Assembly (NCBI RefSeq): GCF_947500995.1
Contig: NZ_CANMUA010000006.1
Coordinates: 186,001-250,000, forward strand
Source: an uncultured Serinicoccus sp.
GTDB taxonomy: Bacteria > Actinomycetota > Actinomycetes > Actinomycetales > Dermatophilaceae
Reading direction: 5' to 3'
DNA length: 64,000 nucleotides
Shown piece by piece: positions 1 through 64,000 of this stretch. Position 1 is the stretch's first letter. Each line of letters begins with the position of its first letter. A program made the translations under genes and the position numbers. The notes under the pieces were generated by a model. The model saw only the letters and a program-made list of their open reading frames with translations. It did no database searches and had not been told where the DNA came from.

Positions 1-2
1 AG

Positions 3-1046
3 CACGTCGTGGAGGCCCGGCTCGACGCCCCCGCCGGGGTGAGCGCGCTGCTGGGGCCCAACGGCTCGGGCAAGACCACCCTGCTGCTCGCGCTCGCCGG
101 CCTCCTCCACGCCGAGCGGGCCCGCGTCGAGGTGGCGGGGCGCACCTGGGCCGGGGACGGGGTCGACCTCGCGCCCGCCCGGCGCAGCGTCGGCCTGGTG
201 CTGGCCGACCCGGTGCTCTTCGGCCACCTCAGCCTGCTCGACAACGTCGCCTTCGGCCCGCGCTCGAGGGGTATGCCGCGGCGCGCCGCCCGCGACCGCG
301 CCCGGGAGGAGCTGGAGCGGGTGGGTCTGGGCGAGCTGCTCCGCCGCCGGCCCGCGCAGGTCTCCAGCGGCCAGGCGCAGCGGGCGGCGCTCGCTCGCGC
401 CCTGGCCACGGATCCCGACGTGCTGCTGCTGGACGAGCCGCTGTCCGCGCTGGACCCGCAGACCCGGTCCCGCACCCGGGCCGACCTCGCGACCCGGCTG
501 CGCGACTACCCGGGGGTCACCCTGCTCACCACCCACGACCCGCTGGACGCGCTGACGCTGGCCGACCGGCTGCTCTTCCTCGAGGACGGGCACCTCACCC
601 AGACCGGGACGCCGGGTGAGGTGGTCGCCCGGCCGCGCACCCCCTACGTCGCCTCGCTGGTCGGGCTCAACCTGCTCGCCGGCACGCTGGTGGACCGGGA
701 AGGGTGGGCGGTGGAGCTGCGGCCTGCCGGCGGGCGGTCCGCCGGCCGGCTCGTGCTCGCCGAGGCGCCGGAGGACGCCGCGGCCGGCGAGCAGGTCTGG
801 GCGAGCGTCAACCCCGCAGCCGTCGCCCTCTTCTCGCGACGGCCGCAGGCCTCCGCCCGCAACCTGTGGCTGCTGCGGGTCGAGTCGGTGACCGTCACCG
901 GCCAGCGCGCCCGGGTCCACCTCACCGGCGACGTCGACCTCGTCGCCGAGGTGACGCTGGGGGCGGTGGCGGCGCTCGACGTCCAGCGCGGGCGCGAGCT
1001 GTGGGCCGCCGTCAAGGCGACCGAGATCCACGCCTACCCCGCCTGA
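3..1046 (+). CDS. ABC transporter ATP-binding protein, ModC-like (5' truncated)
   Basis: ATPase subunit of an importer, most like the molybdate type (ModC). The frame is already open at the window edge, so the true start lies upstream; a GTG at 9 is probably internal. In residues counted from that GTG, Walker A GPNGSGKTT is at 16-24, the signature is SSGQAQ at 119-124 (family norm LSGGQ, so slightly divergent), Walker B LLLLDEP-like at 138-145 and the H-loop histidine about 176. Residues 215-345 form a C-terminal regulatory region of the TOBE/molybdate-binding kind. The permease partner would lie upstream, outside the window. Substrate specificity is inferred; sulfate or another anion is possible. 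Confidence 0.8.
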   Translation, partial: HVVEARLDAPAGVSALLGPNGSGKTTLLLALAGLLHAERARVEVAGRTWAGDGVDLAPARRSVGLVLADPVLFGHLSLLDNVAFGPRSRGMPRRAARDRAREELERVGLGELLRRRPAQVSSGQAQRAALARALATDPDVLLLDEPLSALDPQTRSRTRADLATRLRDYPGVTLLTTHDPLDALTLADRLLFLEDGHLTQTGTPGEVVARPRTPYVASLVGLNLLAGTLVDREGWAVELRPAGGRSAGRLVLAEAPEDAAAGEQVWASVNPAAVALFSRRPQASARNLWLLRVESVTVTGQRARVHLTGDVDLVAEVTLGAVAALDVQRGRELWAAVKATEIHAYPA

Positions 1047-1053
1047 CCCCTCG

Positions 1054-1151
1054 CACCGGACGCGTGGTCAACACCCACCGGACGCGCCGTCAGAGGACAC
1101 CGGACGCGTGGTCAGCCCCCACCAGACGCGTGGTCGGGCCGCACCGGACAC
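1054..1151. repeat. Tandem direct-repeat array, 22-bp period
   Basis: Five copies of a unit CACCGGACGCGTGGTCA begin at 1054, 1076, 1098, 1120 and 1142, exactly 22 bp apart. Copies 1 and 3 are identical over 17 bp, copy 2 has CC for TG, copy 4 has A for G at position 5, and copy 5 keeps only about the first 8 bases. The 5-bp spacers differ. The core ACGCGT is a palindrome. The array fills the gap between the ABC ATPase gene and the acyl-CoA dehydrogenase gene and is non-coding in any convincing frame. Confidence 0.85.
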
Positions 1152-1227
1152 TCGGCGGGGACGGCCACCGAGTCCCTCCCCCGCACCCGGCCCTCGCCCG
1201 GTTAGCAGGTGACGCGACGTCCGGAAC

Positions 1228-1233
1228 TATCGT
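1228..1233 (+). promoter_or_regulatory. Possible -10 hexamer (TATCGT) of acyl-CoA dehydrogenase gene
   Basis: TATCGT ends 8 bases before the ATG at 1242, and the same CTATCGTC octamer stands just before the start of the small gene at 3258. This geometry would give a leaderless or almost leaderless transcript. No good -35 box is seen. Confidence 0.35.
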
Positions 1234-1241
1234 CCTGGAGC

Positions 1242-2396
<1,155 letters not shown>

Positions 2397-2414
2397 CCCC
2401 TGAGAGGATCCACC

Positions 2415-3203
2415 ATGCAGATCACCGAGCGCACCGTCGCCCTCGTCACCGGCGCCGCCAGCGGCCTGGGCGAGCAGAGCGCCCGCCGCCTCCTCTCGGC
2501 CGGTGCCCGGGTCCTGCTGGTCGACCTGCCCGGGGGGCGCGGCGAGGAGCTGGCCGGCGAGCTGTCCACCGAGCACGGCGAGGGCCGCGTCTCCTTCGCC
2601 GCCGCCGACGTGCGGGACGCCGAGCAGGTCGCGGCCGCCGTGCAGGCCGCGGTCGACCTCGGGGAGCTGCGTGTCGTCGTCAACTGCGCCGGCGTCGCCA
2701 CGCCCGGCCGGATCCTCTCGCGGCGCGGGGTGCTGGACCTCGAGGCATACCGCACCGTCGTGGAGATCAACCTCATCGGCACCTTCAACGTGCTGCGCCT
2801 CGCGGCCGAGGCCATGGCGGCCAACGAGCCCGACCTCGCCGAGCACGGGGACCGCGGCGTCATCGTCATGACCGCCAGCGTCGCGGCCTTCGACGGGCAG
2901 ATCGGGCAGGCGGCCTACGCCAGCTCCAAGGCCGGGGTCGTCGGCCTGACCCTCACCGCCGCCCGCGACCTCGCCGACAAGGGCATCCGCGTGATGACCA
3001 TCGCTCCCGGGGTCTTCGAGACGCCGATGATGGCGGGGCTCGGCGACGACGTGAAGGACTCGCTCGAGGCGCTGGTCCCCCACCCCTCCCGGCTCGGCAG
3101 GCCGGAGGAGTACGCCTCGCTCGTCGCCCACATCGTCGAGAACCCCATGCTCAACGGTGAGGTCATCCGTCTCGACGGAGCGCTGCGGATGCCCCCGCGC
3201 TGA
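2415..3203 (+). CDS. SDR-family 3-hydroxyacyl-CoA dehydrogenase-like protein
   Basis: NAD(P)-dependent short-chain dehydrogenase, 262 aa. It has the nucleotide-binding TGAASGLG (residues 10-17), the NCAG motif, catalytic serine in MTAS, and YASSK (YxxxK). The pattern of SVAAFDGQIGQAAY and the C-terminal GEVIRLDGA is that of the HSD17B10/SDR5C group (3-hydroxy-2-methylbutyryl-CoA or 3-hydroxyacyl-CoA dehydrogenase). Start ATG is preceded by GAGAGGA at good spacing. Its place right after an acyl-CoA dehydrogenase supports a role in acyl-CoA oxidation. Confidence 0.9.
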   Translation: MQITERTVALVTGAASGLGEQSARRLLSAGARVLLVDLPGGRGEELAGELSTEHGEGRVSFAAADVRDAEQVAAAVQAAVDLGELRVVVNCAGVATPGRILSRRGVLDLEAYRTVVEINLIGTFNVLRLAAEAMAANEPDLAEHGDRGVIVMTASVAAFDGQIGQAAYASSKAGVVGLTLTAARDLADKGIRVMTIAPGVFETPMMAGLGDDVKDSLEALVPHPSRLGRPEEYASLVAHIVENPMLNGEVIRLDGALRMPPR

Positions 3204-3245
3204 CCCGGCCTGCCCGCCTGCCGCGCGACCCGCGGACCGGGCACC

Positions 3246-3251
3246 TATCGT
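3246..3251 (+). promoter_or_regulatory. Possible -10 hexamer (TATCGT), leaderless
   Basis: TATCGT lies 6 bases before the ATG at 3258. The flanking octamer CTATCGTC is identical to that at 1227-1234, suggesting a shared promoter style. No -35 consensus is visible. Confidence 0.35.
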
Positions 3252-3257
3252 CGAGGG

Positions 3258-3605
3258 ATGAGCTACCCCCTGACCAAGACGATGGCCGCGCTGACCGCCG
3301 GGTATGCCGTCTTCGCCGCCGTCCGTCCCTCTCACCTGTCCTCGGCGCTCGACGAGACGGGTGCGGCCGCGCAGGCCACCGACCGGCTCGCGTGGACCTA
3401 CGCCGTGCGCGACCTGAGCACCAGTGCGCTCGCCTTCGTGCCCGGCCTGGCACCGGTGGCGGGTCTGCTGCGGATCACCGGTGACCTGGGGGACGCTGCC
3501 ATCCTCGGCAGCACCGGCCCGGCGTCCGAGCGGGCCAAGCTCGCCGGGGTCCCGCTCACCTGGGCCGCCCTCAACGCGGCGGCACTGATCGCCGACCGGC
3601 GCTGA
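3258..3605 (+). CDS. Small hydrophobic protein of unknown function
   Basis: 115 aa, not recognised. It is alanine- and leucine-rich with three weakly hydrophobic stretches (about residues 5-20, 53-72 and 92-112), so it is probably a small membrane protein. Its 3' end overlaps the convergent DoxX-like gene by 35 bp, which supports antisense interplay between the two transcripts. ATG at 3258 follows GAGGG and a possible leaderless promoter. Confidence 0.65.
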   Translation: MSYPLTKTMAALTAGYAVFAAVRPSHLSSALDETGAAAQATDRLAWTYAVRDLSTSALAFVPGLAPVAGLLRITGDLGDAAILGSTGPASERAKLAGVPLTWAALNAAALIADRR

Positions 3606-4029
3606 CGGACCCCTCCCGCCGCAGCAGCTGGTGGCGGTCCCGCCACGCGGCGGTCGACCACAGCGCCCAGGCCACGAGGACGGGCTGGAAGAACAGTCTC
3701 GTCAGCCGGGCCTGGTCGGTGTCCAGGCCGAAGCCGTCCGTGCCCTCGACGTACTGCGCGACGTTGCCCGGGAAGATGGCGACGAAGAAGGCCGCGGTGG
3801 CCCAGCCGACGGGGACCTTCCACCGCGGCAGCGCCACCAGTGCCGCCCCGAGCCCGACCTCGGCGATGCCGGAGAGCACCACCACGAGGTCGGGGTCGAC
3901 CGGCACCCACGACGGCACCTGCGCCTGGAACTCCTCGCGGGCCACGGTGAGGTGCGACACCCCGGTGAAGAGCAGCGTGCCGCCGAGCAGCACCCGGCCT
4001 GTCGCGCGGGCGAGACGGTGCAGGTCCAT
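3571..4029 (-). CDS. DoxX-like membrane protein
   Basis: 152 aa with four predicted transmembrane helices, beginning near RVLLGGTLLFTGVSHL and including VVLSGIAEVGLGAALVAL and GWATAAFFVAIFPGNVAQY. The GxxxFxGxSHL opening and the FPGNVxQ segment match the DoxX/DoxX-like family of small four-helix proteins, whose function is mostly unknown (redox or quinone-linked in some members). Start ATG at 4029 gives an N-terminus right at the first helix. Converges with and overlaps the preceding gene by 35 bp. Confidence 0.75.
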   Translation of the reverse strand: MDLHRLARATGRVLLGGTLLFTGVSHLTVAREEFQAQVPSWVPVDPDLVVVLSGIAEVGLGAALVALPRWKVPVGWATAAFFVAIFPGNVAQYVEGTDGFGLDTDQARLTRLFFQPVLVAWALWSTAAWRDRHQLLRREGSVSAGRRSVPPR

Positions 4030-4058
4030 GCGGCGATGGTAGGCGCTCACCCTGGGGC

Positions 4059-5744
4059 TCAGGGCAGGAAGATCCCGTTGCCCGGGCCGAGCGGCAGGTC
4101 GAAGAAGTACCAGATGCCGACGAGCGCGGCCCAGGACACCCAGAACGGCACGACGAAGACGACGAGCCGGGCGATGACGGTGCCCAGCCCGGCGTCCGGC
4201 TCGTAGCGGCGCAGCAGGCCGAGGATGACGATCATGTAGGGGTTGAGCGGGGTGACGATCTGCGTGGCGGAGTCGCCGACCCGGAAGGCCGCCTGGGTGA
4301 AGGCCGGCTCCAGGCCGATGAGCGCGAACATCGGCACGAAGACCGCCGCCATGATCGTCCACATCGAGGACCCGGACACGATGAAGAGGTTGAGGCAGGA
4401 GGCCAGCAGGATGAAGCCCAGCACCGCCGGGAAGCCGGTGAGCCCGCTCGCCTCCAGCCCGGCCGCCCCGTTGACCGCGATCCACGCCCCGATCCCGGTC
4501 CAGTTGAACAGGGCGATGAACTGACCCAGCACGAAGGCCAGGATGAGGAAGCTCATCATGTCCTTCACCGCCGAGCTCATCATCCGCACGATGTCGCCCA
4601 TGCCCGACACCGTCCCGACGACCCGTCCGTAGACCACGCCCATGGTCATGAAGTAGGCGAAGACGAGGAAGACGATCGAGTCCAGCAGCGGGGAGCTCGG
4701 GAGGAAGCCGCCCTCCTCGTTGCGCCACGGCGAGGCCGGCACCAGCAGGGCGACCACCACGACCACGGTGAGCAGCCCGGCGGCGGCCAGGGACCACCAC
4801 AACCCCCGCGTCTCGACCGCCGACAGCTCGGGGTCGACGGTGTCGTCGGCCGTGTCGGCGTCGTTGGGCGCCTCCACGTCGACCGCCTGGTCGCCCCGGG
4901 CGCCACGACCCCGTCCGGCCTCCTCCGGCGCCTCCGCCGAGCCGGCCCCGCCCGGCTGCCCGGCCTCCTCCCCGGCGTCGACCTGCGCGGTCGGCACGTC
5001 CTGCTTGACCATCCGCGGCTCGAGGATCCGGTCGATGATGAAGCCGCACACCATGCCCAGCAGCAGGGCCGCGACGACGTTGAAGTAGTAGTTCGAGACC
5101 GGGTTGACCGGGGTGGTCTCGATGCCCGGCAGGGACTCCATCACCCCGGTCGTGATGCCGGCGAAGAGCGCGTCCAGCGACGTGGGCACCAGCGCGGTCG
5201 AGTAGCCGGCGCCCACCGCGGCGAAGCCGCCGAGCAGCCCGGCCACCGGGTGCCGACCGGCCGCCTTGAAGACGAGGGCGGCCAGCGGTGGGATGATGAT
5301 GAAGGCCGAGTCCGCCATGACGGAGCCGGTCACGCCGACGATCCCGACGACGTAGGGCAGCATCCACCGGGGCGCCGAGCCGAAGGACTTGCGGACCACC
5401 GCCGCGAGCATCCCGGTCTTCTCGGCGACGCCGACGGCCAGCAGGATCGTGAGCACCGTCTGCAGCGGCGGGAAGCCGATGAAGTTGGGTCCCAGGTTGC
5501 TGGTGAACCACGCCAGCCCCTCACCGGTGAACAGCCCACGGATCTCGATCGGCCCGTCCTCGGTGCCGGGCACCGTCACCGTGACGTCGGCGAGCGCCAT
5601 CCCGGTCGAGACGACCCCCGTGATGAGCAGCAGGATGAGGAAGAGGGTGAACGGCTCGGGGAGCTTGTTGCCCCACCGCTCGATGGTGGTGAGGAGCCGG
5701 TCACCGACCCCTCGGCGCTCGCGCTCTGTGGTGGCAGTGGTCAT
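4059..5744 (-). CDS. AbgT family transporter
   Basis: 561-aa membrane protein of the AbgT family, whose known members import p-aminobenzoyl-glutamate or export folate-like drugs by ion coupling. About eleven hydrophobic segments are visible; the conserved half-repeat motifs DSAFIIIPPLAALVF and RVGDSATQIVTPLNPY are present, as in AbgT proteins. Between the two halves (about residues 250-315) is an unusually long acidic, Gly/Ala-rich cytoplasmic loop. ATG at 5744 is preceded by GGAGGG. The gene follows an M20 amidohydrolase by 74 bases on the same strand, the classic abgB-abgT pairing, so the pair likely imports and cleaves an aminoacyl or aminobenzoyl amide. Confidence 0.92.
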   Translation of the reverse strand: MTTATTERERRGVGDRLLTTIERWGNKLPEPFTLFLILLLITGVVSTGMALADVTVTVPGTEDGPIEIRGLFTGEGLAWFTSNLGPNFIGFPPLQTVLTILLAVGVAEKTGMLAAVVRKSFGSAPRWMLPYVVGIVGVTGSVMADSAFIIIPPLAALVFKAAGRHPVAGLLGGFAAVGAGYSTALVPTSLDALFAGITTGVMESLPGIETTPVNPVSNYYFNVVAALLLGMVCGFIIDRILEPRMVKQDVPTAQVDAGEEAGQPGGAGSAEAPEEAGRGRGARGDQAVDVEAPNDADTADDTVDPELSAVETRGLWWSLAAAGLLTVVVVVALLVPASPWRNEEGGFLPSSPLLDSIVFLVFAYFMTMGVVYGRVVGTVSGMGDIVRMMSSAVKDMMSFLILAFVLGQFIALFNWTGIGAWIAVNGAAGLEASGLTGFPAVLGFILLASCLNLFIVSGSSMWTIMAAVFVPMFALIGLEPAFTQAAFRVGDSATQIVTPLNPYMIVILGLLRRYEPDAGLGTVIARLVVFVVPFWVSWAALVGIWYFFDLPLGPGNGIFLP

Positions 5745-5818
5745 GGCGTCCCTCCGGTATGTCGTGGGGCCGGGCGGCGGGCGCCGCTCCGTCGGGGTGG
5801 TGCCCGGGCGGGCGCCGC

Positions 5819-7168
5819 TCAGTCGAAGTACGTGGCGGGGTCGAGGGCTCCGCCGGCGGCCTCGAACTCCTCGCGCGCCGCGCGCGCCAGCTCCTCGTCG
5901 GCCAGGAAGTCCCAGGCCGTGTGGGCCAGCCCGACCGCACCGTCGACCGCCGCCCGCTCGGCGGCCTCGGTGGCGGCGGCCGCCGCGAACTCCTCGGTGT
6001 GCAGCGCGGCGTCGGGCCCGGCGATGGCGATCATCGGGTGGATGCCGGGCACCCGGACGCTGACGTTGCCGAAGTCGGTGGACCCGGCGAGCACGTCGGG
6101 CACGGTCCCGGCGGGCAGCACCTGCCGGCCGCGCTCCCCCAGGCTGCGCACCCAGCGCCCGCCCAGGGCGGCGCTGCCGCGGATGGGTAGCGAGGGTGGG
6201 TAGTGGTCCCACTCCAGCTCGACCGTGGTGTCGGTCATGGTCGCGGCGCCCTGCATGACCCGCTCGACCCGACCGGAGAGGTCGACGAGCGTCCGAGGGT
6301 AGGCCGAGCGCACGTAGAGCTGCATCGTCGCCGAGCCGGTGATGATCGACGGACGCGTGCCCCCCTCGGTGATGACCGCGTGCACGCGGTCCGAGGGCGG
6401 CATCTGCTGCCGGAGCAGCCCGATCCCCTGGTAGGCGAGTGCGGCCGCGTCGAGGGCGTTGCGGCCCTGGAACGGCTGGGCGGAGGCGTGCGCGGGGTGG
6501 CCGGTGAAGGTGGCGCGCAGCAGCCGGCGCCCCAGGAAGAGGGTGTCGACGACGTCGTAGCCGAACGGGTGCGTCATACAGGCGGCGTCCAGGCCGTCCC
6601 ACGCGCCGCCGCGGGCCATGACCTCCTTGCCGGTGTGTCCCTCCTCGGCCGGCGTGCCGAGGAAGACGACCCGGCCCTGCACCTCGCTGCCGGCCTCGGC
6701 GACCAGCCGCGCGAGGGCGATGAACGCCCCCACCCCCGTGGCGGCGATGACGTTGTGGCCGCACGCGTGGCCGATCCCGGGGAGCGCGTCGTACTCGCTC
6801 AGGACCGCCACCGTGCGGTGCCGGTCGGGGTCGAAGCCGGGGGTGGCGACCTCCGCCCGCAGCGCGGTCTCGACGCCGTGGGCCCCGACCTCGACCGGTA
6901 TGCCGGTGCGCCGGGTGATCAGGTCGGCGAGCAGGGCGGCAGAGCGGTGCTCCTCGTAGGCCAGCTCGGGGTCGGCGTGCAGCTGCCGCGCCACCCCCAC
7001 CAGGTCCTCGGTGCCTTCCTCGACCAGGGCGCTCAGGCGCGCGAGATCCTCCTGCGGCGCCCCGGCGAAGGGGCTGTCGGGCGGGTCGGCCGCGGCGACG
7101 GTCGCGCGGGTCTGCCGCTCGAGCTCGTCGAGGAAGGCCGTCGAGATGCGGGGTGCGTCAGGCTGCAT
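5819..7168 (-). CDS. M20 family amidohydrolase (AbgB-like)
   Basis: 449-aa dinuclear-metal amidohydrolase of the M20D/AbgB type. Visible metal ligands are GIGHACGHNV (HxCGH), TPAEEGHTGK (EE) and the distal histidine in GIHPMIAI; STDFGNVS is the usual substrate-contacting loop. Family members split p-aminobenzoyl-glutamate, N-acyl or indole-acyl amino acids. Start ATG 7168 was chosen because a good promoter ends directly upstream and the longer in-frame extension is proline-rich and not family-like. Co-directional with the AbgT transporter, which likely supplies its substrate. Confidence 0.9.
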   Translation of the reverse strand: MQPDAPRISTAFLDELERQTRATVAAADPPDSPFAGAPQEDLARLSALVEEGTEDLVGVARQLHADPELAYEEHRSAALLADLITRRTGIPVEVGAHGVETALRAEVATPGFDPDRHRTVAVLSEYDALPGIGHACGHNVIAATGVGAFIALARLVAEAGSEVQGRVVFLGTPAEEGHTGKEVMARGGAWDGLDAACMTHPFGYDVVDTLFLGRRLLRATFTGHPAHASAQPFQGRNALDAAALAYQGIGLLRQQMPPSDRVHAVITEGGTRPSIITGSATMQLYVRSAYPRTLVDLSGRVERVMQGAATMTDTTVELEWDHYPPSLPIRGSAALGGRWVRSLGERGRQVLPAGTVPDVLAGSTDFGNVSVRVPGIHPMIAIAGPDAALHTEEFAAAAATEAAERAAVDGAVGLAHTAWDFLADEELARAAREEFEAAGGALDPATYFD

Positions 7169-7175
7169 CTGCAGC

Positions 7176-7203
7176 AGACTACTCAGGTTGTAAGCGCTGT
7201 CGA
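7176..7203 (-). promoter_or_regulatory. Promoter of the amidohydrolase-abgT operon, probably leaderless
   Basis: On the minus strand, TCGACA (7203-7198), a 16-bp spacer and TAGTCT (7181-7176) precede the ATG at 7168 by 7 bases. The expected transcription start coincides with the start codon, so translation would be leaderless. Confidence 0.55.
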
Positions 7204-7301
7204 GGCGAGAACTCCGGACGCCTCCGTCGGGTGGCGCCACCCCGGGAGGGGGCCGGGGCGCAGACTGAGGCCCTGCCGTCGCCGATGAGAGGTCCCCCAC
7301 C

Positions 7302-7847
7302 ATGTGGTTCGACTCGTGGTCCACCGTCCTGAGGATCGTGCTCGTGGGAGCCGCCTCCTACGTCACGCTGGTGGTGCTCCTGCGCCTCGGCGGCAAGCGC
7401 ATCCTGGCCAAGCTCAGCGCCTTCGACCTGGTGGTCACGGTCGCGCTCGGGTCCATCCTGGCCAGCGCGGTGCTGAGCAAGGACGTGCTCTTCGTCGACG
7501 CCCTGACCGGCATGGCGCTGCTCGTCCTGGCGCAGATGATCGTCACCCTCGTCAGCAGCCGGTTGCCCGGAGGACGCTCCTTCGTCAACGCCGAACCCAG
7601 TCTGGTGGTCGCCCACGGCCGGCTCCTCGAGGACCAGCTCTCGCGGGTGCGGCTCACCCGCGACGAGGTCATGCAGGCCATCCGCTCCAGCGGTCACGGC
7701 GGGCTCGACTCGGTCGGCGCCGTGGTGCTGGAGCCGGACGGCACCCTGAGCGTCGTCGCCGGCTCCTCGGTCGGCGACGGGGAGGCGCTGGCGACCGTGC
7801 CCCGGTGGACGCCTCTGACCTGCGACGACGACGAGCTCCCTGAGTGA
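7302..7847 (+). CDS. DUF421 family membrane protein (YetF-like)
   Basis: 181 aa. Three N-terminal hydrophobic helices (about 8-28, 42-60, 64-82) are followed by a small soluble domain. The strings RLGGKRxLAKLSAFDLVVTVALGSI and the later LTRDEVMQAIRSSG fit the DUF421/YetF family, membrane proteins of uncertain function found mostly in Gram-positive bacteria. ATG at 7302 follows GAGAGG. It is transcribed divergently from the amidohydrolase with 133 bases between the starts, and stands alone. Confidence 0.87.
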   Translation: MWFDSWSTVLRIVLVGAASYVTLVVLLRLGGKRILAKLSAFDLVVTVALGSILASAVLSKDVLFVDALTGMALLVLAQMIVTLVSSRLPGGRSFVNAEPSLVVAHGRLLEDQLSRVRLTRDEVMQAIRSSGHGGLDSVGAVVLEPDGTLSVVAGSSVGDGEALATVPRWTPLTCDDDELPE

Positions 7848-7880
7848 TCCACATCACAACACACACTTTCGGCGAGCATC

Positions 7881-7909
7881 TGTTCAGCGGGGTGGTGGGG
7901 ACCTAGCAT
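7881..7909 (+). promoter_or_regulatory. Promoter for the secreted protein-sortase pair
   Basis: TGTTCA at 7881-7886, a 17-bp spacer and TAGCAT at 7904-7909 form a housekeeping-type promoter. It leaves a leader of about 65 bases before the ATG at 7982. Confidence 0.55.
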
Positions 7910-7981
7910 TCCGTCGACGGGGCGCCGCTCCGACCGGCCGCCATCGGCCGCGGATGCACCTCACCACCCCCGGAGACGCAC

Positions 7982-8929
7982 ATGTCCCTACCCCTCCCCA
8001 CCCTGCGCCCGCTGGTGGCCCTCCTGGCCGGCATCGCGCTCGTCCTCATGTCGCTCCTCGTCGTCCCGGCCGCCTCAGCCCTGGAGGACGACGCCTCGCA
8101 GACTGCTCAACCCGCTCCCGCCGAGGACGCGGCGGTCCAGGCGCTGCCGGCCGAGGACTTCGACGTCGAGTACGTCGGTCCGGAGTGCTGGGACAGCTCC
8201 TACAACGTCTACGTCGAGTACGCCGGGGACGACAGGGATCTGAACCTCGTGCTGCAGGAGGAGGTGGACGGCAGCTGGGTCACGATCGAGATCGAGCGCT
8301 TCTACGACGGATCGGCGGGCATCTACAGCGACTGGCTGGAGGAGGGCGAGGTCGCGACCTTCCAGGTGCTGGTCTACGACCGCACCGCCCCCGCGGAGCA
8401 GACCCTGCTGCACGGCCCGCTCGCCGTCACCGGCGTCTCGACCGAGGACTGCGACGAGTTCGACTCCCTCCCCGAGGAGGAGTGGACCTCGGCCGAGGTC
8501 ACCTGCGGGGCGGTGACCTTCACCAGCCGCACCGACGAGGAGGTCGTCGTCGTCTACGGCGACCCCTTCGCGGAGGATTTCGAGGGCTCCTTCCTCCTCG
8601 CCCCCGGCGCGTCCTCCACCGTCGAGGTCTCCGACGACCTCGTCTACTGGGCGAGCGCGACCGGCCTGGACGAGGACCTGGAGCCCACCGGCGAGGAGGT
8701 CCTCCTCGCCGGTGAGGGTGAGATCGAGGTCGAGCAGGACTGCGCCCCGGAGCCCGGCGAGCCCACGACCCCCGCGCAGCCGGCGCCCGCCCAGCCGGGC
8801 GGCGGTGAGCACCAGATCCCCGGGAAGGTCCAGACCGATGGAGGTGCCGACCCGCTGGCCACGGGCCTGGGTCTGGGCCTGGCCCTGCTGTCCCTGGCCG
8901 AGCTCGGCCTGGTGCGCCGCGGCGCGTGA
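7982..8929 (+). CDS. Secreted acidic protein with atypical cell-wall sorting tail
   Basis: 315 aa, not recognised in its central part. Residues 1-36 form a signal peptide (hydrophobic core LVALLAGIALVLMSLLVV, cleavage near ASA). The mature part is very acidic with two repeated beta-rich blocks, each with paired cysteines (ECWDSSYNV, EDCDEFD, EVTCGAVTF, QDCAPEP). A Pro/Ala linker (about 260-275) leads to IPGKVQTDGG, a hydrophobic segment and the basic end VRRGA, the architecture of a sortase substrate although not LPxTG. The next gene, a sortase, overlaps it by 4 bp, so it is the probable substrate. Confidence 0.75.
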   Translation: MSLPLPTLRPLVALLAGIALVLMSLLVVPAASALEDDASQTAQPAPAEDAAVQALPAEDFDVEYVGPECWDSSYNVYVEYAGDDRDLNLVLQEEVDGSWVTIEIERFYDGSAGIYSDWLEEGEVATFQVLVYDRTAPAEQTLLHGPLAVTGVSTEDCDEFDSLPEEEWTSAEVTCGAVTFTSRTDEEVVVVYGDPFAEDFEGSFLLAPGASSTVEVSDDLVYWASATGLDEDLEPTGEEVLLAGEGEIEVEQDCAPEPGEPTTPAQPAPAQPGGGEHQIPGKVQTDGGADPLATGLGLGLALLSLAELGLVRRGA

Positions 8930-9741
8930 CCGACACGGCTCACCGCCCCCGGCCGGCGCGCCGGGCCGTCACCCTGGCGCTCCTGTCGCTCGTGCTGGTC
9001 GGCGCCCTCATGGCCTTCTGGGGGTGGCGGGGTGCCCCGACGGCCGCCGGGCCGGACCCCGTCGCCGCGGCGAGCGCCCCGCCGCCCGCCGTGACCTCAG
9101 CGCCGGACGCCGGGGAGGTGACCGGCAGGGCCCGGGCGACCCCGACGACGGACGCCGCGGCTCGCACGTCGCCCTCACAGACCACCGCGACCCGCGCGGC
9201 GGCCACGACCACGACACCCACCCCGGTGCAGCCCGAGATGACGGGCGACCCGCAGGAGGGGCCCGTCCACGTGACCATCGCCCGGGGCGAGGAGGTGCTC
9301 GTCGACGCGCCCGTGGCGCTCACCCAGCTCAACGACCGGGACGAGCTGGACCCTCCGCCGGGGGTGGTGGGCTGGTACGGACCGCCGCAGTGGTCCACCG
9401 TGCCCGGGGACCTGTCGACCTACCCCGGGGTGCTGGCCGGGCACACCAGCTACGACGGCGTGCGGGACGTCTTCCACCGCCTGGGCGAGGTGCGGGCCGG
9501 CGATGTCGTCGTCATCGGCTACGCGGACGGCCAGGAGGCGAGCTTCCACGTCGACGCGGACGCCCTGTCGGTGCCCAAGAACGAGGTCACCGAGAAGGCC
9601 GGCACCGACTACGCCTGGGTATGGAGCCTGGACGAGCCGGGGCGCACGGTCTCGCTGTTCTCCTGCGATCTGGGCCAGGACGTCGACGTGACCGGGCACG
9701 GCCTCAACAACTGGGTGGTCCAGGCGACCCGGACGACCTGA
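8926..9741 (+). CDS. Class F sortase
   Basis: 271-aa transpeptidase expected to attach the preceding protein to the cell wall. A membrane anchor lies at about residues 14-32 (LALLSLVLVGALMAF), followed by a long Ala/Thr/Pro-rich linker and the sortase beta barrel from about 105. The catalytic histidine is in LAGHTSYDG, the cysteine in SLFSCD, and a C-terminal arginine in VQATR; the spacing fits class F enzymes of actinobacteria. Translation starts at a GTG overlapping the upstream stop (GTGA), implying coupling. Recognition of IPGKVQTDGG is inferred. Confidence 0.85.
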   Translation: MTDTAHRPRPARRAVTLALLSLVLVGALMAFWGWRGAPTAAGPDPVAAASAPPPAVTSAPDAGEVTGRARATPTTDAAARTSPSQTTATRAAATTTTPTPVQPEMTGDPQEGPVHVTIARGEEVLVDAPVALTQLNDRDELDPPPGVVGWYGPPQWSTVPGDLSTYPGVLAGHTSYDGVRDVFHRLGEVRAGDVVVIGYADGQEASFHVDADALSVPKNEVTEKAGTDYAWVWSLDEPGRTVSLFSCDLGQDVDVTGHGLNNWVVQATRTT

Positions 9742-9749
9742 GGCCGATG

Positions 9750-9766
9750 CCGGGGCCCTAGCCCGG
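9750..9766. terminator. Weak convergent hairpin
   Basis: CCGGG (9750-9754) and CCCGG (9762-9766) can pair across a 7-base loop between the convergent sortase gene and the operon ending at 9758. There is no T-tract, so this is a weak candidate. Confidence 0.25.
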
Positions 9767-10498
9767 TGGGGGCGACAGGAGCCGCTCGCGCACGTCTGCC
9801 TGCGGCCCGGTCCCGAGGCGGGCACTGGCCTCGACGACCGCGCTGACGGTCACCTTCCCCTGGGCGGCCAGCGCGTCGTCACCCTCGGCACCGGCGTCCT
9901 CGGACTCGATGACGTCGAAGAGCACCTGCGGCTCGGGCGCGGAGACCGAGAGAGGCGTGAAGCGGGCATACGGAGCGAGGACCCGGTCCCAGACGGCCGC
10001 CCTCTCCTCCCCCTCGGGGTCCGCCGCCCCGCCGCCGTCCACGGGGTATGCCTCGATGCCGTCCATGTCGGCGAACGCGGCGTGCAGCACCGCCATCTGC
10101 GTGCCGAAGAGCACGTAGGTCCAGGGGCCACCCGGATGGTCCGGGTCGTCCATGAACTGCGCGCGGCACCGCAGGTCCAGCGCCGGCGAGACGGGACGCG
10201 CGGACGGCATGGCCATGAGCCCGTGCGCCACGTCGATGAACTCCGCGGCCTGGGCGATGAGGCTGTTCCGGTGGGCCGCGCTGAGCGTGAGGTCGGCGCG
10301 GGTGACCTGGTCGTGCGAGAGTCGCGCGTAGACGTCGTCCGGGTCGTCCGTGGAGAGCACCTCGTGGCAGACGGTCGCCAGCGTCGAGACCACCTCGGCA
10401 CGCCACAGCGGCCAGCCGAGCAGCTCCAGCCGACGGGTCACGTGGGGCAGGGAGACGCTGCTGGGCATCCGGTACCCGCGGGGTTGGCTGTAGGCCAT
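9758..10498 (-). CDS. Protein of unknown function, last gene of the PIG-L/GT2 operon
   Basis: 246 aa, soluble, not recognised. It starts with a short basic/aromatic stretch (YSQPRGYRMP), then a helical region (about 20-100) with conserved-looking LELLGWPLWRAE, and an acidic C-terminal half; it has no signal peptide or membrane helix. The ATG at 10498 overlaps the stop of the upstream secreted-protein gene by one base (ATGA arrangement), so its expression is coupled to the operon. The high tryptophan and histidine content with no obvious catalytic triad gives no functional clue; a cytosolic accessory to the polysaccharide genes is a guess. Confidence 0.65.
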   Translation of the reverse strand: MAYSQPRGYRMPSSVSLPHVTRRLELLGWPLWRAEVVSTLATVCHEVLSTDDPDDVYARLSHDQVTRADLTLSAAHRNSLIAQAAEFIDVAHGLMAMPSARPVSPALDLRCRAQFMDDPDHPGGPWTYVLFGTQMAVLHAAFADMDGIEAYPVDGGGAADPEGEERAAVWDRVLAPYARFTPLSVSAPEPQVLFDVIESEDAGAEGDDALAAQGKVTVSAVVEASARLGTGPQADVRERLLSPPPG

Positions 10499-12318
10499 CA
10501 GTCGTTGGCTCCTGTCGGTGCGGAGGTGTCCCAGATGCTCGGTCGGCCGGCCAGGGCCTGCTCGGTCAGCAGCACCCAGGTGACACCCGCCACCGCGGAT
10601 GCCGTGGTCATGGAGACGGCCGCGTCGTCGCGCGTGGCTCCCGGTCGCGCACCGTCGGGTCCGGCCGGACCGAGCCCGTCCAGGGTGGCCCGGGCCCCCG
10701 TGGCATCGCCCACCCGCTGCTGCGCCAGGGCGACGCCGGCGGTCCCCTCGGTCCACACCAGGGGCTGCTGCACCACGTGCGGGGCATACCCGCTGCGCCC
10801 GTCGTGGGTCCATGCGAGGTCGGCGGTGCGGGCCAGCGCGCCGGCGGCGAGGGAGGGTCGTCCCGTGGCCTGCAGCCAGACCGCTCCCCAGGAGTCGACG
10901 TCCAGCGCGCGGGTGGGGTCGGGACCGGCGGGGCTGCGCCCCTGCAGGAAGCCCCCCACCTGGGGGTCCCAGAGCAGCGCCATGACCGCCGCGTCCAGCC
11001 GGTCCGCCGCCTGGCCGGCCGCCACGCCCGACGCCCCGGACAGGGTCGTCCCCGCCAGGTCGAGGGCGTGCCACGCGTCGAGGTTGTGCTCGGTGGACGC
11101 CCACGGCAACGCGGCGTCCGGGTCGAAGCCGCCCGGCCCGTCCTGGCCGTAGCCCGCGGTGACCAGGCCGGCCAACGGCCCCTCCGGGACCTGCTGGTGC
11201 ATCAGCCAGGCCACCGCCCAGGTGGCTCCGGCCTCGGCCTCCGCGCGCGCGGGGTCCTGCGGGTCCAGCTCTCCCAGCCAGCGCAGCAACGCATAGGTCC
11301 CGACGCCGTGGATGCCGGTGCGCAGCTCGGGGCGGGCGTAGCCCGGGGCCAGCACGGCCGAGGAGGCCACCAGGGCCCCCTGCTGGGGACCGTCGTCGAC
11401 CTGCAGCGCGAGCAGTCCCTGGCCCAGCCGGCGGGCGGTCTCCTCGTCGCCGACCGACAACGCCGTGAGCAGCGCCAGCGCCTGGTCGTAGGCGTAGGTC
11501 CGCCCGTGCAGCGGGTGCGCCTCGGGCACGTCGAAGGAGCGCACCAGCCCGGTGTCCGGTGCGGCCCCGGCGAGCACCTGCCCGGTACGGGTGTCCACGA
11601 GCCGCAGGACCTTGGCGCCCGGCCGGCTCTCGGGGAGCAGGAACGTGCCGTCCACCCGCGCGGTGGTGGTCCCCACGTGGTAGGCCGCGTCGGTGACCAC
11701 CCAGAGCTGGACCTCGAGGTGCTCGAAGACGGCGGGGCTGGGCCAGGTCGCCCCGTGCTGGGCATACCCGGCCTGGGCGTCCAGCAGCCGGAGCCCCCAC
11801 TCGCCGGTCCCCGGCGCCGCCGCCGCCAGGTCGACGCTGAAGCGGCCTGCGGGGTCCACGAGCGTCTGGAGCTGGGCGGAGACCTCCCCGCCCGGGGTCC
11901 GTCGGACCACGTCGATGATCCACCGCCCGGGTGAGGGCGGGACGCTCACCTGCCCGTGGACCACACCCGGGGCGTCCGGGTCGGGCGCCTCGTCCAGCTC
12001 GACGGGCGTCTGCGTGAGCTGCCCGGGCGGGTCCACCCCCACCAGCTCGAAGGTGCCGGAGAGCGGTCCGGTCCAGGCGTCCGGGTAGGCCTCGTCGGGG
12101 GCGATGACGGACGGCGTCGCGACGGGGGTGCCCGACCCCAGCTGGGCGCGGACCCACGGCCAGCCAATCGGCTCGGCACCCCCTGCCTGACCCTCGGCGG
12201 TCTCCTGCGTCTGGGCGGCGCCGGCGGACGGCGGCAACGTCATGAGCAGGCTCAGGCCGGCGACCAGGGCGACCCGCGTCCACGCCAGCAGGGGCGCGGA
12301 GGGGCGGCGGCGCGTCAT
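10498..12318 (-). CDS. Secreted protein with probable alpha/alpha-toroid domain
   Basis: 606 aa. ATG 12318 gives a clear signal peptide (basic TRRR, hydrophobic core to about residue 35, cleavage after AGA); longer starts lack one. Residues about 60-300 look like beta-sandwich material. From about 300 there are repeated helical pairs with WASTEHNLDAWHAL, ALLWDPQVGGFL, WGAVWLQATG and WTEGTAGVALA, resembling alpha/alpha-barrel glycosidase or polysaccharide lyase folds. No family is named with confidence. Exported next to a family 2 glycosyltransferase, it may trim or modify the polymer made by that enzyme. Both ends overlap neighbours by 4 or fewer bases. Confidence 0.72.
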   Translation of the reverse strand: MTRRRPSAPLLAWTRVALVAGLSLLMTLPPSAGAAQTQETAEGQAGGAEPIGWPWVRAQLGSGTPVATPSVIAPDEAYPDAWTGPLSGTFELVGVDPPGQLTQTPVELDEAPDPDAPGVVHGQVSVPPSPGRWIIDVVRRTPGGEVSAQLQTLVDPAGRFSVDLAAAAPGTGEWGLRLLDAQAGYAQHGATWPSPAVFEHLEVQLWVVTDAAYHVGTTTARVDGTFLLPESRPGAKVLRLVDTRTGQVLAGAAPDTGLVRSFDVPEAHPLHGRTYAYDQALALLTALSVGDEETARRLGQGLLALQVDDGPQQGALVASSAVLAPGYARPELRTGIHGVGTYALLRWLGELDPQDPARAEAEAGATWAVAWLMHQQVPEGPLAGLVTAGYGQDGPGGFDPDAALPWASTEHNLDAWHALDLAGTTLSGASGVAAGQAADRLDAAVMALLWDPQVGGFLQGRSPAGPDPTRALDVDSWGAVWLQATGRPSLAAGALARTADLAWTHDGRSGYAPHVVQQPLVWTEGTAGVALAQQRVGDATGARATLDGLGPAGPDGARPGATRDDAAVSMTTASAVAGVTWVLLTEQALAGRPSIWDTSAPTGAND

Positions 12319-12455
12319 ACCCACCACCGCTGCCGCAGGTAGGCGAGCAGCAGCACGAGGACCAGGGCGAGCAGTCCTTTCCACAGCACTCCTCTCTCGC
12401 TGCGGACGTCGGCGCGCAGCATCTCCTTGGGGGCGGGTCGAGCGGGACGGGTCAT
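12315..12455 (-). CDS. 46-aa single-pass membrane microprotein
   Basis: Encodes 46 residues: a basic, charged N-terminus (about 1-22) and one transmembrane helix (LLALVLVLLLAYL, about 28-40) ending in RQRWWV. It fits exactly between two genes, overlapping the upstream glycosyltransferase stop (ATGA at 12452-12455) and the downstream secreted-protein start (12315-12318), which is strong evidence that it is translated. Such a small protein following a membrane glycosyltransferase may be a subunit of it, as small subunits are known for poly-N-acetylglucosamine synthases; that analogy is inference. Confidence 0.7.
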   Translation of the reverse strand: MTRPARPAPKEMLRADVRSERGVLWKGLLALVLVLLLAYLRQRWWV

Positions 12456-13951
12456 GAGAGCGCCACCTTGCCTGTCTTCTCGGTCTTGTCCCACGTGGTG
12501 GCGGCACCGCGCGCCTGCGCGACGTAGGCGGCGAAGGTGATGGCGCACAGCAGCGGGCCGTAGCCGACGAGGACGAGCAGCGGCACCACCACGCGGCTCC
12601 CCGGCCGCATGACGTCGACCCGCCGCACCGCCCAGGCGGCCAGCATGCAGCACGACGTCCACAGGTAGACCGCCAGCTCGAACCAGCGTCGGGCCCCGGG
12701 GCCGGGGTCCAGCCCCACCCCCTGGGCGAGCTGGCCCACGGCGAGCTCGACGGGCGCCGGGGCCAGCACCCAGCACAGGATGGCGAGGTTCACCAGGCCC
12801 GGGAACGTGACGGCCTGGACCCAGCTGCGCCGCGCGATGCGACCGTCCAGGAGGAGCGTGAAGACGGTGCTGTAGACGAACGCCAGGGCGCTGATCCCCC
12901 AGTACGCCTGGAAGGCCAGCCACGCGCTCGCGGAGTCGAGCAGCCACATCGCCACGAGGGCCGCGGAGGCGAGGATCATGAAGGCGGGCAGCAGCATGGT
13001 GCAGTACCACTGGAGCCCGAACCACAGGTTGCCGAGGTGGTGCTCCCGGTGGGGGCGGAAGAACACCCCGTGGAAGCGCCGGGTGACCTGCAGGTTGCCG
13101 CGCGACCAGCGCAGGCGCTGCTTCCACAGCCCGGCGACCGAGGCCGGCTCCTCGGCGAGGCACTCGGCGTGCGGGTCGAAGATCACCCGACGCCCGGCCA
13201 CCTGCGTCTTCAGGGTGGTGACGGTGTCCTCCGCCAGGGTGGTCGTGTCGATCCGCCCGCCCAGGTCCACGAGGTTCTCGCGGCTCAGCAGCTGGGCCCC
13301 TCCGGCCAGGCAGGCCTGCGCCCCCACGACGTTCTGGGCGCGACGGGCCGCGAGCTGGGCGCCGGCGTACTCGTAGCCGATGTAGCGGTTCAGCCAGCTC
13401 GAGGGCTCGCTGGCCTCGCGGATGAAGGCGGTCACCGCCCCGACCTGCGGGTCGGCGAGGTGGCGGGTCATGCGGACGATGGCGTCCGGCCGGAAGATGA
13501 CGTCGGCGTCGGTGATGAGCACGGCCTGCGCCCAGTCGTCCTCGAGGAGCACGTCGAGGCCGTGGTTGAGCGTGTGCGCCTTGCCCTGCCCGCCCTGCTC
13601 ACGACGCAGGGCCACCACCCGGCCGGGGTGACGCCGTGCGGCGTCGGCCAGCAGCTCGGGCGTGTGGTCGGTGCTGGCGTCGTCGACGACGACGAGCCGC
13701 AGCCGGTCGGGCGGGTAGTCCAGGTCCATCATCCGGTCCACCGAGTGCTCGAGCACCGGTGCCTCGTTCCACGCCGGCACCAGGACGGCGACCCGCGGCA
13801 GCTCCCCGGGGTCGACGGCGCCGTAGTGGGTCCGCCACCGGTGGCCGGTGACCATGAGGAAGCCGACGGTCGAGACGACCATGGGCAGCGCCCCGAGCAG
13901 CACCAGGGCCGTGAGCACGCCGACGAACACGTCCGTCGGCCCGGCGATCAC
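12452..13951 (-). CDS. Membrane-bound family 2 glycosyltransferase
   Basis: 499-aa processive-type GT2 synthase. There is one N-terminal transmembrane helix (about 8-32), a cytosolic GT-A domain with VVVDDASTD, the DxD in ITDADVIF, the acceptor-site TLAEDT (ED), and QRLRWSRG (the QxxRW motif), then four or more C-terminal helices. This is the layout of PgaC/IcaA, hyaluronan and related polysaccharide synthases. The GTG at 13951 overlaps the PHP gene stop (GTGA). With a PIG-L type deacetylase in the same operon it may build an amino-sugar polymer, although PIG-L proteins act on many small GlcNAc conjugates. Confidence 0.9.
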   Translation of the reverse strand: MIAGPTDVFVGVLTALVLLGALPMVVSTVGFLMVTGHRWRTHYGAVDPGELPRVAVLVPAWNEAPVLEHSVDRMMDLDYPPDRLRLVVVDDASTDHTPELLADAARRHPGRVVALRREQGGQGKAHTLNHGLDVLLEDDWAQAVLITDADVIFRPDAIVRMTRHLADPQVGAVTAFIREASEPSSWLNRYIGYEYAGAQLAARRAQNVVGAQACLAGGAQLLSRENLVDLGGRIDTTTLAEDTVTTLKTQVAGRRVIFDPHAECLAEEPASVAGLWKQRLRWSRGNLQVTRRFHGVFFRPHREHHLGNLWFGLQWYCTMLLPAFMILASAALVAMWLLDSASAWLAFQAYWGISALAFVYSTVFTLLLDGRIARRSWVQAVTFPGLVNLAILCWVLAPAPVELAVGQLAQGVGLDPGPGARRWFELAVYLWTSCCMLAAWAVRRVDVMRPGSRVVVPLLVLVGYGPLLCAITFAAYVAQARGAATTWDKTEKTGKVALS

Positions 13952-14652
13952 GTCAGCTCCCGGACGACCGCCGGCACGTAGTCCCAACGACCGACGTCGG
14001 CCGCACGGTGGGCGTCGCTGCCGGCGCTGAGCGCGACACCGCGGCGCGCGAGGTGCGCCAGGGCGGGTATGCCGGGGCAGCGCCACTTCTCGTTGGCCTC
14101 GACCCACCCGCCGGTCGCCAGGCAGGCGTCGGCGAGGGCGTCGAGGTGCTCGTCGGAGACCTGCTGCTCGTCGAGCCCGCACTTGGGCAGCAGGCTGAAC
14201 AGGTGGGCCAGGCCGGGCGGCACGGGGCTGGCGGCGAGCGCCCGCGCGGTCGCCGTCACGAGCATGTCGAGGGCCGACGCGGCGTCCCAGACCCCCTCCT
14301 CCAGCAGGGCCCGCACCCGGTCCGGGTGGACCGGGCCGTCCGGCCCCGGGAACTGGTGGTCCGCGACCAGCAGGTAGTCCAGCGGCGGCAGCTCGGCAGG
14401 CAGGTCCAGCCGCCCCGTCGCGTCGAGGATCTTCACCTCGACGCCGCAGCGGACCGTCAGGGGCGCGGAGTCGGCGAGCCCACGGACCTCGCGCACGTAG
14501 TCCGGGAGCCAGTCGGTGCTGGCGCGCACGTGGTCCGAGAGCCCGATCGTGTGCAGCCCCGCGGCCGCCCCGGCCCCGACCATGTCCGCCAGGGGGTCGT
14601 GCCCATCGGTGGTGGTGGAGTGGGTGTGCCAGTCGGCCCCGGTGTCGATCAC
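13948..14652 (-). CDS. PHP-domain metal-dependent phosphoesterase
   Basis: 234 aa. The N-terminal DWHTHSTTTDGHD (HxH) and later GLSDH, the internal VEVKILDATG with glutamate, a VADHQF segment and the C-terminal SDAHRAADVG form the set of metal ligands of the PHP superfamily (histidinol phosphatase-like). Family members hydrolyse phosphomonoesters or nucleotides; the substrate here is unknown. GTG start overlaps the ATP-grasp stop (GTGA), and its own stop overlaps the glycosyltransferase start. In this operon it could dephosphorylate a sugar intermediate. Confidence 0.85.
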   Translation of the reverse strand: MIDTGADWHTHSTTTDGHDPLADMVGAGAAAGLHTIGLSDHVRASTDWLPDYVREVRGLADSAPLTVRCGVEVKILDATGRLDLPAELPPLDYLLVADHQFPGPDGPVHPDRVRALLEEGVWDAASALDMLVTATARALAASPVPPGLAHLFSLLPKCGLDEQQVSDEHLDALADACLATGGWVEANEKWRCPGIPALAHLARRGVALSAGSDAHRAADVGRWDYVPAVVRELT

Positions 14653-15662
14653 GGCCGAGGGTCCGGGGTGAAGGGGTAGTCGGCCACCGGCACCACGACG
14701 TCCGCCCAGTGCCGGACCACGGCGACCTCGGTGAAGTCGAGGCTCTTAGGGAGGTCGGCGCCCAGGGCGGCCTGCGCGGCCAGCCGCGGCATGTCGATGC
14801 CCGCGGCGCGGGTGAGCGACATCGTGCCGGGGAACCGGGGGTTGACCTCCAGCAGCGCCGGGGTGCCGTCCGCCGCGCGGCGCACCTGCACGTTGACCAC
14901 GCCCACGACGCCGATGCGTTCGGCCACCGCGCGTCCGGCCGCGACCAGCTCCGGGTCGGCCACCGTGCGGCCGGCCACGGCGATGCCGGAGTCGACCTTG
15001 TCCCGACGCCGAGGGACCGCCGCGACCGGGGGGCCGCCGCCGGGGCGGCCGAGCACGTCGATGGAGAACTCCTCGCCCGGGAGGTGCTCCTGCGCGATGA
15101 CGGTCCCGTCCTGGGGCACCAGGTCGAGCTCCTGGGCGCTGTGCAGCACGGCGAACCCGCGACCTCCGGCGCCCTGGCGGGGCTTGACGATGAAGGGCAG
15201 CCCGAGCTCCTCCTCCACCTGCGCCGCGGTGGCCCGGTCGTCCCAGAGCACCGTGCGAGGCACCCGCACCACCTCGGCGCAGTGCTGCATGAGCAGGTGC
15301 TTGTCCAGGCACAGCCGCAGCGTCTCGGGCTGCTCGACCAGGAGGGCGATCCCGTGCTCGGCGAAGCGGTCGCGGGCAGCGGCCACCCCCGCGAGCTCCA
15401 CGTCCACGGTGGGGACGACGAGCCGGGCCCCGACCCGCAGGGCGAGGTCGAGGAGCTCGTCGACGAAGCGCGGGTCGGCCCCCCTCGGCAGCAGACCTCG
15501 TCGCTCGACCGGCACGAGGTAGAGCCCGACGGCCAGCGGGTCCAGGTCCGCGGCCGCGACGGTCCAGTCGTCGGCGAGCGCCTCGATGAGGGTCACGGCG
15601 GCCGCTCCACCCGCCCCGGTGACCAGGACGACCGGTCGCTGGGCCGCTGCCTGCGCGCTCAT
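14649..15662 (-). CDS. ATP-grasp ligase
   Basis: 337 aa. An N-terminal Rossmann-like pre-ATP-grasp region (VLVTGAGGAAAVTLIEAL) is followed by the ATP-grasp fold with LPFIVKPRQGAGGRGF (phosphate-binding loop), the EHLPGEEFSIDVLG segment and the metal-binding LLEVNPRFPGTM. The layout is that of carbamoyl-phosphate-synthase-like or amino-acid ligases. It would activate a carboxylate with ATP and join it to an amine; both substrates are unknown. Start ATG 15662 overlaps the PIG-L gene stop (ATGA). ATP-grasp plus PIG-L plus GT2 suggests decoration of a glycan or glycolipid with an acyl or amino acid group. Confidence 0.87.
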   Translation of the reverse strand: MSAQAAAQRPVVLVTGAGGAAAVTLIEALADDWTVAAADLDPLAVGLYLVPVERRGLLPRGADPRFVDELLDLALRVGARLVVPTVDVELAGVAAARDRFAEHGIALLVEQPETLRLCLDKHLLMQHCAEVVRVPRTVLWDDRATAAQVEEELGLPFIVKPRQGAGGRGFAVLHSAQELDLVPQDGTVIAQEHLPGEEFSIDVLGRPGGGPPVAAVPRRRDKVDSGIAVAGRTVADPELVAAGRAVAERIGVVGVVNVQVRRAADGTPALLEVNPRFPGTMSLTRAAGIDMPRLAAQAALGADLPKSLDFTEVAVVRHWADVVVPVADYPFTPDPRP

Positions 15663-16822
15663 CCGCGGGCCCCCGTCGGCAGGTGGAAGAGCGAGGCGGT
15701 GGCGTCCTTGCGGCCGTGCCCGGGCAGGTCGGACCGGTCAGGCGTGAAGGTGCGGATCACCTCGAAGGGCTCGGCGTACCGGGCCCGGGGTGCCAGGCTG
15801 CGGGCCCAGTAGCGGGCCGAGGCGACCACGGACTCGGGCTCGAGGTAGGTCCGCTCACGCTGGGACTCGAACAACGAGAGCACCTCGACCTTCTGGGCGA
15901 TGACGGCGTCCACGGGGACGTAGCGGGTGGGCGAGAAGTCGTTGGAGGACGACGGCGACTGGTAGGCGTACACCCGGGGCACCTGCCGCACCGCACTGAG
16001 CACGGCGGTGTTGACCGCCCGGTGGTCCTGGTGGTTGTCGTGCTTGGTGTGCGTGTAGACCACCGTGGGGTCGACGGACCGCACGACCGCCTCGATGAGG
16101 CGGATGGTGTCCACGCCCCCGTCGATCCGGGTGTCCGGCAGGTCGGCGATGAGCAGCCGGGCACCGATGCGGGCCGCCGCGGCCTCGGCCTCGCCGAGCC
16201 GGTCCTGCTGGTCCCCGCCGACGGCGCCCCGGCTCATGGTGAGGATGACGATGTCGTCACCGCGGCGGCGATGGTCGAGCAGCGTCCCGGCGCAGCCGAT
16301 CTCGACGTCGTCCGGGTGCGCCCCGACCGCCAGGACCCGCTCCGCGGCCTCCTGGGAGCGGGCGAGGACCCGGTCGACGCAGGTGGAGAGGGTGATGACG
16401 TCGTCCGGGTCCACGACGTCGGCGACCCCCGCCCGCAGCGCCCGGACCAGCAGCGTGGGATCGAGCTGGTCGGTGGCCGCGAGCAGCAGCACCTCGAGAC
16501 CGGGGACGACGCCTCGCAGGTCGCCGACCAGGCTCTCGCCCTCGCCGTGGGCCATCACCGCGGAGGAGACGACCGCGAGCCGGACCGACCCCGCGTCGGC
16601 CGCCCGCTCGACGGCCGCCCAGGGCTCCACCGACTCCACGGTGCAGCCGGCGCGACGCAGGCAGGCGAGGATCTGCTCGCCGGGGTCCTCGCCGACGAGG
16701 AGGACGGTGGAGGGGGGCGGCGGGGTGGAGTGCACCACGCCCGGGAGGCCCGTCCCGCCGGGATGCCAGGTGGCAGCCCCGGAGGGCAGCACCTGCGGCT
16801 GGTCGTCGGTGGAGTTCTCCAC
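15659..16822 (-). CDS. PIG-L deacetylase with degenerate receiver-like N-terminal domain
   Basis: 387 aa from GTG 16822. Residues about 30-150 resemble a two-component receiver fold (VLLVGEDP at strand 1, LRAGVADVVDPDD near the end), but the strand-3 phospho-acceptor position reads LAVVSSA without aspartate. Residues about 160-387 are a PIG-L/LmbE deacetylase with AVGAHPDDVEIGCAGT and the metal-binding HxxH in DNHQDHRAV. PIG-L enzymes remove N-acetyl groups from GlcNAc conjugates. The start was chosen for its AGGAGGGAG site 8 bases upstream; a GTG at 16942 would add 40 unlikely residues. It is the first gene of a seven-gene overlapping operon. Confidence 0.85.
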   Translation of the reverse strand: MENSTDDQPQVLPSGAATWHPGGTGLPGVVHSTPPPPSTVLLVGEDPGEQILACLRRAGCTVESVEPWAAVERAADAGSVRLAVVSSAVMAHGEGESLVGDLRGVVPGLEVLLLAATDQLDPTLLVRALRAGVADVVDPDDVITLSTCVDRVLARSQEAAERVLAVGAHPDDVEIGCAGTLLDHRRRGDDIVILTMSRGAVGGDQQDRLGEAEAAAARIGARLLIADLPDTRIDGGVDTIRLIEAVVRSVDPTVVYTHTKHDNHQDHRAVNTAVLSAVRQVPRVYAYQSPSSSNDFSPTRYVPVDAVIAQKVEVLSLFESQRERTYLEPESVVASARYWARSLAPRARYAEPFEVIRTFTPDRSDLPGHGRKDATASLFHLPTGARG

Positions 16823-16865
16823 GCCGTCGGCTCCCTCCTGGACGATTCCCTCCGTGCGCTCGTCC

Positions 16866-16871
16866 AGCCTA
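16866..16871 (-). promoter_or_regulatory. Possible -10 hexamer of the PIG-L/GT2 operon
   Basis: On the minus strand TAGGCT (16871-16866) stands about 44 bases before the GTG at 16822, leaving a short leader carrying AGGAGGGAG. No -35 consensus is seen at 16-18 bp. Confidence 0.35.
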
Positions 16872-16966
16872 GGGTCGCGACCACCCCGGACCGCACCGAT
16901 CAGCCGTTTCTTTACTGTTCCTATACCCAGAGGGCCTCCCACCCCCCGGTCCCGCGTCGTCGGTGG

Positions 16967-17401
16967 TCAGCGGGCTCCGGCGGGCCCGCCGACGTGCCAG
17001 CGCCGCAGCCGCTCCAGCTCGGCCGGCGGCACGGCCAGCAGGGTCATGAGGCGGCCGTCGCTGAGCACGGCCTGCACCCTCCAGGCCCGCGCCCCCGGCT
17101 GGTCGGTGCGCAGGTCGAGGATGTCGCCGCGGGTGAGGCGGGTCGTCCGCCCGCCGGAGGTCACGACGAGAGCGTCGTCCTCGAGCCGGGTGCCGCTGCG
17201 CTCGCGACGGCTGGCCCAGACGAGGAACGCGCCATACCCTCCCCAGAGCGCGACGAGGGCGATCTCGAGCCCGCGCCAGGGGTAGGCCAGCGCCAGCGCG
17301 GTCACGGCGCTGGCGATGACCGCCCCGCCGATCGCCGCGCGCAGCGTCGGCAACCAGCGGGGCTGCATCAGCCACTCGCTGGGCGGGTCCGGTGCGCTCA
17401 C
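16967..17401 (-). CDS. Small membrane protein with PH-like domain
   Basis: 144 aa. Two hydrophobic helices (about 20-40 and 45-62) precede a C-terminal soluble part (about 70-135) with the pattern RLEDDALVVTSGGRTTRLTRGDILDLR and a C-terminal helix LERLRRW, as in bacterial PH-like domain proteins. Two shorter proteins at 18098-18490 and 21294-21701 have the same two-helix plus PH-like plan, so the window carries three probable paralogs. Function unknown; no motif for catalysis. GTG start. Confidence 0.7.
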   Translation of the reverse strand: MSAPDPPSEWLMQPRWLPTLRAAIGGAVIASAVTALALAYPWRGLEIALVALWGGYGAFLVWASRRERSGTRLEDDALVVTSGGRTTRLTRGDILDLRTDQPGARAWRVQAVLSDGRLMTLLAVPPAELERLRRWHVGGPAGAR

Positions 17402-17447
17402 GTCCCCAGGGTAGGAACCTGCGGCCGGCGCGTCGCCCCGACCGCGC

Positions 17448-17660
17448 TCAGGCGCGCTCCACCTCGCTGCTCAGCTTGAGCACCGTGGTGCCGTCCTCCT
17501 GCTCGATGACGTAGGCGGGGTCGTCGTCGCTCCCCTTGCGCTTGATCGTGTTGCCCTTGCTCTGGCGCTCGACCGTCTCGTGGTGGACCTCGGTGACCTT
17601 GCCCTCGGCGTAGTCGTCGCCCCACTTCCAGCGGACCGTCGTGCCGGTGCGGATCGCCAT
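17448..17660 (-). CDS. DUF2945 family small protein
   Basis: 70 aa. The sequence has the GTxVRWxWGDDYAEGKVTEVH opening and the KGSDDDPAYVIEQEDGTTVLKL end typical of the DUF2945 (HVA1/Tudor-like) family, small hydrophilic beta-barrel proteins that are widespread in bacteria and often predicted to be stress- or desiccation-linked. ATG has AAGGAG upstream at good spacing. No operon partner is obvious, although the next gene upstream lies only 75 bases away on the same strand. Confidence 0.88.
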   Translation of the reverse strand: MAIRTGTTVRWKWGDDYAEGKVTEVHHETVERQSKGNTIKRKGSDDDPAYVIEQEDGTTVLKLSSEVERA

Positions 17661-17735
17661 ACCTGCTCCTTCTCCTGCGCGGATGACGCCGGCCGCCGCC
17701 CCGGGCGGGGGCGGCAGCCGGCGAGGTGGGTGTCC

Positions 17736-17960
17736 TCAGAGGACGGTCGTGGACTCCTCCAGCCTGAGCGCGACGCCGAGGGCGAAGAACGTGGGCGCCC
17801 ACTCGCCGACGAACAGCCCCCAGCGGTCGGCCTGGGCCTTGCTGTCATCCTTCTTGCCCCGCGAGAGGAAGTGGCTCGCGAAGGACAGCCCGATCGAGGC
17901 GAACCCGGCCGCGTAGCAGTGGTCGGACCGGAGCCCGTAGGACGAGAGTGTGGTGATCAT
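17736..17960 (-). CDS. Small protein of unknown function
   Basis: 74 aa with two weak hydrophobic stretches (about 18-32 and 53-66) and conserved-looking strings YGLRSDHCYAAGFASIG and WGLFVGEWAPTFFALG. I recall similar short proteins in actinobacteria but no function is known. ATG at 17960 has a strong GAGGAG site, supporting translation. It lies between the DUF2945 gene and a PH-like membrane protein, in a stretch of small envelope or stress proteins. Confidence 0.72.
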   Translation of the reverse strand: MITTLSSYGLRSDHCYAAGFASIGLSFASHFLSRGKKDDSKAQADRWGLFVGEWAPTFFALGVALRLEESTTVL

Positions 17961-18097
17961 GTGTCTCCTCGGTGTGTCAGGGGTCAGGGGCCTCGCGCAA
18001 CGCGCACGGGGGCACCGCCCCGGGGGCTGGGTCTTCCATCGTGGGTCACCGTGGCGAGGCGCGCAGGATGAACGGCCCCCGGTATGCCTGGTATGCC

Positions 18098-18490
18098 TCA
18101 GCGCCCCTTCAGCGCGCGCCGCACCTGCCGCACGTCGGTGATCGGCACCCCCGGGAGCTCCACGGCCTGGCCGGTCGTGAGCAGCGCGACGACACCACCC
18201 CGGCGGGGGTCCTCCTGGATGGTGCGGACGGCCTGCGCCGGCACCTGGGTGGCGCGCAGCCCGTTGTGCACGACCAGCCCCTTCCGGGACACCTCGGTGC
18301 TGCCACCGGTGCGCAGGTAGGCCAGCACGACGAGCACGAGCACCGCCAGCCGCACCACCAGCCCCAGCAGGTCCTCGCCCACGGACACCCCTCCCCCGGT
18401 GTAGCGGGCGATGGTGAAGCCCACGACCAGGACGAAGGCGAGCAGCAGCGCCCAGGACAGCGCCTTGGGGCGGTGGCGGGTCCAGGTCAT
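18098..18490 (-). CDS. Small membrane protein with PH-like domain
   Basis: 130 aa. Two transmembrane helices (about 12-30 and 42-60) and a short C-terminal domain with EVSRKGLVVHNGLRATQVPAQAV and GQAVELPGV. The order of elements and the ending in an arginine-rich helix match the proteins at 16967-17401 and 21294-21701, especially the ELPGV/KLPGV motif of the latter. Function unknown. The 3' end overlaps no other gene. Confidence 0.65.
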   Translation of the reverse strand: MTWTRHRPKALSWALLLAFVLVVGFTIARYTGGGVSVGEDLLGLVVRLAVLVLVVLAYLRTGGSTEVSRKGLVVHNGLRATQVPAQAVRTIQEDPRRGGVVALLTTGQAVELPGVPITDVRQVRRALKGR

Positions 18491-18541
18491 GCGGCACGTC
18501 CCATGGGCTCACCCTAGGCGCCGGGAGCACCGCAGGCGCGG

Positions 18542-18557
18542 CACCGGACGCGGGTCG
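18542..18557. repeat. Single copy of the 1-kb array motif
   Basis: CACCGGACGCGGGTCG matches the 22-bp-period array unit at 1054-1151 except for one missing T in the ACGCGTGG segment. It sits in a 121-base non-coding gap. Confidence 0.4.
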
Positions 18558-18611
18558 GCCGGGGTTGGCCAGGACGGAGGCGGACGCAGCGCCCCCGGCT
18601 CCTGCTGGACG

Positions 18612-19457
18612 TCAGACCGCCTCCACGAGGCGGACGACGGCGTCGACCAGGGGTGGACCGGTCATTGCCGGGTCGTTGTGACCGACGCCGGGGAGGACGA
18701 CCTCCTCGACGAGGGTCGGGGCTGCCGCGGCCACGCGGGCGCTCAGCTCGCTGGGCACGATGAAGTCCTCATCGGCGCGGACGACGGTGACGGGGACCGT
18801 CGTCTGCGAGACCCGGGAGAGCACGTCGAAGCGGTCCCGCAGCAGCGCACCGACCGGCAGGATCGGGTACTGCGCGCGGCCGACCTCGACCAGGTCGGTG
18901 AAGGGTGAGCGCAGCAGCATCGCGTGCGGGGGTCGCTCCTCCGCCAGCCGGGCCACCACCCCCGTGCCCAGGGACTCGCCCACGTAGACCACCCGGTCCG
19001 GCGGGAAGCCCTCCCGAGCCAGGAGGTCGGACATGGCGATCGCGTCCCTGGCCAGACCCTCCTCCGACGGGGTGCCCGGGTTGCCGCCGTAGCCCCGGTA
19101 GTCCATGAGCAGCACGGTGAACCCACGCTCGCTGAGCCGCCGGGCGAGGTCAGCCCCTCCCTCCCGGTTGCCCCCGTTGCCGTGGGCGAAGAGCACCGCG
19201 AGGTCGCGGTCCGCCGACGCCTCGGCCGGCACCAGCCAGGCCCCGAGCTCCAGCCCGTCGGAGGTCAGCGCGGTGACGTCGCGCGCCCCCGGCACCACCT
19301 CGGCGGCGGGCGGCACCGGCGAGCGGTCGGGGAAGTAGATGAAGTACCGCTGCAGACCCCACACCGCCACGAGCATCACCGCCACGACGGCGAGAAGGAC
19401 GACCCCCACGCGGACGAGCCGGCGGAGCAGTCTCCGGCGGCGGGAGGTCTGGGGCAT
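18612..19457 (-). CDS. Membrane-anchored alpha/beta hydrolase
   Basis: 281 aa. An N-terminal anchor (about 14-34) precedes an alpha/beta hydrolase domain resembling ABHD13/YfhR-type serine hydrolases: oxyanion FAHGNGGN, MDYRGYGGNPG, nucleophile elbow GESLG, acidic residue in VRADEDFIV and catalytic histidine in GVGHND. The active site likely faces the outside of the membrane. It stands as a single gene; substrate unknown (lipase, esterase or peptidase). Confidence 0.88.
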   Translation of the reverse strand: MPQTSRRRRLLRRLVRVGVVLLAVVAVMLVAVWGLQRYFIYFPDRSPVPPAAEVVPGARDVTALTSDGLELGAWLVPAEASADRDLAVLFAHGNGGNREGGADLARRLSERGFTVLLMDYRGYGGNPGTPSEEGLARDAIAMSDLLAREGFPPDRVVYVGESLGTGVVARLAEERPPHAMLLRSPFTDLVEVGRAQYPILPVGALLRDRFDVLSRVSQTTVPVTVVRADEDFIVPSELSARVAAAAPTLVEEVVLPGVGHNDPAMTGPPLVDAVVRLVEAV

Positions 19458-19506
19458 GTGCCCATGATCGCCTGCGGGCGTCGCGGGTCCAGGCGCGGGC
19501 CTGCCC

Positions 19507-20499
19507 TCACTCGCCGTCGAGCCGTTGCGAGCCCCCCACCACCAGCGTCAGCTCGACGTCGACACCGGCCAGCCGGGCCGCGTCCAGCGCCTCCCGCAGC
19601 TGCTCCGGGCCGGGGCGCGGCGGGTCGCCGATGACCACGATCTGCAGCGTCGAGCCCTGCAGGGAGATCTGCGAGACCCGCCACCCGGACTCCTGCGCCC
19701 AGGCGTCGGCCACCGGCTGCGCGGCGATGATGAGGCGCTGCTCCTGGATGACGGTCCAGGAGCCGATGCCCAGGGGGACCGCGACGAGGACGAGCGAGAC
19801 GGCCACCGCGACCAGCGAACGCGGCCCGAGCCGTTCGACGGCGACGCCGGCCTCCATGGCCGCCTGGCGCACCCCCGCCAGGAGCATCACCAGCGTGCCC
19901 GTCGCGATGATCGCCGCGACGTTGGTGCCGAAGAGGAGGAGCGCCCCGACGGCCTCGTCGGGCGCCCCGGACTCCAGCGTCAGCCCGACCACGGCCAGCG
20001 GCGGGACCAGGGAGATGGCGATGGCGACGCCGGGCAGGGTGTCCGAGACGTCGGACCGCACGAGCGCGAAGGCCCCGACCATGCCCGTGGCGACCGCGGC
20101 GAGCAGGTCGATGAGGCGGGGGCTGACCCGCCCGGACACCTGGCTGTTGGTCGCGGCCACGACATCGGTGAGGACGACCAGGCCCACGAGGTAGCCGATG
20201 ACGACGACCGCCAGGGAGGCCCCGATGACGGTCAGGACGTTGACCACGAGCTGCCGGCGGTCGGCCAGCACGACCGCGACCGCCGTCCCCAGGATCGGGG
20301 TCATGAGCGGCGCGACGATCATGGCGCCGATGACGGTCGCGGTCGAGTCGGCGACCACCCCCGCCGAGGCGATGACCCCGGCCAGCACGAGCAGCACCCA
20401 GAAGGCCGTGAGGTTGCGGAAGCGGTCCCCCAGGGTCAGGAAGAGCCGTCCGGTGATGCGGTCGATGTCCTCGGTCGTGACGGCCAGCGCCTGTCTCAT
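19507..20499 (-). CDS. DUF389 family membrane protein
   Basis: 330 aa. About seven hydrophobic helices follow a short cytosolic start; TATVIGAMIVAPLMTPILG, ATGMVGAFALVRSDVSDTLPGVAIAISLVPPLAVVG and LLLFGTNVAAIIATG are hallmark strings of the DUF389 family, integral membrane proteins of unknown function. The C-terminal 70 residues are a soluble tail. Start ATG 20499 was preferred over an upstream extension because the family begins near MRQALAVTTEDIDR. Monocistronic. Confidence 0.88.
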   Translation of the reverse strand: MRQALAVTTEDIDRITGRLFLTLGDRFRNLTAFWVLLVLAGVIASAGVVADSTATVIGAMIVAPLMTPILGTAVAVVLADRRQLVVNVLTVIGASLAVVVIGYLVGLVVLTDVVAATNSQVSGRVSPRLIDLLAAVATGMVGAFALVRSDVSDTLPGVAIAISLVPPLAVVGLTLESGAPDEAVGALLLFGTNVAAIIATGTLVMLLAGVRQAAMEAGVAVERLGPRSLVAVAVSLVLVAVPLGIGSWTVIQEQRLIIAAQPVADAWAQESGWRVSQISLQGSTLQIVVIGDPPRPGPEQLREALDAARLAGVDVELTLVVGGSQRLDGE

Positions 20500-20552
20500 G
20501 GCGGAAGTGTGGCCCGGCCCGACCCTCGCGTCCACCGCAGCGCGGCAGCCCA

Positions 20553-20607
20553 CCGTGCGCGGTCATGGCCCGTGGAGGGCCACCACCGCGCACAGCCAAT
20601 CGACCGG
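20553..20607. repeat. Palindromic intergenic repeat, copy A
   Basis: Arms GTGCGCGGT (20555-20563) and ACCGCGCAC (20585-20593) pair perfectly, with an inner stem GGCCC/GGGCC and loop GTGGA. A second copy at 21719-21770 shares most positions including the 3' tail CGACCGG, and its outer arm pair changes in a compensating way. No T-tract. Lies between the DUF389 start and the next gene. Confidence 0.75.
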
Positions 20608-20635
20608 CACACCTGGGCTGGTCTAGACGCTCTGC

Positions 20636-20992
20636 TCAGTAGAGTCCCTGCATCCCGTTGCGGACCAGCTGGACCACGAGGAAGGCCGCCACCAGAAGGA
20701 CCGCCGCGGCAGCCACGCGTCGCGGCAGCGCAGCGCCGGAGCCGCCTGCGGCCTCGACCGACCGGGCCCAGCGCCAGCAGACCGCTGCAGGCACGGCGGT
20801 CAGCACCAGCACCACCACAGCCCCCAGCAGGTCGGAGGTCAGCGAACGCTGCGACCCGGTGAGGTCAGGGGCGACCCAACCCTCCAGCGCGTAGGCGATG
20901 ACCAGCCCTGCTGCGACGAAGACGGGGGTGAGGGCGACGGCCACCCACGCCCCGACGAGTCGCGACCGTGGCGACTCCGGTGTGGTGCTCAT
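20636..20992 (-). CDS. Small membrane protein of unknown function
   Basis: 118 aa with three predicted transmembrane helices (about 13-34, 53-72 and 90-110) and no soluble domain. Not recognised. ATG at 20992 is preceded by GGAGG about 6 bases upstream, so the start is good. A possible minus-strand -10 (TAGGGT) lies about 130 bases upstream. Neighbours are an unrelated DUF389 gene and a PH-like protein. Confidence 0.6.
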   Translation of the reverse strand: MSTTPESPRSRLVGAWVAVALTPVFVAAGLVIAYALEGWVAPDLTGSQRSLTSDLLGAVVVLVLTAVPAAVCWRWARSVEAAGGSGAALPRRVAAAAVLLVAAFLVVQLVRNGMQGLY

Positions 20993-21293
20993 CTCGGACG
21001 ACCTCCTCGGAGGAGCGCTGACCCTGGAACGGCAGGGACCCGTGCGAGCGTCGTCACTCCCGCGACCGTGCGGTGCCGACGAGGACCAGTCCGGCCGCCA
21101 CCCGCCCAGGGTGGCAGCACCCTAGCAGCACAGGCGACGGCAGCGGGAGCTTTCGGGCCGCCCTCTCACCCGTCGACTGGGCCGGTGGTCCCAACCCCCA
21201 GGGGTGACTCGTCGGTGCGACCGCTGCGGACACGCATGGCGCGTCCTCCCACGTCGAGAGCGCGGCCCTTCGGGGATCGGGAGGCTGCCTCGG
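20993..21293. other. 301-base gap without a convincing gene
   Basis: No reading frame here has a plausible start, codon pattern or family motif. The only signal is a minus-strand TAGGGT at about 21119-21124 that could be a -10 for the gene starting at 20992. I see no repeat or strong hairpin. Confidence 0.5.
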
Positions 21294-21701
21294 TCAGCGG
21301 TCACCGCGACGGATGCGGTCGAGGAGGTCGAGGTCCTCGCCCCTCACCCCGGGCAGCTTCACCGTCCTCCCGTCCCGCTGCCTGACCCTGGTCGGGCCCT
21401 GGTCACGATCAGCGGCGGACTGGGTCGCCGCCACGTCGTTCCATGGTATGCGGCGCTCCCGCAGCTGACGGACCACGAGCCCGTCAGCGTCGGCCATCGT
21501 CCGGCCCCGGGCATCGACGAGGCCGAGGAAGGCGAACACGACATTGCCGACGGCCCCCACCCGGGTGCCCCACAGGACGTCCGGCACGACGACGACAGCG
21601 GTCAGGAAAGCGACGGTGATGACGAGGTACGCCCACCAGAAGCGGGCCCGCCGTCGGCTGTGCTGGCGCCATACCTCACCGTTCTCGCCCGCGTGGTCCA
21701 T
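21294..21701 (-). CDS. Small membrane protein with PH-like domain
   Basis: 135 aa. Two helices (about 22-40 and 46-62) and a soluble C-terminus containing DADGLVVRQLRERRIPWNDV and DGRTVKLPGVRGEDL. This is the third member of the two-helix, PH-like set in this window (with 16967-17401 and 18098-18490). The strand pattern ends in a charged helix LLDRIRRGDR. Function unknown. A palindromic repeat lies just upstream of the start. Confidence 0.65.
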   Translation of the reverse strand: MDHAGENGEVWRQHSRRRARFWWAYLVITVAFLTAVVVVPDVLWGTRVGAVGNVVFAFLGLVDARGRTMADADGLVVRQLRERRIPWNDVAATQSAADRDQGPTRVRQRDGRTVKLPGVRGEDLDLLDRIRRGDR

Positions 21702-21718
21702 CCGGCCTCCCCGTGCGT

Positions 21719-21770
21719 CCGTGTGCGGTCATAGCCCCGGGAGGGCCACGATGGCACACAACCCGACCGG
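21719..21770. repeat. Palindromic intergenic repeat, copy B
   Basis: Homolog of the element at 20553-20607. Arms GTGTGC (21721-21726) and GCACAC (21754-21759) pair perfectly; relative to copy A one C-G pair has become T-A on both sides. The internal GGTCAT, GAGGGCCAC and the tail CGACCGG are shared. Lies between two minus-strand genes. Confidence 0.75.
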
Positions 21771-21798
21771 ACCAGCGCCGCCCGAGCCGCCCCGCGGC

Positions 21799-22305
21799 TC
21801 AACCGAAGGCGCCCCGGGTGAGCCGCCGGTGCGCGGCGACGACGTCGTCCTGCTGGCGCCGGGCACGCTCCTCGAGGTCCCGGAACCGCCTGGGGTCCAG
21901 CCCGAGGGCATCGGCGTGCACGGTCAGCGACCTCCACAGCCCGGACTTGCCGCTGATGCCCGCGTGGACCACCTCGAGCTCGAGGAGCGGGGTCAGCGGG
22001 GAGCGCCGTCGCACGCGTCCGTTGAGCTTGAGCCGACCGACCAGCTCGCCGCTGCGGGCCAGCAGCAGCTTGGCGGGACTGGGCCGCAGACCGAGCGACC
22101 GGATCACGTCCACCAGGGTCTGGCGGTCGTCGGTGACCTCCTGCAGCAGCTGGGCGACCTCGGCGGCCACCGTGAGGTCCTGGTAGCTGTCGCGCATCAT
22201 CGTCAACCGGCGCACCATGCCGGTGGCCCCGGTCAGGTGGTCCTCCAGGTAGATCCGCAGCAGGGCGCGCTCCGGCAGGTCGGGGGACTCGGTATCGGCA
22301 TCCAC
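21799..22305 (-). CDS. Helical protein of unknown function
   Basis: 168 aa, soluble, almost wholly alpha-helical, with a four-helix-bundle rhythm in the first 70 residues (ALLRIYLEDHLTGATGMVRRLTMM, LTVAAEVAQLLQEVTDDRQTL) and a second half (SLGLRPSPAKLLLARSGELVGRLK, ARRQQDDVVAAHRR). It resembles ferritin-like or DUF-type bundles seen in actinobacteria, but lacks a clear di-iron ExxH pair. GTG start at 22305. Unknown function. Confidence 0.65.
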   Translation of the reverse strand: MDADTESPDLPERALLRIYLEDHLTGATGMVRRLTMMRDSYQDLTVAAEVAQLLQEVTDDRQTLVDVIRSLGLRPSPAKLLLARSGELVGRLKLNGRVRRRSPLTPLLELEVVHAGISGKSGLWRSLTVHADALGLDPRRFRDLEERARRQQDDVVAAHRRLTRGAFG

Positions 22306-22429
22306 CTCTCGAGCGTAGGCAGCGGACGCCGCACGGCAACCTGAGAAGCCACCCGCACGGCCTGCCCCTCCAGGCCGCAGCCGGCTCCTCTAGCGTGGAG
22401 GGCCCGACGGCCGACGAGAGGGCATCCGC

Positions 22430-23830
22430 GTGGAGCACGTCATCATCCGCGACACCGCCGCCGTCACGGTCGACCCCGCCATCGGTGTCCTGCGTCGCGC
22501 CGACATCCTGGTCTCGTACGGGGTCATCGTCGCGATCGGCCCCGATCTGGCACCGCCGCCGGACTGCACCGAGATCGACGGGACCGGCCGCATCGCCATC
22601 CCCGGGTTGATCAACGCCCACACCCACCTGTGGCAGACGGCGGTCCGAGGGATGGGCCTCGACTGGTCCGGCACCGAGTTCCACCTGCACATGCAGACCC
22701 ACTTCGTCCCGGCGCTCACGCCGGACGACCTCCGCACCGCCGAGCTCGTGGGCGCCCTCAACCTGCTGGACTCGGGGACGACCTCCGTGCTCGAGTGGTG
22801 CCACGGCGCACGCGCCCTCGAGCACAGCCTCGCCGCGGTGGACGGCCTCCGAGGGGCGGGCATCCGGGGGGTGTTCGCGCACGGCACGGTCAAGACCTTG
22901 CCCGCGCCCGGGCAGCAGCACTACTCGACCCTCCCGCACGACCCCCACGTGGCGGCCGCGGTCCGCGAGCACCTCGACGGCGACGACCTGCTCCGGATGG
23001 CCCTCGGCGTCCTGGGCCCGGACTACGCCGGGATCGAGGTCAACCGCGCCGACTTCACGCTGGCGGCCGACCTCGACGTCATGACCACCGCCCACGCCCA
23101 CGCCCCCGGCGAGACCGACGGGGCATACCAGCGACTGGCGCAGGAGGGACTGCTGCGCACCCCGCACAACCTCGTCCACGGCACCGGCTTCGACGACACC
23201 CAGCTGCGCGCCGTCCTCGAGCACGGCGGGTCGGTGACGGCCACCAGCATGACCGAGATCAACGGTGGGCCACCAGAGCCCGTCGTCGGCCGGGTCCTCG
23301 ACCTGGGCGGACGTCCGTCCATCGGCACCGACTCCGAGGCCACCACCGCGACGGACATGTTCGCCGCGATGCGCGAGTCGCTCGTCATCCAGCGCCTCTT
23401 CGACGCGCTCGCGCACGAGCACGGCACCCGCCCCCGACCCGACCGCCCCCGGCTGGACGCCGACCGATCCGCCCGCCACGAGCCCACCAGCGCCGACGCG
23501 CTGCGGTGGGCCACGCTGGACAACGCCCGCGCCCTCGGCATCGAGCACCTCGTCGGGTCCCTCACCCCCGGCAAGCAGGCCGACATCGTCCTCGTCCGCA
23601 GCGACGACCTCAACACCGCACCAGGACTCAACCCCACCGACACCGTCGTCGCGCTCGCCCACCCCGGGAACGTCGACACCGTCCTGCTCGGCGGGAAGGT
23701 GCTCAAGCACGACGGACGACTCGTCTCCCACACGCCGGGGCAGGTGCACGAAGCCATGGCCGCGCTGCGCGCCACCGGTGAACGCCTGCTCGCCGAGCTG
23801 GACCTGGAAGAGCTCAGGTCCGTCGGGTGA
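22430..23830 (+). CDS. Amidohydrolase of the chlorohydrolase/deaminase group
   Basis: 466 aa, metal-dependent hydrolase of the TrzN/AtzB/SsnA/cytosine-deaminase-like amidohydrolase group. Metal ligands appear as NAHTHLWQT (HxH), TTAHAHAPGETD, the VHGTGFDD histidine and GTDSEATTATD (Asp). Substrates in this group are nucleobases, guanine-like heterocycles or s-triazines. GTG start at 22430; TAGCGT at 22391-22396 is a possible -10. Its end overlaps the convergent EamA gene by 17 bp, and the LysR gene beyond suggests the three form an uptake, conversion and control unit. Confidence 0.85.
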   Translation: MEHVIIRDTAAVTVDPAIGVLRRADILVSYGVIVAIGPDLAPPPDCTEIDGTGRIAIPGLINAHTHLWQTAVRGMGLDWSGTEFHLHMQTHFVPALTPDDLRTAELVGALNLLDSGTTSVLEWCHGARALEHSLAAVDGLRGAGIRGVFAHGTVKTLPAPGQQHYSTLPHDPHVAAAVREHLDGDDLLRMALGVLGPDYAGIEVNRADFTLAADLDVMTTAHAHAPGETDGAYQRLAQEGLLRTPHNLVHGTGFDDTQLRAVLEHGGSVTATSMTEINGGPPEPVVGRVLDLGGRPSIGTDSEATTATDMFAAMRESLVIQRLFDALAHEHGTRPRPDRPRLDADRSARHEPTSADALRWATLDNARALGIEHLVGSLTPGKQADIVLVRSDDLNTAPGLNPTDTVVALAHPGNVDTVLLGGKVLKHDGRLVSHTPGQVHEAMAALRATGERLLAELDLEELRSVG

Positions 23831-24734
23831 GCCGTCCGTGGCTGACGAGGACGGCGAGCACGACCACGACGCCGCCCAGGATCTCGTTCCACTGGATGCG
23901 CTCCTGCAGGAACACCACCCCGAGGATGACCCCGACCACGGGGGTCAGGTAGGTCACGGTCGAGGCGACGGTCGCCCCCCAGGTGGTGATGACGTTGGTG
24001 TACCAGATGTACGCGAGCCCGGTGCCGACCGCGCCCAGCAGCACGATGCTGACGACGACCGACGGCGACAGGGTGACCGGCTCCCACCCGATGAAGGGGG
24101 TGAGGACGGCGATGGTGACGGCACCCGCACCCACCTGGCTGGCGGCGATGGTGGTCGCGTCGAAGGCGTGCGAGCGGAAGAACCGGCGGGTATACGTGAA
24201 CCCGAGCCCGTAGCACGTCGTCGCCGCCAGGCAGGCCAGCTGGGCCAGGACGTCGGCCTCCTGGATCTCCCCCAGGAAGCGCCACGGGCCCAGCACGACG
24301 ACGATGCCTCCGGCGGCGATGAGCATCGCCGCGGTCTTCAACCGGGTCAGCCGCTCGTCGGGAAGGACCGCCAGGGCGATGACCATCGTGGCGATGGGTG
24401 TGGTGGCGTTGAAGATGCTCGACAGTCCCGAGGGAAGGTGCAGGGCCGCCCAGGAGAAGAGCAGGAACGGCGCCACATACATCAGCACGCCGATCGCGAA
24501 GGGGTGCGACCACGTCCGCAGACCGGTCGGCCACCGACGACGGGTGAGGGTCATGAGCAGCGCGAGCAGCAGCGCCCCTCCGGCCAACCGCCCGAGGACC
24601 ACCTGCGCCGGTGACATCCCGCCGACAGCGATCTTGATGAAGAGGAAGCTCGCTCCCCAGACGGCTGCCACGGCGAGGTACTGCACCCCGACCGACGCCA
24701 CGGTCCTCGATGCTGGTGCGGTGTTGACTGCCAT
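23814..24734 (-). CDS. EamA/DMT family transporter
   Basis: 306 aa, ten predicted transmembrane helices in two EamA repeats (AVWGASFLFIKIAVGGMSP in the first, TYLTPVVGVILGVVFLQERI in the second), a typical drug/metabolite or metabolite exporter. ATG 24734 starts directly before the first helix; longer starts run into the LysR control region. Divergent from the LysR gene with about 100 bases between, a classic LysR-target arrangement. Confidence 0.9.
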   Translation of the reverse strand: MAVNTAPASRTVASVGVQYLAVAAVWGASFLFIKIAVGGMSPAQVVLGRLAGGALLLALLMTLTRRRWPTGLRTWSHPFAIGVLMYVAPFLLFSWAALHLPSGLSSIFNATTPIATMVIALAVLPDERLTRLKTAAMLIAAGGIVVVLGPWRFLGEIQEADVLAQLACLAATTCYGLGFTYTRRFFRSHAFDATTIAASQVGAGAVTIAVLTPFIGWEPVTLSPSVVVSIVLLGAVGTGLAYIWYTNVITTWGATVASTVTYLTPVVGVILGVVFLQERIQWNEILGGVVVVLAVLVSHGRLTRRT

Positions 24735-24781
24735 GCTCGCTCCTGGTCCCAAACGATCTCTGACCTGTCGAGCGTCTCTGG

Positions 24782-24823
24782 ATGTGCCACCATGAGTCCA
24801 ATGCATCTGGACCATTCGCACAT
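24782..24823. promoter_or_regulatory. Candidate LysR operator in the divergent region
   Basis: A nested dyad: GTCCA (24796-24800) and TGGAC (24808-24812) around a 7-base centre, and an outer ATGTGC (24782-24787) and GCACAT (24818-24823). It lies between the EamA gene and the LysR gene, 12 bases before the latter's start. Confidence 0.5.
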
Positions 24824-24834
24824 GAAGGATTCTC

Positions 24835-25710
24835 ATGAGCATCACGCTGAAGCAGCTCACCGTGCTGGTGGCGGTGGTCGAGCACGAGGGGTTCGGTGCC
24901 GCCGCCAGCGCGCTGGGCGTCGACCAGTCCTCGGTCTCGCACAGCATCGCTGCCCTGGAGAAGGTGGCGGGCGCATCCCTAGTGACCCGCGCGAGCCCGC
25001 TGCGCCCGACCGAGCTGGGTCGAGCCCTGCTCCCTCACGCCCGGACGGCGGTCGCCTCCACGCGAGCCATCGAGTCCCTCGTGAGCGCCCACCAGCAGCA
25101 GCCCCCCACCGGCACGGTCCGCGTCGCCGCGTCCCCGACGGTGTCACACCGGATGCTGCCCCGGATGCTCAAGCAGTGGACCGCCGCCCTGCCCGGCGTG
25201 GAGGTTCGGCTCTTCGAGGGTGACGACGACGAGCTCGACGAGTGTCTGAGCAGCGGCGTGGTGGACTGCGCCATCCTCATCGATCCCACCACCACGCCAC
25301 CCGGGGCTCTCGAGCTGCTGCGGGAGCGCTTCTGCGCCGTGGTCCGCACCGACCACCCGTTCAGCGGGCTCGAGGAGGTCGGGCTCCCCGACCTCCTCGA
25401 CGACCCGCTGCTCGTGTCCGCCGGCGGGTGCGAGCCGCAGATCAGGGACCTGCACACCCGGTGCGGGGTGCGCTACGAACCCGCGCAGCGGGTGCGCGAG
25501 ATCTCGACCTTGCTCAGCATGGTGGAGAACGACATCGGCGTGGCGATCATGCCGTCGCTGGCCACGACGCTGCTACCCGACACCCTCACCATGGTGGACC
25601 TCACGCCGGAGTTGCACCGGCGACTCGTCCTCACCGGCCCGCTCGACCGACCGTGGCACCCGCAGGTCGCCAACCTGGTCAGCGTTGCCGCGGCCGAGCA
25701 GGGCGGATGA
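24835..25710 (+). CDS. LysR family transcriptional regulator
   Basis: 291 aa. N-terminal winged helix-turn-helix (MSITLKQLTVLVAVVEHEGFGAAASALGVDQSSVSHSIAALE) and a C-terminal inducer-binding domain of the periplasmic-binding type (SPTVSHRMLPRMLKQW, DCAILIDP). Divergent from the EamA transporter and near the amidohydrolase, which it probably controls in response to a small molecule; the nested dyad just upstream is a likely site. ATG 24835 is in the usual position. Confidence 0.92.
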   Translation: MSITLKQLTVLVAVVEHEGFGAAASALGVDQSSVSHSIAALEKVAGASLVTRASPLRPTELGRALLPHARTAVASTRAIESLVSAHQQQPPTGTVRVAASPTVSHRMLPRMLKQWTAALPGVEVRLFEGDDDELDECLSSGVVDCAILIDPTTTPPGALELLRERFCAVVRTDHPFSGLEEVGLPDLLDDPLLVSAGGCEPQIRDLHTRCGVRYEPAQRVREISTLLSMVENDIGVAIMPSLATTLLPDTLTMVDLTPELHRRLVLTGPLDRPWHPQVANLVSVAAAEQGG

Positions 25711-25747
25711 GCGCTAGGTTGAGGCGGCAGGTGGCCGAGGAGGACGG

Positions 25748-26437
25748 ATGACCGGTGCAGCGTGGTCCGCGTCCGGTGACGGGCGGGTGCGGCCGGCGAC
25801 GGGGGCCGACCTGGCCGCGCTGAGCGCCCTCTTCCTGCAGCTCTACGACGCCGAGCTCCCCGGCATGCTGGGCGGCGAGGAGCCCGCTCGGGTCGAGGCC
25901 GTCCGGCGCCTGCTGGGCGCAGCACCACCGACCGGGCGATACGTCCTGGAGCACGGCGGCGAGGTCGTGGGATCCGGGAGCCTGGCCACCCAGGAGGCGC
26001 CGCGCCCGGCGACCCCGCCCTCCAGGCTCCTGGCACTGCCCTCCGTGCTCGGGGTGCCCGCCGCGCTGGCGTCATACCCCGGCGTGCTGCGGGCCGTGCT
26101 GACGGTCGCGCCTCCCCCGAGGACCGAGGAGGCCCAGATCCACTCCGTGGTCGTCGACCGGCGTCACCGCGGCGCGGGGGCGGGGGCCGAGATCATGGGC
26201 CACTTCGAGGCAGCGGCGGCCCAGCTTGGCAAGCAGAGGGTGTCGCTGCAGGTCCTGGAGTCCAACGGTGGGGCGCTGGCCTTCTACGAAGCCCTCGGTT
26301 ACGCACGGGTGGGGCCGGCGCACACCCGCGTCCGTGGCGCCCTTGCCTTCCGCTCGGTGCTCCTGTGCAAGGACCTGTCGCCACCCGCGCTGCCGGGCCC
26401 CTGCGCGTCAGGGCAGGAGGGGCCGCCACCCTCCTGA
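25748..26437 (+). CDS. GNAT family N-acetyltransferase
   Basis: 229 aa with a GNAT core: acceptor region at the N-terminus (RVRPATGADLAALSALFLQLYDAE), the acetyl-CoA pyrophosphate site VVDRRHRGAGAGAEIM (R/Q-xx-G-x-G/A form) and the C-terminal NGGALAFYEALGYARVG. Strong GAGGAGG site before the ATG. The acceptor is unknown. It converges with the kdpE remnant and ends at a hairpin. Confidence 0.88.
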   Translation: MTGAAWSASGDGRVRPATGADLAALSALFLQLYDAELPGMLGGEEPARVEAVRRLLGAAPPTGRYVLEHGGEVVGSGSLATQEAPRPATPPSRLLALPSVLGVPAALASYPGVLRAVLTVAPPPRTEEAQIHSVVVDRRHRGAGAGAEIMGHFEAAAAQLGKQRVSLQVLESNGGALAFYEALGYARVGPAHTRVRGALAFRSVLLCKDLSPPALPGPCASGQEGPPPS

Positions 26438-26455
26438 GGGACCGCCGGTCTCAGG
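26433..26455. terminator. Hairpin between convergent gene and pseudogene
   Basis: CCTGAG (26433-26438) and CTCAGG (26450-26455) pair, with further GACC/GGTC pairing inside and a bulge. It covers the stop codons of both the GNAT gene and the kdpE remnant; no T-tract. Confidence 0.4.
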
Positions 26456-27079
26456 GTTCGAACCGGTACCCCGCGCCCGGGTGGGTGAGCAGGTGCAGAG
26501 GGTGGGACGGGTCGTCCTCGAGCTTGCGGCGCAGGTGGGCGGTGTAGACCCGCAGGTAGTGGGTCTCCGTCGAGTAGGCCGGACCCCAGACCTCCCGGAG
26601 CAGGGTCTGGCGCCCCACCAGGCGGCCCCGGTGACGGACCAGGACGTCCAGCAACGCCCACTTGGTCGGGCTCAGCCGGACCTCCTCCCCCCCGCCTGGT
26701 CACCACCCGCCGCGCCAGGTCGATCCGGATGTCTCCAGCCTCGACGACGGGCTCGTCGGCGCCCGCGTCGAGGGCGTCCACCTTGTCGTCCCCGAGGTGC
26801 CGGGCCGACGGCACCACGATGGGCACCGAGCTCCACCCCCGGATGCCGGCGATGACGTCGAGGCCCGACATGTCCGGCAGGCCGAGGTCCAGGACCACCA
26901 CGTCCGGGCGCTCCCCCGCCGCCGCCTCGAAGGCAGCCCGGCCGGTCGCCGCCGTGCTCACCCGCCACCCCTGGAACCTGAGGTTGGAGGCCAGAGCGCG
27001 CCAGCCCGGCGTCGTCGTCGACCACGAGCACCCGGCTGCCGGTGGCGGGGTGCTCGGGCCCGTCCGTCTCCAGGGTCAT
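26451..27079 (-). pseudogene. kdpE: kdpE remnant (response regulator), multiply disrupted
   Basis: Degraded OmpR-type response regulator of the potassium sensor KdpDE. The ATG at 27079 begins VLVVDDDAGLAR; the frame is lost at about 27000 (one base missing) and resumes as ALASNLRFQGWRV, FEAAAGERPDVVVLDLGLPDMSG. About 28 residues around the end of the receiver (where YVTKPF is expected) are deleted after DAGADE. A second frameshift lies in a run of 7 G on the minus strand near 26690, after which the DNA-binding part RHRGRLVGRQTLLREVWGPAY, LRRKLEDDP and GAGYRFEP continues. Two frameshifts plus a deletion make a sequencing error unlikely as the sole cause. Confidence 0.82.
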
Positions 27080-27345
27080 GCGGGCACCGTCTCGGGGAGC
27101 GTCTCGGGCAGCGACCGGGGCAGCGTCACCGTCATCGTCAGACCGCTCCCGGGGTGTCGTCCGGCACGACCTGGGCACCGATGGCGTCAGCCAACCCGTC
27201 GACCACCGCCAGTCCCAGCCCGAGCCCGCCGTCGGCCCCGAGACGCCGGGACGGCTCGAACATCACGGCTCGCTCGTCCTCGGGCACACCCGGCCCCCGG
27301 TCGACCACCCGCACCTCGACCTCCCGGAAACTGGCCTTGTTGACG
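27076..27345 (-). pseudogene. kdpD: kdpD remnant (histidine kinase C-terminal end only)
   Basis: Only the last 85 or so residues of a KdpD sensor kinase remain: the ATPase-domain strings RVVDRGPGVPEDE, MFEPSRRLG and GLGLGLAVV, then one frameshift near 27148 before TMTVTLP. Its TGA overlaps the kdpE ATG (ATGA), the intact-operon arrangement. Upstream it is cut off directly beside the stop of the nucleotidyltransferase gene, so the rest of kdpD and the kdpFABC pump genes are gone here. Confidence 0.78.
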
Positions 27346-27350
27346 CTTCG

Positions 27351-28187
27351 TTAGCGGCCCGGGGGGCGCCCGCGACGAGATCTTTGCGGTGGTTGGTCGG
27401 CCTCGTCGAGCAGCTGGTGGATCGCCCGCGTCATGGCGGGGTCGGTGACGTGGCGGGTCGTCAGCCAGCCCAGGACCGCCCGCGCGGCGTCGACGTTGTG
27501 CTCGTAGCCCAGGACCATCCGGTGGAGAGGCAGGTCGGTGGCCAGGTCTGCCTGCTCGATGCGGCGGGTCGGCTCGAAGCGGTCGGGGTGGTCCAGCCGC
27601 GAGGCGGGGTCGAGGCGCACGAGAGCGAGGACGTGGTCCACGGCATACACCTGGATGAAGCGCATGGCCGTCAGGCGCTCTCCCCGCAGCTCGCGGTGCA
27701 GCCCGACGTAGAGGTTGGTCAGGGCCTCGTTCAGGTGGATGCCGACGGTGTCGAGGGCGGTGGGGGTCGGCGGGGTCGAGGCGCTCGTGAGCGGGTCGTG
27801 GCCGTCGCGCGCCCAGACCACCCGGGCGCCGACGACGGGCAGGGCCGCCAGCTGCGCTGGCGTGAAGACCGCGTACTCCACGAAGAGCCCGTCGGACAGG
27901 AGCGCCTTCCGGCCGTTCGGGTCGTTGACGAAGCTGTAGGCGACGTGGCCGCCCAGACCGGCGAGCCACGCCGGGTCCCGCAGGTAGTCGTTCTTGACGG
28001 AGACGCTGTCGACGACGACGAAGACGTCGATGTCGGAGTGCTCGTCGAACCGGTGCGTCTCCGCTCCCGCCGACCCCAGGCCGAGGACCGCCAGGACGTG
28101 GTCGTCCCCGGCCAGGTGCGCCGCGAGGCGGTCCAGGCGCAGCAGGGTGGGGTGCAGGGGTCGGGAGGAGGACTGCGGTCGCGGCAT
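27351..28187 (-). CDS. Nucleotidyltransferase-fold protein
   Basis: 278 aa. The N-terminal half carries the Pol-beta-like nucleotidyltransferase signature GLGSAGAETHRFDEHSDIDVFVVVD (GS...DxD) and the third acidic position is near FVEYAVF. The C-terminal half is helical. The family includes aminoglycoside adenylyltransferases and minimal toxin-type NTases; here the substrate is unknown. Directly beside the truncated kdpD, so it lies at a recombination junction. Confidence 0.78.
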   Translation of the reverse strand: MPRPQSSSRPLHPTLLRLDRLAAHLAGDDHVLAVLGLGSAGAETHRFDEHSDIDVFVVVDSVSVKNDYLRDPAWLAGLGGHVAYSFVNDPNGRKALLSDGLFVEYAVFTPAQLAALPVVGARVVWARDGHDPLTSASTPPTPTALDTVGIHLNEALTNLYVGLHRELRGERLTAMRFIQVYAVDHVLALVRLDPASRLDHPDRFEPTRRIEQADLATDLPLHRMVLGYEHNVDAARAVLGWLTTRHVTDPAMTRAIHQLLDEADQPPQRSRRGRPPGR

Positions 28188-28276
28188 GTCGTCGGCCTTT
28201 CGGTGAAGGTCGACGTTTCAGCCCGCACGGCACATCCCGCCGGGGTCGCGACGTCGCCAGCGTAGTGGACCGAGCC

Positions 28277-29281
28277 CTAGAGTGCGCGCGTCGATCCCCT
28301 CACGATCAGATGGGTCGGGAGGACCACCTTCCGGGACCCCGCCTTGTCGACGAGCATTCCCGCGGCGGCCGTCCCCATGGCGAGGGCGTCGCGGGCGACG
28401 ACTGTGATGCCGGGCCGGAAGAGCTGGGTGATGGACACGTCATCGCAGGCCACGAGGGAGACGTCGTCCGGCATGGAGAGACCCACGTCGGAGAGGGCCC
28501 GCAGGAAACCCACCGTGATCTGGTTGCCACCGCACACGAAGGCGGTGGGCCGGTCGTCGTCCGCGAGCCAGCTGTGCGAAGCCTCGTAGCCCCACGCCTC
28601 GGACATGTCGCCGTACCGCACCAGGACCTCGCCGCTGCCACCGAGGAGCCTCCTCAGCCCATGACGCAGTCCCTCTACCCGCTCGCGCGTCGGCCGGGAT
28701 CCCTCGGACCCGACGATGAGGCCGATCCTGCGATGCCCCTGCGAGACCAGGTGGTCCGCCACCTGCTGCATGCCGCCGGCGTGATCGGCCCAGACGCTCC
28801 CGAGCCCCGGCACCTCGAGGTCCCGGTCCAGCTGCACGACAGGCGCGTCGACCGACGTGAGCAACGAGGTCAGTGCAGGTGGACGCTCGTCGGACACCGA
28901 CACGATGAGCCCGCTCACCCGGTGCTGCATCAGGGAGCGTATGGCTGTCAGGTCCTCGTCGGGGGTTCCGTCCGACGTGGCGAGCAGGACGGCATACCCG
29001 TTGCTCCTGAGGTGGTCGGAGGCCCCTGACACGATGGCCGCCAGGAAGGGGTTCAGCAGATCCCCGATCATGATGCCTACGGTCCGGGAGTCACCGCTGC
29101 GCAGGGCCCGGGCGACCAGGTCCACCTGATAGCCCACCTCCTCCGCCGCCCGGAGGACCCTCTGGCGCATCTCCTCGGACACGTCAGGGTGGTCTGCGAG
29201 AACCCTCGACACGGACGTCGTCCCCACGCCCGCCTTCTCGGCGACCATCTTGAGGGTCGATCGTCGACCGCTGCGGTTCAT
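28277..29281 (-). CDS. LacI family transcriptional regulator
   Basis: 334 aa. N-terminal LacI helix-turn-helix (STLKMVAEKAGVGTTSVSRVLADHPDVSEEMRQRV), hinge, and a sugar-binding-protein-like effector domain (VGIMIGDLLNPFLAAI, GHRRIGLIVG, PTAFVCGGNQITVG). It is the last gene of a run that begins at 34694, and the LacI-type palindromes at the head of that run are its likely sites. Effector is probably the acid sugar handled by the neighbouring enzymes. Confidence 0.93.
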   Translation of the reverse strand: MNRSGRRSTLKMVAEKAGVGTTSVSRVLADHPDVSEEMRQRVLRAAEEVGYQVDLVARALRSGDSRTVGIMIGDLLNPFLAAIVSGASDHLRSNGYAVLLATSDGTPDEDLTAIRSLMQHRVSGLIVSVSDERPPALTSLLTSVDAPVVQLDRDLEVPGLGSVWADHAGGMQQVADHLVSQGHRRIGLIVGSEGSRPTRERVEGLRHGLRRLLGGSGEVLVRYGDMSEAWGYEASHSWLADDDRPTAFVCGGNQITVGFLRALSDVGLSMPDDVSLVACDDVSITQLFRPGITVVARDALAMGTAAAGMLVDKAGSRKVVLPTHLIVRGSTRAL

Positions 29282-29337
29282 GTCGCTCTCCTCGTCCGTG
29301 CGCGACTGCCGGAGACCGACTCCCTCCTGTCACGGCG

Positions 29338-30447
29338 TCATGCGGCGTCGACGCGGTGCGCCTTGATCCAGTCCCAGTCGAGATCCAGACCCAGTCCCGG
29401 GGCAGTCGGCACAGAGTACATGCCGTCCTTCGCACGGAGACCTTGCGCGTGGATGGCCCACACCAGGGGGTCGCGAGCGGGGGCGAACACCTCGACCGGC
29501 CCGGCGTCGGCACTCGACGCCAGGAGGTGGGCGGAGATCTGACCCTCCTCGTGGTGTGCCATCTGGACGCCGTATGCCGAGCACATGCCCTCGACCCGGC
29601 GCCACTCCGTCGGACCCCCTGCCCACGAGGCGTCGAAGTTGCACACGTCGACCGCGCCCAGCTCCAGCAGCTCCCTGACCCCCTGACGGGACATCTCACT
29701 CTGTCCTGCGGCGACCCTGACCCCACCGACCATCCGGACGTCACGCATCCACGTCTTGTCGTGGTACCACCGCACCGGCTCCTCGAACCAGGTCAGCTTG
29801 CGCTTGTCGATGTTGTCGAGGAACTGCAGAGCCTGATGGAGGGTGTATCCCTGGTTGGCGTCCGCCATGAGCATGAAGTCGTCACCCGCTGCATCGGCCA
29901 TCGCCATGAAGCGCGCCGCGTCCTCCGCCGGAGCAGCGCCGCCCACCTTCATCTTGCATCCACCCAGACCAAGCCCTCGGAGGTAGTCGACCTCCTCCGC
30001 GAGCTGGGTCAGGCTGCGCTTGTAGTACCCGCCGATGGCGATGATGGGGAGCTCGCTGCGCTGCGCACCCCAGATCTGGAACAGCGGCATCTGCGCAGCC
30101 TTGCCGACGATGTCCCACAGGGCCGAGTCCAGCGCGGACATGGCCATGACCACCAGCTTGCGGTCACGGAGGATGTCGAAGGTGACGGGAAGCATGCGGT
30201 GCCACATCTGCTCCACCATCAACGGGTCCCCTCCCTGGATGAGCGGGAAGAGCTCCTCCTGCATGATGCGAGCGATCTCGTGCTGCGTGTGCACCTCGTC
30301 GCCGTTGTAGGTCACCCCGACGACTCCCTCGTCGGTGTGCAGCTGCGTGACGAGGGTCGCTCTCGACTCCATCGAGTAGGCGGAGCCGGAGAACTTCTCC
30401 GGCAGCTCGACCTCGACCGGGATGACGTCAAGCTTGGTGATCTTCAT
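29338..30447 (-). CDS. Mandelate racemase/muconate lactonizing enzyme family protein
   Basis: 369-aa enolase-superfamily enzyme that abstracts an alpha-proton from a carboxylate. Visible are the KxK pair in GGCKMKVGG, metal ligands in ADANQGYT (D), FEEPVRW (E) and GQSEMSR (E), and the downstream HHEEGQISAHL histidine. Family members dehydrate or epimerise acid sugars. Start ATG 30447 was preferred to a longer start because it matches the family N-terminus MKITKLDVIPVEV. It is followed by the LacI gene and preceded by the TRAP permease gene. Confidence 0.9.
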   Translation of the reverse strand: MKITKLDVIPVEVELPEKFSGSAYSMESRATLVTQLHTDEGVVGVTYNGDEVHTQHEIARIMQEELFPLIQGGDPLMVEQMWHRMLPVTFDILRDRKLVVMAMSALDSALWDIVGKAAQMPLFQIWGAQRSELPIIAIGGYYKRSLTQLAEEVDYLRGLGLGGCKMKVGGAAPAEDAARFMAMADAAGDDFMLMADANQGYTLHQALQFLDNIDKRKLTWFEEPVRWYHDKTWMRDVRMVGGVRVAAGQSEMSRQGVRELLELGAVDVCNFDASWAGGPTEWRRVEGMCSAYGVQMAHHEEGQISAHLLASSADAGPVEVFAPARDPLVWAIHAQGLRAKDGMYSVPTAPGLGLDLDWDWIKAHRVDAA

Positions 30448-30508
30448 ACGGAACGCTCCTTGGATGGGTGGGGCGGGTTGATGGATCGGTTCGGGTCGAG
30501 CCGCGTGT

Positions 30509-32479
30509 CTAGGCCGTGGTGGGGGTGCGCTGCCTCCACCACCACAGGCCGAGCAGCGCGACGACACCGAGTCCGGCGAGGTTCAGGGCGAGCTGGGGAT
30601 GGAGCAGGAGGACCACGGGAACCAGGAGCGCGACGGAACCCCACCGGGTGATCCTCCTGCCGGCGCCGTACCCGGAGAGGGCGAAGGCGAGCAGCACCGC
30701 CGCGACGGCGCAGAAGGCCGAGGTCGTCAGGATGGTGAGGACCGAGCCGTCCAGCAACAGCTCTGGTCGCATGACGAACACGAAGGGCAGGACGAACGCG
30801 ATCGCGGCGATGCGCAGGGCGGTGAGGCTGGCCCTGAACCAGTCCGTCTCCGCGATCGCGGCCGCGACGAAGACCGTGGCTCCGATCGGCGGGGTGAGGC
30901 CACCGAGTACGGCGAAGTACAGGGCGAACATGTGCACGCTGACCGGGGTGGCTCCCAGGTCGATGAGGGCGGTGCCGGTGATGGCGACGGCGATGAGGTA
31001 GGAGGGCACCGTGGGTAGCGCCAGGCCCAGCAGGATGTTGATGCCGGCCGCCAGGACGAGAGCCAGCAGGATGGACGCAGAAGCGACGGTGAAGATGATC
31101 TGCCCGACGTTGAGGGCGACTCCGGTCGTGCCGATGGCCTGGACGACCACCTGCGAGGCCGCGACCAGCACCCCGATCATGGCGACGGTGATGGCTCCGT
31201 CACGGCACCCGAGCACGAGATCGCGCGCGAACTGCTTCCACGACGTGCGCTTCCAGAGCACCCGTACCGCGAACGCCGTGACCAGCAGGATGACCGTGGC
31301 GCTGAATCCGGCCATCCGGACCGGATAGGTCATGATGATCATCGACAGCAGCGCGACGACCGGTGGGATGAGGATGACCAGCTCGTCCAGGAAGTCGCGG
31401 ATCCGGGGGATGTGCTCGGCGGGTAGACCCTGCAGCTCGTGGACGGCAGCCTCGGAGTCGACGGTCACCCAGAACGAGATGTAGTAGATGACGGCCGGGA
31501 TGATGGCCGCCAGGATCAGTCCGTAGTAGGACATCCCCAGGAGCTGTGCCATGAGGAAGACGGCCGCTCCCATGATGGGTGGTGTCCACTGACCGCCGGT
31601 GGAGGCCGTGGCCTCCACCGCGGCGGCGAACCGCTTCGGGAACCCGTACCGCTTCATCATCGGGATGGTGATGACACCGGTGCTGGCGGTGTTGGCGACG
31701 GCGCTCCCGTTGACCATGCCGAACAGCGCGCTGGACAGGACCGCGACCTTGCCAGGACCGCCGCGGAGGCGACCCGCCACGACGAGTGCCAGCTTGAGGA
31801 AGCCGTCACCGCCGCCCAGCCGCATGAGCAGGGCGCCGAACAGGACGAAGATGGCGATCTGGTTGGCCGACGCCGCGGTGATGTTGCCGTAGATCCCCAG
31901 CGGTGAGGTGAAAGAGTTGCCGATGACCTGGGAGTAGGTCTGACCCGAGTGGCCGAAGACGCCCGGGATCCGGTCCCCGAGGAGGAGGTAGAGGATGGTC
32001 ACCAGGCCGATGACCGGGAAGGCCCATCCCATCGCCCTGCGGCAGGCGTCGAAGAGGACGAGCAGGACGAGGGTGCCCAGCAGGACATCGGTCGCGGTGG
32101 GTCGTGCGTAGCCCAGCTCGAAGACGATCCTGTGGAAGTGGATCCACACGTAGACCGTGGCCCACACGATGACGATGACGCCGGCGACGATGGCCACCCG
32201 GTCGATCAGCCTCCCCCACGGGCTGACCGGTGGTGCGGCGCCGGTGGCCGAGGTGAGGTTGAGCAGCGAGAGGACGACCGCGAACATCACGTGCACGCTG
32301 GTCTGCTTGAACCCCGGCAGGGGCCCTGCTCCAGCGGTCCAGATGTGGAAGGCTGCCGAGGCGACGGCCACGACCGAGAGGAGTATGGCCGCCCAGCGCA
32401 CGAACCCGGTCTGGCCGGACGCAAGGATGGCTGCGTCCGCCGATGGCTCGATCGTCGCGGGAGCCGTGGGCGTGCTCAC
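30509..32479 (-). CDS. TRAP transporter fused permease (TAXI type)
   Basis: 656-aa membrane protein combining the small (DctQ-like) and large (DctM-like) TRAP permease subunits, as in TAXI-TRAP systems. About 16-18 hydrophobic helices; the large-subunit strings FAAVEATASTGGQWTPPIMGAAVFLMA and GLALPTVPSYLIAVAITGTALIDLG are typical. It moves an organic acid with sodium. GTG start overlaps the TAXI binding-protein stop (GTGA), so the two are translationally coupled. Confidence 0.93.
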   Translation of the reverse strand: MSTPTAPATIEPSADAAILASGQTGFVRWAAILLSVVAVASAAFHIWTAGAGPLPGFKQTSVHVMFAVVLSLLNLTSATGAAPPVSPWGRLIDRVAIVAGVIVIVWATVYVWIHFHRIVFELGYARPTATDVLLGTLVLLVLFDACRRAMGWAFPVIGLVTILYLLLGDRIPGVFGHSGQTYSQVIGNSFTSPLGIYGNITAASANQIAIFVLFGALLMRLGGGDGFLKLALVVAGRLRGGPGKVAVLSSALFGMVNGSAVANTASTGVITIPMMKRYGFPKRFAAAVEATASTGGQWTPPIMGAAVFLMAQLLGMSYYGLILAAIIPAVIYYISFWVTVDSEAAVHELQGLPAEHIPRIRDFLDELVILIPPVVALLSMIIMTYPVRMAGFSATVILLVTAFAVRVLWKRTSWKQFARDLVLGCRDGAITVAMIGVLVAASQVVVQAIGTTGVALNVGQIIFTVASASILLALVLAAGINILLGLALPTVPSYLIAVAITGTALIDLGATPVSVHMFALYFAVLGGLTPPIGATVFVAAAIAETDWFRASLTALRIAAIAFVLPFVFVMRPELLLDGSVLTILTTSAFCAVAAVLLAFALSGYGAGRRITRWGSVALLVPVVLLLHPQLALNLAGLGVVALLGLWWWRQRTPTTA

Positions 32480-33483
32480 CCGATCATCTCCTCCGGCACG
32501 TCCACCCCGACCTCCGCGTAGTAGCGAGCAGCACCCGGGTGGAGCGGGAGCAGGAGCTCGTCGACGGCCACCTGAGGTGTCAGTCCCTCGGTCTGGGGCA
32601 GGCGCTCCTGGACCTCCGCGATGTTGTCCCAGAAGGTCTTGGTGACCTCGTAGGCGAGGTCATCGCTGACCTGTGGTCCTGCACCGACGACGACGCCCCA
32701 GTACCCGAAGGTGTTCACGTCCTCGGGGACGTCCTGGTAGGTCCCGCCCGGGATCGTCACCGGGACCAGGGTCGGCTCTGCCTCGACGATGCTGGCCATC
32801 TCGTCGTCGGTGAAGCTGATGAGGTCGATGGTGCGGCTGGAGGAGGCCTCGAGGATCGCCCCGGTCGCTTGTACCCCGGCGCCGCGGTAGGAGAAGCCTT
32901 GAATCTGCCGCCCGGTGTAGGCGGAGACGGCGTCCCCCAGACCCGCCTCGTAGTAGTCCGGTTCGACGTCGAGCACTGCCAGGGCGTCCATGGTGGTCTG
33001 GGTGGACCCGCCGCCGATGGGCCCGGCGTTCCAGCTGAGGCCGTCCAGGCCCGACGGCCCGGTGACACCGGTGTCCGCCCCGACGACGAGCTGCCACAGG
33101 ACGATCGACAGCGGGTAGAGGGTGGTCAGCTCATGCTCACCCAGAGCCGCTTCGGCGCCCGAGACGTCCATCATCCCGAAGTCGACGCTCTCGGCGTCCA
33201 TGCGGATGGCGTTCTCCTCCGAGCCGGCACTCTCCTGGACCGTGACCGACAGACCGGACGCGTCCTCGATGACGGCCATCGACTCCACCCCGTAGAGGTA
33301 CCAGTCGGTGTCGCTGGGACCCCAGGAGGTCGTGATGACCTCCCCGGAGCCGTCACCGGATGCTTCCGTCTCAGTCCCGGAGTCGTCGGCGCCGACCTGA
33401 CCCAGGCTGCCACCGCCGCAGGCGGAGAGGACCAGGCAGCCGATGGAGGCTGCCGACAGGGTGATGAGATTCTTCGTGTGCAT
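32476..33483 (-). CDS. TAXI family TRAP transporter solute-binding lipoprotein
   Basis: 335 aa. ATG 33483 gives a lipoprotein signal with lipobox LSAC at residues 18-21 and AAAGGAG 7 bases upstream. The mature part fits the TAXI solute receptor (ITTSWGPSDTDWYLYGVESMA opening, DVSGAEAAL, RTIDLISFTDDE, GTYQDVPEDVNTFGYWG). The ligand is unknown; the two acid-sugar enzymes beside it suggest an aldonate or uronate. Coupled to the fused permease. Confidence 0.93.
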   Translation of the reverse strand: MHTKNLITLSAASIGCLVLSACGGGSLGQVGADDSGTETEASGDGSGEVITTSWGPSDTDWYLYGVESMAVIEDASGLSVTVQESAGSEENAIRMDAESVDFGMMDVSGAEAALGEHELTTLYPLSIVLWQLVVGADTGVTGPSGLDGLSWNAGPIGGGSTQTTMDALAVLDVEPDYYEAGLGDAVSAYTGRQIQGFSYRGAGVQATGAILEASSSRTIDLISFTDDEMASIVEAEPTLVPVTIPGGTYQDVPEDVNTFGYWGVVVGAGPQVSDDLAYEVTKTFWDNIAEVQERLPQTEGLTPQVAVDELLLPLHPGAARYYAEVGVDVPEEMIG

Positions 33484-33515
33484 GTGCTGAGCTCCTTTGC
33501 TCGCTGTGGTGCTGG

Positions 33516-34694
33516 TCAGGACTGGGTCACCAGATGGCTCATGACGGTCCATGCCGAGAGGCGTTCCTGGTCGAGCTCGATGCCCAGTCCAGGTCTGTCA
33601 CTCAGGGTCAGGTGGCCGTCGGCGAGGGTGGGCTTGTCGGTGTAGAGGGCGTGCCACAGCGGGTCTCGATCCGCGTTGGGGAACGTCTCGCAGTACTTCT
33701 CCCCCGACAGGGTGGCGAGGTAGTGACCGTGGATGTGCCCGTCGTGGTGGGGCGCCACCCCGACACCCCTCATGTGTGCGTAGTTGGCCGCGTCCATCCA
33801 GGCCGTCAGACCGCCCGCTCGTGTCGCATCCGTCTGCAGGTAGCTCACATCCCCGCTGTCGACCAGTTCCATGGCGCCCCACTGGTGCATCTCCTGCTCG
33901 CCGGCGGCCAGCGGGATGCCCCCTTCCGTGCGTACGCGGTGATGGTGCGCCGGGCCGTAGTGCCACTGCAGCGGCTCCTCCAGCCAGAACACGCCCAGTT
34001 CTCTCAGCGCCGGCGCGATGTGCAGCGTCTCGGCCAGCGTCCACCCCCCGTTCGCATCGACCTTGATGCGCAGGTCCGGATATGCCTCGCGCAGGGCCCG
34101 CACCCTCGTGATGTCGATCGCGGGGTCCCGCCCCACCTTGATCTTCACCGCTGACAGGCCCAGCTCGACGTAGCTCGCGACCTCCGACAGCAGCTGGTCG
34201 ATCCCCGCGTCGTCACCGTCGCCGTTGGGGTAGTAGCCCCCGGTCGCGTACGCCGGGATCCGTGCTTCCGATGCCCCGAGGAAGCGCCACAACGGCTGCT
34301 CGGCGGCCTGGGCACGGAGGTCCCACAGGGCGATGTCGACCGCTGCGATCGCTGCCAGCAACTGGTACCTGCCACGGGTGCCGAAGTGAGGCTGCCCGGT
34401 GGTGACCTCTTCACGTCCGGCGTTGCTGAGACCGAACATCTCCTGCCACAGGGACCGCACCTCCCAGGGGGAGCGGCCGATGAGCGCTGGCCCCAGGCGC
34501 TCCCGCACGTGGCCCGCGATCTCCGCCATGGGGTTTCCGTGCGCCTGACCGAAACCCACCAGACCGTCGGACGTGGTGATGGAGACCGTCACCTGACCCG
34601 CTGTCATGTACGCCTGCTGCGACATCCAGAACGCCCGACTGAGGGGCACCTCCAGGATGCGGACCTCTACGGACTCCACTCGGGTGGCACTCAC
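33516..34694 (-). CDS. Mandelate racemase/muconate lactonizing enzyme family protein
   Basis: 392 aa, second enolase-superfamily enzyme of the cluster. KxK is in AVKIKVGRD, metal ligands in KVDANGGW, WLEEPLQW and AGEQEMHQW, and the catalytic histidine in APHHDGHIHGHY. It is only distantly similar to the first copy. GTG 34694 has GGAGG 7 bases upstream; a longer N-terminus exists but is arginine-rich and unlike the family. It is the first gene of the cluster, directly behind the operators. Confidence 0.9.
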   Translation of the reverse strand: MSATRVESVEVRILEVPLSRAFWMSQQAYMTAGQVTVSITTSDGLVGFGQAHGNPMAEIAGHVRERLGPALIGRSPWEVRSLWQEMFGLSNAGREEVTTGQPHFGTRGRYQLLAAIAAVDIALWDLRAQAAEQPLWRFLGASEARIPAYATGGYYPNGDGDDAGIDQLLSEVASYVELGLSAVKIKVGRDPAIDITRVRALREAYPDLRIKVDANGGWTLAETLHIAPALRELGVFWLEEPLQWHYGPAHHHRVRTEGGIPLAAGEQEMHQWGAMELVDSGDVSYLQTDATRAGGLTAWMDAANYAHMRGVGVAPHHDGHIHGHYLATLSGEKYCETFPNADRDPLWHALYTDKPTLADGHLTLSDRPGLGIELDQERLSAWTVMSHLVTQS

Positions 34695-34709
34695 GGGCGA
34701 ACCTCCATT

Positions 34710-34754
34710 GGTAGCGATACCGGTAACGTTACCACCACTGGCACACCAGTGCCA
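34710..34754 (-). promoter_or_regulatory. Tandem LacI-type operators and an adjacent dyad
   Basis: GGTAGCGATACC (34710-34721) and the perfect palindrome GGTAACGTTACC (34722-34733) stand directly end to end, 16 bases or more before the start codon at 34694. A further perfect dyad TGGCAC/GTGCCA occupies 34739-34754. The 12-bp units match the style of LacI-family operators in actinobacteria; the LacI regulator of the same cluster is the probable ligand. Confidence 0.72.
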
Positions 34755-34884
34755 TGGGACATCGGCACGCCGAGACGTCGGTACCCGTCGCGGCGCCGAC
34801 GCGGACGGCGGCAGCCGTCCGGTTCGCAGGAGGATGAGGAGCGCCACCGAGGTCTGGGGCGGTGCCGCGTCGCCGCCGCGCGAG

Positions 34885-36144
34885 CTAGGCCGTGGGGGCG
34901 GCCGCCAGACGCATCAGCGTCCCCAGCAGCACGTTGGCCCCGCGGACGACGTCGGCGTCGTGGGTCAGCTCGGCCGGGCTGTGGCTGCGGCCGTCCACGC
35001 TCGGGACGAAGATCATGCCGGTCGGCGCGAGGGTCGCGAGGTTCTGCGAGTCGTGCCCGGCCCCCGAGGGGAGATCTCGCGAGCTGTAGCCGTGCGCCTG
35101 GACGGACGCCTGGATGGCCTGTCGCACGGTCTCGTGCAGAGGGGCCGCCGGGATGAGGGGCTCGACGTGGCTCTCCACCTGGAGTCCTCGGCGATGGGCC
35201 GCGTCCTGTGCCGCCGAGGCGATGAGGTCACCCAGGGCCGCCGCCTTCTCGGTGGAGGGGTCACGGTAGTCCACGACCACCTCTGCCATCTTGGCGACGA
35301 CATTCGATCCCCCTGGCCAGACCTTGACGATGCCGGTCGTGACGACGGAGGTGTCCCCCACCTCCCTGGCGAGGCCGGGCAGGCGCGTGACGAAGTCGGC
35401 CATGGCGAGGACGGCGTCCTGGCGCCCGTCCATGGGCGTGGTGCCCGCATGGTCGGCTCGACCCAGGAAGCGCAGCGTGCCGCCACCGATGGCCACGATC
35501 CCGGTCACGTTGGCCACGTCCAGACCTTCGCGCTCGAGCACCGGACCCTGCTCGATGTGCAGCTCCACGCTGGCGTGGATGCTGCCCTGGGGTAGTCGCA
35601 CGCGTGCCGCGGCGAGCAGGTCACCGCCTGCCGCCGTGAAGGTGTCGGCGAACCGGTCCCCGTCCCTACCCACCAGCGCGCTCAGCTCATCGACGGTGAA
35701 CCCACGCGCCAGCGCGCTGGAGCCGAGGAGGTGGGCGTAGTTGCCCTCCTCGTCGGCATACACCACCGCGCGCACGGGTCGTTCCAGCGAGACCTCCTCC
35801 TCCTGCAGGCGGGTGAGGCACTCGATCGCGGCGAGGACACCCAGAGGCCCGTCGTACCGTCCCCCGTTGGGCACGGCGTCGATGTGGGAACCCGACCACA
35901 CCGGCGCTCGATCGGCGATGCCCCGCTCCAGCTCGGGAGAGGAGACGATCATGTTGCCGATGCCGTCCACGGCGACCTGCAGACCTTGCTCCTCGCACCA
36001 CGAGGTCAGCCAGGTGCGTGCCTGCCGGTCGGCCGAGGAGAAGGAGGCTCGGTCGACGCCCCCGTCCTCGTTGAGCCCGAAGCGCGCCAACGCCCGCAGC
36101 GTGGTGGTGAGACGCTCGGCGTTGACCAGCACCAGGCCGCTCAC
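34885..36144 (-). CDS. M20 family Zn-dependent hydrolase (carbamoylase/allantoate amidohydrolase-like)
   Basis: 419-aa dinuclear amidohydrolase. Metal ligands are in WSGSHIDAVPNGGRYDGPLG (GSHxD...D), ADEEGN (EE), VELHIEQGPVLE (H) and GAGHDSQN (H). This is the N-carbamoyl-L-amino acid hydrolase / allantoate amidohydrolase / beta-ureidopropionase group. GTG 36144 overlaps the DUF1028 gene stop (GTGA). Last gene of the peptide-type ABC and hydrolase operon, it would release an amino acid from a carbamoyl or acyl derivative. Confidence 0.9.
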   Translation of the reverse strand: MSGLVLVNAERLTTTLRALARFGLNEDGGVDRASFSSADRQARTWLTSWCEEQGLQVAVDGIGNMIVSSPELERGIADRAPVWSGSHIDAVPNGGRYDGPLGVLAAIECLTRLQEEEVSLERPVRAVVYADEEGNYAHLLGSSALARGFTVDELSALVGRDGDRFADTFTAAGGDLLAAARVRLPQGSIHASVELHIEQGPVLEREGLDVANVTGIVAIGGGTLRFLGRADHAGTTPMDGRQDAVLAMADFVTRLPGLAREVGDTSVVTTGIVKVWPGGSNVVAKMAEVVVDYRDPSTEKAAALGDLIASAAQDAAHRRGLQVESHVEPLIPAAPLHETVRQAIQASVQAHGYSSRDLPSGAGHDSQNLATLAPTGMIFVPSVDGRSHSPAELTHDADVVRGANVLLGTLMRLAAAPTA

Positions 36145-37067
36145 CGCTGCGCCAACGAGGCGGCCGTTGCGGTGTCGACGAACCCGGCCTCGGCGACCTG
36201 ACGCAGATAGGACCTCCAGTGGTTCGCTCGCCCGAAGACCTCGGAGAACAACCCGGCCGCCTCCTCCTGCCGGCCGGCCCGCAGCAGCAGGACGGCCTTC
36301 CAGAACGCAGCCTCCTGGTTGTCGTCCCCCAGGACGGCACGCGCCCCTTGCAGGGCGTCGAGCGCCTCGGTCAACGCCTCGCCGTCGACATCCTCGTACG
36401 CACCGATCATCAGACGCGGGGTGAAGAGGACCGATCCGATCTGGTCGAAGGCACCGCTGAGGGAGGCCAGCCGGGTGATCTCGGTGACCGGGTCCGGGTG
36501 GTCGTCCACCCTGATGTCCAGGAGCGTCTCCTCCCAGGGGCTCCCTGCACGGTTGCCCGACACGATCTTCAGCACGGCCGACTGCGACCCGCGGGCATCT
36601 CCGCCGGCATCCTCGCCCGCGCGCAGGGCTGCCAGGAGCCTCGCGGCGAACGTCGTCCCTGACGCATCGACGTAGGCGCCGATCATGGACTCGTACACAG
36701 CGGTGGACGTGAGCATGTTCCCCTGCACCGACACCTGGTCCCCGGACAAGGCCCCGGCGGCGGGGACGCACAGGTCCCCGGTGTAGTTGGCGACGCGGCC
36801 GGCGCCATCGATGACGGCCAGCTGTCGGTATGCCGGTTGGTCGTCGGTGTCGACGAGGGTGGAGAGCACCTGGGACGCGGAGCCTCCCTGCCGGAGCAGG
36901 TCCAGACCCCGAGGACCGAAGCCGACGTTGACGAAGGCCTGGGTGGCGATCACGCCGACCCCGGGCTCGAGCCAGCCGACCAGGCGCCCGACTCCGAAGA
37001 AGTGGGACTGGCAGGCGATACCCAGTGCCCCGGTGTCGGGGTCGCGGGCGATGATGGAGTACGTCAT
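36141..37067 (-). CDS. DUF1028 family putative Ntn-hydrolase
   Basis: 308 aa. The beginning TYSIIARDPDTGALGIACQSHFFGVG and VGVIATQAFVNVGFGPRGLDLL are typical of DUF1028; after removal of the first methionine the N-terminal threonine is the expected nucleophile of the N-terminal nucleophile hydrolase fold. Residues about 230-308 are a helical C-terminal extension with tetratricopeptide-like AAFWKAVLLLRAGRQEEAAGL. Function in this family is poorly known; a role in peptide or amide hydrolysis is suggested by the neighbours. ATG overlaps the amidohydrolase stop. Confidence 0.9.
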   Translation of the reverse strand: MTYSIIARDPDTGALGIACQSHFFGVGRLVGWLEPGVGVIATQAFVNVGFGPRGLDLLRQGGSASQVLSTLVDTDDQPAYRQLAVIDGAGRVANYTGDLCVPAAGALSGDQVSVQGNMLTSTAVYESMIGAYVDASGTTFAARLLAALRAGEDAGGDARGSQSAVLKIVSGNRAGSPWEETLLDIRVDDHPDPVTEITRLASLSGAFDQIGSVLFTPRLMIGAYEDVDGEALTEALDALQGARAVLGDDNQEAAFWKAVLLLRAGRQEEAAGLFSEVFGRANHWRSYLRQVAEAGFVDTATAASLAQR

Positions 37068-38311
37068 CGGGATACCTCCGTGCGGTGGGTGGACAGGTCC
37101 CTCGACATCTCGAGGGACGAGCGGTGGATCGATCCGTCCTTGGCGACGAGCACGATGCGTCGCAGGGCGGCGATGTCCTGCAACGGATCACCGTCGACGA
37201 CGATGAGGTCCCCGGCCTTCCCGGTCTCGAGCGTCCCGGTGATGTCGGAGAGCCCCGCGTTGTACGCGCCCTCGCGCGTCGCCGACAGCAGCGTCTGTTC
37301 CGGGGTGAGGCCGATCGCCACCATCTCGACGAGCTCCTCCACGAGGCCGTCGTGGGGGTTGAGCGGGGTTCCTGCGTCGGTCCCCGCCGCGATGTTCATG
37401 CCCGCGTCGACGGCTGCTCGCAGCATCGCCCGGCTGCGGTCTGCCTCGGAATGCGCCTTGTCGACGATCCAGGAGGGAATCCCGCCGGCCTCCCCGTGGG
37501 CCACGATGCAGCTCACCGCTGAGAGGGTGGGGACGAGATACGTCCCCCTCTCGATGGCCAGCGCGAACAGCTCGGCGTCGAGATGGAACCCGTGCTCGAT
37601 CGTATCGACGCCCGCCAGGATGGCGTTCTCGATGCCCTCGCGTCCGATGGCGTGGGTGGAGACGCGCCGGCCGGCGTGGTGGGCCTCCTCGACGATGGCG
37701 GACAGCTCGTCCTGGCGGAACGCGGTCTGGGTGGGTCTGACACCAGAGGTGAGGACTCCGCCGGTGGCCATGGCCTTGATGAAGCCTGCGCCCTTCTTGA
37801 GCTCACCGCGAACGGCGGTGCGCACTGCGTCCACCCCATCCGCTTCGACGCCCATGAAGTGGCCGTGACCGCCGGTCATGGTGATGACGCGCCCGGCTGC
37901 GACGATACGAGGCCCAGGCAGGATGCCGGCTTCCACGGCGCGGCTCAGATCGATCACGACGTTGTCAGCCGCCCCGCAGTCCTTGACGGTGGTGATGCCC
38001 GCGGCGAGCGTGATGAGGGCGTTGGCGGCGGCACGGAAGGCGGCCGTGGCCGTGGAGTCGTCTCGGACCTGAGCCGCCAGGTCAGCGGGTGCATCGTTGG
38101 CCAGGTGGACGTGACCGTTGATCAGCCCTGGCATCACGGTGCGCCCTGCGGCGTCGATGGTGCAGGGGGCGTATGGAGCCTGCGCATCAGGGCCGGCCCA
38201 GGCGATCGACCCGTCGGCGATGAGGATGGACTGCCCCGTGCGCCTGGAGCCGTCGACCCCGTCGAAGAGGGCGGCGCCACGCAGGAGCCACGTCGTCGGG
38301 GGTGTGCTCAT
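37064..38311 (-). CDS. Amidohydrolase family protein (imidazolonepropionase/prolidase-like)
   Basis: 415 aa, metal-dependent amidohydrolase. HxH in LINGHVHLAN, the bridging lysine near GAGFIKAMATGG, histidines in VSTHAIG and TIEHGFHL, and the aspartate in AGTDAGTPLNPH are present. The arrangement, including the GHGHFMGVEADG segment, fits the Xaa-Pro dipeptidase/'organophosphate acid anhydrolase-like' amidohydrolase group, many of which cleave dipeptides or N-acyl amino acids. Start overlaps the alpha/beta hydrolase stop. Substrate probably imported by the operon's ABC transporter. Confidence 0.87.
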   Translation of the reverse strand: MSTPPTTWLLRGAALFDGVDGSRRTGQSILIADGSIAWAGPDAQAPYAPCTIDAAGRTVMPGLINGHVHLANDAPADLAAQVRDDSTATAAFRAAANALITLAAGITTVKDCGAADNVVIDLSRAVEAGILPGPRIVAAGRVITMTGGHGHFMGVEADGVDAVRTAVRGELKKGAGFIKAMATGGVLTSGVRPTQTAFRQDELSAIVEEAHHAGRRVSTHAIGREGIENAILAGVDTIEHGFHLDAELFALAIERGTYLVPTLSAVSCIVAHGEAGGIPSWIVDKAHSEADRSRAMLRAAVDAGMNIAAGTDAGTPLNPHDGLVEELVEMVAIGLTPEQTLLSATREGAYNAGLSDITGTLETGKAGDLIVVDGDPLQDIAALRRIVLVAKDGSIHRSSLEMSRDLSTHRTEVSR

Positions 38312-39165
38312 GCGCGCAGGAAGGTCGACACGACGTCGAGGTAGGCCTGCTCCTCCTCCCGGGCGAATGGCTCGTGCCCGCTGTCCTCGAAGAGCACGAA
38401 CTGCGAGTTCGGGATGGCGTCGGCGATCCTGCGACCCTGGCTGGGCGGGGTCACCCAGTCGTACTCGCTGGACATGACGAGGGTGGGCACCTCGATCGTC
38501 GGCAGCTGGGGGTAGGGGTTGTACTGGGGGATCTCGTTGGCCATCATGTATCCCGCCACCTCGTAGCGGCCGTTGCTCCGCGTGGACAGCTGGTCCAGCA
38601 CCTCCTGGTCCGGGTGGCGGAAGTACAGCGGGTAGCACTTCTTCCACCACGCCTCATACTCCTCCTGGCTGGAGATCGCACCGTCGAACAGCTCCCGGAA
38701 GACCTCCCGCTGCTCCGGGGTGGCGATCCTCTCGGCGATCGCCTGCGCCTCCTCCCAGAAGTCGTAGTCCGGGGCAGTGTGCGACAGGATGAGTTTGGAC
38801 AACGCCTGCGGGTGGCGCAGGGCGAGGACCTGCCCCACGAAACCGCCGTAGGAGTGGCCGAGGAACACGATCTTCCCGAGCCCCAGGTGGTGGCGGAGGG
38901 CTTCGACGTCATCCGCCATCTGCTCGACGGTGTAGGTCTCGACGGGGGCGTCGGAGGAGTTGCCCGTCCCCCGGTGGTCGAGGTAGACGACCTGTGCAAC
39001 CTCCCCCAGGGGATCGAGCCAGGGCCTGAAGTAGCTGTGGTCGGCTCCCGGGCCGCCGTGATGGACGAAGAGGACGGGCTTGTCCTTGTCGCCGGAGAAG
39101 TCGACCGTCTTCCCCGAGGAGATGACGTCGAAGTAGAGGTCGACGCCGTTGAGGTGGGCGTGCAT
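38308..39165 (-). CDS. Alpha/beta hydrolase, prolyl aminopeptidase-like
   Basis: 285 aa. HHGGPGADHSYF carries the HGGPG oxyanion motif of proline iminopeptidases, YLDHRGTGNS is the conserved loop, the nucleophile elbow is GHSYGG, the acid is in SSEYDWVTPP and the histidine in SGHEPF. This family releases N-terminal proline or hydrolyses amides and lactones. It lies between the ABC ATPase gene (37-base gap) and the amidohydrolase (ATGA overlap), so it is part of the same operon. Confidence 0.9.
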   Translation of the reverse strand: MHAHLNGVDLYFDVISSGKTVDFSGDKDKPVLFVHHGGPGADHSYFRPWLDPLGEVAQVVYLDHRGTGNSSDAPVETYTVEQMADDVEALRHHLGLGKIVFLGHSYGGFVGQVLALRHPQALSKLILSHTAPDYDFWEEAQAIAERIATPEQREVFRELFDGAISSQEEYEAWWKKCYPLYFRHPDQEVLDQLSTRSNGRYEVAGYMMANEIPQYNPYPQLPTIEVPTLVMSSEYDWVTPPSQGRRIADAIPNSQFVLFEDSGHEPFAREEEQAYLDVVSTFLRA

Positions 39166-39202
39166 GGCTGGCTCCTTGTGCTAGAGGTGCGGTCGGGTCG
39201 TG

Positions 39203-40012
39203 TCAGGACTGGGGTGCGGTGTCGTACCGGGAGGGGCCGTGGAGGAACCGGCCCTCGGGGTCCGGCACGCTGCTTACGAGGAGACGGGTGTAGGGATCGG
39301 CAGGCTCGGCCAGCAGGGAGATGTCACCCTGCTCCACCACGCGCCCGTGTCGCATCACGGTGATCTCGTCGCACACCCGAGCAGCGACCCCCAGGTTGTG
39401 CGTGATGAAGAGGCAGGCGAAGCCCAGGTCGTCCTGGAGTCGGTCGAGCAGCTCCAGGATCTCGAACTGGATCGAGGCGTCGAGCGCCGAGGTGACCTCG
39501 TCGGCGATGAGCACCGTCGGTTGCACCGCGATGGCGCGCGCGATGGCCACGCGCTGGCGCTGACCTCCGGAGAACTCGTGCGGGAGACGGCTCGCAGCTC
39601 CGGGTTCCAGTGCGACCATGCTGAGCAGCTCGGCGATACGGTCGCGGTGGGAGGTGGCTCGCGCCGCAGTCGGGGCCAGGGCTTCCAGGAGGGTGCGGCC
39701 GATGGTCATGCGAGGGTCCAGTGAGGCGTACGGGTCCTGGGGGATCATCTGGACCCGTCGGCGCAGGGCCCGGCGCTGCGAGCGCGCGACCTTCATGACG
39801 TCGGCGCCCTCGATGCTCACGGTCCCCGAGGCCGCGCCGAGAGTGCCGACGATGACCTTGGCCAGAGTCGACTTCCCGGACCCGGACTCTCCCACCACGC
39901 CCATCGTCCGACCTCGGGCCACGGTCAGGGAGACGCCGTCGAGGACCCGAGGGCTGCGATGGCTGAATCCGTAGGTGGCAGACAGGCCCTGCACGTCGAT
40001 GACCGCGTTCAT
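39203..40012 (-). CDS. Oligopeptide-type ABC transporter ATPase (DppF-like)
   Basis: 269 aa. Walker A GESGSGKST, Q-loop MIPQDPYASLDPRMTIGRTL, signature FSGGQRQR, Walker B VLIADEVTSALD and the H-loop ITHNLG are intact. The YASLDPRMT string is the DppF/OppF signature. Its start ATG overlaps the permease-ATPase fusion stop (ATGA). Works with the fused ATPase half as the nucleotide-binding pair. Confidence 0.92.
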   Translation of the reverse strand: MNAVIDVQGLSATYGFSHRSPRVLDGVSLTVARGRTMGVVGESGSGKSTLAKVIVGTLGAASGTVSIEGADVMKVARSQRRALRRRVQMIPQDPYASLDPRMTIGRTLLEALAPTAARATSHRDRIAELLSMVALEPGAASRLPHEFSGGQRQRVAIARAIAVQPTVLIADEVTSALDASIQFEILELLDRLQDDLGFACLFITHNLGVAARVCDEITVMRHGRVVEQGDISLLAEPADPYTRLLVSSVPDPEGRFLHGPSRYDTAPQS

Positions 40013-41769
40013 GACCCACCCCTGATCGTGCTGGTGACGTGCACGGTGTTCTTCAGCGCGGTGCTCGCGGAGGCCTCGAGGAGCCTGCGCGTGTAGGGCT
40101 GCGTCACCTCGCCCCGGCGCAGCTGCGCCGAGGTGAGGTGCTCGAGGATGCCGCCCTGGTGCATCACGTAGACGCGGTCGCACATGGAGGCGACGACGTC
40201 GATGTCGTGCGAGATGAGCAGGACACCCATGTCGTGGTCGTGGTTGATCTGCTTGATGAGCCTGAGGACGTCGGCCTGCACGGTGACGTCCAGGGCCGTC
40301 GTCGGTTCGTCGGCGATCAACAGCTTCGGCGTGGTGATCAGCGCCATGGCGATCATGGCCCGCTGCCGCATCCCCCCGGAGAGCTCGTGAGGGTACTGGC
40401 GCAGGCGGCGCTCGGGCTCGCTGACCCGCGCCTCCCTCAGCTTGTCCAGCGCGAGCCTCTCCGCCTCGCGCCGCGAGACCTTGCGGTGGACGCGGATGGT
40501 CTCCGTGAGCTGGGCGCCGAGGCGACGAGCGGGGTTGAAGCAGGACGAGGGGTCCTGGAAGACGACGCCGCAGTCCAGGGCCATCGAGCTGGGCGGGGCC
40601 TGACGGGGGTCGATGGGGTGTCCCGCCACGCTCAGCGCCTTGGCCCTCCACCCGAGCTCTGACGGCAGCAGCTGAGCTGCCGTCATGGCGGTGATGCTCT
40701 TGCCCGACCCCGATTCACCCACCAGGCCCACGATCTCGCCGGTGGCCACCGTCAGGGACACGCCCCCGACGAGCATCTGGCCCTCCGGGGCGTTCGCGGT
40801 CTGGACGTGCAGGTCCTCGATGTGCAGGGCCACGTCATCCCCCGCACTGGTGGCGGCGCTCTGCTCCTCCCCGGTCAGGGAGGTGGCCGACGGTGAGCCC
40901 TGATCAGCTCTACGAGACCGGACCTGGGCACGCCGTGGCTCGCTGAACGCGACCAGCCCGTCACCCAGGAGGCTCGCAGACAGGCCCGTGAGGACGATCG
41001 CGATCGAGGGCGCCAACGCCCCGGCAGGGTTCTGGTAGATGTCGCGCAGTCCGCTGGCCAGCAGCTGCCCCCAGTCGATGGCGGGGGGTTGCACACCGAG
41101 CCCGATGAAGCTGAGGCCCGACATGGTGACGATGGACGTGGCGAGGCACACGGACGTCAGCACCAGCACGGGCGAGGCGATGTTGGGCACGATGTGGCGC
41201 GCCAGCACCGTCGGCGCCGGCACTCCGAGCAGATGTGCGGTGACGACGAAGTCCTTGCCTCCCACCGAGCTCGCCAGGTTGTTGGTCAGTCGTGCGAACT
41301 GCGGCGAGAAGGCGATGCCGATGGCGACGACGACGGTGACCGCGCCAGGCCGGAAGATGGCGGTGATGGCCAGCGCCACGATGATGGGTGGCAGCGCGAG
41401 CCACAGGTCGATCGCCCGGGCTCCGAGCCACCGCACGCGGTTGCCGGAGAGCACGAGCACCGCTCCGACCAGACCGCCCAGACCGACGGCGAGCGCGGTG
41501 GCGACGACACCCATGACGATGGTGAGCCGTGTGGCCACCAGGGTGCGGGCCAGCACGTCACGCCCCTGCGCATCGGTGCCGAACCAGTGCTCCGCCGAGG
41601 GGCCGGCTCGCAGCTGCCCCGACCCGGAGGCGGCGGAGGTGCCCCACAGCACGGGGCCCAGGACGGCAAGCAGCACGATCACGGCCAGCCCCACGGCACC
41701 GACCAGGAGCGACGCGGGGTACCTCCTGCGCGAGCGGCCGACGGTGGTGGGCAGGACGACGTCAGTCAT
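40009..41769 (-). CDS. Fused ABC permease-ATPase (DppC-DppD type)
   Basis: 586 aa in two parts. Residues 1-275 are a DppC-like permease (N-terminal helix about 22-42, HWFGTDAQGRDVLAR periplasmic motif, then about five helices including MSGLSFIGLGVQPP). After a hydrophilic linker (about 276-320) residues 320-586 are a DppD-like ATPase: Walker A GESGSGKS, FQDPSSCFNP, ELSGGMRQR, LLIADEPTTALD, SHDIDV. The two proteins are normally separate, although such fusions occur in actinobacteria. Only one ATPase (39203-40012) and one permease (41766-42827) accompany it, so the fusion completes the transporter. Confidence 0.92.
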   Translation of the reverse strand: MTDVVLPTTVGRSRRRYPASLLVGAVGLAVIVLLAVLGPVLWGTSAASGSGQLRAGPSAEHWFGTDAQGRDVLARTLVATRLTIVMGVVATALAVGLGGLVGAVLVLSGNRVRWLGARAIDLWLALPPIIVALAITAIFRPGAVTVVVAIGIAFSPQFARLTNNLASSVGGKDFVVTAHLLGVPAPTVLARHIVPNIASPVLVLTSVCLATSIVTMSGLSFIGLGVQPPAIDWGQLLASGLRDIYQNPAGALAPSIAIVLTGLSASLLGDGLVAFSEPRRAQVRSRRADQGSPSATSLTGEEQSAATSAGDDVALHIEDLHVQTANAPEGQMLVGGVSLTVATGEIVGLVGESGSGKSITAMTAAQLLPSELGWRAKALSVAGHPIDPRQAPPSSMALDCGVVFQDPSSCFNPARRLGAQLTETIRVHRKVSRREAERLALDKLREARVSEPERRLRQYPHELSGGMRQRAMIAMALITTPKLLIADEPTTALDVTVQADVLRLIKQINHDHDMGVLLISHDIDVVASMCDRVYVMHQGGILEHLTSAQLRRGEVTQPYTRRLLEASASTALKNTVHVTSTIRGGS

Positions 41770-42827
41770 CGGCTCAGCCCCTTCGTGGTGAGGACGCGGG
41801 GATCGAGGATGCCGAGGAGGATGTCGATGGCCATGTTGACCATGGCCGCCAGCAGGCCCAGGGTCAGGATGATGCCCTGGATGGCCGGGTAGTCGCTGGA
41901 CAGGATCGACTGGACGATCTGCGTGCCCAGGCCGGGAATGTTGAAGACGTTCTCGACGATGACGGTGCCGCCCAGGAGCGCGACCAGGATGATGCCGCCG
42001 AGGGTGAGCGCGCTGGTCGCTACGTTGGGCAGCACGTGGCCGACGAGCAGGCGCCCGCTCGAGATGCGTTTGCTGCGGGCCGTCAGGATGTACTCCTGCC
42101 CCAGCACAGCCCGGGTCTCGCCGCGGACGACCCGGGAGATCGCCGCCGCGGGGGCGAGCCCGACGGCGATGCACGGGAGGATGAGTCCCTCGAGACCGAC
42201 CCCGCCCTGGGCCGGGAGCCACCCCAGGGAGAGGGCGAAGACGATGACCAAGACCGTTCCGGTGATGTATTCGGGAAGTGCTCCCGCCAGGCCCGCCGCG
42301 ACGTTGTACGTGCCGGAGAGCGCCGTACGCCCTCCTCGTCGCCCCGCGAAGGCGACCGCGACACCGACCGGGAACCCGATCAGCAGGACCACCATCAACC
42401 CGCCGAGGGCGACCGAGGCGGTGATCGGGAGCCGCTGGGCGATGAGCTCGACGATGGGCTGCTGGTTGACGAACGAGTTGCCGAGATCTCCCCGCACGAA
42501 GCCGCTGACGTAGTTCCAGGCCTGCAGCAGGAACGGGTCGTTGAGGCCCAGCCGGTCGCTGACCATGTCGACCTGCTCCTGCGTCGCGGTCACGCCCACG
42601 ATGTTGCGGGCTGGATCACCCGGGACGAACTGGATGAGCAGGAAGGTGATCGCGAGCAGGGCCACGACGATGCCGACGAGCCCACCCAGCCGTCCCAGGA
42701 GGTATCGCAGCCACAGTCCGGTGGCGTCCCGCGAGGCATGGCGCCCCTTGGGCTCACCCGCCTTCGCCGTTGCCGGCGGCTGGCTCGCGGGCTCCTCCGT
42801 CCTGACGTCCGACGCTACGTCTGACAT
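41766..42827 (-). CDS. Oligopeptide-type ABC transporter permease (DppB-like)
   Basis: 353 aa, one N-terminal helix (about 49-70) with QFVPGDPARNIVG, followed by a periplasmic loop and about five helices. The EAA-like segment AISRVVRGETRAVLGQEYI, and the C-terminal VENVFNIPGLGTQIV, are typical of DppB/OppB. A long hydrophilic N-terminus (about 45 residues) is unusual. Start lies 8 bases after the binding-protein stop. Its stop overlaps the fused permease-ATPase start. Confidence 0.92.
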   Translation of the reverse strand: MSDVASDVRTEEPASQPPATAKAGEPKGRHASRDATGLWLRYLLGRLGGLVGIVVALLAITFLLIQFVPGDPARNIVGVTATQEQVDMVSDRLGLNDPFLLQAWNYVSGFVRGDLGNSFVNQQPIVELIAQRLPITASVALGGLMVVLLIGFPVGVAVAFAGRRGGRTALSGTYNVAAGLAGALPEYITGTVLVIVFALSLGWLPAQGGVGLEGLILPCIAVGLAPAAAISRVVRGETRAVLGQEYILTARSKRISSGRLLVGHVLPNVATSALTLGGIILVALLGGTVIVENVFNIPGLGTQIVQSILSSDYPAIQGIILTLGLLAAMVNMAIDILLGILDPRVLTTKGLSR

Positions 42828-42834
42828 CGGCGGA

Positions 42835-44412
42835 CTACTCCGAGATCCGGATGGTCCCGGCCCGGACGAACCCCTTGGACACCATCGCCGTCACGCCGGG
42901 GGCGAACACCACCGTCGCCGGCGCCGTCGCCAGGGGCAGGACGTCATGGTTCTCCAGGAGGAGTCGGTGGTACTCGGCGAGGGCGGAGCAGCTCTCCTCA
43001 CCCGTGGTGGCACGAGCGATCTCGAGCTGGGCATCAGCCTCGGGATTGTCGACCGCGGAGAGGTTCTGACCGTCGGGAGGAACCGCGCCGGTGAAGAAGT
43101 TCGCACCCGAGATCAGGTTGGACGAGGTGTTCGCGAAGACCAGGATCGTCACGTCCCAGTCGTTCAGCGGGGTGAACAGACCCGAGACCCATTGCTGGTT
43201 GTTGAGGTTCTGGAACGCCACCTCGGCGCCGGCTTCGCGTAGCGCGTCCTGGACGTAGGCGTTGCCGTCACCGCCGGCCAGCAGAGTCGTGCCGTTGACG
43301 GCGAGGGACACGCCGTCGAGGACCTCGGACGCCGCTGACGCGTCGTACTCGGGCATGTAGTCCGCGGCCCCCTCGTCGTAGCACGCGTAGGACGGCTGAC
43401 CCAGGTTCGTGATGAGCTCACCGGCGCCATAGCTCTGCACCTGGTTGAGCCGTTCGATGTCGATGGCCTGAGCCACAGCACGTCGGACCTCGGGGTCGGC
43501 GGTCGGGTGTCCCTCGGTGTGGTTGAACATGAGGAAGGTGTCGGACTGCTGCGACACGACACTGGTCCAGTCGGGCTGCTGGGTCACCCGCTCCCAGGCG
43601 TCCGTGGTGTAGGCGGCGATCTCCATCTCGCCCGTGGTCTGCAGGTTGGCGCGGGTGTTCTCGTCCTCGGCCACCTGCATGACCAACGTCTGAGGACGGG
43701 CACCCTCGGTCGGGATCCCTGCGAACTCGGGGCCCCAGTCGTAGTCCTCGCGCACCGCGAAGGTGTAGCTGGCCCCGGCGACCTGGCTGTCCGCCACGTA
43801 CCCGCCCGTGCCGTTGGAACCTGTGGCCAGGCTCTCCGGGTCGTCGATTCCCGCAGAGCACACGATTCCGGTGTAGGCCACCGTCAGCCCGGACAAGAGG
43901 CCCGAGAAGGGCTGGTCCAGCGAGACGGTGACGGTCTGGCCGTCCGCCGTCGCCGTGGCGCTGTTGCCCGCGCCGATCACGCTCGAGAGGAACGGCGCGG
44001 CGGTCTGCGGGTCGAAGAAGCGGTTGAGCGAGTTGGCGACGACCTCCCCGGTCACCTCTTCCCCGTCCGAGCAGGTCACTCCCTCCCGGATGGTAAAGAC
44101 CCCTTCACTGGCGTTGACCTCCCAGTCGGACGCCAGGCCCGGCAGGAACGTGCCGTCCTCGTCGAGGGCGACGAGGTTGTCGTACATGGACCAGAGGACC
44201 ACCGCATCCTGGAATGAGGCTCCGAGCGCCGGGTCGAGCGAGGTCACCGGGCCGTCCAGCTGAAGCGTGAGACTCTCTGCGCCCACCGCCGGCCCCGTCT
44301 CCTCGGATGAGCCGGAAGAGCAGCTGGCGAGGGAGAGCGCGGCCGCGGAGGTGATGGCCACCGTCGCCAGACCCCGACGTCGGCTGGATGGCCACTGGTT
44401 GGATGAGGTCAT
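42835..44412 (-). CDS. ABC transporter substrate-binding lipoprotein, family 5
   Basis: 525 aa, exported lipoprotein with lipobox LASC at about residue 30 of an ATG chosen for AGAAGGA upstream; a longer extension lacks a sensible signal. Family 5 (peptide/nickel) strings: LDPALGASFQDAVVLWSMYDNLVAL, DGQTVTVSLDQPFS, VRRAVAQAIDIERLNQV. It binds the peptide- or amide-like substrate for the DppBCDF-type transporter that follows. Two operator-like dyads stand before it. Confidence 0.93.
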   Translation of the reverse strand: MTSSNQWPSSRRRGLATVAITSAAALSLASCSSGSSEETGPAVGAESLTLQLDGPVTSLDPALGASFQDAVVLWSMYDNLVALDEDGTFLPGLASDWEVNASEGVFTIREGVTCSDGEEVTGEVVANSLNRFFDPQTAAPFLSSVIGAGNSATATADGQTVTVSLDQPFSGLLSGLTVAYTGIVCSAGIDDPESLATGSNGTGGYVADSQVAGASYTFAVREDYDWGPEFAGIPTEGARPQTLVMQVAEDENTRANLQTTGEMEIAAYTTDAWERVTQQPDWTSVVSQQSDTFLMFNHTEGHPTADPEVRRAVAQAIDIERLNQVQSYGAGELITNLGQPSYACYDEGAADYMPEYDASAASEVLDGVSLAVNGTTLLAGGDGNAYVQDALREAGAEVAFQNLNNQQWVSGLFTPLNDWDVTILVFANTSSNLISGANFFTGAVPPDGQNLSAVDNPEADAQLEIARATTGEESCSALAEYHRLLLENHDVLPLATAPATVVFAPGVTAMVSKGFVRAGTIRISE

Positions 44413-44475
44413 GGGAGTCCTTCTGAGTCGGGGCGCCGCCGAGGCGGACGCGAGAACAGGGACCTGCTCAGGCAA

Positions 44476-44512
44476 TGTTCATCGGAATGAACACTGTGCA
44501 CTGTAGTGAACA
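44476..44512 (-). promoter_or_regulatory. Two adjacent operator-like dyads, candidate XRE-cupin sites
   Basis: TGTTCAT/ATGAACA (44476-44482 and 44487-44493) and TGTGCACT/AGTGAACA (44495-44502 and 44505-44512) are imperfect palindromes with half-site TGTTCA, 19 bp apart centre to centre. They lie in the 168-base gap between the XRE-cupin gene and the binding-protein gene, 64 bases before the latter's start. Confidence 0.6.
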
Positions 44513-44580
44513 GCACGCACGTTGCCTAGTGTTTGCCTCGCTGTTTCCGACCTGTGAACTCTTGCCGGGACGTGACCCCC

Positions 44581-45204
44581 TCAGTACGACGGCGGCGTCA
44601 TCGCACCCACGAACACCGTGGGCCGGTCACCGTCGTTGGCGTACCAGTGCGGCACGGACGCCTCGTAGGTCAGGGAGTCACCCTCTCCGAGGCGATAGTG
44701 CTCACCACCCACGACGACCTTCAGCGACCCTTCCACCACCAGCACGCACTCCTCCCCCTCGTGCCGGAAGGGCACGCTCTCGTTGCTCCACCCGGCGGCC
44801 ACCTGGGCGCGGATCATGCCCAGCCGCCCGTTCATGCTGGGCGTGATGAGCTCATAGACCATGTCCCGTTCAGAGAGCAGGAGACGACGTCGGGACTGTG
44901 CCCTGACCAGCTCGGCCAGCTTGGGCTCCGGATCCTGGCCACCGAAGAAGTCACCCACCCGAACCCCCAGCGCGTGGGCGAGCTTGATCAGGGTGTTGTA
45001 CGAGGGGTTGCCGTGGCCGCGCTCGAGCTGGCTGAGCAGGCCCGTGCTCACCCCTGACTCCGCGGCCAGGGCGTTGAGGCTCAGCCCGGACTGCTCGCGA
45101 CGCTCACGCACGATCTGACCGAGCTGCAGCTTCGCGGACTCTTCCGAGCCGTGAGACATCCCCCCGTCGGGGCCTGACTCGTCGGCATCTGTCATCTCAT
45201 CCAT
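44581..45204 (-). CDS. XRE family regulator with cupin domain
   Basis: 207 aa from ATG 45204 (a GTG at 45213 is too close to its AGG to be likely). Helix-turn-helix at about 25-80 (SLNALAAESGVSTGLLSQLERGHGNPS), then a cupin sensor domain (FRHEGEECVLVVEGSLKVVVGGEHYRLGEGDSLTY, VPHWYAN). Family members such as PuuR- or SutR-like proteins sense small metabolites in the cupin. It is upstream of and co-directional with the peptide-ABC/hydrolase operon, whose head carries the two dyads it may bind. Confidence 0.92.
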   Translation of the reverse strand: MDEMTDADESGPDGGMSHGSEESAKLQLGQIVRERREQSGLSLNALAAESGVSTGLLSQLERGHGNPSYNTLIKLAHALGVRVGDFFGGQDPEPKLAELVRAQSRRRLLLSERDMVYELITPSMNGRLGMIRAQVAAGWSNESVPFRHEGEECVLVVEGSLKVVVGGEHYRLGEGDSLTYEASVPHWYANDGDRPTVFVGAMTPPSY

Positions 45205-45299
45205 TTGGCGCACAACCTACATGGGGCGACGAGTCGCACCTGCTGATCACCAGAGCCAGCCGCATGGATCAGCGGCCGGTTCACCCGGAAGCGGTCGCC

Positions 45300-46718
45300 C
45301 TAGTGGGCCAGCAGGACCAGACGCTCCTCCAGAAGTTCCGCGACCGCGTAGGCGACACCTTCGCGTCCCTGGCCACTGTCCTTCACCCCTCCGTAGGGCA
45401 TGTTGTCCGTCCGGAAGGCGGGTGGCAGGTTGACCAGGACGGAGCCGGCCTCGATCTCGCGGGTGCACCGCATCGCAACCCCGAGGTCTCTCGTGAAGAC
45501 CGCGGCGTTGAGCCCGAAGCGGCTCTCGTTGATGCTCCGGATACCGGCGTCCGCGTCTGGCACGGAGATGACCGAGACAACTGGGCCGAAGACCTCGTCG
45601 CAGACGACGCGCGCGGAGGCAGGGACGTCGGCCAGGATGGTAGGTCGTAGCGCCCGGCCCTCACGCGGCCCTCCGGTCACCAGACGTGCACCCGCGGACA
45701 CGGCCTCGTCCACCCATTGCTCGACCCTCTCGAGCGCGGCGGAGCTGATCAGCGGACCGACCGTCACGTCCTCTCGTGCCGGGTCACCGACACCCAGCGC
45801 CTCCGTGGCCACACGCAGCTGCTCCACGAGGGCCTCCACCTGCTCCTCATGGACGTACAACCTCTGGAGAGAGACGCACGCCTGCCCGGAGAACGCGAAG
45901 GCGGCGCTGATCACGCTGTTCACCACGAGGTCGAGGTCGGCATCGGGCATCACCAGGGCGGCCGTGTTGGACCCCAGCTCGAGGACGTGTCGCTTCCGAG
46001 GCGACCTCGCCTTGAGGTCCCACCCCACCTGGGCGGACCCGGTGAAGGTGAGCACCTCGACCCTGTCGTCCTTGATGAGCCGGCCGACCACCTCAGCCGG
46101 GTCCCCGGTGACCATGTTGAGCCGTCCGGGCGGTAGCCCGGCCTCGTGGAGGATGCGCACCAGAGCCCCGGCCGCCAGGGGGGTGCGTTCGGACGGCTTC
46201 AGCACGACCGCGCACCCGGCTGCGAGCGCGGGGCCGATCTTGTGCGCGACCAGGTTCAGCGGGAAGTTGAAGGGAGTGATGGCACCGACCACGCCGACGC
46301 CCTGCGTGAGGGTGTAGGCGGTGACGTCCTCGCCGCCCGGTACCACCGACATGTCCAGGGACTCGCCGGTGATCCGACTGGCCTCGGCGGCCGACAGGCT
46401 CAAGGTCTGCACGCAGCGCGCGACCTCGGCACGGGCCGCGGTGATGGGCTTGCCCGCCTCCCGCCGCAACAGGTCGGCCAGCTCCTCGGACCGCTCGGCC
46501 ATCAACGCGGCGGCCCGGCGCAGGGTTGCCGCACGCTCGTGCGCCGGCCAGGGTACGTCCATGGCGGTCTGGGCGGCGGTGATGGACACCGTGACCTGCT
46601 CGGGCGCGGCGACGGCATAGTGACCGACGACCTCTCCGGTCCATTTGTCGTGGACCTCCCGCGGCGTCCCCGCGCCCTCCTGCCACGCGCCGTCGAGGTA
46701 GAGCTGCTGCTCGATCAT
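45300..46718 (-). CDS. NAD(P)-dependent aldehyde dehydrogenase
   Basis: 472 aa. Rossmann strings GVVGAITPFNFPLNLVAHKIGPALAAGCAVVLKPSE and FTGSAQVGW, general base in VLELGSN, catalytic cysteine in FSGQACVSLQR, and FGPVVSV and MPYGGVKDSGQGREG at the C-terminus. It oxidises an aldehyde to a carboxylate; resemblance to glyceraldehyde or lactaldehyde dehydrogenases suggests an aldose fragment. Start overlaps the upstream dehydrogenase stop (ATGA). In the cluster it would use the aldehyde produced by the YihT-like aldolase. Confidence 0.92.
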   Translation of the reverse strand: MIEQQLYLDGAWQEGAGTPREVHDKWTGEVVGHYAVAAPEQVTVSITAAQTAMDVPWPAHERAATLRRAAALMAERSEELADLLRREAGKPITAARAEVARCVQTLSLSAAEASRITGESLDMSVVPGGEDVTAYTLTQGVGVVGAITPFNFPLNLVAHKIGPALAAGCAVVLKPSERTPLAAGALVRILHEAGLPPGRLNMVTGDPAEVVGRLIKDDRVEVLTFTGSAQVGWDLKARSPRKRHVLELGSNTAALVMPDADLDLVVNSVISAAFAFSGQACVSLQRLYVHEEQVEALVEQLRVATEALGVGDPAREDVTVGPLISSAALERVEQWVDEAVSAGARLVTGGPREGRALRPTILADVPASARVVCDEVFGPVVSVISVPDADAGIRSINESRFGLNAAVFTRDLGVAMRCTREIEAGSVLVNLPPAFRTDNMPYGGVKDSGQGREGVAYAVAELLEERLVLLAH

Positions 46719-47776
46719 GCCTGTCCTTCCAGAGTGGTGATGACCGCCGTGGTGAACTCCTCGGTCGTGGCCCGGCCACCGAGGTCCTTGGTGGCCAACC
46801 CCTCGGACAGCACGGCCTCGAAGGCGGCCTCCACCGCGTCCGCCGCCTCGGGCTGCCCGAGGTGGCGCAGCATCATGGCGCCCGACCAGATCTGACCGAC
46901 GGGGTTGGCGATGCCCTTCCCCGCGATGTCCGGCGCCGAGCCGTGGACCGGCTCGAACATCGACGGATACTCGCCCTCGGGGTTGAGGTTGGCGCTGGGA
47001 GCGACCCCGATGGACCCGGTGATCGCCCCGGCCAGGTCCGAGAGGATGTCGCCGAAGAGGTTGGAGGCGACGACCACGTCGAGCCCCTGGGGCCGCAGCA
47101 CGAACTCGGCGGCGAGGGCGTCGATGAGGACCGAGCGCCACGCCACCCCGGGGTGCTGCGCGGCGACCTCGGAGACGACCTCGTCCCAGAACGGCATCGA
47201 GTAGACGATGCCGTTGGACTTGGTGGCGCTCACGAGGGTGCCCTGGCGCTCTGTCGCGAGCCGGAACGCGTACTGGGCCGCTCGGCTGACTCCTGCCCGG
47301 GTGAAGACGGCCTCCTGGATCGCCACCTCCTCGGGGCGACCGCGGTAGAGCCGGCCACCGACCTCGGAGTACTCACCCTCGACGTTCTCCCGGACGATGA
47401 CGATGTCGAGGGGTCGCTTGTCCTCGAGCGGCGAGTGCACCTGCGGGAGGCTGCGCACCGGACGCAGGTTGATGTACTGCAGGAAGGAGCGTCGGATGAG
47501 GATGAGCAGCCCCCACAACGTCTCGGCGTCCGGTATGCCGGGGGTCCCGACTGCGCCGAGGAAGATGGCGTCGTGCTCCGCGAGCTGGTCGATCCCGTCC
47601 TCCGGCATCATGCGGCCGTGGGCACGGAAGAAGTCCGAGCCCCAGTCGAAGTCCGTCCACGACAGTCGGAACCCGAAGCGGTCGGCGGCGGTGTCCAGCA
47701 CCCTCGTGGCGGCCGGCAGGACCTCCTGCCCGATGCCGTCGCCCGCAAGCGCGGCGATGCGGTAGTGCCCGTTCAT
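46715..47776 (-). CDS. Tartrate dehydrogenase/isopropylmalate dehydrogenase-like enzyme
   Basis: 353-aa beta-hydroxyacid oxidative decarboxylase. RENVEGEYSEVGGRLY, the ATKSNGIVYSMPFWDEV, and the Mg/substrate-binding DALAAEFVLRP...SNLFGDILSDLAGAITGSIGVAPSANLNPEG are typical of the tartrate dehydrogenase / D-malate dehydrogenase branch (TtuC-like), with VIVRENVEGEYS more like this branch than LeuB. It converts a hydroxy-dicarboxylate to a keto acid with NAD. Start overlaps the alcohol dehydrogenase stop. Confidence 0.9.
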   Translation of the reverse strand: MNGHYRIAALAGDGIGQEVLPAATRVLDTAADRFGFRLSWTDFDWGSDFFRAHGRMMPEDGIDQLAEHDAIFLGAVGTPGIPDAETLWGLLILIRRSFLQYINLRPVRSLPQVHSPLEDKRPLDIVIVRENVEGEYSEVGGRLYRGRPEEVAIQEAVFTRAGVSRAAQYAFRLATERQGTLVSATKSNGIVYSMPFWDEVVSEVAAQHPGVAWRSVLIDALAAEFVLRPQGLDVVVASNLFGDILSDLAGAITGSIGVAPSANLNPEGEYPSMFEPVHGSAPDIAGKGIANPVGQIWSGAMMLRHLGQPEAADAVEAAFEAVLSEGLATKDLGGRATTEEFTTAVITTLEGQA

Positions 47777-48798
47777 GCCGGTGCCTCCGTCGGTTGCGGT
47801 CGGATGAAGATCTTGTCGGCCACGCCACCGCGTTGCGCCTCGAGCGCGTCGGGCACGCCGTCCAGGCCGAAGGACCGGGTCCTCAGCTCGTGGAGGGGCA
47901 GCCGCTGCAGCAGCGACACCGCGCGCCGGTGCGTGTAGGGGTTGAGCGCCGTGCCGAGGATGGTGAGCTCGCGCTGGTAGATGTCGTTGGGCGACAGGTC
48001 GGCCCGCTCGGCGGGGTCGCTCACGCCGAACACGAGGATGCGTCCGCCGCGGGCCGACATGCTGACAGCCTGCTCGAGCACCCGAGCGGAGCCCACCGCA
48101 TCGATCACCGCGGCGAAGCCGTCACCACCCGTGGCCGAGGCCACCTCGTGGGTCACGTCCTGGCGGGGGTCCAGGACCACGTCGGCGCCCATCCTCCGTG
48201 CCAGGTCGCGGCGCGTCTCCTGCGGGTCGAACGCCACGACGGGGTAGGCCCCGGCCAGCTTGGCGAGGGCGATCATGATGGCGCCCGCGGGTCCGGCCCC
48301 GAAGACCGCCAGCGGCAGTCCCGAGCTGGGGGCGAGGCGGTCCATGCCGTGGACGCAGCAGGCGATCGGCTCGGTCATCGCCGCGTGCTCCGCCGGCACG
48401 CCGTCCGGGACCGGGTAGGCGAGGGTCGCCGGCACCACCAGACGTTCCGCCATACCTCCGTTCAGGTGCACGCCGGGCGCCTGGCGGTCCGGGCACAGGT
48501 GCTGACGTCCGGTCTGGCACGGGGTGCAGCGCCCGCAGTACAGGTGTGGCTCCACGGTGATGAGCTGGCCGACGTCCAGCCCGTCCACCCGCTCCCCCAC
48601 GGCCAGGACCCGCGCCGCGATCTCGTGCCCGAGGACGACCGGGGGGCGGGACACGAAGTGCCCGGACACGATGTGGGTGTCCGTCCCGCAGACGCCGACC
48701 GCCTCCGGGGCCAGCAGCACGTCCTCCGGTCCTGGCCGGGGGTCAGCGATGTCCTCCAGCAGCAGGGTGCCGTCTCCGTGGTATCGAACCGCCTTCAC
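47773..48798 (-). CDS. Zinc-dependent alcohol dehydrogenase (sorbitol/threonine dehydrogenase-like)
   Basis: 341 aa. GVCGTDTHIV with the catalytic-zinc cysteine, GHEI, the structural-zinc cluster CGRCTPCQTGRQHLC, and the Rossmann GAGPAGAIMIALAKLAGA are intact. Likely oxidises a secondary alcohol such as a polyol or sugar acid. ATG 48798 overlaps the DeoR gene stop. It may form the ketose that the adjacent kinase phosphorylates, or act on a later fragment. Confidence 0.92.
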   Translation of the reverse strand: MKAVRYHGDGTLLLEDIADPRPGPEDVLLAPEAVGVCGTDTHIVSGHFVSRPPVVLGHEIAARVLAVGERVDGLDVGQLITVEPHLYCGRCTPCQTGRQHLCPDRQAPGVHLNGGMAERLVVPATLAYPVPDGVPAEHAAMTEPIACCVHGMDRLAPSSGLPLAVFGAGPAGAIMIALAKLAGAYPVVAFDPQETRRDLARRMGADVVLDPRQDVTHEVASATGGDGFAAVIDAVGSARVLEQAVSMSARGGRILVFGVSDPAERADLSPNDIYQRELTILGTALNPYTHRRAVSLLQRLPLHELRTRSFGLDGVPDALEAQRGGVADKIFIRPQPTEAPA

Positions 48799-49628
48799 TG
48801 ATCCTCCTTGCGCTCGGTGCTGGGGTCCACCAGATGCACGGTGAGCCCGTGCTGGCGGAGCATCTGCTCCGTGGTGGTGGCGATGCCGGAATCCACGACG
48901 ACGGTGTCGATGGTGTCGAGTCCGCAGACTCGGACCATGGCGCTGCCCTCGAACTTCGAGGAGTCGCAGATCAGCACCACCCGGTCAGCCACCTCGATGA
49001 GCCGTCTCTTGATCACCGCGTCGAAGTCGTTGCCGCAGTAGACCCCGCGCTCGTTGACGCTGCTGGCAGACAGGAACACGACCCGCAGCTGCAGGTCCTC
49101 CAGGCAGCGCATGGTCATGGGTCCTGAGAGGGTCTGGGCGTTCTGGTGCAGCTCGCCCCCGAGCATGATGACGCGGGTGTGCTCGTCGTCGAGGAGCGCC
49201 AGGACGTTGGGGATGGAGTTGGTGACGACCGTGGCCCGGCGCTCCGTGGGCCATACCCGTGCCAGCTCCAGTGCCGTCGTCCCCGAGTCCAGCCCGACGG
49301 CACCCTGGTCGGGCACCATCTGCGCAGCGACCAGAGCGATCGACCGCTTCTCCGCCGCCTGGCGCAGCTCTCGGGAGGTGAACTGGCTGCCGACCAGCTC
49401 GCTGGGCGGCAGTGCGCTGACGCCCCCGTGGACGCTACGGAGCGCTCCGTCCTTCTCCAGGCGCTGGACGTCCCGGCGGATCGTCATCTCGGAGACGCCG
49501 AGGAAGTGCGACAGCTCTGAGGTCGTCGCGAACCCCTGCTCCTCGACCCGGCGTTGCAGGCGTGCTCTGCGCTGCGGTGCCGAGCCGTATCTCAGGCCAT
49601 CGTCCAGGGCGTCCGCGGTGTCGCTCAT
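48795..49628 (-). CDS. DeoR/GlpR family transcriptional regulator
   Basis: 277 aa. N-terminal DeoR helix-turn-helix (GFATTSELSHFLGVSEMTIRRDVQRLEKDGALRSVHGG) and a sugar-phosphate sensor domain (ALVAAQMVPDQGAVGLDSGTTALELA, VFLSASSVNERGVYCGNDFDAVIKR). Start ATG 49628 chosen over a GTG at 49646. It lies between the aldolase gene (4-base gap) and the alcohol dehydrogenase. DeoR proteins respond to phosphorylated sugars, matching the kinase and aldolase here; the 37-bp dyad at 51498 is its likely site. Confidence 0.93.
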   Translation of the reverse strand: MSDTADALDDGLRYGSAPQRRARLQRRVEEQGFATTSELSHFLGVSEMTIRRDVQRLEKDGALRSVHGGVSALPPSELVGSQFTSRELRQAAEKRSIALVAAQMVPDQGAVGLDSGTTALELARVWPTERRATVVTNSIPNVLALLDDEHTRVIMLGGELHQNAQTLSGPMTMRCLEDLQLRVVFLSASSVNERGVYCGNDFDAVIKRRLIEVADRVVLICDSSKFEGSAMVRVCGLDTIDTVVVDSGIATTTEQMLRQHGLTVHLVDPSTERKEDQ

Positions 49629-49632
49629 CTCT

Positions 49633-50526
49633 CTAGCCTGCCGCACCCTGGTGGCCGCGGGCCGCCTTCACGATGCCCCGGAGCTCGTCCAACCGGTCGA
49701 CGGACCGCTGGCGCAGACTGGCCGAGCGGTCCGCGTCGAGCACGGTGTCGGCCCAGATGGCGCGTCCCGCGAGGAATCCATGGGCCCCACCCAGGCACGC
49801 CTGCCGCACGGCCTCGGCGAAGTCCTCGGCCTGCACCCCGTTGGACAGCACGACCCACGGGACCTGCAGCCGCGAGGTCAAGAGCTCCGCCTGCGCCTGC
49901 ACTCCCTGGGTCTCTCCGGGCGCGTAGCCGGGGACCTGGGCCTTGTAGAGATCGGCACCGACCGACAGCTCCTCGGCTGCGGCGATGACGGCCGCGTCCC
50001 GCTCACCAGCCGCGAACCCACCCTCGGGCGGCACGACGATTCCCTCCACGACCGCCGCCACGCCGGCATCCGCACACCGCTGGAGGAACGGGTCGACGAT
50101 GGCCCGGCGCTCACCCTCGGCCTCGTCCGCACGCCACATGACCAGCAGCTTCAGCGCCGCAGCGGCAGACTCCTCGATCACGCGTACGGTGACGTGCTCG
50201 TCGAACTCGGTCCGCACGACCGGCCCGCCTGCCGGCTGGTGCAGGATGTCGGCCGCGAGGATGAGCGCACACTCCGGCGCCCTCTGCAGACCAGGCTCGT
50301 CCAGGGCGTACAGACGGTCGAGCAGCACCGCCGTCGCGTGGGGCGTCAGGACGGTGCCCGCCTCGGCCTTGAAGTCCACGAGCGACGCGTCGGGCACCGA
50401 CTGGATCTCGTCGACGCCCGCGAGCATGGCTCGCAGTGACTCACGCTGGTCCAGCGCCAGCATGGCGAGGGTCCCCTCCTCGTCGCCCAGCGGTTGGAGC
50501 CGGGGGGGAAGCACGGTGGCGTTCAT
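49633..50526 (-). CDS. Class I aldolase, YihT/LacD-like
   Basis: 297 aa. The strings AMLALDQRESLR, SLVDFKAEAG, ALKLLVMWRADE, GADLYKAQVPGY and LGGAHGFLAGRAIW match, as I recall, E. coli YihT, the Schiff-base aldolase of sulfofructose-1-phosphate, and more broadly tagatose-bisphosphate aldolase LacD; lysine 195 in GADLYK is the expected Schiff-base residue. It would split a ketose-1-phosphate into dihydroxyacetone phosphate and an aldehyde. It neighbours a PfkB kinase and a DeoR regulator, as YihT does, but no sulfoquinovosidase or isomerase gene is in the window, so the substrate need not be a sulfosugar. Confidence 0.82.
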   Translation of the reverse strand: MNATVLPPRLQPLGDEEGTLAMLALDQRESLRAMLAGVDEIQSVPDASLVDFKAEAGTVLTPHATAVLLDRLYALDEPGLQRAPECALILAADILHQPAGGPVVRTEFDEHVTVRVIEESAAAALKLLVMWRADEAEGERRAIVDPFLQRCADAGVAAVVEGIVVPPEGGFAAGERDAAVIAAAEELSVGADLYKAQVPGYAPGETQGVQAQAELLTSRLQVPWVVLSNGVQAEDFAEAVRQACLGGAHGFLAGRAIWADTVLDADRSASLRQRSVDRLDELRGIVKAARGHQGAAG

Positions 50527-50535
50527 GTGAACCTC

Positions 50536-51420
50536 TCAGGTGGTGGTGGTTGGGGTCTGGTCGCTGAGTCGCCCCAGGAACTCGTCGAGTTGGGGACCGG
50601 TGGGGATGGCAGACCTGCCGTCGAGCCCCTGACAAGCCAGCGCTGCGCACGCGTTGGCACGCTCCACCGCCTCCGCGAGGGGCCGGCCCTGGATGACTCC
50701 GGCCACGAGGGCGCCATGGAAGACGTCTCCCGCCCCCAGCGTGCTGAGCGGGCCAGGCACCCGGTGCCCCGGGGTCTGGTGCAGCCGTCCGTCGACGGAG
50801 TGCCAGGCGCCAGCCGCGCCGTCCGTCACCACCACCCGGTCCGCCCCCTGGCTGCGCATGTCCTGGACGGCGGCGCCGAGGTCTCCCGGCCACAGGGTGC
50901 TGACCATCGGCCTGGACGGGACATAGAGATCGATCCCGTTCAGATCGAGGCTCGGGACCGGGTTGCCGTGGTCGAAGCTGATGAGGCTGTTGCGGCGGTG
51001 CTCTCTCGTCAAGGCCTCGTAGCCGACCTGGTCGACGTGCAACCAGCCCTCGACATCGGGGATGCGCTCGGGCGGCGGGGCGGTCCGGGCGCAGATCTGC
51101 CGTCCGGCTTCCGTCCTGTCGACGATGATCACGCTCGCCCCGCTGGGCACCTCGCGGTCTCGCGTGACGTGGGCGATGTCGACCCCCTCGCTGGTGAGGC
51201 TGTCGAGGATCAGGTCCCCCTCCGCGTCCGCACCCACCCGGCCGCAGAACCCCACGGACACCCCCAGTCTCGCGGCGGCCACCGCCGCCGTGGCTGCCGG
51301 CCCGCCGCCGGCGTGCACGATCTCCCGTGCGACGACCCGCTCGTCCGGACGAGGGGCTCGGTCCACCGACACGACGACGTCCAGGTTGGCGGCCCCGACG
51401 CACAGTAGGTCAAGCCCCAT
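50536..51420 (-). CDS. PfkB family sugar kinase
   Basis: 294 aa. The N-terminal GGGPAATAAVAAARLG glycine-rich lid region and the C-terminal catalytic STLGAGDVFHGALVAG (GAGD anion hole and base) define a PfkB ribokinase-fold kinase; the DVFHGA variant recalls sulfofructose kinase YihV and ketohexokinases. It probably phosphorylates the imported sugar after oxidation or isomerisation, before the aldolase that follows 10 bases downstream. ATG at 51420. Confidence 0.92.
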   Translation of the reverse strand: MGLDLLCVGAANLDVVVSVDRAPRPDERVVAREIVHAGGGPAATAAVAAARLGVSVGFCGRVGADAEGDLILDSLTSEGVDIAHVTRDREVPSGASVIIVDRTEAGRQICARTAPPPERIPDVEGWLHVDQVGYEALTREHRRNSLISFDHGNPVPSLDLNGIDLYVPSRPMVSTLWPGDLGAAVQDMRSQGADRVVVTDGAAGAWHSVDGRLHQTPGHRVPGPLSTLGAGDVFHGALVAGVIQGRPLAEAVERANACAALACQGLDGRSAIPTGPQLDEFLGRLSDQTPTTTT

Positions 51421-51476
51421 CTCGAAGTCCTTTCACAACGCCTGGCCCGGAGAATGACCGACCTCGCCGATCCCTC

Positions 51477-51506
51477 TTGTGCATCTTCGCACATTTATGT
51501 GAGAAT
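51477..51506 (+). promoter_or_regulatory. Possible promoter of the sugar ABC operon
   Basis: TTGTGC (51477-51482), an 18-bp spacer and GAGAAT (51501-51506) are a weak housekeeping-like promoter. A small dyad TGTGC/GCACA (51478-51482/51489-51493) sits inside it. Confidence 0.35.
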
Positions 51507-51534
51507 ACCAACACACTCTGTTGGAACACTCACA
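51498..51534. promoter_or_regulatory. 37-bp nested dyad, candidate operator between kinase and transporter
   Basis: Outer arms TGTGAG (51498-51503) and CTCACA (51529-51534), inner arms CCAAC (51508-51512) and GTTGG (51520-51524), all centred on the same base 51516, with 4-base gaps between the arms. It lies between the divergent kinase and transporter operons, next to the GAGAAT box. The DeoR regulator of the same locus is the probable binder. Confidence 0.7.
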
Positions 51535-51587
51535 GCCGAGTCACCGCCGCTGGCCCGACGACACAGCGGCCCTACCGAGGAGACACG

Positions 51588-52916
51588 ATGACGTCAACGA
51601 CGACTCGCACCACCCGCATCCTGGCGATCCTGCTTCCTGCCGCCCTGCTCACCGGAGCGTGCGGGAGCAACGACGGAGCCGGTCAGGAGAACCCGGCCGA
51701 GGCCACGGGAGAGTTCGACTGGCAGCGGTACTCGGGAACTGAGATCCGCGTCTCCTCGCTGCAGTTCCCGTGGCAGGAGGCGATCGCGGAGCGACTGCCG
51801 GAGTTCGAGGAGCTCACCGGCATCACCGTCGCCCTCGACGCGTTGCCGGAGGAGCAGTTCCGGCAGCGCCTGCAGGTCGAGATGACCTCGGGGTCGGAGG
51901 ACATCGACGTCTTCGCCACGTCCCCGCAGAACGACGCAGCACGATTCGTCCAGCTGGGGTGGTACGAGGACCTCAACCCGATGCTGTCCAACGAGAGCCT
52001 CACCAGCCCCGACTACGACTTCGCGGACTTCGGCGAGGGGCTCATCGAGTCGCAGACCTACGACGGGCAGCTCGTCTCGCTCCCCACCGTCGTCGAGACG
52101 CAGATCTTCTTCTACCGCCCCTCCGTCCTGGAGCAGTACGACCTCGAGGTGCCCGGAACCATCGACGAGCTGGAGTCGGCCGCGGCCACCATCTCCGAGG
52201 ACGGTGAGGTCATCGGCTGGGCGGCCCGAGGCAAGCGTGCGGCGGCGGTGACGCAGATCGCCTCCTTCCTCTACAACTACGGCGCGGAGTTCATCGACGA
52301 GGACGGGCAGGCTGCCTTCGACACCCCGGAAGGGGTCGAGGCCTTCCAGACCTACGGAGACCTGCTCCGCGAGTACGGCCCCGCCGGGTCGGCGAACAAC
52401 TCGTGGGAGGAGCTGCTGGCCCTCTTCCAGCAGGGCCAGATCGCCATGTGGGCGGACAACAGCGGCCAGGTGGCCTCGGTCCTCGACCCGGAGGTGTCCT
52501 CGGTCGCCGACGACGTGGAGTTCGCCCCGATGCCCGCCGGGCCCGCGGGGGACGCCCAGACCTTCTTCGGCTGGTCGGCAGCCATCTCCCCGGAGTCCCA
52601 GGAGAAGGGCGCGTCCTGGCTCTTCCTCCAGTGGGCCACCTCGCCGGAGATGGTGGAGGAGCTCCAGGTGGAGGCGGACGTCGTCGGTGGGCGTGAGTCG
52701 GCCGAGTTCGCCGACGACACCCCCGAGAGCTTCATCGACGCGTTCCAGTCGTCGCTCGCGCGCAGCCGCTCGCAGCTGCCCGGCGTCATCCCGGTGCCGG
52801 AGGTGCGCGACGCCATCGGTCAGGCCATCGTCGTCTCCATCGAGGGTGGCGATGTCGAGGCCGCGGTCTCGACGGCCGCCGAGGAGTTCAACCGCATCGT
52901 GCAGGCGCAGCAGTGA
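51588..52916 (+). CDS. Sugar ABC transporter substrate-binding lipoprotein, family 1
   Basis: 442 aa. ATG 51588 has GAGGAG upstream and gives a lipoprotein signal with lipobox TGAC near residue 25; longer frames have no signal. Extracellular solute-binding family 1 (maltose-binding-like) strings: FEELTGITVALDALPEEQFRQRL, VQLGWYEDLNPML, LPTVVETQIFFYR, LFQQGQIAMWADNSG. It heads the sugar ABC operon and is divergent from the kinase. Ligand unknown. Confidence 0.93.
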   Translation: MTSTTTRTTRILAILLPAALLTGACGSNDGAGQENPAEATGEFDWQRYSGTEIRVSSLQFPWQEAIAERLPEFEELTGITVALDALPEEQFRQRLQVEMTSGSEDIDVFATSPQNDAARFVQLGWYEDLNPMLSNESLTSPDYDFADFGEGLIESQTYDGQLVSLPTVVETQIFFYRPSVLEQYDLEVPGTIDELESAAATISEDGEVIGWAARGKRAAAVTQIASFLYNYGAEFIDEDGQAAFDTPEGVEAFQTYGDLLREYGPAGSANNSWEELLALFQQGQIAMWADNSGQVASVLDPEVSSVADDVEFAPMPAGPAGDAQTFFGWSAAISPESQEKGASWLFLQWATSPEMVEELQVEADVVGGRESAEFADDTPESFIDAFQSSLARSRSQLPGVIPVPEVRDAIGQAIVVSIEGGDVEAAVSTAAEEFNRIVQAQQ

Positions 52917-52980
52917 CCTTCGCCCACGCGCGGCCCGGCAGAGGCGGCACCACCCGGGCGGGACGAGGAGGTGGACGCAC

Positions 52981-53964
52981 GTGACCCCTCCGTCGACGAG
53001 AGCACGTGAGCGCCGGGTCCAGGACGAGCCTCGTCAGGACCCGGGCCAGGGAGCAGAAGAGCGGCGACGAGGCTGGCTGTCGGGGGTGAACGACGTCATC
53101 GACCGACATGTCAAGTCGGTCTTCGCGACCCCGGCCGTGGCCTTCGTCGTGCTCATGATGATCTTCCCGATCGCCTACACGCTCTACCTGTCGCTGCACG
53201 ACTGGTACGGCAGCACCACCAGCCCGCCCACGTTCGTCGGGGTCGACAACTATGTGCGCATCTTCTCCAACGATCCGCGCTTCTGGGACGCCCTCGGCAG
53301 GACTCTGCTGTTCACCGGGCTCGCCGTGTCGATCCAGACGGTCCTGGGAGTGGCCATCGCGGTGCTGCTGCACCGGCAGTTCGCCGGCCGAGGACTCGTC
53401 CGCAGCCTCATGCTCCTCCCGATGATCGCCACCCCCGTCGCGGTGGCACTGGTCTGGCGGCTGCTGTTCCAGCCCGAGCTCGGGCTGCTGAACGACATGC
53501 TGATGGCGGTCGGGCTGTCGCCCTCCGCCTGGGTGGCCGACTCCTCCATCGCACTCTTCTGCCTGGTGCTGGTGGATGTCTGGGAGTGGACCTCGCTCAT
53601 CACCCTCGTGACGTTGTCCGGGCTGGTGGCCCTGCCGACCGAGCCGATGGAGGCTGCCGTGGTCGACGGCGCCAGCGCCTGGCAGCGGTTCTGGCTGATC
53701 ACGCTTCCCATGGTGCGGCCGGTGATCGTCATCGCGGTGGTCTTCCGGCTGATCGAGGCGCTCAAGACGTTCGACCCCATCATCGTCATCACCCAGGGCG
53801 GCCCGGGGTTCGCCACGGAGACCCTCAACATCTACATCTACAACACGGCGTTCCAGTACCAGCAGCTCGGATATGCCTCAGCGCTGCTGCTGGTCTTCTT
53901 CGCCATCGTCTTCACCCTCGCGGCCGTCACCCTCAGCTTCCGCCGCGGAAAGGCCTCCTCATGA
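52981..53964 (+). CDS. Sugar ABC transporter permease (MalF-like)
   Basis: 327 aa. GTG 52981 has GAGGAGGT 8 bases upstream and a long charged N-terminus (about 40 residues) before the first helix. Six predicted helices; the EAA loop EAAVVDGASAWQRFWLITLPMVRP is the permease coupling motif. Its stop overlaps the MalG-like start (ATGA). No ATPase gene is nearby, so the shared sugar ATPase (MsiK type) is probably used, as is common in actinobacteria. Confidence 0.92.
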   Translation: MTPPSTRARERRVQDEPRQDPGQGAEERRRGWLSGVNDVIDRHVKSVFATPAVAFVVLMMIFPIAYTLYLSLHDWYGSTTSPPTFVGVDNYVRIFSNDPRFWDALGRTLLFTGLAVSIQTVLGVAIAVLLHRQFAGRGLVRSLMLLPMIATPVAVALVWRLLFQPELGLLNDMLMAVGLSPSAWVADSSIALFCLVLVDVWEWTSLITLVTLSGLVALPTEPMEAAVVDGASAWQRFWLITLPMVRPVIVIAVVFRLIEALKTFDPIIVITQGGPGFATETLNIYIYNTAFQYQQLGYASALLLVFFAIVFTLAAVTLSFRRGKASS

Positions 53965-54815
53965 TGACGGAAACACAGCAGCAGGCGCGCCGGGCATACC
54001 GGCGCCGGGCCCTGGTACGCACGGCGGGGTTCTACCTCCTCCTGGCGTTCGTCCTCGCCCCGTTCATGTTCGTCTTCCTCTACATGGTCGCGACGTCGTT
54101 CAAGAGCCCGCTCGACATCAACTCGGGGTCGTTCACCCTGTGGTTCACCCCCACCCTGGACAACTACCGAGACGTGCTGCTCGGGACGGACTTCCTCGCC
54201 TTCACGGTCAACTCCTTGGTGGTCGCCGGGTGCTCGACGCTCATCGCGTTGGTCATCGGCCTGCCCGCGGCGTTCGCCATCGCTCGCTACAAGATGCCCC
54301 GGCTGGGTGCCGTGATCCTGTCCTCCCGCATCACCCCGGGGATCGCCTTCCTCATCCCCTGGTTCATCATCTTCAGCCAGGTCGGTTGGATCGACACCTA
54401 CCAGGCGCTCATCCTCAGCCACCTGCTGGTCAACCTGCCGTTGGTCACCTATCTCATGGTTAGCTTCTTCGAGGACTTCCCGGAGGAGCTCCTGGACTCG
54501 GCCGCGGTCGACGGCGCCTCGGCGGTCGGTACCTTCGTGAAGGTCGTCCTCCCGGTCACCAGGGGCGGCATCGCCTCGGCAGCCATCCTCGGCTTCGTCT
54601 TCAGCTGGAACAACTTCCTCTTCTCGGTCGTCATCGCCGGCCGGGACACGCGGACCCTCCCGGTCGCGGTCTTCGAGTTCATGTCCTACGGCAGCATCAA
54701 CTGGGGTGCCATCTGTGCGGCGGCGACCGTGATGACGCTGCCCGTCATCGTGCTGGCCCTCCTCGTCCAGCGGCACATCGTCGAGGGCCTGGCCGGGGGC
54801 TCGCTCAAGGGCTGA
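53961..54815 (+). CDS. Sugar ABC transporter permease (MalG-like)
   Basis: 284 aa with six predicted helices. The EAA motif is LDSAAVDGASAVGTFVKVVLPVTRGG, followed by SWNNFLFSVVIAG, both typical of MalG-type permeases. ATG 53961 overlaps the MalF-like stop. Last gene of the sugar ABC operon, followed by a terminator-like hairpin. No ATPase is encoded here. Confidence 0.92.
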   Translation: MMTETQQQARRAYRRRALVRTAGFYLLLAFVLAPFMFVFLYMVATSFKSPLDINSGSFTLWFTPTLDNYRDVLLGTDFLAFTVNSLVVAGCSTLIALVIGLPAAFAIARYKMPRLGAVILSSRITPGIAFLIPWFIIFSQVGWIDTYQALILSHLLVNLPLVTYLMVSFFEDFPEELLDSAAVDGASAVGTFVKVVLPVTRGGIASAAILGFVFSWNNFLFSVVIAGRDTRTLPVAVFEFMSYGSINWGAICAAATVMTLPVIVLALLVQRHIVEGLAGGSLKG

Positions 54816-54831
54816 GCGCCGCGACGAAGGG

Positions 54832-54856
54832 AGCCGTGGCCTGCACTCCCACGGCT
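54832..54856. terminator. Bidirectional hairpin between convergent operons
   Basis: AGCCGTGG (54832-54839) and CCACGGCT (54849-54856) form a perfect 8-bp stem with a 9-base loop, just after the sugar permease gene and covering the stop of the convergent CoA-transferase gene. No T-tract is seen, common in GC-rich actinobacteria. Confidence 0.5.
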
Positions 54857-56081
54857 AGATGGCCTGGTCCGCGCGCAGTGCCGCGATCTCCTCCGCCGTG
54901 AACGCGAACTCGCTGAGCACCTCGTCGGTATGCTGCCCGTGCAGCGGCGGAGGCGTCCGCACCGAGGCCGGGGTCCGGGACAGGTGGTAGGGGGCCCCCA
55001 GGAAGCCGAGCTCCCCGACAGGGGTCTCCAGCTGGACGACCATGTCGTTGTGCTGGGTCTGCGGGTCGGCGAACGCCTGTGCCATGGTGTTCACCGGGGC
55101 CACGAACATGTCCTCGGCCTCCATCAGCTCCACCCACTCGGCGGTGCTCCGCCTCGTCAACGCCTCCTCGATACGCCGCGTGAAGTCCTCCCGGTTCTCG
55201 AACCGGGACCAGTAGGCGCTGAAGCGTTCGTCCTGGGAGAGGTCCTCGATCCCGATGATCCGGCACAAGGTGCCGATCTGTCGCCCGCTGGACAGGGCGA
55301 TGTGCCCGTCGGCCGTGCGGTAGAAGCCGTAGGGGGGCGGGGTCCAGGGACTGGCGTGGCTCGTCGGCCGCCGCCGCGGCTCCCCGTGCGGGGTGTTGAG
55401 CGCGTGGAACCCCCACTCGGCCAACCCCGCGAGAGCGCTGTCGAAGAGGTTGACACCGACCTTCTGGCCCTCTCCGGTCGCGGCACGATGCACCAGGGCG
55501 CAGGCGACGGCATACGCCCCGTTCATCGCGCCGAGGGTGTCGGCGATGGCGGTGCCGACAGGTACCGGTCTCCCGTCGGCGTCACCGTTGACCCGACCCC
55601 ACCCCGTGAGTCCCTCCACCAGGACGTCCTGGCCAGGCTTACGAGCGTAAGGACCGTCGTCGCCGTACCCGGTGGCCGAGGCGTAGACCAGACCGGGACG
55701 CAGTTCGGCACACCGCTCGTAGCCGAGACCGAGCCGGTCCATGACGCCGGGCCGGAAGTTCTCGTAGACGACGTCGACCGAGGGTAGCATGCGCTCGATC
55801 ATCCGTACGCCGGCCGGGTTCTTCAGGTCGACCGTGATGCTGCGCTTGTTGCGGTTGTTCGCCAAGAACCCGGAGGAGTAGATCTTCGAGTCCTCCGGGT
55901 CCGATCCGTAGCTGGACCTCTCCCCGTAGCGGTCGTCCGGACGACCGTCCGGCGTCAGCGACGTGCGGCGCTCCACCTTGATGACGTCGGCGCCCATGTC
56001 GGCCAGCATCTGGGTGGCGTAGGGGCCCTGCATGCGTTCGGTGAAGTCGAGGATCGTGGTTCCGTGCAGCGGTCCGGTCAT
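54855..56081 (-). CDS. Class III CoA-transferase (CaiB/BaiF family)
   Basis: 408 aa. Strings LDFTERMQGPYATQMLADMGADVIKVE, FLANNRNKRSITVDLK, YENFRPGVMDRLGLGY, and the catalytic aspartate in AIADTLGAMNG identify the formyl-CoA-transferase type. It transfers CoA between carboxylic acids. It is clearly paralogous to the gene at 62346-63542, about half identical by eye. It ends the operon in this direction; its start overlaps the permease stop by 4 bases. Confidence 0.92.
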   Translation of the reverse strand: MTGPLHGTTILDFTERMQGPYATQMLADMGADVIKVERRTSLTPDGRPDDRYGERSSYGSDPEDSKIYSSGFLANNRNKRSITVDLKNPAGVRMIERMLPSVDVVYENFRPGVMDRLGLGYERCAELRPGLVYASATGYGDDGPYARKPGQDVLVEGLTGWGRVNGDADGRPVPVGTAIADTLGAMNGAYAVACALVHRAATGEGQKVGVNLFDSALAGLAEWGFHALNTPHGEPRRRPTSHASPWTPPPYGFYRTADGHIALSSGRQIGTLCRIIGIEDLSQDERFSAYWSRFENREDFTRRIEEALTRRSTAEWVELMEAEDMFVAPVNTMAQAFADPQTQHNDMVVQLETPVGELGFLGAPYHLSRTPASVRTPPPLHGQHTDEVLSEFAFTAEEIAALRADQAI

Positions 56082-57142
56082 CGGGTACTTCCTCCTGTGT
56101 CGGCGCCGCCGGCTGCGGCCAACGGGCTCGTCGTGGGTGAGGTCGAGGGCGACTGGCTGCTCTTCGAGGTCGACCGGTTCTTGCCTGCCGCCCGAGACCA
56201 GGGCGCCCGTCGGCGTCGTGTCTCCGTCAGTGCGGTGCGCGGGTCGATCCAGAGGTAGGCCAGGTCGATGAGCAGGTTGACGACGATGATCATCGAGGCG
56301 ATGACGAAGACGCAGGCAGTGACCAGCGGGAGGTCCCGACGCTCGATCGCCTGGATGAACAGCCCGCCTACCCCAGGCCAGGCGAAGATGGTCTCGATCA
56401 CCACGGCTCCGTTAAGGAAGGTGGCGATCTCGTCGCCTCCGACCGTGATGATCGGGATGAGGCTGTTCTTCAGCGCGTGCTTGCGGACGATGGTGTGCTC
56501 CGGCATCCCCTGGGCACGCAGGGTGGTGATGTAGGGCTTCTGCATCTCCTCGACCATCGCCGAGCGGCTCACCTGCGCCAGTCTGCCCAGGGGTCGCAGC
56601 GCCAGCGCCGTGGCGGGGAGCACCGCATACTCCAGCCCGCCGTAGCCGGAGGTGGGCAGGAGCTGGAGGTGCACGCCCACCACCAGGATGAGCATCAACC
56701 CGAGCCAGAAGTCAGCGATCGACACCCCGGCCAGCGAGATCGTGGTCAGCGTCCGGTCCAGGGGACCCTCGGGACGGAGCGCGGAGATGATGCCCAGGGC
56801 CAGGGCCAACGGCACGGCGACACCCAGGGTCACCGTGGTCAGGAGCAGAGTGGCCGGCAGCCGCTCGAGCACGAGCGGGAGGGCCGGGACGTTCTGCCAG
56901 ACCGAGATCCCGAAGTCGCCGGTCAGCCAGCCGGAGACCGAGCGCCAGAACTGCACAAGGATCGGGTCGTTCAGCCCCATGCTCTCCCGGGTGTCCAGGT
57001 ACAGCTGCTCCGAGGCCGACGGGGGCAGGATGAGGCGCGCCGGGTCGCCGATCGCGTTGACCACGAACCAGACCGCCACCAGGACCGAGGCGAGGACCAG
57101 CACCGCATGGAGCAGTCGCTTGCCGAGATATCGCAGAACCAC
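56078..57142 (-). CDS. Oligopeptide-type ABC permease (DppB-like)
   Basis: 354 aa. RYLGKRLLHAVLVLASVLVAVWFV at the start, NLLIDLAYLWIDPR near the end, and the coupling loop PYITTLRAQGMPEHTIVRKHALKNSLIPI are DppB/OppB features. GTG 57142 has AGGAGA upstream. The last 45 residues (TETRRRRAPWSRAAGKNRSTSK and on) form a long basic/serine tail beyond the usual end. No DppC-like second permease is found next to it. Confidence 0.9.
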   Translation of the reverse strand: MVLRYLGKRLLHAVLVLASVLVAVWFVVNAIGDPARLILPPSASEQLYLDTRESMGLNDPILVQFWRSVSGWLTGDFGISVWQNVPALPLVLERLPATLLLTTVTLGVAVPLALALGIISALRPEGPLDRTLTTISLAGVSIADFWLGLMLILVVGVHLQLLPTSGYGGLEYAVLPATALALRPLGRLAQVSRSAMVEEMQKPYITTLRAQGMPEHTIVRKHALKNSLIPIITVGGDEIATFLNGAVVIETIFAWPGVGGLFIQAIERRDLPLVTACVFVIASMIIVVNLLIDLAYLWIDPRTALTETRRRRAPWSRAAGKNRSTSKSSQSPSTSPTTSPLAAAGGADTGGSTR

Positions 57143-57170
57143 GTCGTTCTCCTGAGCAGGGGGCGGGTGT

Positions 57171-57968
57171 TCAGTAGGTCTGGCTGGGCGCCGCTGCGGA
57201 GCTGGGCGCATCCGTGGCAGGCCGCAGCGCCAGCTTCAGCTCAGCCGCGGCGGCGCGGGCCAGCAGCCCGGCGTCCGAGACGACGGTGACGAAGTCGAAG
57301 CCGAGCGAGAGGTAGTGCTGGGCGTCCCCGCCCGACCCGGTATGCATCCCGATCGCCAGGCCGCGGCTGCGGCAGGCCTGCTGGATCGTGTCGACCGCCG
57401 CGACGAACTCGGGGGTCGTGGTGTTCGGCCGACCCCCCAGCGCCAGGGTGAGGTCGTTGGGACCGATGTACACACCGTCCAGGCCGGGGGTGTCCAGGAT
57501 GTCGTCGAGGTTCTCCATCGCTGCCGCCGTCTCGATCATGACGATGCAGGCCACCTGCTGAACCACCTCGGTCTCCCCGCTCCCCATCACCTCCCGGGCC
57601 CGGATGGGACCGTAGGAGCGCTGCCCCTGGGGAGGGAAGCGGCACGCCGACACCGCCCGAGCGGCGTCCTCGGCGGTCTCGATCATGGGCACGACCACGC
57701 CCGCCGCCCCGGCGTCGAGCGCCGACATGATGGCGGGAGGCTCGTTCCACCGGACCCGGACGAGCGGTGCGGCGCCGGAGGCGTCGATCGCCTGCAGCAT
57801 GGGCACCATCGTGGAGTCGTCGATCAGCCCGTGCTGCTGGTCGACGCAGACGTAGTCGAATCCCTGCCGGCCCAGCACCTCCGCCGCCACGGTGTCGGGA
57901 AGGGTGCACCACGCACCGGTCATCTGCGAGTCCTGGGCCCACTGGGCGAAGAAAGGGTTGCTGTACAC
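57171..57968 (-). CDS. HpcH/HpaI-type aldolase
   Basis: 265 aa. CVDQQHGLID, VRVRWNEP, AGVVVPMIETAEDA, ACIVMIETAAAMENLDDIL and DGVYIGPNDLTLALGG match the divalent-metal-dependent HpcH/HpaI aldolase family (4-hydroxy-2-oxo acid aldolases); the glutamate of MIETAAA and the aspartate of the GPNDL region bind the metal. GTG 57968 has AGGAGG 7 bases upstream. It would cleave a 4-hydroxy-2-oxo acid to pyruvate (or a homolog) and an aldehyde. Between the permease and binding-protein genes of a CoA-transferase operon. Confidence 0.9.
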   Translation of the reverse strand: MYSNPFFAQWAQDSQMTGAWCTLPDTVAAEVLGRQGFDYVCVDQQHGLIDDSTMVPMLQAIDASGAAPLVRVRWNEPPAIMSALDAGAAGVVVPMIETAEDAARAVSACRFPPQGQRSYGPIRAREVMGSGETEVVQQVACIVMIETAAAMENLDDILDTPGLDGVYIGPNDLTLALGGRPNTTTPEFVAAVDTIQQACRSRGLAIGMHTGSGGDAQHYLSLGFDFVTVVSDAGLLARAAAAELKLALRPATDAPSSAAAPSQTY

Positions 57969-58041
57969 GTCGTGCCTCCTGGCTGATGGTGGAAGGGGTG
58001 GCACGGCCGGGCCGCCGTCGAGGGCGGCCCGGCCGCGGGTC

Positions 58042-59634
58042 TCACTCGCTGACGGTCATCTCCTTGAGCAAGATGAAGCCGTCCATCCTCGGGGTCCACT
58101 CCAGTCGCTCGGTCATGCCGAAGTTGAAGTTCGGCTGACCGATCGGCACCACGGGGACCTCCTCGTAGACGTACTCGGCGATGGCGGCGAGCGCCTCCTG
58201 ACGCTCGTCGTCGCTGGTCGTGACCGCCTCGGCGTACATGTCCTCGAGCGTGGGGTCGCAGTAGGCCGAGGTCTGCCCGTCGCAGCTGTAGTAGCCACCG
58301 ATGGAGCCGGCGTAGTCCATGAGCTCCTGGCCGTGCTGCTGCAGCCCGGCCCAGGCCCGGTCCTCCGGGATGTTGTCGTAGCCGATCGTCCACTGCTCCT
58401 CGAAGGCTGCGGTCTCCTGCGTCTCGCTGGTGGCTCCGGTCAGGCCGATCTCCTGCAGCTCGGCGGCGATGACCTGGACGGCCTCGCTCGCCCGGAGGAT
58501 GAAGCCCTCTCGGGCGATGACCGTGATCGGCGCGGTCACGTCCACCCCGTCGGCCTGCGCCTCCGCGACGAGCTCGGCCGCCCGGTCGGGGTCGTAGGGG
58601 TAGGGCTCGAGATCGGCGTACCCGACGGCACCGGGGCCGACGATCTGTCCGACCGTCTCCCCCCCACCGAGGATGTCGTTCATGATCTGGTCCTTGTCGA
58701 TCGCCAGGGCGATCGCCTCACGCACCCGCTGGTCCGCGAGCAGCGGGTTGGGCGTGTCCAGCCGCAGGACCACCGTCTCCACGGTCGGTGTGGACTCGCA
58801 GACCGGCGCGGCCTCGCACTGCTCCGACGTGATCCGTGGCGCGAGGTCTGCCTCGTTGCTGGACAGCATCCCCGCCCGCACCTCGGTCTCCGGACGGAAG
58901 ACGTAGGTGGCCTGGGCGATGTCCTGCTCACCCATCGCCTCGTCGGACTCCGCGCCCCACCAGTCCTCGTTGGCGGTCAGCACGATGTTCTGGCCGCGGT
59001 TCCAGGACTCGAAGGCGTAGGGACCCGTGCCGATCGGGTTGGTCTCGTAGCGGTCCGGATCGTCCACCTGCTCGGGCGAGGGGATGGTCACGAAGTAGAG
59101 CCGGGTGGGCAGGATCGGGTCCGGGCTCTCGGTCTCCACGTTCAGGGTGAACTCGTCCACGGCGCTCGCCGTGACGTCAGGTCCCAGGAACGTCCTCATG
59201 GGGAAGGCGTTCTCCGGGTCCAGGACGAAGTTCAGGGAGGTGGCGGCGGCCTCGGCGTCGAAAGGCGTCCCGTCGTGGAAGGTCACCCCTTCACGGAGCG
59301 TGAACTGCCAGTTGGTGTCGTCGATCTGCTCCCAGCTCGTCGCCAGCTCGGGGACGAGCTCGTTGGAGTCCGGGTCGCGGTTCAGGAGCGCCTCGGTCAC
59401 GTTGCGGAGCACCGGGTGCCCGTCGTTGGAGTAGGCGTTCCAGCTGGCCAGCGTGCGTGGCTCCTCCGGCAGGGCGATGGTCACCTCGGCGCCACCCGTG
59501 TCGTCCGCCGCCGTCTCCTCGGTCTCGCCTCCGCTGCAGGCGCCGAGCACCAGGGCAGATGCGGCCACGCCCGCCACCACGGCGGATCGTCCGGACGGCC
59601 GGTGCGCCCGCCGCCTCGTCGTCAGTGGTGTCAC
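58042..59634 (-). CDS. ABC transporter substrate-binding lipoprotein, family 5
   Basis: 530 aa from GTG 59634, chosen for a GAGGAGAAG site; lipobox LGAC near residue 33. Family 5 strings: LPEEPRTLASWNAYSNDGHPVLRNVTEALLN, VRAGMLSSNEADLAP (slightly divergent), VREAIALAIDKDQIMNDILGGG. It is the receptor of the oligopeptide-type system in this operon. Ligand unknown; the CoA-transferases beside it suggest an organic acid or conjugate rather than a peptide. Confidence 0.92.
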   Translation of the reverse strand: MTPLTTRRRAHRPSGRSAVVAGVAASALVLGACSGGETEETAADDTGGAEVTIALPEEPRTLASWNAYSNDGHPVLRNVTEALLNRDPDSNELVPELATSWEQIDDTNWQFTLREGVTFHDGTPFDAEAAATSLNFVLDPENAFPMRTFLGPDVTASAVDEFTLNVETESPDPILPTRLYFVTIPSPEQVDDPDRYETNPIGTGPYAFESWNRGQNIVLTANEDWWGAESDEAMGEQDIAQATYVFRPETEVRAGMLSSNEADLAPRITSEQCEAAPVCESTPTVETVVLRLDTPNPLLADQRVREAIALAIDKDQIMNDILGGGETVGQIVGPGAVGYADLEPYPYDPDRAAELVAEAQADGVDVTAPITVIAREGFILRASEAVQVIAAELQEIGLTGATSETQETAAFEEQWTIGYDNIPEDRAWAGLQQHGQELMDYAGSIGGYYSCDGQTSAYCDPTLEDMYAEAVTTSDDERQEALAAIAEYVYEEVPVVPIGQPNFNFGMTERLEWTPRMDGFILLKEMTVSE

Positions 59635-59660
59635 TGTGCTTCTCCTCTCGGTCGCGGGCG

Positions 59661-60482
59661 TCATCGTTGACGTCCGTCCGGTGGTGCGGCTCTGCTGCCG
59701 TCCACGGGTTCTTGGTCCCCTCGGAACGGTCGCGTCGCAGCGGCGTAGCGAGGATCTCGGTGTGTGGCGTCGCCGGCCAGCGCCTGGAATGCTGCGACCA
59801 GTCCGCGCTCCGAGGGCGGCTCAGGCCGGAGGGCGACCATGGCGAGGCGGAGGGCCAACGAGTTCCGCGTGGCCAGCTCGGCGGCGAGCGAATGTGCGGC
59901 GCGGTCCAGCTCCTCGTCCGCCACGACCCGGGTGACGAGGCCGCGGGCGAGTGCTTCTGATGCGTCCACGGTGCGACCGGTGAGGATCCAGTCCGTCGCC
60001 ACCCCCAGCCCCACCACCGGGGCGAGTCGCTGCAGCCCCCCGGATCCGGGCAGGCTGCCCAGGCTCACCTCCGGGAGGGCGAAGGTCGCGTCCTGCGCAG
60101 CGATCCGGATCGTGCACGCCAGGGCCAGCTCCAGCCCACCACCGACGCACCAGCCGTGCAGCGCCGCGACCACGGGGACCGCACACCCCGCCACCAGGTT
60201 CTTGGTCGCGAAGTCCAGTGCCACGTACTCCTGCTCGGCCCGTCCGCTGAGCTCCCCGATCTCTCGCAGGTCGGAGCCGGAGCAGAACGCCCGCCCAGCG
60301 CCGCGCACGACGATCGCCCCGATGTCCTCGTCCGCCTCCAGCTCTCGCACCGCGGCCGCGAAGGCACGGTGCGCGGCCGAGTCGAGCGCGTTCAGCACCT
60401 CCGGCCTGTTGAGCGTGATGGTGCCGATGCGGTCCTCGTCCCTGCTGACCACCACGCTCTCCCGGGTCTGTCCGGTCGTCAT
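59661..60482 (-). CDS. Enoyl-CoA hydratase/isomerase family protein
   Basis: 273 aa, crotonase fold. ITLNRPEVLNALD, the CoA/oxyanion strings GRAFCSGSDLREI and ALHGWCVGGGLELALACTIRIA, and FALPEVSLGSLPGSGGLQRL with the catalytic-glutamate position in LPEV. It hydrates or isomerises an acyl-CoA. Its ATG at 60482 overlaps the ATPase stop (ATGA), linking it to the transporter operon; the C-terminus is extended by about 25 residues with a polar tail. Confidence 0.92.
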   Translation of the reverse strand: MTTGQTRESVVVSRDEDRIGTITLNRPEVLNALDSAAHRAFAAAVRELEADEDIGAIVVRGAGRAFCSGSDLREIGELSGRAEQEYVALDFATKNLVAGCAVPVVAALHGWCVGGGLELALACTIRIAAQDATFALPEVSLGSLPGSGGLQRLAPVVGLGVATDWILTGRTVDASEALARGLVTRVVADEELDRAAHSLAAELATRNSLALRLAMVALRPEPPSERGLVAAFQALAGDATHRDPRYAAATRPFRGDQEPVDGSRAAPPDGRQR

Positions 60483-61318
60483 AGTCGTCCTGCCTCCGTC
60501 GTCTGCGCGGAGCGGCGGGCGGCCAGCTTGGCCCGCTCCGAGCGCGGGTCCGGCTCGGGGACGGCGGCCATCAGTGCTCGGGTGTACTCGTGCTGCGGGT
60601 CCTCGTAGATCTGTTCTCGCGTGCCGATCTCACGGATCTTGCCGTCCTGCATGACGGCGATCCGACCGCAGAGATGGCGCACCGTGGAGAGGTCGTGCGC
60701 GATGTAGACGAGGGTCAGGTCGAGCCGTTCCCTGAGGTCGGCGAACAGGTTGAGGATCTGGGCCTGGATGGAGACGTCGAGCGAGGCGACGGGTTCGTCG
60801 CAGACCAGCAGCTTGGGCTTGAGGGCCAGCGCCCGGGCGATGCCGATCCGCTGCCGCTCCCCGCCCGAGAAGGCCGCAGGCTTGCGGGTCAGGTGGTCCG
60901 GGCGCAGCCCCACCAGCTCGAGCAGATCGACCACCTCGTCCTTCACGGTGGTGGACGACTCGCGTGGCCGGTGGATACGGATCCCCTCGGCGATGATGTC
61001 GGCCACGGTCATCCGCGGGTTGAGCGAGGAGTACGGATCCTGGAAGACGAGCTGCGCTGTGGAGCGGAGGCGCCGGAGTGCGGGTCCGCCCAGGGCGAGC
61101 ACGTCCTCGCCGTCCAGGCGCACCTCGCCGGCGGTCGGCTCGATCAGCCGCAGCACGCAGCGGGCCGTCGTCGACTTCCCAGAACCGGACTCCCCCACCA
61201 GCCCGAGGGCCTCACCCTGCATGACGTCGAAGGACACGTCGTCCACGGCGCGGACGAGTCCCGGGCCGTGGCCGAACTCCCGGACCAGACCTCGCACCTG
61301 CAGCAGCGGAGTCGTCAT
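60479..61318 (-). CDS. Oligopeptide-type ABC ATPase (DppF-like)
   Basis: 279 aa. Walker A GESGSGKST, QLVFQDPYSSLNPRMTVADII, signature FSGGERQR, Walker B LLVCDEPVASLD and H-loop IAHDLS are intact; YSSLNPRMT is the DppF signature. ATG 61318 overlaps the DppD-like stop. Pairs with the protein at 61315-62349. Confidence 0.92.
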   Translation of the reverse strand: MTTPLLQVRGLVREFGHGPGLVRAVDDVSFDVMQGEALGLVGESGSGKSTTARCVLRLIEPTAGEVRLDGEDVLALGGPALRRLRSTAQLVFQDPYSSLNPRMTVADIIAEGIRIHRPRESSTTVKDEVVDLLELVGLRPDHLTRKPAAFSGGERQRIGIARALALKPKLLVCDEPVASLDVSIQAQILNLFADLRERLDLTLVYIAHDLSTVRHLCGRIAVMQDGKIREIGTREQIYEDPQHEYTRALMAAVPEPDPRSERAKLAARRSAQTTEAGRL

Positions 61319-62349
61319 CGCAGCTCTCCGGGTCGCTCGGCCAACCAGGCCGCCCGCAGGCAGGCGCTCGCGTGCTCTCCGCCGGGAGGCACCTCGAGGG
61401 GAGGCGGTGTGGTGCGGCACTCCGGTTGCACGTACTGGCACCGAGGGTGGAACGGGCACCCGGTAGGGAGCCGGGAGGGGGCCGGCGGGCCCCCTCCGAT
61501 GGTGAGGAGACGTTCGGGGACGGGGCCGCTGATCCGGGACAGGGACTCGAGCAGTCCCAGGGTGTAGGGGTGGATCGAGCGGTAGTAGAGCTCGTCGGTG
61601 CTGCACTCCTCCATGACCCGGCCCGCGTACATGACGATGACCCGTTCGGCGAGACCCGCGAGGATGCCCAGGTCGTGGGTGATGAAGACCACGGCGACGC
61701 CCTGCTCGTCGGTGAGTCGGTAGAGCAGGTCGATGATCTTGGCCTGGACACGGACGTCCAGGGCCGTCGTGGGCTCGTCCGCGATCACCAGTCGGGGCTG
61801 GCCGATGAGCGCCATCGCGATCATCACCCGTTGCCGCATCCCTCCGGAGAACTGGTGGGGATAGTTCCGGGCACGTCTGGCCGGATCAGGTATGCCCACC
61901 TCGCCCAGCATCTCGACCGCGCGGCGATGAGCCTCCTTCTTCGGGACCCGTCGCAGCAGCAGCGGCTGGGCCACCTGGTGACCGACGGTCCGCGTGGGGT
62001 CCAGGGCGGAGAGCGGATCCTGGAAGACGTAGCTGATGTCCCATCCACGCAGTGCGCGCAGCCGGTCCTGAGGCGCCGTGAGCAGGTCCTCACCCTCGAA
62101 GACGATGCTGCCGGTGGTGTGGTCGCGGGGTGTCAGCCCGAGGAGCGCCTGCGCGGTGACCGACTTCCCCGAGCCCGACTCGCCGACGATGCCCAACCGC
62201 TCACGCGGCCGGACGTCGAAGGACATGCCGTTCACGGCGCGGATGGGCCCGTCCGCCGAGGGGAAGGTGACGGTGAGGTCACGCACCGACAGCATGGCCT
62301 GGCCCACCTCGACCGGCGCGCTGGTGTCTGATCTGGCCTGCGTGCTCAT
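61315..62349 (-). CDS. Oligopeptide-type ABC ATPase (DppD-like)
   Basis: 344 aa. Walker A GESGSGKS, VFQDPLSALDPTRTVGHQ, FSGGMRQR, RLVIADEPTTALD and THDLGI are present, and the C-terminal GCPFHPRCQYVQPECRTTPPPLE cysteine-rich tail typical of DppD/OppD (iron-sulfur-like cluster). Start overlaps the CoA-transferase stop (ATGA). Confidence 0.93.
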   Translation of the reverse strand: MSTQARSDTSAPVEVGQAMLSVRDLTVTFPSADGPIRAVNGMSFDVRPRERLGIVGESGSGKSVTAQALLGLTPRDHTTGSIVFEGEDLLTAPQDRLRALRGWDISYVFQDPLSALDPTRTVGHQVAQPLLLRRVPKKEAHRRAVEMLGEVGIPDPARRARNYPHQFSGGMRQRVMIAMALIGQPRLVIADEPTTALDVRVQAKIIDLLYRLTDEQGVAVVFITHDLGILAGLAERVIVMYAGRVMEECSTDELYYRSIHPYTLGLLESLSRISGPVPERLLTIGGGPPAPSRLPTGCPFHPRCQYVQPECRTTPPPLEVPPGGEHASACLRAAWLAERPGELR

Positions 62350-63542
62350 CGAGTGCTCCCCTCCGTGCTGCGGACCGCCAGCCCGGACAGCACCTCCTGC
62401 GTGTGCTCCCCGTGCGCCGGCGGGCTGGTGGGGGGTGGCAGCGGGGTGCGGGAGAACCGCGCCGGTGGTGCCACCAGGTGCACGGGGCCGTGCCGGCCCT
62501 CGACCGTGACGATGCGGCCGGTGGCGGTCACCTGGGGGTCCCTCGCCGCCTGCTCGAGGGTCAGCACGGGCGCCGCGTAGATGTCCCGGGCGACCATGAG
62601 CTGCATCCAGTCCGCGGTGCACCGGGTCCGCAGGCGGCTCTCCAGCAGGTGCTCCATCTCCTCCCTGTGCTGGTCACGCACGGCGAAGTCGGCGAAGCGG
62701 GCGTCCTGGGTGAGGTCCGGCAGGCCGAGGATCTCGCAGATCTGCGGGATCTGCCGCCCGCTGGACAGAGCGATGTAGCCGTCGGCCGTCGCGTAGAAGC
62801 CGTACGGAGGGGGGATGTAGCCGTGCCCGTGCATGGCGGTGCGCCGCTCAGGCTCGGCCGCGTCGCTGTTGAGCAGGTGCACGACGTGCTCGGACAGCGC
62901 GGCCAGCGCGCTGCCCAGCAGGTCGACGTGCACCCGCTGCCCCTCACCGGTCCGTTGCCGGTGCACCAGGGCGGCGAGCGCGGCCGCGGCCCCGTTGAGC
63001 CCACCGAGCACGTCCGTGATCGAGAGTCCGACCGGCAGAGGTCGCCCGTCCGGCGCGCTGTTGGCCTGGCCGAGACCGCTGAGGGCCTGGGCCAGGACAT
63101 CCTGCCCAGGACGGCTGCTGTAGGGACCGTCGGGTCCGTAGCCCGAGGCGGACACGTAGACGAGCCCGGGGTTGTCAGCTGCCAGCTCGTCGTACCCCAG
63201 CCCCAGCCGGTCCAGCACACCGGGACGGAAGTTCTCATAGAGCACGTCTGCTGACCTGGCCAGCTGTCGGGCGGCCCGCACCCCCTCGGCCGACTTGAGG
63301 TCCAGCACCACGGAGCGCTTGTTCCGGTTGTTGGCCAGGAAGGTCGCGCGGTAGAGCGAGGTGGGGGCCGGCTCGCCGGGCGCCTGGTAGCGCTCGTCAG
63401 CGCGGCCGTCCGGCGTGAGCGCGCTCGGCCGCTCGACCTTGATCACCTCCGCCCCGAAGTCACCGAGCATCTGGGTCGCGTACGGCCCTTGCACGCGCTC
63501 GGTGAAGTCCAGCACGGTCACCCCGTCCAGCGGGCCGGTCAC
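62346..63542 (-). CDS. Class III CoA-transferase (CaiB/BaiF family)
   Basis: 398 aa, second CoA-transferase of the cluster. LDFTERVQGPYATQMLGDFGAEVIKVE, FLANNRNKRSVVLDLK, YENFRPGVLDRLGLGY and the catalytic Asp in SITDVLGGLNG. Clearly paralogous to the gene at 54855-56081. GTG start overlaps the aldehyde dehydrogenase stop (GTGA), and its own stop overlaps the ATPase start. Confidence 0.92.
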   Translation of the reverse strand: MTGPLDGVTVLDFTERVQGPYATQMLGDFGAEVIKVERPSALTPDGRADERYQAPGEPAPTSLYRATFLANNRNKRSVVLDLKSAEGVRAARQLARSADVLYENFRPGVLDRLGLGYDELAADNPGLVYVSASGYGPDGPYSSRPGQDVLAQALSGLGQANSAPDGRPLPVGLSITDVLGGLNGAAAALAALVHRQRTGEGQRVHVDLLGSALAALSEHVVHLLNSDAAEPERRTAMHGHGYIPPPYGFYATADGYIALSSGRQIPQICEILGLPDLTQDARFADFAVRDQHREEMEHLLESRLRTRCTADWMQLMVARDIYAAPVLTLEQAARDPQVTATGRIVTVEGRHGPVHLVAPPARFSRTPLPPPTSPPAHGEHTQEVLSGLAVRSTEGSTR

Positions 63543-64000
63543 GGGACCACCGCCGTGGGAGGTGCCTGGAACGACACGAAGCGGACCTCGGTCATCTCGA
63601 CGACGGCGCTGGCCGGCCCCTCGCGCGTGTTGCCCGAGTCCCCGACGCCGCCGTAGGGCTGTTGGTCCAGCCGGGTCGTGGGGATGTCGTTGACGAGCAC
63701 GCCGCCGAAGTCCAGCTCGCGTACCGCCCGCAGGGCCAGGCCGAGGTCGCTGGTGAAGATTCCGGCCTGGAGCCCGTACGGCGTCTCGTTGGCGATCGCG
63801 AAGGCCTCCTCCGGCTCGTCGAACGGCACCACGGTCAGCACCGGCCCGAACGCCTCGGCGTCCCGCAGCTGGGACCCTGTCGGTGCCTGGTCGACCACCG
63901 TCGGCCGGAGGCAGGCGCCGTCACGGACACCGCCCGCGACGAGAGAAGCACCCATCCCGGCTGCCTCGTCGATCCACTCCTGCACCCGCTGGGTGGCGGC
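63539..64000 (-). CDS. Aldehyde dehydrogenase, C-terminal part (runs off window)
   Basis: About 153 residues of an aldehyde dehydrogenase C-terminus: DAEAFGPVLTVVPFDEPEEAFAIANETPYGLQAGIFTSDLG and QQPYGGVGDSGNTREGP, family-typical. The catalytic cysteine and the start lie outside the window. It is translationally coupled (GTGA) to the downstream CoA-transferase, so the operon begins beyond 64000. Oxidises an aldehyde, possibly the product of the HpcH-type aldolase. Confidence 0.9.
   Translation of the reverse strand, partial: AATQRVQEWIDEAAGMGASLVAGGVRDGACLRPTVVDQAPTGSQLRDAEAFGPVLTVVPFDEPEEAFAIANETPYGLQAGIFTSDLGLALRAVRELDFGGVLVNDIPTTRLDQQPYGGVGDSGNTREGPASAVVEMTEVRFVSFQAPPTAVVP

Follow-up and report, generated by a model that had tools for sequence, protein, structure and literature searches.

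Among described systems, the oxidative sulfo-EMP pathway of Arthrobacter spp. (PMC8873060) shares ABC import, a PfkB kinase, a YihT-family aldolase and an aldehyde dehydrogenase (ALDH) acting after the aldolase with a gene cluster that we analyzed in an uncultured Serinicoccus sp. (the window, as used below, is the whole 64,000-nucleotide stretch of contig NZ_CANMUA010000006.1 that was considered). Compared with that pathway, the cluster lacks YihS, TauE and a GabD-type ALDH, has an aldolase from another clade, and adds a TtuC-type dehydrogenase and a zinc-dependent alcohol dehydrogenase (Zn-ADH) (PMC8873060). Carnitine degradation offers a second reference, as there malic semialdehyde is converted to D-malate by an ALDH and then to pyruvate by a beta-decarboxylating dehydrogenase specific to D-malate chemistry (PMC11353897). 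The window ALDH gene likewise lies beside a gene for a beta-decarboxylating dehydrogenase, the TtuC-type gene, which it overlaps by 4 nt. However, unlike in this malic semialdehyde dehydrogenase/D-malate dehydrogenase module, no carnitine monooxygenase is found among the nine genes of the window cluster, the ALDH lacks the GabD/SSADH-type Arg pair and the TtuC motif of the operon differs (PMC11353897).

The same kinds of genes also occur together on Cereibacter sphaeroides plasmids (KD131 pRSKD131A; 2.4.1 pB), where DeoR, SBP, two permeases, Zn-ADH, ALDH, TtuC, aldolase and sugar kinase genes lie in one run, as annotated from sequence only. Unlike the window, this run includes UgpC and follows another gene order, its aldolase falls in the YihT clade, its ALDH is of the SSADH type with the Arg pair, and its TtuC motif is DSVSLHG. 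No published description of the window's gene set was found in the open-access literature, in agreement with the sequence-only reading of this DNA, and nothing specific was found there that links this set to a pentulose-1-phosphate or a heptitol pathway.

Gene content and arrangement of the cluster

Nine intact genes were confirmed at 45300-54815 (Table 1). Their identities and positions, as proposed from the sequence alone, all held when considered against Pfam and NCBIfam. Six genes, encoding the PfkB kinase, the YihT-like class I aldolase, DeoR, Zn-ADH, the TtuC-type dehydrogenase and ALDH, share the minus strand, with SBP-MalF-MalG being divergent from them. Three adjacent pairs (DeoR/Zn-ADH, Zn-ADH/TtuC and TtuC/ALDH) overlap by 4 nt, and the arrangement is thus operon-like. 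The nine-gene cluster holds no ATPase gene for the ABC importer. The inverted repeat between the divergent arms may serve as an operator. The gene set is a real unit.

Table 1 Features of the cluster, with positions counted from the first nucleotide of the window.
Feature	Position	Strand	Basis or remark
Aldehyde dehydrogenase (ALDH)	45300..46718	-	Pfam Aldedh; NCBIfam
TtuC / tartrate-D-malate-type beta-decarboxylating dehydrogenase, specialised subfamily	46715..47776	-	Pfam Iso_dh; TIGR02089; motif DAETLWG
Zinc-dependent alcohol dehydrogenase, accessory	47773..48798	-	Pfam ADH_zinc_N/ADH_N; threonine-DH/IolM-like, under cut-offs
DeoR-family regulator	48795..49628	-	Pfam DeoRC/HTH_DeoR
Class I (DeoC/LacD, YihT-like) aldolase, own clade	49633..50526	-	Pfam DeoC/LacD aldolase; solved structures; tree
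PfkB-family sugar kinase	50536..51420	-	Pfam PfkB; nearest solved relative is sulfofructose kinase
Imperfect inverted repeat (candidate operator), 16 nt, 81%, 5-nt spacer	51498..51534		Divergent intergenic region
Family 1 solute-binding protein (SBP)	51588..52916	+	Pfam SBP_bac_1; nearest solved relative 4rya
ABC permease, MalF type	52981..53964	+	Pfam BPD_transp_1; start codon uncertain
ABC permease, MalG type	53961..54815	+	Pfam BPD_transp_1

An aldolase clade with its own partners

The likeness to sulfo-EMP that had been read from the sequence is real at the level of solved structures, as the closest relatives of the aldolase are YihT and sulfofructosephosphate aldolase (1to3, 7ag7 and 7ag1, E 1.1e-52 to 3.5e-51) and that of the kinase is sulfofructose kinase (7ag6, E 3.1e-34). 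In the aldolase tree, however, the window protein belongs to a clade of 29 of the 60 rows (support 97/90), separate from the YihT clade of 18 rows (support 100/99), which holds YihT together with YihS and GabD-type loci. Lys195 of the window aldolase aligns with the invariant Lys193 of YihT, and 19 positions, including K193, are invariant across both clades. Seven positions (R11, S13, F69, F93, L154, G185 and S227) are fixed in all 16 YihT-clade aldolases, whereas the same seven are substituted in most of the 26 window-clade sequences.

The partner genes also differ between the clades. For these counts, presence was defined as a tblastn match with E <= 1e-10 inside the fetched stretches, as a simple gene-calling script missed genes in some loci, and it should be noted that contig ends truncate several of the loci. 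The 28 window-clade loci represent 26 distinct ones (L034/L066 and L035/L070 being same-genome pairs) and include the long-branch Pseudomonadota L071 and L082, which have no TtuC or ABC matches, while the 17 YihT-clade loci represent 16 (L048/L079 share a genome). Thirteen tree rows (L036, L038, L042, L045, L049, L067, L068, L074, L076-L078, L080 and L087) stand outside both counts; from the matches of one search 20 regions were fetched, with family f33 being represented by two (L036 and L038) of its 15 matching genomes. TtuC was found in 23 of the 28 window-clade loci but in one of the 17 YihT-clade loci; for the window-type ALDH, the counts are 21 and 0. Conversely, the fetched stretches of the 28 window-clade loci gave no match to YihS, GH31, GabD-type ALDH or TauE (2, 7, 9 and 6 of the 17 YihT-clade loci, respectively), nor to the SLA reductase YihU; GH31 matches outside Salmonella reach only 27-30% identity to YihQ. 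Given the separate aldolase clade with its replaced residues, the TtuC and ALDH partners, and the missing YihS, GH31, GabD-type ALDH and TauE, we rejected sulfo-EMP for the window set, and the idea of a separate pathway put forward in the sequence-only reading gains support. The accompanying claim that sulfoquinovosidase, SQ isomerase and SLA reductase are missing is correct for the cluster but, for the isomerase, not for the genome, which encodes a YihS-family protein elsewhere.

As had been suggested as a check, the set was sought in other actinobacteria, where the ABC-PfkB-aldolase-DeoR-TtuC-ALDH unit recurs across some nine families, as named in the tree. The association of TtuC with the aldolase is more than chance. 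Of the 33 aldolase loci given by the genome-contig scan, 18 have TtuC within the stretch fetched around them, which extends at most 10 kb in each direction, though only 62 of 394 class genomes have a TtuC at E <= 1e-90. The earlier claim that Zn-ADH, TtuC and ALDH follow the kinase and aldolase describes the window well but not all loci. Apart from the window, only L051, L052, L062 and L069 place a window-type Zn-ADH between DeoR and TtuC; elsewhere, a Zn-ADH of another kind accompanies other modules, and none is seen in 7 of the 28. The Zn-ADH is thus accessory rather than a fixed member. In three of ten genomes checked (L064, L065 and L083), the operon is present with TtuC only as a 42-46% relative, a similar relative (43-47%) being found in the other seven as well, while L055-L057 have TtuC without a window-type ALDH in the fetched stretch. 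As TtuC or ALDH can be missing, the step of one does not have to follow directly on that of the other. Overall, the earlier interpretation is partly supported.

The TtuC-type dehydrogenase and the ALDH

The TtuC-like protein scores above the cut-off of the NCBIfam tartrate dehydrogenase model TIGR02089 (514 vs 470.4 bits). Of the TtuC copies in operons, 22 of 23 carry the motif D[VTA][EQ]TLWG, while 34 of 35 non-operon copies carry DHx[ST]LWG, a criterion made in this analysis and unpublished; these counts leave out the cropped duplicates L002-L006 and place L097, the window's own cropped copy, in the operon group. The window protein has DAETLWG, not DHx[ST]LWG. Judged by this motif, the operon TtuC is a specialised subfamily.

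The best NCBIfam matches of the ALDH are lactaldehyde dehydrogenase (the top match), SafD and phosphonoacetaldehyde dehydrogenase, all under cut-off. At the position of the RlGabD/SSADH Arg pair, which we infer to be equivalent to the substrate-binding Arg166/Arg284 of MSA-DH reported in PMC11353897, the window ALDH has His/Ala and the Cereibacter ALDH Arg/Arg. The window ALDH retains Arg107 and Arg442 (P0001 numbering), and among 27 rows of this type, which include duplicates and a few non-operon rows, R107 is found in 26 and R442 in 25. The argument for a neutral aldehyde from loss of the GabD-type pair is weakened by these near-invariant residues. The same positions bind anions in ALDH21 and PhnY, and a methanogen lactaldehyde dehydrogenase has both too. 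As between an anionic and a neutral aldehyde, the ALDH residues are not decisive.

Possible routes and their meaning

Our preferred reading, although tentative and held at somewhat less than even odds, is of a catabolic operon that would process a non-sulfonated substrate in a manner resembling sulfoglycolysis. The ABC system would import the substrate, which the Zn-ADH (in the window) or another feeder module (in other loci) would convert to a ketose; PfkB would phosphorylate C1 of this ketose, the class I aldolase would cleave the ketose-1-phosphate to DHAP and an aldehyde, the ALDH would oxidize the aldehyde to an acid, and the specialised TtuC-type dehydrogenase would decarboxylate this acid oxidatively. 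As the chemistry of the TtuC family requires a beta-hydroxy acid with roughly four carbons, the aldehyde would most likely be a C4 compound, either a tetrose or malic or tartaric semialdehyde, which would make the ketose C7. Carnitine degradation provides a proven case of an ALDH that works ahead of a beta-decarboxylating dehydrogenase (PMC11353897), and the Cereibacter plasmids bring the same gene kinds together. This reading should be weighed against the sulfosugar enzymes nearest to the kinase and aldolase, the three genomes that keep the kinase-aldolase operon without such a TtuC, the loci without a window-type ALDH, the undecided ALDH residues, and the Cereibacter set, whose aldolase groups with YihT and whose TtuC does not have the operon motif.

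The context of sister-clade aldolases also counts against it and points to pentuloses and glycolaldehyde in those clusters, as L068, L074, L076 and L077 lie in clusters with L-arabinofuranosidase genes, xylulokinase-like FGGY kinases are seen in L068, L074 and L076, and three of these loci have the window's ALDH type. Clusters L074, L076 and L077 resemble the window in their related aldolase and ALDH, but differ in their arabinofuranosidase genes and absence of TtuC, and, in L074 and L076, in an FGGY kinase and aldo-keto reductase. A pentulose-1-phosphate route, in which a C5 ketose would yield DHAP and glycolaldehyde, then glycolate, with TtuC working upstream, where its 3-dehydrogenase action would decarboxylate a hexonate and so supply the pentulose, is unlikely but deserves consideration. 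It would fit the lactonase-like (SGL) genes near L059, L063, L067 and L081, the HUMPS-family gene (hexulose-6-P synthase/3-keto-gulonate-6-P decarboxylase-like, under cut-offs) in 13 of the 28 loci, and a TtuC that is dispensable in three of ten genomes. However, we know of no member of the TtuC/IPMDH/ICDH subfamily that acts on hexonates, and the window set, having no lactonase or HUMPS gene, offers no clear hexonate source. The GH2 genes in L059, L081 and L083 have no N-x-K motif, the signature of beta-glucuronidase, and thus lend no support to a glucuronide as substrate.

Rather less probable is a hexitol route, in which a ketohexose formed from the hexitol would be phosphorylated at C1 and cleaved to DHAP and glyceraldehyde, the latter giving glycerate for TtuC. 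The window and Cereibacter SBPs are both closest to 4rya, titled ABC transporter substrate binding protein (Sorbitol), and the top ALDH match, lactaldehyde dehydrogenase, is also in line with it, but glycerate lacks the carboxylate arrangement used by the TtuC family, and as the genome has glycerate kinase genes, a special enzyme for D-glycerate would be unneeded. We also consider it quite improbable that the pathway is a carboxylate mirror of sulfoglycolysis, where a C7 sugar acid with its carboxylate in place of the sulfonate of sulfoquinovose would be phosphorylated and cleaved to DHAP and malic or tartaric semialdehyde, and then give D-malate or tartrate for decarboxylation; if so, central metabolism would gain six of the seven carbons, in the form of two C3 units, with the last being lost as CO2.

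A variant sulfo-EMP, with the isomerase encoded elsewhere, SLA oxidized to sulfolactate and TtuC acting on sulfolactate as a D-malate analogue, is very improbable, since, despite the solved sulfo-EMP relatives, the Cereibacter aldolase of the YihT clade with its ALDH bearing the Arg pair proposed for SLA dehydrogenases, and the genomic YihS-family gene (39% identity to Salmonella YihS), the window aldolase lies outside the YihT clade with its fixed residues substituted, the ALDH has lost the GabD-type pair, the fetched stretches of the 28 loci match none of YihS, GH31, GabD-type ALDH and TauE, and the YihS-like gene belongs to a separate cluster of the ABC/FGGY/LacD type that has an aldolase and a kinase of its own. 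Also in its favor, a Paracoccus sulfofucose cluster includes PF00294 and PF01791 proteins, which were not induced, and a threonine-DH-like protein, which was induced but inactive on SLA (PMC12421959).

Returning to the preferred reading of a non-sulfonated substrate, the conserved core of kinase, aldolase, specialised TtuC and ALDH is joined to at least three different transporter and upstream gene sets in several actinobacterial families. This spread, together with the equivalent set on a plasmid of C. sphaeroides 2.4.1, a tractable laboratory strain, suggests that the operon serves a carbon source in the environment, and we found no description of its degradation in the open-access literature. 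For genes resembling YihT or YihV, the clade should be checked before they are annotated as sulfoquinovose degradation.

Gene content and family assignment

The host genome is a 3.8 Mb draft of 45 contigs, and nine intact genes occupy positions 45300-54815 of the window (see table). The gene names of the sequence-only reading correspond to the same families in Pfam and NCBIfam, with TtuC clearing the tartrate dehydrogenase cut-off (514 vs 470.4 bits). The nearest structures are YihT and sulfofructosephosphate aldolase for the aldolase, sulfofructose kinase for PfkB and 4rya, titled sorbitol SBP, for the SBP. DeoR, Zn-ADH, TtuC and ALDH have 4-nt overlaps with their neighbours, and no ATPase gene lies within the nine-gene cluster. 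An XRE-cupin regulator directly 3' of the ALDH gene has PuuR as its top NCBIfam match, under the PuuR cut-off.

Features of the nine-gene set and of clusters discussed with it (window coordinates unless marked)
Feature	Position	Strand	Remark
XRE-cupin regulator	44581-45213	-	
ALDH	45300-46718	-	last in transcription order
TtuC	46715-47776	-	fifth
Zn-ADH	47773-48798	-	fourth
DeoR	48795-49628	-	third
Aldolase	49633-50526	-	second
PfkB kinase	50536-51420	-	first
Imperfect inverted repeat, 16 nt	51498-51534		within 167-bp divergent gap
SBP	51588-52916	+	divergent from minus-strand genes
MalF	about 52981-53964	+	divergent arm
MalG	53961-54815	+	divergent arm
YihS-family isomerase cluster	L139:9467-16851 (G000:C2)		separate sugar cluster, same genome
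Type B divergent module	L054:14196-20640		beside the operon

Recurrence and layouts of the set

The set recurs in three layouts. The aldolase (E <= 1e-20) is found in 44 of 394 class genomes, and a copy 98% identical to the window's lies in another locus assigned to uncultured Serinicoccus. A genome-contig scan with an alignment of six aldolases as query yielded 33 loci, and the set is conserved, as TtuC lies in the fetched stretch of 18 of them although it occurs (E <= 1e-90) in only 62 of the 394 genomes.

Type A (the window and the fetched loci L051, L052, L062 and L069) has divergent ABC genes, and its Zn-ADH separates DeoR from TtuC. Type B runs ABC-PfkB-aldolase-DeoR, usually with TtuC and often with ALDH. 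After these genes comes a divergently oriented module that combines two TIM barrels of xylose-isomerase-like type with a HUMPS-family gene, a different Zn-ADH, two Gfo/Idh/MocA genes and, mostly, a glyoxalase-like gene; besides L054, this module is present in L032, L034/L066, L053, L055-L057, L061, L063-L065 and L073. One of its TIM barrels is near 2zds (E 4.6e-146) and 8ro4 (E 4.7e-33), the latter titled 2-hydroxy-3-keto-glucal hydratase. Type C (L059, L060, L081 and L083) contains a further Zn-ADH, an SDR and a GH2 protein, with a TIM barrel in three of the four loci; the N-x-K motif is absent from the GH2 proteins of L059, L081 and L083, the three type C sequences inspected. We infer that the layouts represent one core with different upstream feeder modules.

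TtuC and the proposed route

The operon TtuC is specialized: its copies carry D[VTA][EQ]TLWG ahead of the first conserved arginine in 22 of 23 cases (the window's and L051's copies being entered separately), the exception being Cereibacter, with DSVSLHG. Non-operon copies carry DHx[ST]LWG in 34 of 35 cases (L094 has DAESLWG), and canonical copies in L095 and L096 lie beside a tripartite tricarboxylate transporter. The arginine-bearing motifs are retained, and the difference between the two motifs is taken to suggest a changed substrate specificity of the operon enzyme.

A catabolic cluster (L127) adjoins the operon from 54855 to the window end and, on G000:C6, up to about 253800. It contains two CoA-transferase family III genes, an enoyl-CoA hydratase, an HpcH/HpaI-type aldolase and SBP_bac_5-type ABC genes. 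Its ALDH resembles that of the operon at 45%, and immediately past the end of the window it has a further TtuC (63%, motif DHVSLWG).

Judging by the protein families, the PfkB kinase would act first and the aldolase would then release DHAP and an aldehyde. ALDH would oxidize this aldehyde to an acid for oxidative decarboxylation by TtuC. As TtuC-family enzymes use beta-hydroxy acids of about four carbons, a C4 aldehyde, and hence a C7 ketose, would be the simplest fit. The order of the last two steps has a proven precedent in the conversion of malic semialdehyde through D-malate to pyruvate and CO2 (PMC11353897). Nonetheless, we place the C7 ketose at somewhat under an even chance and keep its rivals, because 3 of 10 genomes checked have the operon without a TtuC of the operon kind (L064, L065 and L083), because in L055-L057 the fetched stretches have TtuC but no window-type ALDH (the best relatives elsewhere in the L055 and L057 genomes being 44-45% identical), and because sister-clade aldolases occur in arabinofuranosidase clusters.

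These last clusters favor a pentulose route in which TtuC would act elsewhere, since sister aldolases and the same ALDH type share them with xylulokinase-like kinases. Of the arabinofuranosidase-type genes, GH127 is found in L068 and L074, Alpha-L-AF_C in L076 and L077, FGGY kinases in L068, L074 and L076, and window-type ALDH in L074, L076 and L077; a pentulose-1-phosphate route is possible for these four clusters.

Relation to Cereibacter and sulfosugar clusters

Cereibacter sphaeroides plasmids (KD131 pRSKD131A and 2.4.1 pB) hold a single run comprising DeoR, SBP, two permeases, UgpC, Zn-ADH, ALDH, TtuC, aldolase and sugar kinase. Identities between KD131 and the window are 55% for TtuC, 43% for aldolase, 42% for Zn-ADH, 39% for ALDH, 32% for SBP and kinase and 27% for DeoR, and the Cereibacter SBP also matches 4rya best. 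The Cereibacter aldolase falls in the YihT clade whereas the window's has its own, the Cereibacter ALDH scores above the TIGR01780 cut-off and is of SSADH type, and the operon motif is missing from the Cereibacter TtuC, so this set was either assembled a second time or serves a related but different substrate. L041, L047 and L048/L079 combine a YihT-clade aldolase, a Zn-ADH and an SBP like that of Cereibacter (36%) with a PfkA-type kinase (PF00365) in place of PfkB; both L041 and L047 also have a GabD-type ALDH together with a mandelate-racemase-type relative, and L041 has a TauE-like match. According to PMC12421959, the PF00294 and PF01791 proteins of a Paracoccus sulfofucose cluster are not induced and a threonine-DH-like protein has no assigned role.

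In the aldolase tree (60 rows, 56 different), the window clade (29 rows, support 97/90) is separate from the YihT clade (18 rows, support 100/99), which holds Salmonella YihT together with the GabD-type loci and the YihS locus L044. The 28 window-clade loci (26 distinct) and 17 YihT-clade loci (16 distinct) differ in the fetched stretches in TtuC (23 vs 1), window-type ALDH (21 vs 0) and HUMPS (13 vs 0), and, conversely, in GabD-type ALDH (0 vs 9), YihS (0 vs 2), GH31 (0 vs 7) and TauE (0 vs 6). By Salmonella YihT numbering, R11, S13, F69, F93, L154, G185 and S227 are fixed in all 16 YihT-clade aldolases compared and replaced in most of the 26 window-clade sequences; both groups share 19 invariant positions, K193 among them. 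YihS, YihV, YihT, ABC and TauE genes serve oxidative sulfo-EMP in Arthrobacter, where a GabD homologue is the SLA dehydrogenase (PMC8873060). Aldolase clade, fixed residues and partner-gene counts lead us to reject the window set as the sulfoglycolytic operon. The one YihS-family protein of the window genome (39% identical to Salmonella YihS) lies in the L139 cluster, with an SDR, a LacD-type aldolase, an FGGY-type kinase and an ABC transporter of Peripla_BP_4 and BPD_transp_2 parts.

The nearest structures to the window ALDH include aldehyde dehydrogenases without stated substrate and ALDH21; lower among its solved relatives is 8s33, the entry listed for malic semialdehyde dehydrogenase by PMC11353897. 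That enzyme binds its substrate via Arg166, Arg284 and Ser447 (same source), and we take its arginines as the same kind of pair as Arg171/Arg289 of RlGabD, proposed in PMC10599462 to bind the sulfonate and present in all 12 GabD/SSADH-type rows compared. Window-type ALDHs have His and Ala at these positions, yet R107 (26 of 27 rows) and R442 (25 of 27) are nearly invariant, and the aldehyde may therefore be either anionic or neutral.

Searches of the open-access literature yielded no publication describing the gene set. The core with its TtuC step would represent a ketose-1-phosphate aldolase pathway with a specialized oxidative decarboxylation.
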